From: Pedococcus sp. 5OH_020
GTDB taxonomy: Bacteria > Actinomycetota > Actinomycetes > Actinomycetales > Dermatophilaceae
Direction: 5' to 3'
DNA length: 34,736 bases
NCBI RefSeq assembly: GCF_027812955.1
Contig: NZ_JAPYZV010000017.1
Span: forward strand, 1-34,736
Position 1 is the stretch's first letter. Each line of letters starts with the position of its first letter. A program made the translations under genes and the position numbers. Under the pieces are notes generated by a model, which saw only the letters and a list, made by a program, of their open reading frames with translations, was not told where the DNA came from and did no database searches. Shown here piece by piece: positions 1 to 34,736 of this stretch.

Positions 1-114
1 CGCGAACCCGACGATGATCCCCAACACCATCGCGATGACCACCGCGATGTACAGATAATGCGTGCGGTCCCGCTTCGGGGCTTTCTCCCGTACCGGTGCC
101 TGCGATGCGCTCAT
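1..114 (-). CDS. Dicarboxylate/amino acid:cation symporter, N-terminus only
   Basis: Only the first 38 codons lie in the window; the gene runs off the left edge. The start is an ATG at 112-114 (complement), preceded by an AAGGAG ribosome-binding site at 121-126 with 6 nt spacing. The peptide has a short charged cytoplasmic N-terminus (residues 1-18, with KRDRTHYLY) followed by the first hydrophobic helix (IAVVIAMVLGIIVGF). This layout and wording match the DctA/GltP family of Na+- or H+-coupled dicarboxylate or acidic amino-acid symporters in actinobacteria. That family imports C4-dicarboxylates or glutamate across the cytoplasmic membrane. The substrate cannot be judged from this fragment. 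The upstream 110 bp to the next gene (also minus strand) should hold its promoter. Confidence 0.65.
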   Translation of the reverse strand, partial: MSASQAPVREKAPKRDRTHYLYIAVVIAMVLGIIVGFA

Positions 115-224
115 GACGGGCTCCTTCGTCCGGTATGCCGTCTGGTGGGGGGAAAGGTCCACCGTTCCGAGCGTGCTCCTGTGCGCGCCGCACGGCAACC
201 ACTGTGTCCGAGCCGCGGGTGGAC

Positions 225-1157
225 TCAGCCGTCGAGGGCCTTGAGGAGCGCGATGTTCAGGGTCACGCCTTCGGAGTCGCCGTCCGCCGCTGCCCAACCC
301 GCCTCTATGGCCGTGTGGACGTAGCTCCAGGCCAGGACCTCCTGCTCGTCCAGGCCGGCCGCCGCGCCGGCGATCTCCAGCCTCCGGCGCACGAGGTAAC
401 GGAACGCCGAGCCGCTTCCCAGCTCCTCGACCCTGTTGCGCAGCAACGGCTGCAGCTCGAACGCCCGGTGGCCCGCCATGGGGTGCGGGTCGATGGCAAG
501 CCATGGCGAGCGCTGGCCGGCGAGGACGTTCTCGTAGTGCAGGTCGGTGTGCAGCAGCGTGGCGTCGCAGCTGCCGTCTGCCGTCAGGTCCTCCACCAGC
601 CCGGCCGCCCGTCGCACCATCCGCCTCGGTAGCACCCCTGCCGAGGCGGTCAACCTGTCGGCCTGCTCGCGAGCGAAGACCGACAGGAGCCGAAGCCCGG
701 GCGGTGCCGGCACGGCCAGCTCCGCCAGGAGGCCGCCCACAACCTCGCAGGCCGTGTCGACGTCCACGCTCCGCAGATCACGCGAGGGGTCCAGCCACTC
801 CAGCAGCAGCGCACCGCGGCTCGGGTCAGCCTGGATGAGCCGCACGGCTCCTCGACCCTGCCAGTGACGCAGCGCCAGCGCCTCCTCACGTCCCTCGAGG
901 TGGGGCCAGGCCACTTTGAGCGCGCACGGCTCTCCGGCTCGGCGCACCGGGACGACGACGGCGGTCCACCCGGTGGCGCCAGGACCGACCGGTTCCAGGT
1001 CCCAGTCGTCCAGCAGGTCCGCGAGGAGCCGGGGGAGGCGGTCGGACCACTCGGCGCCGGACGGACCGCTCACTGCGCCCTGCTCAGCGGTGAGACGTCG
1101 TACCCCGGAACGGAACGCGGCGGGCACCAGGCCGGCAGCGTCTTCCGTACGGGTCAT
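225..1157 (-). CDS. APH(6)/hydroxyurea-type phosphotransferase (aminoglycoside kinase-like)
   Basis: This is a roughly 310-residue protein with a kinase-like fold. The C-terminal half carries the phosphotransferase loop LLHTDLHYENVL (Brenner HxDxxxxN motif, catalytic Asp), followed by AIDPHPMAGHRAFELQPLL, which holds the metal-binding DP. That wording is typical of the family containing streptomycin 6-kinase and hydroxyurea phosphotransferase (APH_6_hur). The N-terminal lobe has the GWTAVVVPV and ALKVAWP strands with the ATP-anchoring Lys. Family members transfer phosphate from ATP to small hydroxylated substrates, but most chromosomal copies have no proven substrate, so a resistance role is only possible. 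Its ATG overlaps the TGA of the upstream DUF4439 gene by 4 bp (ATGA), indicating a translationally coupled two-gene operon. A much longer in-frame extension upstream is shadow sequence. Confidence 0.8.
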   Translation of the reverse strand: MTRTEDAAGLVPAAFRSGVRRLTAEQGAVSGPSGAEWSDRLPRLLADLLDDWDLEPVGPGATGWTAVVVPVRRAGEPCALKVAWPHLEGREEALALRHWQGRGAVRLIQADPSRGALLLEWLDPSRDLRSVDVDTACEVVGGLLAELAVPAPPGLRLLSVFAREQADRLTASAGVLPRRMVRRAAGLVEDLTADGSCDATLLHTDLHYENVLAGQRSPWLAIDPHPMAGHRAFELQPLLRNRVEELGSGSAFRYLVRRRLEIAGAAAGLDEQEVLAWSYVHTAIEAGWAAADGDSEGVTLNIALLKALDG

Positions 1158-2230
1158 CTGAGCCCGGGGAAGGGGGCCAGTGCGACGCCCCATCTCGACG
1201 CCAGCACCTCCGTGTCCGCAAGCCACTGCACGACGGCGCCCAGCGGCCCGGCGTCCGAACCCGCCGAGCCCAGGTCGCCGGCCACGGCGGCGCGGAGCTG
1301 GGTCACCGCTGACACGGCGAGCCTGCGGGCCTGGCCCGGAGTGGTGACCGGGAACGGCAGCGGATAGGCCAGCGCGGGCGGGCCGGCCGATGCGCCGGCC
1401 AGGGTCTCCTGCACGAGGGCGCGCGACTGGAGATCCCGTAGAGTCCCCTTCGCCAAAGTGCCCTGGGCGCCGTCCAGCGACTGGGCCGCCACGACCTCGA
1501 AGGCATAGACGGCTGCCCGGGTGCTGTCGAGGAACGAGGCCGCGAGGGATGGCTCCTTCCAGGTCTGGTCGGGCCACGGGTACGGCTCTCCGAGCAGGGC
1601 TGCCGCGGCGGCCCGCTGGGCCAGCAGCGAGCCCACCAGCGGCCTGGCCGTGGACGAGACGGTCGCCAAGGACGACATCGCCCCAGGGCCCAGGTCCAGC
1701 ACCTCTGCGGCCGCCAGCCCCGGCGGTGCCGAGGCCGGCGGGGTTGGCGGCGTCGGGCCGCCGCTGCCCGCTGTCGCAGACGCCGTAGCTGTGGCCCCCC
1801 TCGACGACGTCGTTGTCGTCGTAGATCTCGCCGTCGTCTCCGTGGCCCCAGACGTCGCAGCGGTCATGGCGCCCCCGGCCGGGGCGGCATGGTCCAGTAC
1901 GGCCCTCGGGACCCCGAGCCGCAGCAGCTCCGCCTCGAGCACCGCCGCCTGGCGCCGGTGCAGGACCGCCAACCGCGCCGGCAGGCCCGTCGCTGCGCCG
2001 CGCAGCGCCGCCGCCTTGTCGGCCAGCTGGGAGGTGTGGTGCCGCAGGCTGAGCAGGAAGTCCTCGCCGGGCACGGGGTGTCGCACCGGTACTCCAGGGA
2101 CCGCTGGGGCGTCGTCCTCGAGCCGGATCCCGCACGCCGCCAACGAGATCGTCGCCGTCACGCTCAGAGCACCAAGAAGCAGTCCGCGGCGAGTGTGACG
2201 CACCGGGTCGGCGGGCGGGCCCTGCGGCAT
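1154..2230 (-). CDS. DUF4439 ferritin-like lipoprotein/Tat-type exported protein
   Basis: The 358-residue product starts with a charged region and a signal sequence: twin arginine (HTRRGLLLGAL), a hydrophobic stretch, and LAAC as a lipobox. An exported, probably lipid-anchored protein is expected. Two helical, Ala/Leu-rich parts resemble DUF4439 (ferritin-like four-helix fold): about residues 55-120 (SLRHHTSQLADKAAALRG) and 180-358 (ending QWLADTEVLASRWG). They are split by a low-complexity Thr/Ser/Ala/Pro linker (about residues 125-178), which is longer than I would expect. The function of DUF4439 is unknown. In actinomycetes it commonly sits divergent to rimP, as here. The ATG at about 2230 is the first in-frame start before the signal peptide; the position could be off by one base. 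It is the first gene of an operon with the downstream kinase. Confidence 0.75.
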   Translation of the reverse strand: MPQGPPADPVRHTRRGLLLGALSVTATISLAACGIRLEDDAPAVPGVPVRHPVPGEDFLLSLRHHTSQLADKAAALRGAATGLPARLAVLHRRQAAVLEAELLRLGVPRAVLDHAAPAGGAMTAATSGATETTARSTTTTTSSRGATATASATAGSGGPTPPTPPASAPPGLAAAEVLDLGPGAMSSLATVSSTARPLVGSLLAQRAAAAALLGEPYPWPDQTWKEPSLAASFLDSTRAAVYAFEVVAAQSLDGAQGTLAKGTLRDLQSRALVQETLAGASAGPPALAYPLPFPVTTPGQARRLAVSAVTQLRAAVAGDLGSAGSDAGPLGAVVQWLADTEVLASRWGVALAPFPGLR

Positions 2231-2285
2231 GCGCCGATCATGGCACGCCTCCCGAGGGGGGCATGCGACCCTTCCACCCCGCCGA

Positions 2286-2291
2286 TAGAGT
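2286..2291 (+). promoter_or_regulatory. Candidate -10 element for rimP operon
   Basis: TAGAGT lies about 40 bp before the rimP GTG in the divergent 100-bp gap between DUF4439 and rimP. It fits the actinobacterial TANNNT -10. No clear -35 is seen, so this is only a candidate. It would give a leader of about 33 nt containing the ribosome-binding site. Confidence 0.35.
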
Positions 2292-2330
2292 GGACGCGCA
2301 CGGCCACCAAACTTCAGAGAGGACGAGTCA

Positions 2331-2927
2331 GTGAGCGTCAAGGAGCAGATTCGTCCGGCAGTGGAAGGGCCGCTCGGCGCCCTCGGACTGCTGATCGAGG
2401 ACATCGCCGTGACGCCTGCTGGCAGGAGGCGTCTGGTTCGCATCTGGATCGACCGCCGGCTCGACGACTCCGGCGCGGACAGTGTCACGCCGACGCCTCC
2501 ACTGACCCTGGACGAGGTCGCCGACGCCACCCGAGCGGTGAGCGACGCCCTGGACGACACCGGCGCCATGGGCGAGCAGCCCTACACCCTCGAGGTGACC
2601 TCTCCGGGGGTCGACCGCCACCTGACCGAGCCGCGCCACTTCCGCCGCAACGTCTCCCGCCTCGTCACACTGACGCGCACCGAGGCGGAGCCGCTCACGG
2701 GCCGCATCGTCCGTGCCGGCGCGCACACCCTGACGGTGCAGGTCCCGGCGACCAGGAAGCAGCCGGCCAGCATGGTGGACCTGCCGTATGCCGACGTGTC
2801 CAAGGCCGTCGTCCAGGTGGAGTTCTCGCGGCCTGCCGACGGGGAGCGGGACACCGACAGCATGGACGAGCCGGACACCGACAGCGTGGACGAGCCGGAT
2901 ACCGACGACCTCGACGAGGAGAGCTGA
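2331..2927 (+). CDS. rimP: Ribosome maturation factor RimP
   Basis: RimP binds the 30S subunit and helps late assembly around S12. The 198-residue protein has the N-terminal alpha/beta domain ([19 protein letters not shown], then VRIWIDR), the [20 protein letters not shown] signature at about residues 87-106, and the C-terminal SH3-like barrel ([15 protein letters not shown]). It starts at GTG 2331, with GAGAGGA about 7 nt upstream. The C-terminus is unusual: three tandem acidic units (consensus DTDSxDEP) encoded by a 24-bp DNA repeat at 2850-2921. The tail lies beyond the conserved fold and also carries the ribosome-binding site for nusA, whose ATG follows the stop by one base. It is the first gene of the rimP-nusA-ylxR-infB operon. 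Confidence 0.95.
2850..2921 (+). repeat. 24-bp tandem repeat (3 units) in the rimP 3' end
   Basis: The units lie at 2850-2873, 2874-2897 and 2898-2921. The first two differ by a single base or so (ATG versus GTG codon); the third is more diverged. They encode the acidic DTDSxDEP repeats of the RimP tail. Repeat number probably varies between strains by slippage. Confidence 0.85.
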
Positions 2928-2928
2928 C

Positions 2929-3999
2929 ATGGACATCGATCTCGCCGCACTGCGGGCCCTGGAACGCGAGCGCGACATCTCCCTCGACGTGCTGATCCCT
3001 GCGATCGAGCAGGCGCTGCTCGTGGCCTACCACCGCACCGATGGCGCCTACCGGAACGCCCGCGTCGAGCTCGACCGGAAGTCGGGCCACGTCGTGGTGC
3101 TCGCCAGGGAGGAGATCGAGCAGCCGGAGCCCGCCGAGGGCGAGGACCGGCCGCCCCGCGAGCTCGGACCCGAGTTCGACGACACGCCCACCGGCTTCGG
3201 CCGCATCGCGGCCGCCACCGCTCGGCAGGTCATCGTGCAGCGGCTGCGCGACCTCGAGGACGAGCAGATCATGGGCGACTTCAAGGGCCGGGAGGGCGAC
3301 GTCGTCGCCGGCGTGATCCAGCAGAGCCCCGACCCTCGTCACGTCACCGTGGACTTCGGCACCGTCGAGGGCATCCTGCCCCTCGCCGAGCAGGTGCCGG
3401 GCGAGCGCTATGTCCACGGCGAGCGGCTGCGCTGCTTCGTCGTGTCCGTGCGGCGAGGGCCCAAGGGGCCACAGATCGGGCTCTCGCGCACGCACCCCAA
3501 CCTCGTGCGCAAGCTCTTCGCCCTGGAGGTCCCCGAGATCGCGGACGGCTCGGTGGAGATCGCCGCCCTCGCCCGGGAGGCGGGACACCGGACGAAGATC
3601 GCCGTCCACTCCAAGGTTCCTGGGCTCAACGCCAAGGGGGCCTGCATCGGGCCGATGGGGGCCAGGGTCCGCGCCGTCATGACGGAGCTCCATGGCGAGA
3701 AGATCGACATCGTCGACTACTCCGACGACCCCAGGACCTTCGTGGCCGCCGCTCTCTCACCCTCGAGGGTGGAGTCGGTGGAGATCGTCGACCCCCAGCT
3801 GCGGTCGGTCAGGGTGGTGGTGCCCGACTACCAGCTGTCGCTCGCCATCGGCAAGGAGGGCCAGAACGCCCGGCTGGCGGCGAAGCTGACGGGCTGGCGG
3901 ATCGACATCCGCCCGGACAACCCCAGCGGTCAGGATGCGCAGGGGGAGCGCCCCCGCCAGCATGCATCCGGTGCGAGTGACACTGCCGCGGGCCAGTAG
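2929..3999 (+). CDS. nusA: Transcription termination/antitermination factor NusA
   Basis: NusA binds RNA polymerase during elongation and modulates pausing, termination and antitermination. The 356-residue protein has the NusA N-terminal domain ([18 protein letters not shown] through about residue 120), an S1 domain (about 120-195, containing [16 protein letters not shown]), and two KH domains. The first KH carries [18 protein letters not shown], and the second carries [19 protein letters not shown]. It ends soon after the KH2 domain with a short Gln/Ala-rich tail, the usual length for actinobacteria, and lacks the acidic repeats of E. coli NusA. The ATG at 2929 follows rimP by one base, with GAGGAG at about 2916-2921, so the two are tightly coupled. 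ylxR begins 11 bp downstream. Confidence 0.96.
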
Positions 4000-4010
4000 G
4001 GGATAGACTG

Positions 4011-4406
4011 GTGGAGACCGACCGGACTGGACTCCGGCCTGCGGCATCGAGCACCACCCCCCGCACCTCGCACGGGCAACCCACCCGGACGTGTGTGGGA
4101 TGCCGTCGGACGGATAGCTGGTCGGCACTCCTGCGAGTGGTCGCGGAGACGGACGAGACCGGAGCCATCCGGTTGACCCCCGACCCACGACGACGCCTGC
4201 CGGGGCGCGGCGCATGGCTGCATCCCACAGGCGACTGTCTCGACCAGGCCCTACGCCGCCGCGCGTTCGGTCGCGCGTTGCGCGTCCGGGCCGCCCCCGA
4301 CCCGGAGGCGGTCGCGGCGTACGTCAAGGGTGTGGACCGGGACCACGAGCAGGACGTCCACCAAGCACCGCCATCCATCGCACACGGGAACCGAAAGCGG
4401 GTTTGA
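4011..4406 (+). CDS. ylxR: YlxR family RNA-binding protein (DUF448)
   Basis: This small 131-residue protein carries the YlxR signature PTRTCVGCRR at about residues 24-33, followed by LLRVV, PGRGAWLHP and RAFGRALR. Positively charged patches on YlxR structures suggest nucleic-acid binding, and B. subtilis YlxR has been proposed to act as a nucleoid-associated or RNase P-related factor. Position between nusA and infB is diagnostic. The GTG at 4011 has a purine-rich AGGGGAT just upstream. The first 20 residues are poorly conserved, and a start nearer the CVGC motif cannot be excluded. The C-terminal tail after about residue 105 is hydrophilic. Confidence 0.9.
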   Translation: METDRTGLRPAASSTTPRTSHGQPTRTCVGCRRTDSWSALLRVVAETDETGAIRLTPDPRRRLPGRGAWLHPTGDCLDQALRRRAFGRALRVRAAPDPEAVAAYVKGVDRDHEQDVHQAPPSIAHGNRKRV

Positions 4407-4512
4407 CGCTGATGAGCACCCGATGAGAACTCAGCAATGAGCTCCCCCCAGCAGTAACGACGGTCCGCGCCTGTCACCTGACACGCTCGCACGGACCAGG
4501 AACAGGAGAAAC

Positions 4513-7491
4513 GTGGCAAAGGTCCGTGTAAGTGCGCTCGCCAAGGAGCTGGGCACCGACAGCAAGACGCTGATCGCCCACCTCAACAGCATCGGCGAGT
4601 ACGTCAAGACTGCCAGCTCGACGATCGAGGCACCGGTCGTCCGCAAGGCGACAGAGACATTCCCGGAGGACCTCAAGAAGTCCCCGGCCAAGAAGGCTGC
4701 GGCCACGCCGTCCCCGGCTGCGCCCGCACCCGCTCCCTCGGCGGTCCAGAACGGCCCCGCCACTGGGGTCCGGCCCGGCCCCGCGGCCCCCGCGCCCGCG
4801 GCGAGTCCCGCGGCGGCTGCTCCGGTGGCGCCCGCCCCGGCCGCTCCCGCGGCGCCGAGCCCGGCGGTCCAGCGCTCGCCGCAGGCGCCGGCTGCGCCGC
4901 GCCCTGCTGCGGCGGCTCCCTCGGCTCCGGCGCCCTCGGCTCCCGCGCCTTCTGCCCCCACACCGTCGGCTCCGGCCCCCGCCGCCCCGGCTCCCGTCGC
5001 TCCCGCGGCGCGCCAGCAGGTCCAGGGTGCCCGCGACGGTGGGCAGCCCGGGCCCAGGGTGCCCTCGTCGCCGCGCCCCGGTGGCGGGCCCCGGCCCGGC
5101 GCCCCGCGTCCGGGCAACAACCCGTTCGCGCCCTCCCAGGGCATGCGCACGGGCTCGCGTGACGGCGGTCGTGACGGCGGTCGTGACGCAGGCCCCCGAG
5201 AGGGCGGTGCCCGCGAGGGCGCGGCCCGTCCAGGGAACAACCCCTTTGCACCGAGCCAGGGCATGCCGCGCCCGCAGAGTCGGCCGGGCGCCGCTGGCCC
5301 ACGCCCGGGCGGGACCTCTGGACCGGGCGGTCCTCGTCCCGGCGGACCGCGTCCCAGCCCCGGCATGATGCCCGACCGCAGTGCGGTGGGGCGCCCTGGT
5401 GAGCGTCCCGCACGCGGCGGCGCTCGTGGACCCGGCGGCCCTGGTGGCGGTCGGGGTCCCGGTGGGCCCGGTGCCGGTGCTCCCGGTGGCGGTGGCGGCG
5501 GCTTCGCCGGACGCCCTGGTGGCGGCGGCTTCCGCGGTGGCGCCGGTCGCGGCTCCACTGCTGGCGCCTTCGGCCGTGGCGGTGGCCGGCCGGTACGCGG
5601 CCGGAAGTCCAAGCGCGCCAAGCGCCAGGAGTTCGAGCAGATGCAGGCGCCCTCGTTGGGTGGCGTGACCGTGCCTCGCGGCGACGGTTCGACGACCATC
5701 CGGGTGCGTCGTGGCTCGTCGCTGACCGACTTCGCCGACAAGATCAACGCCAACCCGGCCTCTCTCGTCACGGTGCTGTTCCACCTCGGTGAGATGGCCA
5801 CGGCGACGCAGTCCCTCGACGAGGACACCTTCAAGGTGCTCGGCGCCGAGCTCGGCTACGACATTCAGGTCGTCTCTCCCGAGGAGGAGGAGAAGGAGCT
5901 CTTCGACTCCTTCAACATCGACCTCGAGACGGGGATCGAGGGTGAGGACGACGAGGACCTGCAGCCGAGACCGCCGGTGGTGACCGTCATGGGTCACGTC
6001 GACCACGGAAAGACACGCCTCCTCGACGCCATCCGCAACGAGGACGTCGCCGGAGGGGAGTCGGGCGGCATCACGCAGCACATCGGTGCCTACCAGGTCC
6101 ACAAGGTGCACGAGGGCGTCGACCGTCCGATCACGTTCATCGACACCCCGGGTCACGAGGCGTTCACCGCCATGCGTGCCCGTGGCGCCAAGGTGACGGA
6201 CATCGCGATCCTCGTGGTCGCGGCGGACGACGGTGTGATGCCGCAGACCATCGAGGCGCTGAACCACGCGCAGGCCGCTGACGTGCCGATCGTGGTGGCG
6301 GTCAACAAGATCGACGTCGAGGGCGCCAACCCGTCCAAGGTGCGTCAGCAGCTCACCGAGTACAACCTCGTGGCTGAGGAGTACGGCGGCGACACCATGT
6401 TCGTCGACGTGTCGGCCAAGGCCGGTGAGAACATCGACGCCCTCCTCGAGGCCGTCCTGCTGACTGCCGACGCCGCCCTAGACCTGCGCGCGAACGCGGA
6501 CCGCGACGCTCGCGGTGTCGCGATCGAGGCCAACCTCGACCGTGGCCGCGGTGCCACGGCAACGGTCCTGGTACAGGCGGGAACGCTTCATGTGGGCGAC
6601 GCCATCGTCACCGGCTCGGCGTACGGCCGCGTGCGGGCGATGCTCGACGAGCACGGCGACAACCTCACCGAGGCGGGTCCCTCCCGCCCGGTGCAGGTGC
6701 TCGGCCTGTCCTCCGTGCCCCGCGCGGGCGACACGTTCGTGGTCGCGCCCGACGACCGGACGGCCCGGCAGATCGCCGAGCGCCGCGAGGCCGCGGACCG
6801 CCAGGCCGCGCTCGCCAAGGCTCGCAAGCGCATCTCGCTGGAGGACCTCAACGAGGCGCTGGCGGCGGGCAAGGTGGAGACGCTCAACCTCATCCTCAAG
6901 GGCGACGTCTCCGGTTCCGTCGAGGCTCTCGAGGACGCGCTGCTCCAGATCGACGTGGGCGACGACGTGGACCTGCGGATCATCGACCGCGGGGTCGGCG
7001 CCATCACGCTGAACAACATCAACCTCGCGATGGCCTCCGACGCGATCATCATCGGCTTCAACGTCCGCGCCGAGGGCCAGAACGCCGACGTCGCCGAGCG
7101 CGAGGGCGTCGAGATCCGCTACTACTCGGTGATCTACCAGGCCATCGAGGAGATCGAGGCTGCCCTGAAGGGCATGCTCAAGCCGGAGTTCGAGGAGGTG
7201 GAGCTCGGGTCCGCCGAGATCCGCGAGATCTTCCGCTCCAGCAAGTTCGGCAACATCGCGGGGTCGATCGTGCGCAGTGGCGAGATCAGGCGAGGCACGA
7301 AGGCGCGGATCACCCGCAACGGTGTCGTCGTGGCCGAGAACGTCGAGATCGCCGGCCTGCGCCGGTTCAAGGACGATGTCACCGAGGTCCGCGAGGGCTT
7401 CGAGTGTGGCATCAACCTGGGGTCGTTCAACGACCTCCAGCTCGGCGACCTCATCTCGACGTACGAGATGCGCGAGAAGCCGCGCGACTGA
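4513..7491 (+). CDS. infB: Translation initiation factor IF-2
   Basis: IF-2 is the GTPase that delivers initiator fMet-tRNA to the 30S subunit and promotes subunit joining. The 992-residue protein begins with the IF2 N-terminal domain ([18 protein letters not shown]). A long disordered region follows (about residues 57-380): first Ala/Pro-rich, then Gly/Arg/Pro-rich with GGFRGG-type segments and two [10 protein letters not shown] repeats. The GTPase domain has G1 GHVDHGKT (494-501), G3 DTPGH (from 544) and G4 NKID (598-601). Domains II-IV follow, ending in [16 protein letters not shown] and [12 protein letters not shown] 4513 is preceded by CAGGAG. There is a 106-bp gap after ylxR. A strong hairpin follows the stop. 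Confidence 0.97.
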
Positions 7492-7527
7492 CGGCTGCGA
7501 AGCCCTGGCTCGTATGCCGCGTGGCCC

Positions 7528-7565
7528 GCAGGGGCCCGTACCGGTCCTCCGGTACGGGCCCCTGC
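7528..7565 (+). terminator. Strong hairpin after infB
   Basis: A perfect 17-bp inverted repeat (arms 7528-7544 and 7549-7565) has a 4-nt TCCT loop. There is no U-tract, which is common for actinobacterial terminators. It lies 36 bp past infB and before a TAGGGT -10 candidate for rbfA, so it probably ends or attenuates the rimP-infB transcript. Confidence 0.75.
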
Positions 7566-7598
7566 CCACGCCGAGCCGGAGGGCTCGGCACCAGGAAC

Positions 7599-7604
7599 TA
7601 GGGT
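7599..7604 (+). promoter_or_regulatory. Candidate -10 element for rbfA
   Basis: TAGGGT lies just after the infB terminator hairpin and 43 bp before the rbfA GTG. It matches the actinobacterial TANNNT pattern. No convincing -35 is visible. It suggests that rbfA-truB-ribF can be transcribed separately from infB. Confidence 0.35.
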
Positions 7605-7647
7605 GGGCACGCCCGTCCCACCCACGACCGACCTTCAGGAGGACTCC

Positions 7648-8208
7648 GTGGCCGACGCCGGACGCGCCCGCAAGATCGCCGACCGGATCAAGGTTCTCGT
7701 GGCCGCCAACCTCGAGCCGATCGTCAAGGACCCGGACCTCGGCTTCGTGACCATCACCGACGTGCGGGTGACCAACGACCTGCAGCACGCGTCGGTGTTC
7801 TACACGGTCTTGGGCGACGAGACCCAACGAGAGCGGACCGCCGCCCTGCTGGAGAAGAACAAGGGGCGGCTGCGCTCCTTCGTCGGCCAGCAGATCAAGA
7901 TCCGGCTGACTCCCAGCCTCGAGTTCATCGCCGACGCCATCCCGGAGACCGCAGCCCACCTGGAGGAGCTGCTGAGGGAGGCGAAGGAGCGGGACGCTGC
8001 CGTGGCGGCCGCCGCGGCCAAGGCCTCCTACGCCGGCGAGCCCGACCCCTACCGCCGGCCCGAGGACGACGGGCAGCCCGTCACGGAAGGCGACAGCGTC
8101 GGCCAGGATGGCGACCTGGACGCCGAGACGGACACCGACCGGGATGGCAACGGTCGCCCTGACCAGCACGAGTACGAGGATGGCGACGACGCCGATGCCC
8201 TCGCCTGA
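7648..8208 (+). CDS. rbfA: 30S ribosome-binding factor RbfA
   Basis: RbfA is a KH-like protein needed for 16S rRNA 5'-end maturation and cold adaptation. The core (about residues 1-115) has RARKIADRIKVLVAANLE, LGFVTITDVRVTNDLQHA, VFYTVLGD and KIRLTPSLEFIADAI, all typical. I chose GTG 7648 because CAGGAGGA sits about 6-7 nt upstream; an in-frame ATG 45 bp earlier precedes that ribosome-binding site and lies outside the fold. The C-terminus is extended by about 65 residues into an acidic tail containing the Asp-rich stretch ETDTDRDGNGRPDQHE, which resembles a calcium-binding loop. The last 14 bp overlap truB in another frame. Confidence 0.95.
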   Translation: MADAGRARKIADRIKVLVAANLEPIVKDPDLGFVTITDVRVTNDLQHASVFYTVLGDETQRERTAALLEKNKGRLRSFVGQQIKIRLTPSLEFIADAIPETAAHLEELLREAKERDAAVAAAAAKASYAGEPDPYRRPEDDGQPVTEGDSVGQDGDLDAETDTDRDGNGRPDQHEYEDGDDADALA

Positions 8209-9109
8209 CGGCCTTCTGGTCGTCGACAAGCCGGCGGGGTGGACCAGCCATGACGTGGTGGGCCGGGCGCGCCGCGTCTGCGGCACCCAGAAGGTGGGCC
8301 ACGCCGGCACGCTCGACCCCATGGCGACCGGAGTGCTCGTCCTCGGCATCGGCCGGGCCACCCGGCTGCTCACCTTCCTCGTGGGGTGCGACAAGGACTA
8401 CAGCGCGACGGTGCGTCTCGGGCAGAGCACGTCGACCGACGACGCCGAGGGCGAGGTGACCGCCGCAGCAGGCACGGAGGGGGTCTCCCGCGCCGCGGTC
8501 TCCGCAGCCGTGGCGGAGCTGACCGGGGACCTGCAGCAGGTCCCGAGCGCGGTCTCCGCCATCAAGGTCGACGGCCGTCGCGCATACCACCGCGTCCGCG
8601 CCGGCGAGGACGTCGAGCTGCCGTCCAGGCCGGTCACCGTGAGCAGGTTCGAGGTGCTGGCCGCTCGCGACGCGGAGGTGGACGGCGTACCGGTCCTCGA
8701 TCTCGACGTCGAGGTGACGGTGAGCTCCGGCACCTATGTCCGGGCCCTCGCGCGTGACCTCGGCGCAGCGCTGGGCGTCGGTGGCCACCTGACCGGCCTG
8801 CGCCGCACCCGAGTGGGCGCGTTCACCCTCGACCAGGCGCATGCCCTGGAAGGGCTCGGCGACGGGGGAGACCCGGAGTCCGTGCCGGTGACGCCTCTGA
8901 CAGACGCCGCGCGAGCCCAGTTCGCCGTCCGTGAGCTGAGCAGCGAGGAGGCCGTCGCCGTCGGCTACGGGCAGCGCGTCGAGTCCGCCGTCCCGGGCCG
9001 CACCGACCCCGTCGCCGCTTTCGCCCCGGACGGCCGCTTAATGGCACTGCTCGACGAGTCCGGACCGAAAGCCAGGTCGCACGTCGTCTTCGCTCCGGCG
9101 GGTTCGTAG
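8195..9109 (+). CDS. truB: tRNA pseudouridine(55) synthase TruB
   Basis: TruB converts U55 in the T-loop of tRNAs to pseudouridine. The 304-residue protein has DGLLVVDKPAGWTSHDVV at the N-terminus, then the catalytic motif GHAGTLDPMATGVL, with the nucleophilic Asp at about residue 41. It continues with KDYSATVRLG, then QVPSAVSAIKVDGRRAYHRVRAGE, and finally SGTYVRALARDLG. A C-terminal PUA-like segment covers about residues 235-304. The ATG at 8195 lies inside the 3' end of rbfA (14-bp overlap), so translation is probably coupled. ribF begins 2 bp after the stop. Confidence 0.95.
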   Translation: MPSPDGLLVVDKPAGWTSHDVVGRARRVCGTQKVGHAGTLDPMATGVLVLGIGRATRLLTFLVGCDKDYSATVRLGQSTSTDDAEGEVTAAAGTEGVSRAAVSAAVAELTGDLQQVPSAVSAIKVDGRRAYHRVRAGEDVELPSRPVTVSRFEVLAARDAEVDGVPVLDLDVEVTVSSGTYVRALARDLGAALGVGGHLTGLRRTRVGAFTLDQAHALEGLGDGGDPESVPVTPLTDAARAQFAVRELSSEEAVAVGYGQRVESAVPGRTDPVAAFAPDGRLMALLDESGPKARSHVVFAPAGS

Positions 9110-9110
9110 A

Positions 9111-10082
9111 GTGTCCTCCGTGCACGCCTGGACCGACCCCGCGCAGACCCCTGACACGCTGCGACCGTGTGTGGCGACCTTCGGGAACTTCGACGGCGTA
9201 CACCTCGGCCATCGGGCCGTGCTCGCCAGGCTGGTGCAGGAAGGGAGCCGTCGCGGCCTTCCCAGCGTCGCGGTGACGTTCGACCCGCACCCGGCGGCGA
9301 TCTTCCACCCGGAGCGGGGGCTGGAGCTCATCTCGCCCGGCCCGCTGCGTGCGGAGCTCCTCGAGTCCACCGGTGTCGACGGGCTGCTGGTGCTGGACTT
9401 CACCCGGGAGTTCGCCCAGCTGACCGCGGAGGAGTTCGTGGTCCAGACGTTCGTGAACACCCTTCGGGCCCAGGCCGTCGTGGTCGGTGAGGACGCGCGC
9501 GGCTTCGGTCGCGGCTACACCGGGGACGTGGCGACGCTGGCCGCGCTGGGAGCGGTGCACGGCTTCGACGTGGTCGTGCTCGAAGATCTGGGGGAGGGCG
9601 AGCGCTGGTCCTCCTCTGCGGTGCGGCGCCATCTGTCCGCAGGCGAGGTGGCCGAGGCGGCCGCCATCCTGGGCCGACCGCATCGGATGAGGGGAACGGT
9701 CGTGCACGGCGCCCACCGCGGCCGCGAGCTCGGGTACCCCACCGCGAACCTCTCCGGCGACTCCCTCGGTCTGGTGCCTGCGGACGGGGTGTACGCCGGA
9801 TGGCTGACCCGCCTGGACCTGGCGGACGACAGCCCGGACCGCACGCTGCCGTGTGCCATCTCGGTCGGCACGAACCCCACGTTCGACGGCACGCTGCGCA
9901 CCGTCGAGGCGTACGTGCTGGACCGTACCGACCTCGACCTCTACGACGAGCGGGTCGCCGTGGAGTTCGTCGAGCACATCAGGCCGACGCTGCGGTTCGA
10001 GTCGGTCGAGGAGCTGCTGACGGCCATGGCAGGGGACATCGAGAAGTGCCGCCAGGTGCTCACCTCCATCGTCCCGTCCTGA
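9111..10082 (+). CDS. ribF: Bifunctional riboflavin kinase/FAD synthetase
   Basis: The protein phosphorylates riboflavin to FMN and adenylates FMN to FAD. The N-terminal FMN adenylyltransferase domain has VATFGNFDGVHLGH at residues 21-34 (nucleotidyltransferase HxGH) and VTFDPHP, and about residues 150-165 carry the SSSAVRRHL motif. The C-terminal riboflavin kinase domain starts near residue 195 with RGTVVHGAHRGRELGYPTAN and includes GTNPTFDG and VEAYVLD. At 323 residues it has normal full length. GTG 9111 follows truB by one base; a second GTG at 9120 is also possible. The 3' end overlaps or abuts the rodA-like gene. Confidence 0.95.
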   Translation: MSSVHAWTDPAQTPDTLRPCVATFGNFDGVHLGHRAVLARLVQEGSRRGLPSVAVTFDPHPAAIFHPERGLELISPGPLRAELLESTGVDGLLVLDFTREFAQLTAEEFVVQTFVNTLRAQAVVVGEDARGFGRGYTGDVATLAALGAVHGFDVVVLEDLGEGERWSSSAVRRHLSAGEVAEAAAILGRPHRMRGTVVHGAHRGRELGYPTANLSGDSLGLVPADGVYAGWLTRLDLADDSPDRTLPCAISVGTNPTFDGTLRTVEAYVLDRTDLDLYDERVAVEFVEHIRPTLRFESVEELLTAMAGDIEKCRQVLTSIVPS

Positions 10083-11196
10083 ACGGTCGGAACCGGCGGG
10101 TCTGGGCCCGGTCCGACTGGGGCCTGGTCGTGGCGGCGCTCGGGCTGTCCCTGGTGGGCGCCCTGCTCGTCTGGTCCGCGACGCGCCACCAGGCAGGTGC
10201 GGCGTACCTCGTCCGTCACCTGGTCAACACGGCCATCGGCGTAGGTCTCGCCGCGGCCGTGACGCAGCTGGGCTACCAGCGGCTGCGGGCGCTGGCGCCC
10301 CTGCTCTACCTCGGCTCGGTGGCCGGGCTCGTGCTGGTCCTCACCCCGCTCGGCTCCACCGTCAACGGGTCGCATTCCTGGATCCTGCTCCCGGCGGGCT
10401 TCTCGGTCCAGCCGTCGGAGTTCGCCAAGGCGGCGCTGTGTCTGGGACTCGCTGTCATCCTGGGGGAGCGGCTCGACCGCCAGGAAGAGCTGGACCACCG
10501 GGACCTCGCACTGGCCGTGGCTGTGGCGGGGGTCCCCGTCGGGCTGGTCATGCTTCAGCCGGACCTCGGGTCGGCTCTCGTGCTGGGCGCGCTCGCTGTG
10601 GGCGTGCTCGTGGTGGCAGGAACGCCCGCGCGGTGGCTGGCGGTCGGCACCACCCTCGTGGTCGCCGGGACGGTGCTCGCGCTCACGACGCCCGTCTTGA
10701 GCGGGTACCAGCGAGACCGGCTGACCGCCTTCGCGAACCCTCAGGCGGACCCTCAGGGCATCGGCTACCAGACGCGACAGGTACGGATCGCGATCGGCTC
10801 GGGTGGCCTCCACGGGCAGGGCCTCTTCCACGGCCGGCAGACGCAGCGGGGCTTCATCCCGTTCCAGCAGACGGACTTCGTGTTCTCCGTGGCGGGGAGG
10901 AGCTCGGGTTCCTGGGGGCGGCCGGCCTGCTCCTGCTCCTCGGCTTCCTCGTGGTCCGCGCCGTGCTCGTCGCGGCCCGGGCCCAGGACGCGTTCGGACG
11001 GCTGACCGCCGTCGGGGTCGCGGCGTGGTTCCTCTTCCAGGTCTTCGAGAACGTGGGGATGAACCTCGGGCTCACCCCGGTGACCGGGCTGCCCCTTCCG
11101 TTCCTGTCGTATGGAGGGTCGTCGATGTTCGCCTGCTGGCTGGCAGTGGGGCTGGTCAACAACGCCCAGCTGCCCGGCGCGTTCCGCAGCGGCTGA
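10079..11196 (+). pseudogene. rodA: RodA/FtsW-family lipid II polymerase, frameshifted
   Basis: The conceptual protein (about 372 residues, multi-pass) is a SEDS-family peptidoglycan glycosyltransferase that works with class B PBPs in cell elongation. Visible motifs are VQPSEFAKAALCLGLAV, MLQPDLGSALVL, GLFHGRQTQRGFIPFQQTDF and LPFLSYGGSSM. The reading frame breaks inside a G-run at about 10894-10897. One frame carries the first 270 or so residues, and the remainder (EELGFLGAAGLLLLLGF onward) is in the next frame. One added G would restore the standard SVAGEELGF. Either the gene is inactivated or the assembly lost a base. The start is uncertain: CTG 10079 overlapping the ribF stop, or GTG 10046 inside ribF. 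It converges with pcm 20 bp downstream. Confidence 0.8.
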
Positions 11197-11215
11197 GGGG
11201 TCGAGGAGGGCGGAG

Positions 11216-11818
11216 TCACGCCCGGTCGGACGCCTGCTCCTGCAGAGGGTCGGTGACCAAGGGCACGAAGCGGTAGCGCCCGTACTCCTCGACGCGAGGG
11301 TGGGGCGCTCCAGGCTGCACGCGGAGCAGGCGCCCGGCGACGGGGATGACGAGGACCCCCTCGGGAGTGAGCTGAGCCACGAGCTCAGCGGGCAGGGAGG
11401 CGGCTTGCGCGGAGACGAGGATCCGGTCGAACGGAGCTGCGGCCTGTAGTCCGAGACGGCCAGGTACCGCGGCGCGGATCTGGGCCCACGGCATGCGTGC
11501 GCGGGCGAGGTTCTCGGCACCGAAGGTAACCAGCTGGGCGACTCTCTCCACGCCGACCACCCAGCCGGTGGGGCCGGTCAGCCAGGCCAGCAGGGCTGTC
11601 GTCCACCCTGAGCCGGAGCCGAGATCGAGGATGCGGTCCCCAGGCTGGACGTCGAGGAGCTCGAGCATGTGACGGACCGTCGTGGGCTGGCTGTTGGTCT
11701 GGCCGTGCCCGATCGGCAGCGGTGCGTCACGGCGACCATGAGCACGTTGGTCGACAGGCAGGAAGTCGTGACGCGGTATTGCCGCCATCGCCTGCACCGC
11801 CCGGCTGGGCGACCCCAT
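11216..11818 (-). CDS. pcm: Protein-L-isoaspartate O-methyltransferase (PCMT)
   Basis: The enzyme uses S-adenosylmethionine to methylate isoaspartyl residues in damaged proteins. About 200 residues are present with the PCMT signature PIGHGQTNSQPTTVRHMLELL, SAM motif I LDLGSGSGWTTALLA, then VVGVERV, and FDRILVSAQAASLP and LTPEGVLVIPV. I chose the ATG at 11818 because a CATACT -10 candidate lies exactly 7 nt upstream (11826-11831), which suggests a leaderless message. An ATG at 11851 would add 11 residues and has only a weak GAGGG upstream. In many actinobacteria such PCMT-like genes lack biochemical proof, so the repair role is by homology. It is convergent with the rodA-like gene. Confidence 0.85.
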   Translation of the reverse strand: MGSPSRAVQAMAAIPRHDFLPVDQRAHGRRDAPLPIGHGQTNSQPTTVRHMLELLDVQPGDRILDLGSGSGWTTALLAWLTGPTGWVVGVERVAQLVTFGAENLARARMPWAQIRAAVPGRLGLQAAAPFDRILVSAQAASLPAELVAQLTPEGVLVIPVAGRLLRVQPGAPHPRVEEYGRYRFVPLVTDPLQEQASDRA

Positions 11819-11863
11819 GCCTACAAGTATGCCGCCGCCCCAGGGCACCATCGGGGACAGCCC

Positions 11864-12748
11864 TCAGCCGGACGAGCCTGCCGCATCCAGGAGGGTCCGG
11901 GCGATGAGCCGGTGGCCAGCGGCGTCCGGATGGTCTCCGTCGTCGGCCAGGAGCGCCGTGGGGTTGCCGCTCCCGTCGCCCTCGAACGGCGCGTAGAGGT
12001 CGACGCAGGTCTGGGCTGCGGCCCTGGCCGCCGCACAGATCTGCGCGTTGGCCGACCGCGTCACCCGGTCGCTCCACCCGGCGAAGCCCTTGCCGTAGTC
12101 CCGGTCCGCGACGTCGCCGTCCTCGAAGACGTTCCAGTACGTGGTCACCAGCACCCGAGCCGTCGGTGGGGTCTCTTGGTGCACTGTGGCCAGGGTCGCC
12201 CGCAGGCGCTGCCCCATGGCCGCCGTGGCATGTCCCACGCAGGACGAGTCACAGTCGCCGGACTGCCAACGCGAGATCAGGGCGATCAGGTCGTTCGCGC
12301 CGATGGTCACCACCACCTGGCTGGCCAGCGCGAGCCGGGCACGGGTGGCGGGCGAGCCCAGCTGGGTGGCGAGGGTGTCGGTCGTCAGCCCCCCGCGGCC
12401 GAGGTTGACCGCCTGGACCGGACGGCTGGCGTGCTCGCCCAGCATCGTGGTGTAGAGCTCGATGAACGGCGTGCAGTCGCAGGCGCCCCCCGCGGTGACC
12501 GAGTCACCGAGCCCCACCACGACAGCCGGGGACGCGGACGAAGTCCCGGTCAGCGGGTCTGTCGGCGAAGGCGTCGACGGGGCGGTCGAGGTCGACGGGG
12601 TGGCGGAGGTCGACGGGGTGGTGGAGGTCGACGGGGTGGCGGTACGTGCAGGGTCTGGAGCAGCGCGCGAGGCACTGCCAAACCCCGTGACGGCCAGCAG
12701 GAGCGCCAGGGCAGCGGTGCGGGCGAGCCGGGTTCGCAGAAAGTGCAT
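11864..12748 (-). CDS. Secreted SGNH/GDSL-family esterase
   Basis: The 294-residue protein has an N-terminal signal peptide (RTRLARTAALALLLAVTGF, cleavage near SRAA). A Thr/Ser/Pro linker (residues 36-70) made of PSTS repeats follows, then an SGNH hydrolase domain. Block I is VGLGDSVTAGG with nucleophile Ser83. Block II has Gly in NLGRGGLTTDT, block III is GAND, and block V is DGDHPDAAGH with the Asp-His pair. Extra Cys residues (CDC, CDSSC, AQIC, QTC) suggest disulphides, which fits export. The substrate is unknown; relatives hydrolyse esters of lipids or glycans. The -10 candidate TAGCCT ends 6 nt before the ATG, implying a leaderless transcript. It is divergent from the radical SAM gene. 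Confidence 0.85.
   Translation of the reverse strand: MHFLRTRLARTAALALLLAVTGFGSASRAAPDPARTATPSTSTTPSTSATPSTSTAPSTPSPTDPLTGTSSASPAVVVGLGDSVTAGGACDCTPFIELYTTMLGEHASRPVQAVNLGRGGLTTDTLATQLGSPATRARLALASQVVVTIGANDLIALISRWQSGDCDSSCVGHATAAMGQRLRATLATVHQETPPTARVLVTTYWNVFEDGDVADRDYGKGFAGWSDRVTRSANAQICAAARAAAQTCVDLYAPFEGDGSGNPTALLADDGDHPDAAGHRLIARTLLDAAGSSG
12590..12643 (-). repeat. 18-bp tandem repeat encoding a PSTS linker
   Basis: About three near-identical 18-bp units (core GTCGACGGGGTGG on the plus strand) encode the Thr/Ser/Pro linker of the SGNH esterase. A partial further unit extends to either side. Unit boundaries are approximate. Confidence 0.7.
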
Positions 12749-12754
12749 CGGGGC

Positions 12755-12760
12755 AGGCTA
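12755..12760 (-). promoter_or_regulatory. Candidate -10 (TAGCCT) of a leaderless SGNH esterase transcript
   Basis: TAGCCT on the minus strand is separated by 6 nt from the ATG at 12748. With usual -10 spacing, transcription would start at or next to the start codon. No Shine-Dalgarno sequence fits between them. Confidence 0.4.
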
Positions 12761-12880
12761 AGGGTCGTTCCTGGGAGGTTCGTGCCGCCGAGGTGGTTGC
12801 GTCGTGGCTCGAACGCACGTCTAGGGGCGGGCCCGGCCGGTCAGTGGCGCGACGTTTTCGGTCGACAGCAGCTCGCGGGC

Positions 12881-12886
12881 TACCCT
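12881..12886 (+). promoter_or_regulatory. Candidate -10 (TACCCT) for the radical SAM gene
   Basis: TACCCT ends 9 nt before the ATG at 12896, so any leader would be only 1-3 nt. A short purine patch (GGAG) overlaps this spacer, so the transcript could be leaderless or nearly so. Confidence 0.35.
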
Positions 12887-12895
12887 GGAGCCATC

Positions 12896-14896
12896 ATGGA
12901 GCGCAACCCAGGAACCACGGTCTTCCCTGCTCTGGAGCCTCTCCTTGATCAGGTCGCCAAGCCGATCCAGTACGTCGGCGGAGAGCTCAACTCCACGGTG
13001 AAGGAGTGGGACTGCGCAGGTCTGGGCCCCGGCGGCGAGGAGCTGACCACGCGGTGGGCGCTCATGTATCCCGACGCCTATGAGGTGGGAGTGCCTAACC
13101 AGGGCGTCATGATCCTCTACGAGGTGCTGAACGAGCGGCCCGACGCCCTGGCCGAGCGGACCTACGCGGTGTGGCCGGACCTGGAGGCGCTGATGCGCGC
13201 GTCCGGCGTACCGCAGTTCACCGTGGACGCGCATCGCGACGTTCGCGACTTCGACGTGCTCGGGGTGTCGTTCTCGACAGAGCTGGGCTACACGAACATG
13301 CTGAACGCCCTCGACCTGGCAGGCATCCCGTTGCACGCCGCCGACCGGACGGAGCGGGACCCGCTCGTCGTCGCCGGTGGGCATGCTGCCTTCAACCCCG
13401 AGCCGATCGCCGACTTCGTCGACGCGGCCATCGTCGGAGACGGCGAGGAGGCGGTGCTTGCGGTGACCGACCTCATCGGTGCCTGGAAGTCGCAGGGGTG
13501 CCCGGGCGGTCGCCGCGAGCTGCTCCTGCGACTCGCCCGCACAGGTGGGGTGTACGTGCCATCGCTGTACGACGTGTCCTATCTGCCCGACGGTCGGATC
13601 CAACGCGTGGCCCCACGGTCCGACGCCTCCGGCGTGCCATGGCGGGTGTCCAAGCACACGGTCATGGACCTCGACGCGTGGCCCTACCCCAAGCAGCCCC
13701 TGGTGCCGCTGGCCGAGTCCGTCCACGAACGTATGTCGGTCGAGATCTTCCGTGGCTGCACGCGAGGCTGCCGGTTCTGCCAGGCGGGCATGATCACCCG
13801 CCCGGTCCGCGAGAGGTCCATCACCGGCATCGGCGAGATGGTGGAGCGCGGCCTGGCAGCAACCGGGTTCGAGGAGGTGGGGCTGCTGTCCCTGTCCTCT
13901 GCCGACCACTCGGAGATCGCGGACATCACCAAGGGCCTCGCCGACCGCTACGAGGGGACGCAGACCGGCCTCTCCCTGCCGTCCACCCGGGTCGACGCCT
14001 TCAACATCGACCTCGCGAACGAGCTCACCCGCAACGGCAGGCGGTCGGGGCTCACCTTCGCGCCCGAGGGCGGAAGCGAGCGGATCCGCAAGGTCATCAA
14101 CAAGATGGTCTCCGAGGACGACCTGATCAGCACGGTCGCTGCCGCGTACGGCGCCGGCTGGCGGCAGGTCAAGCTCTACTTCATGTGCGGGCTGCCGACG
14201 GAGACCGACGAGGACGTCCTTCAGATCGCGGAGCTGGCCAAGCGGGTCATCGAGACCGGGCGCCAGGTCAGTGGCCGACGCGACATCCGGTGCACGGTGT
14301 CCATCGGCGGGTTCGTGCCCAAACCGCATACGCCGTTCCAGTGGTGCGCCCAGCTGGGAGCGGAGGAGACGGACGCCAGGCTGGCGAAGCTGCGTGAGGC
14401 CATCCGGTCCGACCGCAGCTACGGCTCGTCCATCGGGTTCCGGTACCACGACGGCAAGCCGGGGATCGTCGAGGGCCTGCTGTCCCGTGGTGACCGCCGG
14501 GTGGGCCGGGTCATCGAGGAGGTCTGGCGCCAGGGTGGCAGGTTCGACGGCTGGAGCGAGCACTTCTCCTTCCAGCGCTGGATGGGCGCCGCGGAGGTGG
14601 CACTGGCCGACGAGCCCGTCGACGTCGCCTGGTACACGACCCGGGAGCGGAGCGAGGCGGAGGTCCTGCCCTGGGACCACATCGACTCCGGCCTCGACAA
14701 GGAATGGCTCTGGACCGACTGGCAGGACGCCCTGGACGAGACCGAGGTCGACGACTGCCGCTGGACGCCGTGCTTCGACTGCGGGGTATGTCCGCAGCTC
14801 GGCACGGAGATCGAGGTCGGCCCGACGGGCAAGACGCTTCTGCCGTTGACGGTCCTCGGCGCGGGACGCAAGGACCTGCTGGTGCACCAGCACTGA
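12896..14896 (+). CDS. Radical SAM protein, TIGR03960 family
   Basis: The 666-residue protein belongs to the uncharacterised radical SAM family that is paired with, or fused to, DUF2344 proteins. About residues 20-190 form an N-terminal region resembling a B12-binding Rossmann domain (LMYPDAYEVGVPNQGVMILY, VLGVSFSTELGYTNML, VVAGGHAAFNPEP). The radical SAM core follows with EIFRGCTRGCRFCQAG; Cys288, Cys292 and Cys295 would bind the 4Fe-4S cluster. Next come SLSSADHSEI, LTFAPEGGSERIRKVINK and VKLYFMCGLPTETDED. The C-terminus has a CFDCGVCP cluster that may bind a second metal centre. The modification it performs is unknown; conservation beside RNase E/G, L21 and L27 suggests an RNA or ribosome target. 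The ATG at 12896 has TGGAG upstream. Confidence 0.9.
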   Translation: MERNPGTTVFPALEPLLDQVAKPIQYVGGELNSTVKEWDCAGLGPGGEELTTRWALMYPDAYEVGVPNQGVMILYEVLNERPDALAERTYAVWPDLEALMRASGVPQFTVDAHRDVRDFDVLGVSFSTELGYTNMLNALDLAGIPLHAADRTERDPLVVAGGHAAFNPEPIADFVDAAIVGDGEEAVLAVTDLIGAWKSQGCPGGRRELLLRLARTGGVYVPSLYDVSYLPDGRIQRVAPRSDASGVPWRVSKHTVMDLDAWPYPKQPLVPLAESVHERMSVEIFRGCTRGCRFCQAGMITRPVRERSITGIGEMVERGLAATGFEEVGLLSLSSADHSEIADITKGLADRYEGTQTGLSLPSTRVDAFNIDLANELTRNGRRSGLTFAPEGGSERIRKVINKMVSEDDLISTVAAAYGAGWRQVKLYFMCGLPTETDEDVLQIAELAKRVIETGRQVSGRRDIRCTVSIGGFVPKPHTPFQWCAQLGAEETDARLAKLREAIRSDRSYGSSIGFRYHDGKPGIVEGLLSRGDRRVGRVIEEVWRQGGRFDGWSEHFSFQRWMGAAEVALADEPVDVAWYTTRERSEAEVLPWDHIDSGLDKEWLWTDWQDALDETEVDDCRWTPCFDCGVCPQLGTEIEVGPTGKTLLPLTVLGAGRKDLLVHQH

Positions 14897-14904
14897 GAGG
14901 CACC

Positions 14905-14956
14905 ACCGACAAGCAGCACCGACAAGCAGCACCGACAAGCAGCACTGACAAGCGGC
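14905..14956 (+). repeat. 13-bp tandem repeat, four units
   Basis: Three identical units (ACCGACAAGCAGC at 14905-14917, 14918-14930, 14931-14943) are followed by one diverged unit (14944-14956) and a decaying fifth. They begin 9 bp after the radical SAM stop codon. Confidence 0.9.
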
Positions 14957-15029
14957 ACTGAAAACGCAACGCCGACAACGGAACGCGCCGCATTCAGGGA
15001 ACTCACATCAAACCGGTGACATATGTCAT

Positions 15030-15049
15030 CGGGACGAGGGCCCGTCCCG
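15030..15049 (+). terminator. GC hairpin downstream of the radical SAM gene
   Basis: CGGGACG (15030-15036) pairs with CGTCCCG (15043-15049) around a 6-nt loop, followed by TTGTCG. It is a plausible terminator for the plus-strand radical SAM transcript. Confidence 0.5.
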
Positions 15050-15175
15050 TTGTCGAATTGGACCTGTAGGACGGGTGCCGGTTCAGAGCCGAACACAGTG
15101 CCTGCGTCAGCGGGAGGGCCCCCTTCACCAGCTCGCTGACGCCTCCCGGATGCGCTCGTGCGGAGAGCCTCCGGG

Positions 15176-15225
15176 TATGCCGTCCGCTCGCTCGGGCTAC
15201 GCGCTCGGGGCGAGCGGACGGCATA
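15176..15225. terminator. Bidirectional terminator-like inverted repeat
   Basis: A perfect 15-bp inverted repeat (arms 15176-15190 and 15211-15225) surrounds a 20-nt loop, between the convergent radical SAM and two-repeat protein genes. Neither side has a real U-run. Confidence 0.55.
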
Positions 15226-15261
15226 TGTCTGTCCGCGGTCTCTACTGTCCGGCCCTGCAGA

Positions 15262-15888
15262 TCACCCGCTTGTCGCGTGCGAGGCCGGCGCGGTGGCGAA
15301 CCACGGGTGGTGCAGGTCGAGATACCTCACGTCCTGCATCATGGCCATCTCGTCGGCCCACTCCTGGCGGCCCTGCTCAGGCATCTCCTTCTGCTCACCC
15401 TGCCGCGCCTCGTCCTCGCTGCGGAAGGCGACCGTCTCGGTGAACCAGCCGTCGGGCTCCATCGCGATGGTGCCGCCGATGATCTCGGGCCGCTGTTCGT
15501 GAAGCATGTCCATGGGCTGCTCCATGAAGTGGCGGAAGCGCTCGGGGTCGCTCACCCGCCCCTGGATCACCTGGACGAAGCCGGCCTCGTCGGACCCGCC
15601 GTCGAGGAACATCATCGCGTTGTCGCAGTCGTGGAAGGTCGCGGGTCCGTCGAGGCAGGACTCCATACGCTGCCACCACTCACCCTGCTCCGGACGGGCG
15701 GAGTTGCGCGCCGCCGCCTCGCGGCTCTCGAACCGCACGATGCCCACGAACTCGTTGTCGTCGGTGATGCCGTAGGTCCCGCCGAGCCAACCCTGCGCGG
15801 TGGCTCCCATCTGCTCGCGCCACTCGTCGCTGAGCCGGCGCATCTCCCCGGCGTCACGACACTTGCCCTGGATGATCTGGATGAACAC
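15262..15888 (-). CDS. Two-repeat dimeric alpha/beta-barrel-like protein, function unknown
   Basis: I do not recognise a characterised family member. The 208-residue product is an internal duplication. FIQIIQGKC near the start and FVQVIQGRV near residue 105 begin equivalent halves; each continues with a helix, then GG(T) with an acidic turn, then VRFESREAA or VAFRSEDEA. This pattern fits the ferredoxin-like fold of the dimeric alpha/beta barrel superfamily (NIPSNAP, antibiotic biosynthesis monooxygenase and relatives). One chain could therefore form a pseudo-dimer. No signal peptide or membrane segment is seen. GTG 15888 is preceded by GGAGGG at 6 nt; a TTG at 15894 directly abuts that site and is less likely. 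It lies between two genes that are usually neighbours. Confidence 0.7.
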   Translation of the reverse strand: MFIQIIQGKCRDAGEMRRLSDEWREQMGATAQGWLGGTYGITDDNEFVGIVRFESREAAARNSARPEQGEWWQRMESCLDGPATFHDCDNAMMFLDGGSDEAGFVQVIQGRVSDPERFRHFMEQPMDMLHEQRPEIIGGTIAMEPDGWFTETVAFRSEDEARQGEQKEMPEQGRQEWADEMAMMQDVRYLDLHHPWFATAPASHATSG

Positions 15889-16025
15889 CGTCAACCCTCC
15901 GCTTCTCGCCCAGGCCGCTTCACCCTGAAGTGGTCAACTTTCGAAGGTACGCGCAGGGTTGGCCCCGTGTCATCGCCCATGGTGCCGGGCTGCGCCGAGC
16001 GGTCGCGCGCGGGCAGACCCTGCGG

Positions 16026-17393
16026 TCACCGCAGCAGCGTGGTGACCACGTCCCGGAAGACCTCCGTGTGCCGCTCGACATCCGTGCGAGAGGTCTGCGG
16101 GGACATGAGCGCCATGTTGTGGAAGGGCGTCATCAGGATGCCGCGGTTGCACATTGCCAGGTGCAGGTAGGCATCGAGGTCGGCGTCCGCCGCGGCCGCC
16201 GACTCCTGCCCGGACCGCGGGGCGGGCCGGGTGAAGCGGTACTCGGCCCGGGCGCCAAGCCGGGCGACCGACCACGGGAGGTCAAGCGCGTCGACCGTGT
16301 GCTGGACGCCCTCGGCGAAGGCCGTCGCGAGTGCTGTCATGTGCTCGAACGCCTCGGGTGTGAGGACCTCGCCCAAGGTGGCGCGCATGGCGGCCAGGGA
16401 GAGCGCGTTGCCGGCCAGCGTGCCACCCACACCTCCCACGTCCACGATGTCCGCCTCCCCGGACCGGGTATGCCGCATCACGTCGTCGGCCACCTCCGAG
16501 GTGAGGCCGTAGGCGCCGGCCGGGATGCCGCCTCCGATCGACTTCCCGATCACGAAGAGGTCGGGGCGCAGGCCCCACTCCCGGGTCGCGCCGCCCCAGC
16601 CGGCCGAGAAGGTGTGCGTCTCGTCGACCATGAGGAGGGCGCCATACGCGGTGGCCAGGTCGCGCACGCCCGCGAGGAAGCCCTCATCAGGCAGCACGAT
16701 CCCGATGTTGGTGAGCGCAGGCTCGGTGAGAACGGCCGCGACGTCGCCGTGCGCGAGGGCTGCCTCGACCGAGGCAAGGTCGTTCCAGGTCGCCACCCGG
16801 GTGGTGAGGTCGAGGGCGACGGGTGGCGCGACGTTGCCCGGCCGGCTCCTGGCGGTGCCGTCCGGACCGGGCAGGGCGAAGGCCTCGTCCACCGAACCGT
16901 GGTAGCAGTACGCGAACACCAGGATCTTCGGCTTGCCGGTCACCAGGCGGGCCAGCCGGATGGCCCAGCGGTTGGCGTCGGTGGCGGAGAGCGTGAAGCT
17001 CCACAGTGGCAGCCCGAAGCGGCGCTCCAGCTCGGCGCCCACCCATTGCGCGTCCTCGGTCGGCAGCATCGTGGTCACTCCGCCGAGGTCTGCCATCCGT
17101 CGCTGCACCGCTGCGACGGTGGGCGCCGGGGAGTGGCCCGCCATGGCCCCGGTGTCGCCGAGGGCGAAGTCGACGTACTCGTGCCCGTCGACATCGGTCA
17201 CCGAGCTCCCGTGCGCTCGGTCCAGGTACAGGGGAAAGCCACCGGACCACATGTTCATCCAGGTCATCGGTACGCGGCCGAAGAGGTTCCCCGCCCCGGC
17301 GAAGAGCTCCTCGCTCCCAGGGTGCGTGGCCGTGTAGGCCTGCTGCTCGGCGTCGAGGAGGGCTGCGAGGTTGGTACGGTCGAGATGCGCCAT
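16026..17393 (-). CDS. Class III PLP aminotransferase (glutamate-1-semialdehyde aminomutase-like)
   Basis: The 455-residue protein is a fold-type I, class III PLP enzyme. VDFALGDTGAMAGHSP and SFTLSATDANRWAIRLAR form the N-terminal part and the PLP phosphate loop. LMVDETHTFSAGWGG carries the Asp that binds the pyridine nitrogen, VIGKSIGGGIPAGAYG contains the Schiff-base lysine (about Lys284), and GGTLAGNALSLAAM follows. The closest feel is the glutamate-1-semialdehyde 2,1-aminomutase group. However, its SATDANRWAIR segment differs from the usual SGTEA, so this is probably a separate aminotransferase rather than the haem-pathway HemL. The substrate is unknown. A TACGGT -10 candidate ends 6 nt before the ATG, implying leaderless transcription. 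It is divergent from the DUF2344 gene. Confidence 0.85.
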   Translation of the reverse strand: MAHLDRTNLAALLDAEQQAYTATHPGSEELFAGAGNLFGRVPMTWMNMWSGGFPLYLDRAHGSSVTDVDGHEYVDFALGDTGAMAGHSPAPTVAAVQRRMADLGGVTTMLPTEDAQWVGAELERRFGLPLWSFTLSATDANRWAIRLARLVTGKPKILVFAYCYHGSVDEAFALPGPDGTARSRPGNVAPPVALDLTTRVATWNDLASVEAALAHGDVAAVLTEPALTNIGIVLPDEGFLAGVRDLATAYGALLMVDETHTFSAGWGGATREWGLRPDLFVIGKSIGGGIPAGAYGLTSEVADDVMRHTRSGEADIVDVGGVGGTLAGNALSLAAMRATLGEVLTPEAFEHMTALATAFAEGVQHTVDALDLPWSVARLGARAEYRFTRPAPRSGQESAAAADADLDAYLHLAMCNRGILMTPFHNMALMSPQTSRTDVERHTEVFRDVVTTLLR

Positions 17394-17399
17394 GGCTGC

Positions 17400-17405
17400 A
17401 CCGTA
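17400..17405 (-). promoter_or_regulatory. Candidate -10 (TACGGT) of the aminotransferase gene
   Basis: TACGGT on the minus strand is separated from the ATG at 17393 by 6 nt, too little for a leader with a ribosome-binding site. This fits a leaderless transcript. Confidence 0.4.
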
Positions 17406-17458
17406 GGGGCACCGGCGCGAGCGCGGCAGCCAAGTGCTGATTCCGTCGTGGCTCCCCT

Positions 17459-17464
17459 TACGCT
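17459..17464 (+). promoter_or_regulatory. Candidate -10 (TACGCT) of the DUF2344 gene
   Basis: TACGCT is separated from the ATG at 17471 by 6 nt. It fits a leaderless start and shows that DUF2344 has its own promoter here rather than depending on the radical SAM gene. Confidence 0.45.
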
Positions 17465-17470
17465 CGTGTC

Positions 17471-18223
17471 ATGGCTCGTCAGCGCGTCCCCGAGGGTCCG
17501 GCACCCGAGCCGGCAGTCCAGAAGCTTCGGGTCCGCTACGCCAAGAGAGGCCGGCTGCGGTTCTCCTCGACGCGCGACTTCCAGCGTGCGCTCGAGCGTG
17601 CGCTGCGTCGTGCCGACGTGCCCATGGCGTTCTCCGCGGGCTTCCATCCGCACCCGAAGATCAGCTACGCCAACGCGGCGCCGACAGGTACGGCGAGCGA
17701 GGCGGAGTACTTCGAGATCTCGGTGACCGAGCGGGTGGACCCGGAGTCCGTGCGCGTCGCGCTCGACCAGGCGCTGCCCGACGGGCTCGACGTCCTGGAG
17801 GTCGTCGAGGCGGCCCCTGGTGCCCTCGCCGACCGGCTGCAGGGCAGCGACTGGGTCCTGGACTTCCGGGGAGTCCGGCCGGAGGAGCTTCGCAGGGCCG
17901 TCCAGGAGCTCCTGGCGCTGGAGAAGGCAGAGGTGACGCGCGTCTTCAAGACCGGGCCGAAGACCTTCGACGTGAGGTCCGCCGTCGTGTCGCTGGACGT
18001 GGAGCCGTCGCCACGGCCCGACTGTGCGATACTGCGGGTGGTCGTACGGCACACCACACCGGCCGTACGCCCCGACGACGTTCTGACCGCGCTGCGAGCA
18101 GCGACGGAGCTGGCACCGCCGACACCACCCCTGGTGACCCGGCTGGCGCAAGGCCCGCTGCATCCCGCAACCGCTGGGGTGGCTGATCCACTGGCTGCCG
18201 ACAAGGACGGCGACGGCGCCTGA
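17471..18223 (+). CDS. DUF2344 / TIGR03936 family protein, partner of the radical SAM gene
   Basis: The 250-residue protein begins with the family hallmark: KLRVRYAKRGRLRFSSTRDF, then ERALRRADVPMAFSAGFHPHPKISYANA, TGTASEAEYFEI and ALPDGLDVLE. These occupy residues 14-125. In many bacteria this domain is fused to the C-terminus of the TIGR03960 radical SAM protein or encoded next to it, and its function is unknown. Here the two are 2.6 kb apart because two minus-strand genes intervene. The C-terminal part (from residue 130) is a second alpha/beta region with a variable tail. It lies 168 bp upstream of the RNase E/G gene in the same direction. Confidence 0.88.
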   Translation: MARQRVPEGPAPEPAVQKLRVRYAKRGRLRFSSTRDFQRALERALRRADVPMAFSAGFHPHPKISYANAAPTGTASEAEYFEISVTERVDPESVRVALDQALPDGLDVLEVVEAAPGALADRLQGSDWVLDFRGVRPEELRRAVQELLALEKAEVTRVFKTGPKTFDVRSAVVSLDVEPSPRPDCAILRVVVRHTTPAVRPDDVLTALRAATELAPPTPPLVTRLAQGPLHPATAGVADPLAADKDGDGA

Positions 18224-18333
18224 CGCGGTGCCGCGCGACCTGCGCGAGCCTCGGCGGGCGTAGCCAACGACTTCCGCGTCGACGGCACCCCCGCCGCCGA
18301 CACGACGCGCAACCGCGTACCACGTGGCAAGCG

Positions 18334-18351
18334 GAGCGCCCCCGGGCGCTC
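18334..18351 (+). other. Hairpin in the 5' leader of the RNase E/G gene
   Basis: GAGCGCC (18334-18340) pairs with GGCGCTC (18345-18351) around a CCCG loop, 40 bp before the RNase start codon. It could be a terminator for the DUF2344 gene or a leader structure; RNase E genes elsewhere are autoregulated through their leaders. Confidence 0.4.
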
Positions 18352-18391
18352 GGTGTGGCCTTCGCCGCGTGGGTGACGGAAGGACGCCACG

Positions 18392-21300
18392 ATGGCCTCC
18401 ACGGAAGACCTCTTCACCACCCCGGGCGCTGCATCTGCCGACGCTCCGGCGCCTGCCGACAAGGCGACCACCCACCAGACGACCCCCGCCGACGAGGGGT
18501 CTGCTGCTCAGTTGGCACCCGCCGACCAGGGGTCTGCTGCTCAGCGGGCCGACGACTCCGCGCCCGCCCCCGCTCGTAAGCGTGCTCGTCGTGCCACCAA
18601 GAAGGCCTCGGCGCCGGCGGCAACCCCGGACGTCGCGCCGGCAGGGACGGAGACCGGCGCGGCGAGCGACCCGGCGCCGTCCGTTGCGGACATCGAAGCC
18701 CCGGTCGCCAAGAAGGCGGCGAAGAAGACCGCCGCCAAGAAGACCGCCGCCAAGAAGGCCCCCGCGAAGAAGGCCACTGCCAAGAAGGCCACTGCCAAGA
18801 AGGCGACGGGCACGAACGCCGCAGCCACGAAGAGGGCCGGTGAAGGAGTCGAGGGTCCCGGCGAGGTTTCCGACGTCTCCGGTGCCCTTTCGGAGCAGGT
18901 CCACGAGGCGGACAGCGATGCCGCGCTCGTGACGGACCTCCTGCGGGATGACGAGAAGGGCGTCACGGACACCGGCCGTGGCGCGCCACAGGCGCAGAGC
19001 CTCGCCGACGCCGACGACGAGGAAGCCACCGCCGACGACGACGCCGACGACGACACCACCGGCGACGACGACACCACCGACGACGAACCGGCGCAGGGCG
19101 ACATCCCCGCCGTGCCGAGCTTCGGGGTGCTCTTCCAGGCGCCCGACCCCGCGGCGGCCACACCGGTCCGCTCCCGCGCTCGCAAGACTGAGACCGTCCC
19201 TGACGAGGCAGGCGAGGAGCCGATCGCCACCGAGGAGAGCGGGCAGCCCAGCCGGCGGCCCCGCCGCGGTGGGCGTGGCCGTGCCTCCGCCGCCGAAGGG
19301 CCCGTGGAGCCGGTGAGCGACGCAGACATCCCAGAGTCAGCTGGCTCCCCCGCGTCCACCGAGGCTTCCGAGCCTGCCGAACCCGACGACGATGGGGACG
19401 CTGCCGAGGGCGGCCGCCGCCGACGTCGCCGTGGCGGCAAGGGCCGCGGCCGGGGACGCGGGGCGGGCGACGCCGAAGGCGACACGACCGCACAGGACAG
19501 CGAGCCCACGGCCGAGGGTGACGCCCAGGGCGTGGCGGCCGAGGCGGACGACGACCAGGACTCCGAGGGCGAGAGCCCGTCGAGCCGTCGTCGGCGCCGC
19601 CGGCGCCGCAGCGGCGCGTCGGGTGAGTCCGAGGACCCGCCCGGCACCGTCACTCGGGTGCGGGAGGCACGCCGCGAGCGCGACGAGCCCCAGAGCGTCA
19701 AGGGGTCCACCCGGCTCGAGGCCAAGAAGCAGCGCCGGCGGGAGGGCCGCGAGGCCGGGCGCCGCCGCACCATCATCACCGAGGCGGAGTTCCTGGCCCG
19801 GCGCGAGAGCGTCGAGCGCGTCATGGTGGTCCGCGAGCGCGAAGGCCGCACCCAGATCGGCGTCCTCGAGGACGACGTGCTGGTCGAGCACTACGTGTCC
19901 CGCGAGACCAACGCGTCCATGGCCGGAAACGTCTACCTGGGCCGGGTCCAGAACGTGCTGCCGTCGATGGAGGCGGCCTTCGTCGACATCGGCAAGGGCC
20001 GCAACGCCGTGCTGTATGCCGGTGAGGTCAACTGGGACGCCGCTGGGCTGGAGAACAACCAGCCCAAGCGGATCGAGAACGCCCTGAAGTCTGGCGACCC
20101 GGTGCTCGTCCAGGTGACGAAGGACCCCATCGGTCACAAGGGCGCTCGCCTGACCAGCCAGATCTCGCTGCCCGGACGCTACCTGGTGTACGTCCCCGAG
20201 GGCAGCATGACCGGCATCTCGCGCAAGCTGCCCGACACCGAGCGGGCTCGCCTCAAGAGCATCCTCAAGGAGGTGGTGCCGGACAGCGCGGGTGTCATCG
20301 TCCGCACGGCGGCCGAGGGCGCCAGCGAGGAGGAGCTGCGCGCCGATGTCGAGCGGCTCACTGCCACCTGGGAGAAGATCAAGGCCAAGGCGGAGTCGAA
20401 GGCGAAGGCCAAGGGCGGCGCACCGGTCCTGGTGCACGGCGAGCCGGACCTCACCGTGCGCGTCATTCGCGACGTCTTCAACGAGGACTTCACCTCCCTG
20501 GTCGTGGCCGGTGAGCACGCGTACGCGGAGGTGAGCGAGTACCTCGGCGACGTCGCGCCTGACCTTGCCGGCCGGCTGCAGAGGTGGACCGCGCCGGAGG
20601 ACCTGTTCACCCGCTACCGGGTGGACGAGCAGATCGCCAAGGCCATGGACCGCAAGGTCTGGCTACCTTCGGGTGGCTCGCTCGTCATCGACCGGACCGA
20701 GGCCATGACGGTCGTCGACGTCAACACGGGCAAGTTCGTCGGCTCTGGCGGCAACCTCGAGGAGACGGTCACCAAGAACAACATCGAGGCGGCCGAGGAG
20801 ATCGTCCGCCAGCTGCGGCTGCGGGACATCGGCGGCATCATCGTCATCGACTTCATCGACATGGTGCTGGAGAGCAACCGCGACCTCGTCGTACGCCGCC
20901 TGCTCGAGTGCCTGGGCCGCGACCGGACCAAGCATCAGGTGGCGGAGGTCACCTCCTTGGGCCTCGTCCAGATGACGCGGAAGCGCGTCGGGTCCGGCCT
21001 CATCGAGGTCTTCTCGGAGACGTGCGAGCACTGCGGGGGCCGGGGGATCATCGTCCATGCCGACCCCGTCGACAAGCCGTCCGGCGGGGACAGCCGCGAC
21101 CAGCGGGAGAACGCCGGCTCCGGTGGCAACGGTGCCGGGCAGGCGCAGCGCGGGAACCGTGGCCGCCGCGGCAGGTCCGCGACGGAGCCCGCCGCGAGCG
21201 TCTCGGAGCCTGCGCCGCCCGTGCACTCGGGACCGACGCCGGCGCAGATCGCGGCCGCGGCCCACGCAGCGGCCCTCAAGTCGGCCGCCGACCACCATGG

Positions 21301-21709
21301 CGAGCCCACTCACGAGCCCGCCGAGGAGCTCATCAACGAGCCGACTGCCGAGCTCACCGACGAGCACGCCGGGCCGCACGTCGACCGGCACGACGGCCCC
21401 CAGGTCGACCGGCAGGCCCGAGACGCTGAGAACCAGTCAGCGGACACGTCCGGGGATGGAGGCGAGCCGGCGGTGACCGGTTCGCAGGCTCCGGCGGTGG
21501 TGCCGACCGGTTCGCAGGCGCCTGCGCCTCTGGCGGCGCAGCCCCCCGCGGTCGCGCCTGTCCTGCAGCCCGTCGGCCTGGCCGCGACCGCGGTGGCACC
21601 GAGGCGGCGCAAGCGCGCCCGGGTCGTGGCTCCGGCTGGACCCCCGCGCGGGAGCGCCGGGGACCACAGCTCTGTCGCTGCCGCGGAGCCGTCCGGCGAG
21701 CAGGCCTGA
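18392..21709 (+). CDS. rne: Ribonuclease E/G
   Basis: This is the endoribonuclease that starts mRNA decay and matures rRNA. The 1105-residue protein has a long disordered N-terminus (1-460) with AKKTAAKK-type lysine repeats at about 110-145, an acidic DDDA/DDDT stretch near 205-230 and Arg-rich blocks (RRRRRR near 405). The catalytic part starts near 465. Its S1 domain contains GNVYLGRVQNVLPSMEAAFVD. The DNase-like domain has DVNTG with catalytic Asp776 and VIDFIDM with Asp820. The Zn-link CEHCGGRG holds Cys878 and Cys881. The C-terminal 200 residues are disordered and end in a basic RRRKRARV patch. ATG 18392 is preceded by GGAAGGA at 7 nt. Confidence 0.96.
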   Translation: MASTEDLFTTPGAASADAPAPADKATTHQTTPADEGSAAQLAPADQGSAAQRADDSAPAPARKRARRATKKASAPAATPDVAPAGTETGAASDPAPSVADIEAPVAKKAAKKTAAKKTAAKKAPAKKATAKKATAKKATGTNAAATKRAGEGVEGPGEVSDVSGALSEQVHEADSDAALVTDLLRDDEKGVTDTGRGAPQAQSLADADDEEATADDDADDDTTGDDDTTDDEPAQGDIPAVPSFGVLFQAPDPAAATPVRSRARKTETVPDEAGEEPIATEESGQPSRRPRRGGRGRASAAEGPVEPVSDADIPESAGSPASTEASEPAEPDDDGDAAEGGRRRRRRGGKGRGRGRGAGDAEGDTTAQDSEPTAEGDAQGVAAEADDDQDSEGESPSSRRRRRRRRSGASGESEDPPGTVTRVREARRERDEPQSVKGSTRLEAKKQRRREGREAGRRRTIITEAEFLARRESVERVMVVREREGRTQIGVLEDDVLVEHYVSRETNASMAGNVYLGRVQNVLPSMEAAFVDIGKGRNAVLYAGEVNWDAAGLENNQPKRIENALKSGDPVLVQVTKDPIGHKGARLTSQISLPGRYLVYVPEGSMTGISRKLPDTERARLKSILKEVVPDSAGVIVRTAAEGASEEELRADVERLTATWEKIKAKAESKAKAKGGAPVLVHGEPDLTVRVIRDVFNEDFTSLVVAGEHAYAEVSEYLGDVAPDLAGRLQRWTAPEDLFTRYRVDEQIAKAMDRKVWLPSGGSLVIDRTEAMTVVDVNTGKFVGSGGNLEETVTKNNIEAAEEIVRQLRLRDIGGIIVIDFIDMVLESNRDLVVRRLLECLGRDRTKHQVAEVTSLGLVQMTRKRVGSGLIEVFSETCEHCGGRGIIVHADPVDKPSGGDSRDQRENAGSGGNGAGQAQRGNRGRRGRSATEPAASVSEPAPPVHSGPTPAQIAAAAHAAALKSAADHHGEPTHEPAEELINEPTAELTDEHAGPHVDRHDGPQVDRQARDAENQSADTSGDGGEPAVTGSQAPAVVPTGSQAPAPLAAQPPAVAPVLQPVGLAATAVAPRRRKRARVVAPAGPPRGSAGDHSSVAAAEPSGEQA

Positions 21710-21759
21710 GCGGCGCGGCATACGGGCGCCGATCGTCCGTAGGCCGCCCGGCCACCGGT

Positions 21760-21789
21760 TTGGCCGCAGGACCCCGGGGCCGGTATCGT
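21760..21789 (+). promoter_or_regulatory. Candidate promoter for rplU-rpmA
   Basis: A -35-like TTGGCC (21760-21765) and a -10-like TATCGT (21784-21789) are separated by 18 bp, about 125 bp upstream of the rplU start, in the 210-bp gap after the RNase E/G gene. The leader would be long enough to hold a regulatory structure, but I recognise no known ribosomal leader. Confidence 0.45.
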
Positions 21790-21919
21790 GTCTCCTCGGT
21801 GCGCCCACCGTCCGGCGTCCGCCACCGAGTCACCCCCGCTGGGTCACTCGAACGCGGGTAGCTGCTGGCCGGTCCAGACAGAGAGCGCGTGCCTCCGAAA
21901 GTACGAAAGAGAGTTCCAC

Positions 21920-22228
21920 GTGTACGCGATTGTTCGCGCTGGTGGTCGCCAGGAGAAGGTCTCGGTCGGCGATGTCCTCATCATCGACAAGGTCAGTGCC
22001 CAGGCCGGTGACAGCATCGACCTGACGCCCCTGCTGGTCGTCGACGGCCCGACCGTGACGAGTGACGCCGACAAGCTCGCCGAGGTGTCCGTCAAGGCCG
22101 AGGTCGTGAAGCCCGCCAAGGGTCCCAAGATCACGATCATGAAGTACAAGAACAAGACCGGCTACCGCAAGCGTCAGGGCCACCGTCAGCACCTGACCCA
22201 GGTCAAGATCACCGCGATCGACGCCTGA
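21920..22228 (+). CDS. rplU: 50S ribosomal protein L21
   Basis: L21 binds 23S rRNA in the large subunit. The 102-residue product has [24 protein letters not shown] at the N-terminus and the C-terminal signature [19 protein letters not shown], which contacts rRNA. I chose GTG 21920 because it puts the conserved Tyr-Ala-Ile at position 2, and a GAAAGAGAG purine stretch lies about 6 nt upstream. An in-frame ATG 132 bp earlier would add residues outside the family. It is followed after 40 bp by rpmA, the standard pair. Confidence 0.97.
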
Positions 22229-22268
22229 GCCACACTCGCAGACTTCTCAGACATAGGCAGGTACTGAC

Positions 22269-22538
22269 ATGGCACACAAGAAGGGTGCGTCCTCGACCCG
22301 CAACGGTCGCGACTCGAACGCACAGTTCCTCGGCGTGAAGCGCTTCGGCGGCCAGCTCGTCAACGCGGGCGAGATCCTCGTCCGCCAGCGCGGCACGCAC
22401 TTCCACCCCGGTGACGGCGTCGGCCGTGGCGGTGACGACACGCTCTTCGCGCTCGTCGCCGGCAACGTGCAGTTCGGCACGAGGCGCCGCCGTCGCGTGG
22501 TCAACATCGTCCCGGTGGAGACCGCGGACGCCGGCTGA
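22269..22538 (+). CDS. rpmA: 50S ribosomal protein L27
   Basis: L27 reaches into the peptidyl-transferase centre with its flexible N-terminus. The 89-residue protein begins [20 protein letters not shown], so it has the mature-type start and no cleaved N-terminal extension of the Firmicutes kind. It continues with [28 protein letters not shown] and [14 protein letters not shown]. Length and sequence are standard. It is cotranscribed with rplU, and a strong GC hairpin 40 bp past the stop probably terminates the transcript before obgE. Confidence 0.97.
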
Positions 22539-22578
22539 TCTTTCGGTATGCGCGCGGCCCGGCCACGCGCACACCCCC

Positions 22579-22613
22579 GGAGGGGGCGGGCCTGACACTG
22601 GCCCGCCCCCTCC
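22579..22613 (+). terminator. Strong terminator hairpin after rpmA
   Basis: A perfect 14-bp GC stem (22579-22592 with 22600-22613) and a 7-nt TGACACT loop lie between rpmA and obgE. There is no U-tract. A TAGACT -10 candidate for obgE follows at 22626-22631. Confidence 0.8.
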
Positions 22614-22625
22614 GCACGTCCCCAC

Positions 22626-22631
22626 CTAGAC
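22626..22631 (+). promoter_or_regulatory. Candidate -10 (TAGACT) for obgE
   Basis: TAGACT lies 37 bp before the obgE ATG and immediately after the rpmA terminator. No clear -35 is seen. Confidence 0.35.
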
Positions 22632-22668
22632 TCGGGGACGGGCGCCAGACCACAGAATCGAGAGTTCC

Positions 22669-24198
22669 ATGACCACGTTCGTCGACCGCGTCGTGCTGCA
22701 CGTCGCCGCGGGGGACGGGGGGCACGGGGTCGCCTCGGTGCGCCGCGAGAAGTTCAAGCCGCTCGGCGGCCCGGACGGTGGCAACGGGGGCCGTGGCGGC
22801 AACGTCATCGTACGGGTCGACCCGCAGGCCACCACGCTGCTCGACTACCACCACCACCCGCACCGGAAGGCGACCAACGGCAAGCCCGGTGCCGGGGACG
22901 AGCGCAACGGCGCAGACGGCACCGACCTTGTCCTGCCGGTGCCGCAGGGGACCGTCGTCAAGGACGCGTCCGGTGCGGTGCTCGCGGACCTGGTCCAGCC
23001 GGACGCCGAGTTCGTCGCCGCCCAGGGTGGTCGCGGCGGCCTGGGGAACAAGGCTCTGGCGTCCACTCGTCGCAAGGCTCCCGGCTTCGCGCTGCTCGGC
23101 GAGCCGGGGGACGTCCTCGACATCATCCTGGAGCTGAAGTCGCTCGCCGATGTCGCCCTGATCGGCTTCCCGTCGGCCGGCAAGTCCTCCCTGGTGTCCG
23201 TGCTCTCCGCGGCGAGGCCCAAGATCGCCGACTACCCCTTCACGACGCTGGTGCCGAACCTCGGTGTCGTCCAGGCCGGGGACGGCCGGTTCACCATCGC
23301 CGACGTACCGGGCCTGATCCCGGGGGCGAGCCAGGGTAAGGGCCTCGGGCTGGAGTTCCTCCGCCACGTCGAGCGGTGCTCCGTGCTGGTGCACGTCATC
23401 GACTGCGCGACGCTGGAGCCAGGACGCGACCCGCTCACGGACCTCGAGGTCATCGAGCAGGAGCTCGCGCAGTACGTCCCGGACGAGACGCTCGGCGGGC
23501 GTCCGCTCTCCGAGCGGACCCGCATCGTCGTCCTCAACAAGGCGGACGTGCCGGAGGCACGCGAGCTCGCGGATCTGGTGAGGCCAGACCTGGAGTCGCG
23601 CGGGATAGAGGTCTTCGTCGTCTCGGCAGTCGCGCACACCGGCCTGCGTGAGCTCACCTTCGCGATGGCGCGCCACGTCGCGCAGGCGCGGGCGGAGATC
23701 GAGGCGGCGACCGCCGTACCGCCGCGGCTCGTCATACGTCCGAAGGCGGTCGACGACACGGGGTTCCGTATCGTGCGAGAGGACACGACCGACGGCGAGG
23801 TCTTCCGCATCGAGGGTGAGCGTCCGACGCGCTGGGTCCGGCAGACGGACTTCTCCAACGACGAGGCGGTCGGCTACCTCGCCGACCGTCTCGGCAGGGC
23901 GGGGGTGGAGGAGGCGCTGTTCGCTGCCGGGGCCGTCGCGGGTGCGACCGTCCTCATCGGCCCCAAGGACAACGCCGTCGTCTTCGACTGGGAGCCGACC
24001 CTCGTCGCGGGTGCCGAGCTGCTCGGTGCCCGAGGCACCGACCTGCGCCTGGAGGAGGCCTCCCGGCCGACGCGGGACGACAAACGGGCCGACTACGCCG
24101 AGCGTCGAGCCGCCAAGAGCGCTGCCCGCGAGGAGCTGGCGGCCGAGCGCCGCGCCGGGCACTGGGCCACGGCGAAGGACGAGGACGCACAGACGTGA
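22669..24198 (+). CDS. obgE: GTPase ObgE/CgtA, ribosome assembly factor
   Basis: Obg is an essential GTPase that binds 50S precursors and links ribosome assembly to stress and growth state. The 509-residue protein has three parts. The glycine-rich Obg fold covers residues 1-158 ([23 protein letters not shown]). The GTPase domain has G1 GFPSAGKSS (from residue 166), the YPFTTL switch, G3 [11 protein letters not shown]4 NKAD (from residue 290) and [11 protein letters not shown]. The actinobacterial OCT domain has [20 protein letters not shown] and [17 protein letters not shown], followed by a charged tail. The stop overlaps the proB GTG by 4 bp, so obgE and proB are coupled. Confidence 0.97.
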
Positions 24199-25319
24199 CC
24201 GCGGCCGAACGGCGGCGTGACGTGGCTGGCGCCAAGCGCCTCGTCGTCAAGGTCGGCTCGTCGTCGCTCACCCACGCTGGCGGCGGATCGCTGGATGAGG
24301 ACAGCCTGAAGGCCCTCGTCGACACGCTGGCAGCGCGGCGCCTGACCGGGCAGCAGGTCGTCCTGGTCTCCTCGGGCGCCATCGCGGCCGGGATCACGCC
24401 GCTTGGCCTGGCCCGCCGTCCCCAGGACCTGGCCACCCAGCAGGCGGCCGCCAGTGTCGGGCAGGGAGCACTCGTTGCTGCGTACCAGCGCGCCTTCGGG
24501 GCCCACGGGCTCACCGTCGGGCAGGTGCTGCTCACCGCCGACGACGTCACACGGCGGACGCACTACACCAATGCCAAGCGGACGCTCGACCGGCTGCTCG
24601 AGCTGGGCATCGTCCCCATCGTCAACGAGAACGACACCGTGGCCACCCAGGAGATCCGGTTCGGCGACAACGACCGGCTCGCGTCGCTCGTGGCCCATCT
24701 GGTCCATGCCGACGGCCTGCTGCTCCTGACCGACGTGGACGCCCTGTACGACGGGCCGCCGACGCGGCCGGGCGCACGACGGGTTCCCGTCGTCGTGGGC
24801 GGCGCCGGACTGGACGAGGTGACCATCGGCGGCACCGGGTCCTCGGTGGGCAGCGGCGGGATGGTGACCAAGGTGGAGGCAGCAGCGATCGCGAACGCGG
24901 CGGGGATCACGACGGTGCTGACGAGCGCGTCCCAGCTGGGTCAGGCCCTGGCAGGCGAGGACGTCGGCACGGTCTTCGTGCCCTCCGGCTCGCGGCGTAC
25001 CTCTCGCAAGCTGTGGCTGGCCCACGCGACCACCCCACGGGGCCGGCTCGTGCTCGACCCCGGTGCGGTCCGGGCTGTCACCGAACGCCGCACGTCGTTG
25101 CTGCCGGCGGGGATCACCGCCGTCGAGGGGACGTTCTCGGACGGCGACCCGGTAGACCTCACGGACCCCCAGGGACGGGTCGTCGGACGCGGCCTCGTGA
25201 ACTACGCCTCGGGCGATCTGCCGGCGATGCTGGGCCGCTCGACCCGCGCGCTGGCCAAAGAGCTGGGGCCGCAATACGAGCGGGAGGTCGTTCACCGCGA
25301 CGACCTCGTGCTCCTCTGA
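24195..25319 (+). CDS. proB: Glutamate 5-kinase
   Basis: ProB phosphorylates glutamate to gamma-glutamyl phosphate, the first step of proline synthesis, and is usually feedback-inhibited by proline. The 374-residue protein has the amino-acid kinase domain with [12 protein letters not shown] near residue 15, [44 protein letters not shown] and [14 protein letters not shown]-terminal PUA domain begins near residue 285 ([23 protein letters not shown]). GTG 24195 overlaps the obgE stop (GTGA). Its pathway partner proA lies 1.1 kb downstream, separated by pdxY on the other strand. Confidence 0.96.
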
Positions 25320-25352
25320 CCCCTCGCCGCTTTCCCGACCAGACTCACGTTC

Positions 25353-25391
25353 TTGTGCGTGTCGAGGTCTTCCAGGCCCGACACGCCACAA
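25353..25391. terminator. Bidirectional terminator-like hairpin between proB and pdxY
   Basis: The 12-nt arm at 25353-25364 pairs with 25379-25391 with a single bulged G, around a 14-nt loop. It lies in the 105-bp gap between convergent proB and pdxY. An AAAA run at 25390-25393 gives a short U-tract on the minus strand, but on the entry side. Confidence 0.55.
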
Positions 25392-25424
25392 AAGGGTGAG
25401 TCCGGTGGGGGGATGGGGTGGCGG

Positions 25425-26285
25425 TCAGCGGAGGGGTATGACGTCGAACTGCATGCGGGGGCTGGCGATCGCCTCCTGCGACTGCACCAGCTGCAGCTCG
25501 CGGCGGCCGGAGTCCAGGGTCGTCTGCAGGAGGTCGAAGACACTGCTGGCGGTGCGGGCCAGGGAGAGCGACGGGTCACCGGTCTCGAGCAGATGAGCAG
25601 TGAACAGCGCCGCGGTGACGTCGCCGGAGCCGTTGGCCTTCATCGGTAGTCGCGGCGTCTGCACCATCCACGCGCCGTCGTCGGTGACGGCCACCATCTC
25701 GATCGTTCCCTCCGGCGCGTCGGGCCGCTCCACGCTCGTCACCAGGACCTTCGACGGACCGAGCTGCCTGGCGAGCTCGACCGACTCGAGGGTCTGCTCG
25801 ACGGTTCTGGGCTCCGTGCCCGTGAGGTAGCCGAGCTCGAACTGGTTGGGCGTGATGAGATCGGCCGCAGGTACCACCCGCTCGCGCAGCAGGACGGGGA
25901 TGGCGGGGTGGACGAAGCAGCCGCTCTTGGCGTTGCCCATCACCGGGTCGCACGCGTAGATGGCGCCGGGGTTGGCTTCCTTCACACGCGCCACGGCGTC
26001 GAGGATGACATCGCCGATGTCCTCCCCGCCCTGGTAGCCGGAGAGCACGGCCTGGACGTCCTCGAACGCACCGCGCTCCTCGACGCCCTGGATCACGGCG
26101 CGGACGTCCTCGGCCGCAAGCAGCGGTCCCCGCCACTGGCCGTAGCCAGTGTGGTTCGAGAAGTGGACCGTATGGACCGGCCACACCTCGACGCCGAGGC
26201 GCTGCAGGGGGAAGACGGCGGCACTGTTGCCGACGTGGCCGTAGGCGACCGAGGACTGGATCGACAGGATGCTCACGTCGTGCAT
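25425..26285 (-). CDS. pdxY: Pyridoxal kinase PdxY
   Basis: The enzyme phosphorylates pyridoxal to PLP in the vitamin B6 salvage pathway. The 286-residue protein is ribokinase-like: [26 protein letters not shown] at the N-terminus, [17 protein letters not shown] (substrate loop), [40 protein letters not shown], and the catalytic anion-hole motif [10 protein letters not shown] with Asp. The usual motif is GTGD; Ser replaces Thr here, a conservative change. The start is ATG 26285. It is divergent from proA and separates proA from proB. PLP is the cofactor of the aminotransferase encoded at 16026-17393, but no link beyond proximity is shown. Confidence 0.93.
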
Positions 26286-26322
26286 TCAACCAGCCGGGCA
26301 TGGGGCCGGCCCCAGGGAGCGG

Positions 26323-26374
26323 ACCGTCCGGGTGGAGTGCACCGTCCGGGTGGAGTGCACCGTCCGGGTGGCGG
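26323..26374 (+). repeat. 18-bp direct repeats upstream of proA
   Basis: Two perfect units (26323-26340 and 26341-26358; core ACCGTCCGGGTGGAGTGC) and a third that matches over its first 13 bp (26359-26374) lie in the divergent pdxY-proA gap. They end 31 bp before the proA -10 candidate, where operator sites could be. Confidence 0.85.
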
Positions 26375-26405
26375 AGCGACGTCCCGGCGCTGTGGCACCG
26401 CGGCA

Positions 26406-26411
26406 TACCCT
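26406..26411 (+). promoter_or_regulatory. Candidate -10 (TACCCT) of a leaderless proA transcript
   Basis: TACCCT is separated from the proA ATG by 6 nt, and no Shine-Dalgarno sequence fits, which suggests a leaderless message. Confidence 0.45.
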
Positions 26412-26417
26412 TGGACC

Positions 26418-27698
26418 ATGGCTGAGATCGACCCCACGGTAGTGGAGGACGTCGCCCGCACCGCCCGCGCCGCCGGAACCGCCTCGCGACGGCTCGCGCA
26501 GCTGTCGCGTGCGGACAAGGACGCCGCCCTGCGCGTGCTGGCCGACCGGCTGGAGGCCTTCACCGACGACATCGTGGCCGCCAACGAGGAGGACCTCGCG
26601 CGCGGGCGTGAGGCCGGGATGGCGCAGGGTCTGCTGGACCGGCTCGCCCTGGACGCCGAGCGGGTGGCGTCGGCGGCGCAAGGACTGCGTGACGTCGCGG
26701 CGCTCGCCGACCCGGTGGGCGAGGTCGTCCGGGGATCCACGTTGGCCAACGGCCTGCAGATCCGGCAGGTGCGGGTGCCGATGGGCGTCGTGGGCATGGT
26801 GTACGAGGCCAGGCCCAACGTGACGGTCGATGCCGCCGGGCTCGGGCTGAAGTCGGGCAACGCGGTGATCCTGCGTGGAGGGTCGGCGGCAGAGTCGACG
26901 AACCGTGCACTCGTCAGGGTCATGCGCGAGGGGCTCGAAGGCCAGGGCCTACCCGCCGACGCGGTCACCCTTCTCGAAGGCGGCCGCGACGCGGTGCGGG
27001 CCCTGCTGACCGCCCGAGGACTCGTCGATCTCATCATCCCCAGGGGCGGCGCCGGGCTCATCCAGACGGTGGTCACCGAGTCCACGGTGCCGGTGATCGA
27101 GACCGGGGTGGGCAACGTCCACGTGTACGTCGACGCGGCAGCCGACCTCCAGAAGGCGCTGGCGATCACGGTGAACGCCAAGACGCATCGGCCGAGCGTA
27201 TGCAACGCCGCCGAGTCGCTGCTGGTCCACCAGCAGGTGGCAGCCGACTTCCTGCCGAAGGTGCTCGCGGAGCTCTCAGGAGCCGGGGTGCTGCTGCACA
27301 CGGACGACGCATCGGGAGAGGCCGCGGAGCGAGCCGGGGTGCCGCACGTCGCGGCGACCGAGCAGGACTTCGCCACCGAGTACCTCGCCCTCGAGCTGAG
27401 CGTGCGGGTGGTGCCGGACCTTGACGCGGCCTTGGAGCACATCCGGACGTACGGCTCCGGGCACACCGAGGCGATCGTCACCGAGGACCGTGCTGCGGCA
27501 CGGCGGTTCACCAGTGAGGTGGACGCCGCCGCGGTGATGGTGAACGCGTCCACCCGGTTCACCGACGGGGGCGAGTTCGGGTTCGGCGCCGAGATCGGGA
27601 TCTCGACCCAGAAGCTGCACGCGCGAGGCCCCATGGCGCTGCCCGAGCTCACGACCACGAAGTGGATCGTGGAAGGCGACGGTCAGGTGCGAGCCTGA
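26418..27698 (+). CDS. proA: Gamma-glutamyl phosphate reductase
   Basis: ProA reduces gamma-glutamyl phosphate with NADPH to glutamate semialdehyde, the second step of proline synthesis. The 426-residue protein belongs to the aldehyde dehydrogenase superfamily. Visible are [21 protein letters not shown] (residues about 117-137), [15 protein letters not shown] (NADP site), [37 protein letters not shown] with catalytic Cys262, and [26 protein letters not shown] near the C-terminus. ATG 26418 is supported by the -10 element 6 nt upstream; a long in-frame extension upstream would cross pdxY and is rejected. Confidence 0.96.
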
Positions 27699-27772
27699 GC
27701 CGAGCCGGCGCGGGCTGCGATCAGGCGCTGGGCGTGCTGCGGCGGCTGCGCGTCATGGCAGGATGAGGCCCC

Positions 27773-28468
27773 GTGGAAGGCACCGAGGTCCGAAAGCTGG
27801 CCGCACTCGAGGACGCTCACTGGTGGTACCGCGAGCGCCGACACCTGCTCGGTCGAGCCATCACGGGCCTCGCCCCGGGGACCGCAGTGGACATCGGGGC
27901 CGCCGGCGGAGGCAACACCCGGGTCCTGCAGCGTGCCGGCTGGTCGGTGGCGGCGCTGGAGTATGGCGCCGACGGCGCTGAGGTGGCGGCGGAGCGGGGG
28001 CTGTCGGTGCTGCGTGGCGACGCCACCGCGCTGCCGGTGAAGGACGACAGCCTCGACCTGGTCGTGGCGTTCGACGTCCTGGAGCACATCCTTGACCACG
28101 ACACCGCCGTCGCGGAGGTCAGGAGGGCGCTGCGACCGGACGGGTGCTTCCTGGTGGCCGTGCCGGCGGACCCGCGACTGTGGTCCGAGCACGACGTGGC
28201 CGTCGACCACGTGCGCCGTTACACCAGGGTGACGCTCCGGGACCTGCTCGAGCGAGGCGGCTTCGAGCTCACGTCGCTGAGCTCGTGGAACGTCCTCCTG
28301 CGCCCGGTCGTCGCCCTCCGGCGGCGGACGTCCACCGGGTCGGACCTGGAGACGCTCCATCCCGTGGTCAACTTCGGGCTCCGCGGCATCGTGACGCTCG
28401 AGCGCTACCTACCGGTGCACGCTATGCCTGGCGTGACTCTGCTGGCGCAAGCTCGCCCTCTGCGGTGA
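27773..28468 (+). CDS. SAM-dependent class I methyltransferase
   Basis: The 231-residue protein has motif I VDIGAAGGGNTRVL at about residues 39-52, motif II acidic LEYGADG, LRGDATALPVKDDSLDLVVAFDVLEHI (motifs III and IV) and LRPDGCFLVAVPA. The N-terminus has EDAHWWYRERRHLL, a signature seen in methyltransferases linked to glycan or lipid biosynthesis. After the core, HDVAVDHVRRYTRVTLRDLLERGGF is typical of this group. It is encoded convergently with a GT2 polyprenyl-phosphate glycosyltransferase; the two overlap by 47 bp at their 3' ends. The substrate is unknown. It starts at GTG 27773. Confidence 0.85.
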   Translation: MEGTEVRKLAALEDAHWWYRERRHLLGRAITGLAPGTAVDIGAAGGGNTRVLQRAGWSVAALEYGADGAEVAAERGLSVLRGDATALPVKDDSLDLVVAFDVLEHILDHDTAVAEVRRALRPDGCFLVAVPADPRLWSEHDVAVDHVRRYTRVTLRDLLERGGFELTSLSSWNVLLRPVVALRRRTSTGSDLETLHPVVNFGLRGIVTLERYLPVHAMPGVTLLAQARPLR

Positions 28469-29411
28469 GCGGTGCGCCGGAGGAGTCATAGGCCACGAAG
28501 TAGGAAGGCCTTCCCTGAAGGTGGGCGTACATCCGCCCGACGTACTCGCCGAGGATCCCCACGCAGAGCAGCTGGACGGCTCCCACCCCAGTGACGGCGA
28601 CGACCGTGGAGGTCCACCCCGGCAGGGTCCGCCCCAGGAACATCTCGACCAGCGCATAGGCGAGGAGCCCGAGCGCGGCTACTCCGCCGAGCAGGCCGAG
28701 CCAGGTCGCGAACCGCAGGGGAGCGGTCGAGAAGCCGGTGACACTGTCCAGCGAGAGGCGCAGCATGGCGGCCAGCGGGTACTTGGACCTGCCCGCGGCG
28801 CGCTCCTCGCGCCGGTAGGACACCGACGCGGAGGGGAACCCCAGGGCCGGTACGACGAACCGCAGGACGCGGTTGTGCTCAGGTAGAGCGTTGATGGCGT
28901 CGACGGTGGCCCGGGACATGAGCCGGTAGTCGCCGGCGTCCACCTCCGCGTGGGTGCCCGACAGGACACGGATCAGGCGGTAGAAGGCCCGCGCGCTGAG
29001 GCGCTTGAACGCGGAGTCGGTGGAGCGGTCGGTCCGCACCCCGTACACGACGTCCGCGTTCCCCTGCTGCGCGACGTGAAGCATCTCCGGGATGACCTCC
29101 GGAGGGTCCTGCAGATCGGCGTCGAGGGTGACCACGTACCGGCCGCGGGCCGTGGCCAGGCCCGCGGAGATCGCGGCCTGGTGACCGGCGTTGGCCCGTA
29201 GCCGAACCACCCGCAGCTGCGGCCACTCCCGCCGCAGCCTCTCAAGCACGGCGGCGGTGAGGTCGGTGCTGCCGTCGTCGACCGTGAGTACCTCGTACGG
29301 CGCCTTCAGGCTGTCCGCGACGGGGCGAAGACGCTGCACGAGCAGGGGGAGGACGTCTTCCTCGTTGTAGACGGGGATGACGATGCTCAGCTCCGGCGCG
29401 ACGGACCTCAT
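28422..29411 (-). CDS. GT2 family polyprenyl-phosphate glycosyltransferase (DPM1/GtrB-like)
   Basis: The 329-residue membrane enzyme has an N-terminal GT-A domain with ELSIVIPVYNEEDVLPLLV, VLTVDDGSTD, RLRANAGHQAAISAGLATA, VTLDADLQDPPEVIPEML (metal-binding Asp residues) and EVDAGDYRLMSR. Near residues 215-230, YRREERAAGRSKYPL forms the interfacial segment. Two hydrophobic helices follow (about 245-268 and 280-302). This matches enzymes that move a sugar from a nucleotide donor to undecaprenyl phosphate for wall or glycoprotein decoration (GtrB, DPM1). TACGCT ends 7 nt before ATG 29411, suggesting a leaderless mRNA. It overlaps the methyltransferase 3' end by 47 bp. Confidence 0.9.
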   Translation of the reverse strand: MRSVAPELSIVIPVYNEEDVLPLLVQRLRPVADSLKAPYEVLTVDDGSTDLTAAVLERLRREWPQLRVVRLRANAGHQAAISAGLATARGRYVVTLDADLQDPPEVIPEMLHVAQQGNADVVYGVRTDRSTDSAFKRLSARAFYRLIRVLSGTHAEVDAGDYRLMSRATVDAINALPEHNRVLRFVVPALGFPSASVSYRREERAAGRSKYPLAAMLRLSLDSVTGFSTAPLRFATWLGLLGGVAALGLLAYALVEMFLGRTLPGWTSTVVAVTGVGAVQLLCVGILGEYVGRMYAHLQGRPSYFVAYDSSGAPLTAEGELAPAESRQA

Positions 29412-29418
29412 GGAGCCA

Positions 29419-29424
29419 AGCGTA
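29419..29424 (-). promoter_or_regulatory. Candidate -10 (TACGCT) of the GT2 gene
   Basis: TACGCT on the minus strand is 7 nt from the ATG at 29411. It lies downstream of the ncRNA terminator, so the GT2 gene would be transcribed independently. Confidence 0.45.
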
Positions 29425-29518
29425 GGTGCTCGTTCCTGACGACCGGGTATGCGCCGACGGCGGCCGGGGTATGGATGGCGGGCCTGCCCGTGCTGCCGCC
29501 CAGTCGCGGGCGTCGCGC

Positions 29519-29560
29519 AAAAGGCGAGGGCCCCTCGAAGTATGAGTTCGAGGGGCCCTC
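29519..29560 (-). terminator. Intrinsic terminator at the 3' end of the candidate ncRNA
   Basis: A perfect 14-bp stem (29547-29560 with 29526-29539) and a 7-nt loop are followed on the minus strand by GCC and TTTT (29519-29522). It is the only strong hairpin in the window with a clear downstream T-run, and it has meaning only for minus-strand transcription. Confidence 0.75.
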
Positions 29561-30016
29561 TGGTGGAGGCGCGGCACGGCGGCCGGCGGACCGGCCGGTG
29601 ACGACCTCCGGGTGCGGGACCCTCGGCCACCGAGGTGGCGTCCGGGCCTCGCGCCGCGGGATCAGCGCCGCCGAAGCGGCGCTCACGCCCACGGTTCGGT
29701 GCGGGTCCTCCAGCCGGCGAACCGGCTCTCGAACCTGCGCCTGTCGACCGCCCACCTGCCCGGCGAACCGGGCCTGTGGCCACTGCGACGATGACGTCCT
29801 GGATGCTCCGGCAAGCCGGCGCACCCAGGCCGATGCGGTCTGGTCAACGGGCCCGGCGTCCCTCCGCGGCGTCGCCCGCGGACCCACCACCCGAGGGTCG
29901 TGGGACCTCGTCCGGGCTGACCCGGTCAAGGCGGTCCTGCCGTTATCCGGCTGACCTGTGCTCCCGCCTGACGACCGTCCGGGTCTCCCCTTCTCGGCCC
30001 TCCGACCGGAGCGCGT
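29519..30016 (-). ncRNA. Candidate structured non-coding RNA (about 500 nt)
   Basis: No known family is recognised. The minus strand here reads as a string of at least nine short hairpins (listed in the findings), most with 4-nt loops of stable RNA types: UUCG three times (29664-29683, 29712-29727, 29758-29773), CUUG closed by G-C (29801-29826), CUCG twice (29626-29639, 29883-29904) and UCCG (29581-29596). On the plus strand the same loops would read CGAA, CAAG and CGAG. A promoter-like pair lies at its 5' end and a 14-bp terminator with a TTTT run at its 3' end. Short open frames in both directions look like low-complexity translations of GC-rich DNA. Signatures of RNase P RNA, tmRNA and SRP RNA are absent. 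Random hairpins are common in high-GC DNA, so this remains a candidate. Confidence 0.5.
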
Positions 30017-30022
30017 GAGAGA

Positions 30023-30052
30023 TTTCTAGTGCCCGCATCCACCGGCCCGCAA
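30023..30052 (-). promoter_or_regulatory. Candidate promoter of the ncRNA
   Basis: The minus strand has TTGCGG (30052-30047) and TAGAAA (30028-30023) separated by 18 bp, close to the consensus for a housekeeping sigma factor. Transcription would begin near 30016 and read towards the terminator at 29526-29560. Confidence 0.5.
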
Positions 30053-30083
30053 GGCCTTTGCGACGCCACTTTTCCTCCACCGG

Positions 30084-30149
30084 TTACCCACACGGTTCTC
30101 CACATGCGGGCGTGCTCGGGGCGGCAGCTTGTGCACACCCTGTGCACAG
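30084..30149. promoter_or_regulatory. Cluster of four DnaA-box-like 9-mers
   Basis: TTACCCACA (30084-30092), TTCTCCACA (30096-30104), TTGTGCACA (30129-30137) and, on the other strand, CTGTGCACA (30149-30141) each differ by one or two bases from TTATCCACA or TTGTCCACA. They lie in a 66-bp segment between the ncRNA promoter and the small membrane protein gene. The AT content is locally higher than in the surroundings. Confidence 0.5.
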
Positions 30150-30237
30150 AATCGGTGGACGGGATCAGTGGACGGGAGCAGGGCGGCTGCGTCCCGCAGC
30201 TCCACGAAGGCCGGCGTGCTGCCGCTGGGGCGACCGG

Positions 30238-30243
30238 TAGGCT
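30238..30243 (+). promoter_or_regulatory. Candidate -10 (TAGGCT) of a leaderless transcript
   Basis: TAGGCT is separated from the ATG at 30250 by 6 nt, so the message for the small membrane protein, nadD, rsfS and the phosphatase would probably be leaderless. Confidence 0.45.
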
Positions 30244-30249
30244 GGCTGC

Positions 30250-30474
30250 ATGTCGTCGTCTCTGGCCACCGTGTTCGCCGCCTCCCAAGAGCAGACCCGT
30301 GAGCTGCCGATGCCTTCGGTCGTCTTCGGCCTGCTGGCGTTCATCGGCTTCCTGTCTCTCCTGGGCGTGCTGTGGGCGTTCCGGGGGACCGCCTCCAAGG
30401 TTGCGGCGGGACGCGTTCAGGGACACCACGGCGACCAGGGCCACCACACCGAGCACATGGGCAGCCACCGCTGA
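30250..30474 (+). CDS. Small single-pass membrane protein upstream of nadD
   Basis: The 74-residue product has a short polar N-terminus, one hydrophobic helix (residues 22-43: [20 protein letters not shown]), a basic segment and a His-rich tail ([16 protein letters not shown]) that could bind metal. I do not know its function. Similar short proteins sit before nadD in related actinomycetes as far as I recall, which makes it likely to be real. The ATG is placed by a TAGGCT -10 exactly 6 nt upstream. It ends 2 bp before nadD and is probably cotranscribed with it. It is also next to the DnaA-box-like cluster. Confidence 0.7.
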
Positions 30475-30476
30475 CC

Positions 30477-31085
30477 ATGCGGCTCGGAGTGATGGGCGGG
30501 ACGTTCGACCCGATCCACCACGGTCACCTCGTGGCCGCCTCCGAAGTGCAGGCCCTCTTCGGGCTGGACGAGGTCGTGTTCGTGCCCACCGGTCAGCCGT
30601 GGCAGAAGGACGAGCGCCAGGTGAGCCCGGCCGAGGACCGCTATCTCATGACCGTGGTGGCGACGGCTTCGAACCCCCGGTTCACGGTCAGCCGCGTCGA
30701 CATCGACCGGCCCGGCAAGACGTACACGATCGACACGCTTCGCGACCTGCGGTCCGAACGTCCGGATGCGGAGCTCTTCTTCATCACCGGCGCCGACGCA
30801 CTGGCCCAGATCCTGTCCTGGAAGGACGCGGAGGAGCTGTTCCGGCTCGCGCACTTCGTCGGCGTGACGCGACCGGGCTACGAGCTGTCCGAGTCCGGCC
30901 TCCCCGCCGACCGCGTAACCCTGCAGGAGGTGCCTGCGATGGCCATCAGCTCGACGGACTGCCGCGCCCGTGTGGCCCGCACCGAACCCGTCTGGTACCT
31001 CGTCCCGGACGGGGTGGTCCAGTACATCAACAAGTACCGCCTGTATGCCGTCGGGGTCCCGGCCGGCACACCGGCTCGAACGTAG
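30477..31085 (+). CDS. nadD: Nicotinate-nucleotide adenylyltransferase
   Basis: NadD adenylates nicotinate mononucleotide to deamido-NAD in NAD synthesis. The 202-residue protein has [20 protein letters not shown] at residues 2-21 with the (H/T)xGH nucleotidyltransferase motif, then [37 protein letters not shown], and the [10 protein letters not shown] motif near residues 161-170, all diagnostic. The ATG 30477 follows the stop of the small membrane gene by 2 bp. It is followed after 7 bp by rsfS, a standard pairing. Confidence 0.96.
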
Positions 31086-31092
31086 GAGCGCA

Positions 31093-31467
31093 GTGCCCGC
31101 AACCGAACGATCCCTCGACCTGGCCAAGACGGCCGCCACTGCCGCGGACGACAAGCTGGCCACCACCATCGCCGGTATCGACGTCAGCGAGCAGCTGGCT
31201 CTCACGGACGTCTTCGTGATCGTGTCCGCGAGCACCGACCGCCAGGTCGGCGCCATCGTCGACGAGGTGGAGGACCAGCTGCGCGCCAAGGGAGCCAAGC
31301 CGATCCGCAGAGAGGGCGAGCGCGACGGGCGCTGGGTGCTGCTCGACTTCGGCGACATCGTCGTGCACGTGCAGCACGACGAGGAGCGGGAGTTCTACGA
31401 GCTCGAGCGGCTCTGGAAGGACTGTCCCGAGATCGACCTCGGGGTGCCCAAGCGCCGCGACGCATGA
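31093..31467 (+). CDS. rsfS: Ribosomal silencing factor RsfS
   Basis: RsfS binds L14 on free 50S subunits and blocks joining to 30S when nutrients are low. The 124-residue protein has KLATTIAGIDVSEQLALTDVFVIVSAST, then RQVGAIVDEVEDQL, and WVLLDFGDIVVHVQHDEEREFYELERLW, the family signature. GTG 31093 has TAGGAG about 5-6 nt upstream; longer in-frame starts fall inside nadD. The stop overlaps the ATG of the downstream phosphatase by 4 bp (ATGA). Confidence 0.95.
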   Translation: MPATERSLDLAKTAATAADDKLATTIAGIDVSEQLALTDVFVIVSASTDRQVGAIVDEVEDQLRAKGAKPIRREGERDGRWVLLDFGDIVVHVQHDEEREFYELERLWKDCPEIDLGVPKRRDA

Positions 31468-32105
31468 GCGGGGAGGCAGCGTCCTCCGGCTCGCGCCCCC
31501 GCCGCCGGGTGATCGTGCTGCGGCATGGTCAGACCCATCACAACGCGGGCGGGATCTGGCAGGGCCAGCTGGACAGCGAGCTGTCCGAGGTCGGCCAGGA
31601 GCAGGCTCGTGTGGCCGCGGCCGCGCTGGGGCAGTACCGCCCCTCCGTCGTGGTGGCCTCCGACCTGCGGCGCGCTGCCGAGACGGGCGCCGAGGTGGCA
31701 CAGGCCTGCGGCATCGAGATCACCTACGACCCGCGCTGGAGGGAGATCCACGTAGGCCAGTGGGCCGGCATGACGGCTGCGCAGGTGCATGCGCAGTTCC
31801 CAGGTGAGCGGGATGCGCACCTGCGCGGGGAGGACTTCCGGCGGGGCGTGGACGGGGAGTCCCTGTCGGACGTCGCCGATCGGGTGCGCAGTGCCCTCGA
31901 CGAGCTGCTGGTCCGCCTCCGACCGGGGGAGACCGCCGTCGTGGCGACCCACGGGGTGACGGGGCGGGTCGTCATCGCGGAGCTCGTAGACCTCGACAGG
32001 CTTACGGCCTGGCGCGTGCTCGGCGGGTTCGGCAACTGTCACTGGGCCGAGGTCGTGGAGGCGGAGTCGGGATGGCGGATCCAGACGTGGAACGCCTCTG
32101 CCTGA
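31464..32105 (+). CDS. Histidine phosphatase superfamily protein (phosphoglycerate mutase-like)
   Basis: The 213-residue protein carries VIVLRHGQTHHNAGGIWQG with the catalytic RHG histidine at about residue 19. It continues with LSEVGQEQARVAA, VVASDLRRAAETG (second Arg), WREIHVGQWAGMT and AVVATHGVTGRVVIAEL with the second catalytic His. It may act as a broad phosphatase, or on the alpha-ribazole or sugar phosphate type of substrate; the sequence alone does not decide. It is translationally coupled to rsfS (4-bp overlap), a common arrangement in actinomycetes. It is the last backbone gene before the tRNA-Ala hot spot, and a transposase relic begins 54 bp beyond its stop. Confidence 0.9.
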   Translation: MSGEAASSGSRPRRRVIVLRHGQTHHNAGGIWQGQLDSELSEVGQEQARVAAAALGQYRPSVVVASDLRRAAETGAEVAQACGIEITYDPRWREIHVGQWAGMTAAQVHAQFPGERDAHLRGEDFRRGVDGESLSDVADRVRSALDELLVRLRPGETAVVATHGVTGRVVIAELVDLDRLTAWRVLGGFGNCHWAEVVEAESGWRIQTWNASA

Positions 32106-32159
32106 GGACCGTGCGCCGGTGGCCAGGTGCGGCGGTGGGGCGGGGCCTGACCGATTCAT

Positions 32160-32363
32160 GTACCGAGGCGCCCGGACGCGCGGCCGCGGCGGCGTGGCCC
32201 CCGCCAGCAGATGCCGCAACGCCTTGCGGGCGTGGCCACGATGCCAGCCGGTGACCTGGCAGATCACGTCCAGCACCAGCGACTTCTCGGCCTTCGTGCC
32301 GTTGCCGTACCTGTCCACCTTGGCCTGGGTGATCTGTCGACGCGCCGCCAACGTGAGCTCCAT
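32160..32363 (-). pseudogene. Transposase N-terminal fragment
   Basis: Starting at ATG 32363, about 68 residues read MELTLAARRQITQAKVDRYG, then KAEKSLVLDVICQVTGWHRGHARKALRHLL and a Pro/Arg stretch ending APRY. This resembles the N-terminal helix-turn-helix region of a group of actinobacterial DDE transposases or integrase-core proteins. Homology stops near 32160, and the frame then runs as antisense shadow into the phosphatase gene. The rest of the transposase, including its DDE domain, is missing. The exact IS family is uncertain. The fragment points away from the tRNA. Confidence 0.65.
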
Positions 32364-32421
32364 CCCGTCATGGTCCGCACGCGGGCATCCTCGAACGAGT
32401 CAACGACCCGATCACGCGGGC

Positions 32422-32439
32422 AGTTGACGTGAGTCAACT
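32422..32439. repeat. Perfect 7-bp palindromic site
   Basis: AGTTGAC and GTCAACT are separated by GTGA. The motif CGAGTCAACGA occurs once more about 25 bp upstream. It lies between the transposase relic and the tRNA-Ala promoter. It could be an operator or a scar of an element end. Confidence 0.5.
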
Positions 32440-32469
32440 CGCGATTTGGTGGATCGGGTGGGTGACTGG

Positions 32470-32475
32470 GTACAC
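32470..32475 (+). promoter_or_regulatory. Candidate -10 (TACACT) for tRNA-Ala
   Basis: TACACT lies 41 bp before the mature tRNA 5' end. A weak -35 (TTGGTG or TGGTGG) is 18-19 bp upstream. A CCCC-TTCG-GGGG hairpin at 32485-32496 lies between the promoter and the tRNA. Confidence 0.4.
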
Positions 32476-32516
32476 TTCCGCAGTCCCCTTCGGGGGGCAT
32501 CCCACTCGGGAGATCC

Positions 32517-32591
<75 letters not shown>

Positions 32592-32598
32592 GAACACC

Positions 32599-32638
32599 AG
32601 ACGGCCCTGACTAGCGGAAGCGCTGAACAGGGCCGTCT
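32599..32638 (+). terminator. Terminator after tRNA-Ala
   Basis: An 11-bp perfect stem (32599-32609 with 32628-32638) encloses a smaller 4-bp hairpin (AGCG-GAAG-CGCT) and is followed by GTTCTGTT. It probably ends the tRNA transcript. Confidence 0.75.
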
Positions 32639-32651
32639 GTTCTGTTGCCCG

Positions 32652-33104
32652 GACGACTGTGCCGCGGTGGCCGACGGGGCGCGCGATGTCTTCGATGGCC
32701 ACGCCGGAGTCCTAGAGGATCGAGAGAAAGCTGTGCCGCAGCTCGCGAGGGGCCCGAGCCTTGGCGCCGAGACCAGCCGCATCGAGGACGGCGCGGAGCG
32801 ACCGCCGCACGTTGTGGGGATCAAGTGCCGTGCCGGTGCGGCTGGTGAAGACCAGCTGGTCCTCCTTCCAGCCCCTGCCAACCGAGGCGCGCTGCTGCTC
32901 CTTGTGACGCCTCAGAGCATCGCCCGCCCGTTGCGGCAGCGTTAGGTTACGGCGACGCGGGATCGACAGCAGGCGCTGCAGGGTCGACCTGCTCAGATAC
33001 TCGGCCTTGCGCTGCAGCCACAGGCGGACGTCCTCCGATGAGAGCCCGGCGGGCCGTCGCCGTCCCAGCTCGGGATGATGTGGCGCTCGGCGAGGATGTG
33101 GCAA
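32652..33104 (-). pseudogene. Decayed tyrosine recombinase (integrase)
   Basis: The minus-strand frame shows parts of an actinobacterial ICE or phage integrase. GLSSEDVRLWLQRKAEYLS and STLQRLLSI come from the SAM-like N-terminal domain. LVFTSRTGTALDPHNVRRSL and AGLGAKARAPRELRHSFLSIL come from the catalytic domain, with the RELRHSF box carrying His-x-x-Arg-type residues. Between the two, the region that normally holds the first catalytic Arg is missing. A TAG at 32712-32714 interrupts the frame within the usual SxLSDSGV motif; beyond it, DSGVAIEDIARPVGH continues in frame and then stops. The final His and Tyr are absent. It is non-functional. Its 3' end faces the tRNA, as expected for an element that used the tRNA 3' end as att. 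Confidence 0.8.
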
Positions 33105-33161
33105 GTGGTCACGGTGTTCGGGTCACGTCCGCTGAGCCCCGGCTCCAGCCAGTCCTGCGTT

Positions 33162-33312
33162 GTCGCCGATCGTGCGCTTTACAGCACCGTCGACATCATG
33201 GCGGTGCTGAGTATGAGTCGTTCGGTCCTCTATGGGAAGATCCGTGCCGGCCGCTTGCGGACCGTGCATCAAGGTCGGCGGTTACGTCGCCGCCTCCGCG
33301 ATCGAACGCTAC
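33162..33312 (+). pseudogene. Excisionase-like (MerR/HTH_17) gene relic
   Basis: The plus strand encodes ADRALYSTVDIMAVLSMSR, then SVLYGKIRAGRLRTVHQGR, the winged-helix DNA-binding pattern of AICE-type excisionases. The normal continuation (xxASAIERYxx) appears in the +1 frame (VAASAIERYC) from about 33283, so one base has been gained or lost near 33275-33285. No clear start remains. The 3' end is cut by the IS21-type terminus near 33313. It lies in the opposite orientation to the integrase relic, so the original element has been rearranged. Confidence 0.6.
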
Positions 33313-33320
33313 TGTCGACG

Positions 33321-33344
33321 ACGCTCGAAAACGAGGCCATAGCG
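33321..33344 (+). repeat. IS21 terminal repeat L1
   Basis: This is the first 24-bp unit of the IS21-type end. It matches the reconstructed second unit at 18 of its first 19 bases. A 13-bp core (GAAAACGAGGCCA) is identical at 33327-33339 and 34665-34677. Confidence 0.75.
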
Positions 33345-33348
33345 ACGC

Positions 33349-33378
33349 GGTGGTTTCCACCCATCATCGCAACAGTAG
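33349..33378 (+). repeat. IS30 left inverted repeat (IRL)
   Basis: This 30-bp sequence is identical to the reverse complement of 34630-34659. It is preceded by the CGC target duplication and contains the last codons and stop of the transposase gene. Confidence 0.9.
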
Positions 33379-34625
33379 ATGGTTTGGGGAGGCTAGCAGG
33401 GTGGCGAAGAGTTCAGCGGGTGGCCGGTGACCGAGGACTTCTCGGGGTCGCATGTTGAGTTCCGCTTCCACCCGAAGCAGCTCGTCGCGTGTGTGGATGG
33501 ACAGGTCGGCGCCCTTGGGGAAGTAGTCGCGTAGGAGGCCGTTGGTGTTCTCGTTGCTGGGCCGCTGCCAGGGCGAGCACGGGTCGCAGAAGTAGATCCG
33601 TACGCCGAGGTCGGCTGCGATCTTCTCGTGGGCGGCCATCTCGGTGCCTTGGTCCCAGGTGATCGAGCGCAGGAGACGCTTGGGCAGAGCGGCCAGTTCG
33701 CGCACCAGCGCCTGGTGAAGGGTGAACGAGTCGGCGCGCTCGAGGTGGATGAGCTTCACAACGCGAGACTGCCGTTCGACCAAGGTCCCGATCGCGGAGC
33801 GATGCGCCGGCCCGACGATCAGGTCGCCTTCCCAGTGCCCGGCCTCGGAACGGTCCTCGGGCGCGAACGGGCGCTGGTGGATGGAGGTCATGGTGGTGGC
33901 GAACCGACGCCGACGCTGCCCCGAACGCACTTGGGCGCGCCGGTGGTCTCGTCCGGTCCGCAAGGGTGAGCGGGCCCCGGGGCGCCCCAGGGGGAGCCGG
34001 CTCAGAGAGGAATTCGGTTGGTATATCGCCCGATAGATCGACTCTGGACACAACCACATGCCGGTTTATCGGGGTACCGTGCCCGCAGTTCACGGGAGAT
34101 CTGCTGCGGACTCCACCGCTGGCTCAGGAGCTCGGCGACTCGAGCATGCAGCTCGTGGTTGGCCCCGATCCGCGCGGATCGCTGACGGCGCCGGTTGCCG
34201 GCAGCGGCCCGGTGGGCCTCGAACGGCCGGTAGGTGCCGTCGCCGCGGCCATTGCGACGGATTTCCCGGCTGACCGTCGACGGCGCCCGGCCCAGCGCCG
34301 CCGCGATGGCCCGGATCGACTCGCCCGCCCGGAGCCGGTCGGCGATCTCCACACGCTCATTCCCGGACAAGAACCGTGGCGAGATCGTCCGCTCCACCGC
34401 CGGGTCCAGTGCCGCGACGAAGCCGACCAGCTCGCTGCGGCGGTAGAGGTTGTAACCGTTCTTCCACCGGTTCCCCGTGGTCCGGCTCACTCCAACCTCT
34501 CGGCGGGCCGCGGCCACCGGCCAGTCCTTGGACAGCAGCCGCATGAACTGCTCACGTTTGGCCGATTGCGGTCGACGACCGGGCCCCTTGGCGACACGAC
34601 GAGTGGACAACACGACCCCCAGCAT
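33364..34625 (-). pseudogene. IS30-family transposase, frameshifted
   Basis: The N-terminal part (from ATG 34625 to about 34069) has two helix-turn-helix regions, including FLSGNERVEIADRLRAGESI with RAIAAALGRAPSTVSREIRRNG, and ends with WSPQQISRELRARYPDKPA. The C-terminal part is one frame away from about 34068, starting MWLCPESIYRAIYQ. It carries the DDE core: GHWEGDLIVG (first Asp), ITWDQGTEMAAH (second Asp) and RPSNENTNGLLRDYFPKG (Glu). An intact relative would read PxxPAMWxxxESIYRAI, so one base appears to be missing at about 34068. No slippery heptamer is evident, so inactivation is likelier than programmed frameshifting. The second part has its own ATG and might be made alone. Confidence 0.8.
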
Positions 34626-34629
34626 CGGG

Positions 34630-34659
34630 CTACTGTTGCGATGATGGGTGGAAACCACC
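34630..34659 (-). repeat. IS30 right inverted repeat (IRR)
   Basis: This is a perfect 30-bp match in inverted orientation to 33349-33378, followed by the CGC target duplication. The transposase start codon at 34625 lies just inside it. Confidence 0.9.
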
Positions 34660-34695
34660 CGCTTGAAAACGAGGCCACCCAGACAGATTGGATGG

Positions 34696-34736
34696 GTGAT
34701 CTCAGTGGAGGATTGGGCTCTGATCCGGCGGCTGGT
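34696..34736 (+). CDS. istA: IS21-family transposase IstA, N-terminus only
   Basis: Thirteen codons are visible from GTG 34696, reading VISVEDWALIRRL. This is the start of actinobacterial IS21 IstA transposases, which continue into a helix-turn-helix (RRLHRAEGM-type). The gene runs off the window. The position 19 bp beyond the reconstructed IS21 terminal repeat fits the IS21 layout, where istA starts near the left end and istB follows. Only 13 residues support the call, so the family rests on this motif together with the repeats. Confidence 0.6.
   Translation, partial: MISVEDWALIRRL

Follow-up and report, generated by a model that had tools for sequence, protein, structure and literature searches.

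The intergenic region between a family 2 glycosyltransferase (GT2) gene and nadD probably carries a stand-alone gene for a structured RNA that acts in trans (Table 1). A comparison at the level of sequence reveals conservation, covariation, complementarity of two loops, promoter and terminator sequences and the lack of a coding pattern, and we infer that the RNA is transcribed and that it acts in trans. A preliminary description, made from the letters of the window (the whole stretch of 34,736 nt that was analysed), had proposed that the minus strand may encode a new structured RNA; this proposal is supported by the conservation, the compensatory changes, the absence of a coding pattern and the lack of an Rfam match. 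Beyond that description, we found a pair of loops that may kiss, a CUCAUAC loop that recurs in other families of the class and DnaA-box-like sites upstream of the promoter.

Table 1. Features of the RNA locus and its surroundings (positions in the window).
Feature	Position	Strand	Remarks
Structured non-coding RNA	29519..30016	-	~490 nt; fold z -6.72, conservation; both ends inferred
-35 element TTGCGG	30047..30052	-	Conserved in genus, varied in family
-10 element TAGAAA	30023..30028	-	18-nt spacer to -35 element
Conserved core domain	29832..29963	-	Three branches and a closing helix; covered by R1 and R2
Hairpin, hexaloop GCGACG	29863..29882	-	7 bp; loop 29870-29875
Hairpin, loop CGUCGCA	29779..29795	-	Loop 29784-29790; would kiss GCGACG
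Rapidly changing 3' part (UUCG/CUCG hairpins)	29561..29778	-	Includes several of the tetraloop hairpins
Intrinsic terminator	29526..29560	-	14-bp stem, 7-nt loop CUCAUAC (29540-29546), then GCCUUUU; U run 29519-29522
DnaA-box-like site array	30080..30150	-	Upstream of RNA promoter
DnaA-box-like site TTACCCACA	30084-30092	read on +
DnaA-box-like site TTCTCCACA	30096-30104	read on +
DnaA-box-like site TTGTGCACA	30129-30137	read on +
Family 2 glycosyltransferase (GT2) gene	28422..29411	-	Neighbour; PF00535, E 6.9e-34
74-aa protein gene	30250..30474	+	Upstream of nadD in most family loci searched
nadD	30480..31085	+	Neighbour, divergent to RNA; name from the preliminary description

Extent, strand and non-coding character

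The start of the RNA was placed 6-7 nt past the -10 element and its 3' end at the U run; total lengths between 404 and 889 nt were measured in 10 of the 11 genus genomes. All nine hairpins listed in the preliminary description are present on the minus strand (30000-30011, 29883-29904, 29863-29882, 29801-29826, 29758-29773, 29712-29727, 29664-29683, 29626-29639 and 29581-29596), and the one at 29863-29882 has the 7 bp ascribed to it, its hexaloop now being specified as GCGACG. Several of the tetraloop hairpins among them fall in the fast-changing 3' part; the conserved core lies at about 29776-30016. The promoter TTGCGG-18-TAGAAA and the 14-bp stem with TTTT were both confirmed, the latter as a GC-rich stem followed by a U run, as in an intrinsic terminator.

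Folding of the minus strand gave a z of -6.72, and that of the plus strand a z of -3.71; in each case 0 of 100 shuffles was as good. Since the plus strand also beats all 100 shuffles, folding alone leaves the strand unsettled, and it is the conserved promoter and terminator, both reading on the minus strand, that settle it. The high GC content and the good folding of the plus strand are also what speaks for chance, i.e. for GC-rich palindromes in an untranscribed spacer, but this reading is highly improbable in view of the covariation described below, the conserved promoter and terminator, and a position that is kept across genera.

In agreement with the earlier view that no convincing protein is encoded here, a Pfam search of four ORFs across the region yielded no match. 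Across 11 genomes, substitutions in the RNA core by position modulo 3 are distributed as 251/164/240, with no strong codon period, compared with 109/80/665 in nadD, and 89 of the 91 internal gaps in the core are 1 or 2 nt long. A protein gene was rejected on these three grounds. The 74-aa protein encoded between the RNA and nadD has one membrane-like stretch, as judged by eye, and no Pfam match.

Conservation, covariation and loop complementarity

The DNA at the locus is conserved beside nadD in all 10 other genus genomes, with 73-81% identity in the best matches (within 29568-30163). A covariance model of 132 positions, R1, was searched against 186 family genomes and matched, besides the 11 genus genomes, eight genomes of four genera at E < 5e-5. 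With the filters off, R1 was run on 19 non-genus loci upstream of nadD: seven matched at E up to 0.05, each of them oriented divergently from nadD, and the other 12 gave no match; the 10 loci fetched around family matches all reached E of 5e-4 or better, and all adjoin nadD. R2, a covariance model built from 23 sequences, matched 54 of the 186 family genomes at E up to 0.05, leaving 132 without a match at that threshold. The 54 come from 16 of 53 genera; the weakest matches, with E of 0.02-0.04 (G034, G075, G076 and G167), may be due to chance. Among 59 order genomes, with few candidates scored per genome, R2 matched two, both of genus g1, and nothing outside the genus. When R2 was applied to 43 named stretches with an exact pattern, 17 matched at E up to 0.01, one of which is a false match in a Streptomyces stretch (L140; 27.5 bits) that lies inside a protein reading frame.

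Covariation was evaluated by counting the pairs with changes on both sides, against shuffled and slid controls. The 11 genus sequences (A1) yielded 85 pairs with RNAalifold, 18 of them with changes on both sides. In A4, an alignment fitted to its model, 24 of 39 core pairs are changed on both sides, with a score of 0.436 versus 0.169 in shuffled and 0.05-0.09 in slid controls. A5 consists of 15 full-length sequences from related genomes that were aligned by MAFFT alone, with no model; here 26 of 87 pairs are changed on both sides versus 11.0 (sd 2.3) in shuffled controls, and the score is 0.222 versus 0.135 shuffled and 0.04-0.07 slid.

The hexaloop GCGACG (29870-29875) is complementary to the loop CGUCGC (29785-29790), which suggests a kissing interaction between the two. 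A hairpin loop that pairs with the first hexaloop at six of six positions, G-U allowed, is present in 36 of 42 family genomes examined, most of the 36 sharing the identical two loops; the partner loop lies 15-46 nt into the downstream stretch in all 36. Three genomes (G175, G125 and G187) pair at five of six positions, and in three others (G094, G022 and G139) the first hexaloop was not located by the script. The control with shuffled downstream sequence gave a mean of 2.5 and a maximum of 9 genomes in 200 runs, and permuting the letters of the first loop gave a mean of 3.4 and likewise a maximum of 9, versus the 36 observed. In four genomes of one genus (G027, G120, G122 and G123), GCGACA occurs together with UGUCGC or UGUCGU, a compensatory change that may represent a single event, and G017 has a wobble version of the partner loop, CGUCGU.

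The RNA reads towards GT2, and its terminator lies ~108 nt before the start codon, as would befit a cis-acting leader (riboswitch or attenuator) of GT2 in which the terminator serves as the switch. Yet the terminator stem retains its 12 pairs in every one of the 15 A5 sequences, and no anti-terminator is apparent on inspection of the A5 consensus. The neighbours in the loci searched are nadD on one side and GT2 or proA on the other; at three loci (L090, L091 and L118) GT2 was not found and the next gene is proA, which converges on the RNA. Because the terminator precedes GT2 and the RNA persists where proA converges, we regard a leader as quite unlikely.

Terminator loop, promoter and upstream sites across the class

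The terminator hairpin contains CUCAUAC in all 11 genus genomes and in many family loci, where changes in the stem keep the pairing; the exceptions noted by eye are G125, which lacks CUCAUAC, and G022, which has CUCACAC. The 7-nt anticodon loop of CAU tRNAs is CUCAUAA, and it is possible that CUCAUAC acts as an anticodon mimic.

The pattern GGCCC-N4/6-CUCATAC-N4/6-GGGCC was matched against a sample of 394 class genomes. It is present in 60 of them, representing 33 of 137 genera, and the backward control of the pattern gave none among the matches listed. Although the pattern leaves the N letters free of pairing, the listed stems appear by eye to be mostly self-complementary. We collected 66 distinct hairpin loci, 65 of them with enough upstream DNA. 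The promoter pattern TTG[CT]NN-N16/19-TA[CG][AG]NA precedes 43 of the 65, versus 0 on the reverse strand and a mean of 0.4 (maximum 3) in shuffles, a count in which many loci are close relatives and for which the pattern was drawn up after seeing these loci. A second set comprises 46 loci fetched later, 45 of which are new (L248 repeats L178). Here a looser promoter, with the last base free, precedes 30 of 46, where shuffles gave 2.8 (maximum 9) and the reverse strand gave 6; the strict promoter precedes 9 of 46, versus 0.7 (maximum 4) and 1, respectively. Three of the 30 (L236, L238 and L245), with distances above 600 nt, may be chance occurrences.

The other 16 loci of the second set lack the looser promoter, and in 12 of them a reading frame of at least 120 aa ends within 250 nt of the hairpin. 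Five loci of genus g126 (L213, L217, L218, L224 and L226) have an adenosine deaminase gene (PF00962) whose stop codon lies 4-45 nt before the CUCAUAC hairpin, and a sixth such gene, in L211, lies 206 nt from it; four other reading frames at promoter-less loci gave no Pfam match. Since adenosine deaminase genes stop just before it, the CUCAUAC hairpin also ends protein genes, at least five of them. At many class loci the CUCAUAC hairpin terminates another RNA, which has a promoter of the type seen beside nadD and DnaA-box-like (TGTGGA) sites upstream.

DnaA-box-like sites were defined as having at most one mismatch to TTRTCCACA, the DnaA-box consensus. All 11 genus genomes have 3-5 such sites in the 250 bp upstream, versus 0-1 in the other ~3.35 kb, and DnaA would presumably bind them. 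In the first class set (43 loci), the density of TGTGGA/TCCACA upstream of the promoter is 1.86 per 260 bp. Shuffles give 0.15, the 260 bp downstream give 0, and 377 other windows give 0.045. In the second class set the upstream density of TGTGGA sites is 1.07 per 260 bp, as compared with 0.15 for shuffles and 0.16 for the bodies. A TGTGGA or TCCACA lies upstream at 17 of the 30 promoter-positive loci; the other 13 have neither. By eye, the TGTGGA sites upstream of genus and class loci are often spaced by ~11-12 bp, about one helical turn.

The upstream sites in the genus and the TGTGGA sites at other class loci would also fit a locus whose DNA is the functional part, titrating or modifying DnaA in the manner of datA, with the RNA as a by-product of a needed transcription; read-through from a tRNA gene is reported to affect datA (PMC10950094). 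We consider such a locus unlikely, since a by-product would not require the structural covariation that the RNA shows.

In A6, an alignment of eight class RNAs of ~190 nt (of 11 from the script), 22 of 62 pairs are changed on both sides. A search of seven class loci against Rfam at E up to 0.5 returned no match except one tRNA. R2 does not link the class RNAs to the nadD-side RNA: on 27 hairpin loci (24 from the class pattern, plus L151, L152 and L154) it gave 13 matches at E up to 0.5. L181 (23.9 bits) and L198 (21.9 bits) are the only conspicuous ones that also sit in place, and these scores prove nothing because the false Streptomyces match inside a reading frame reaches 27.5 bits. Class loci vary in their flanking genes: the 10 flanking proteins searched include Cpn60, ThrRS, P450, LacI, CoA transferase III, class V aminotransferase, PNTB and DUF445, and two gave no Pfam match. 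The class RNAs share their architecture with the nadD-side RNA, and common descent is likely.

A few of the class loci merit separate description. L153 (2220-2466) and L154 (2112-2690), located after a ThrRS gene, carry an RNA distinct from the nadD-linked one; it shares the promoter type and the CUCAUAC terminator. L154, from G032, holds two tandem copies of this ThrRS-side RNA, with repeats like GACACGCCGACGACACGCC upstream, and G032 carries the nadD-linked RNA as well. L151 and L152 (G039 and G057) have TCCACA sites, a TTGCG-TAGAA promoter and a CUCAUAC terminator, L151 adjoining a Cpn60 gene; their RNA is a probable relative, whose 5' part resembles the nadD-side RNA by eye.

Tentatively, these loci may form an actinobacterial RNA gene family, absent from Rfam and present in many families of the class, defined by a TTGyG-N17/18-TAGAMA promoter, an upstream DnaA-box-like array, a CUCAUAC hairpin docking one conserved partner and fast-evolving bodies, which would link DnaA state or replication to gene expression; this wider proposal is considerably less secure than that of a stand-alone RNA gene beside nadD.

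Proposed role and relation to known RNAs

In the mechanism that we propose for the stand-alone RNA, a sigma-70-type promoter (30023-30052) would drive a ~490-nt transcript whose 5' portion forms a hairpin domain, followed by a branched core and by a second domain that the kissing loop ties to the core. Small hairpins would make up a variable tail, and the terminator hairpin would expose CUCAUAC, the likely contact point with a conserved partner, either a protein or an RNA with GUAUGAG. Since DnaA-box-like sites sit just upstream, we suppose that the RNA is a protein-bound regulator whose output tracks growth or replication. The single likeliest role would be binding to the transcription machinery, as for Ms1 and CoRP, but this is a guess that is less likely than not to hold.

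There are few large conserved RNAs in bacteria for which no partner is known. Canonical Hfq is absent from actinobacteria, which are not known to have a canonical 6S RNA either. By way of the CUCAUAC loop, relatives and a partner could be sought in many families, and a possible link between DnaA and an RNA could be approached through the upstream sites.

No catalogued Rfam family matches the RNA. Searched against 4227 Rfam families at the gathering score, the window yields only a tRNA at 32517-32589, in the tRNA-Ala gene (32517-32591); within the RNA region, E up to 10 gave three matches of 11.8-15.3 bits, far below the cut-off, and six family loci gave tRNAs only. No published description of the nadD-side RNA was found among the entries listed from the literature searched, whose coverage mostly excludes subscription journals. 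Beside the tRNA-Ala, a reading frame at 32264-32881 has an end that resembles, by eye, a cut transposase or integrase.

CoRP, a 516-nt RNA of Corynebacterium that binds RNA polymerase, has homologs only in Corynebacterium, between tRNA genes (PMC11077062). Both RNAs are ~500 nt long, intergenic and actinobacterial, but the nadD-side RNA does not lie between tRNA genes: CoRP is flanked by tRNA Gln/Glu, whereas the sole tRNA of the window, tRNA-Ala, is three genes away.

Ms1 (mycobacteria; scr3559 in Streptomyces) is likewise a structured RNA with its own gene, found in actinobacteria and a few hundred nt long, and it has been predicted in Pedococcus and Phycicoccus (PMC9130861, Table 4), which together raise the possibility that the nadD-side RNA is a member of this family of RNAs that bind the RNA polymerase core. 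Ms1 lies beside a HAD hydrolase, and the predictions come from searching genomes by the annotation of neighbouring genes, the HAD hydrolase for instance (PMC9130861). Here, in the loci searched, the neighbours are nadD and either GT2 or proA, rather than the HAD hydrolase or oxidoreductase expected for Ms1, and none of the 8 of 10 class-locus flanking proteins with Pfam matches is a HAD hydrolase. On this gene context, membership of the Ms1 family is unlikely. A search for Ms1 elsewhere in the genome by way of its HAD hydrolase gave a single TIGR01490 match, below the cut-off, with no intergenic stretch above 300 nt at that locus by eye; the matching reading frame looks, by eye, like SerB.

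6S RNA is also a stand-alone structured RNA, but it forms one rod with a central bubble, unlike the multi-branched nadD-side RNA with its proposed kissing loops; it was rejected, with no Rfam 6S match even at E up to 10. RNase P RNA, of which the preliminary description had recognised no signature, can be set aside as well: RF00010 has no match here, and the genome has its own copy elsewhere, on contig C27 (296 bits). In ANTAR target RNAs, a pair of hexaloop hairpins each carry A at loop position 1 and G at position 4, whereas the two conserved hexaloops of the present RNA are GCGACG and CGUCGC; an ANTAR RNA was rejected on these two loops.

OLE, GOLLD, ROOL and the raiA motif are large conserved RNAs whose function is not evident from the surrounding genes. 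The nadD-side RNA matches none of the 4227 Rfam families at the gathering score, but it resembles these RNAs in being large, conserved and of a function that its neighbours do not make evident.
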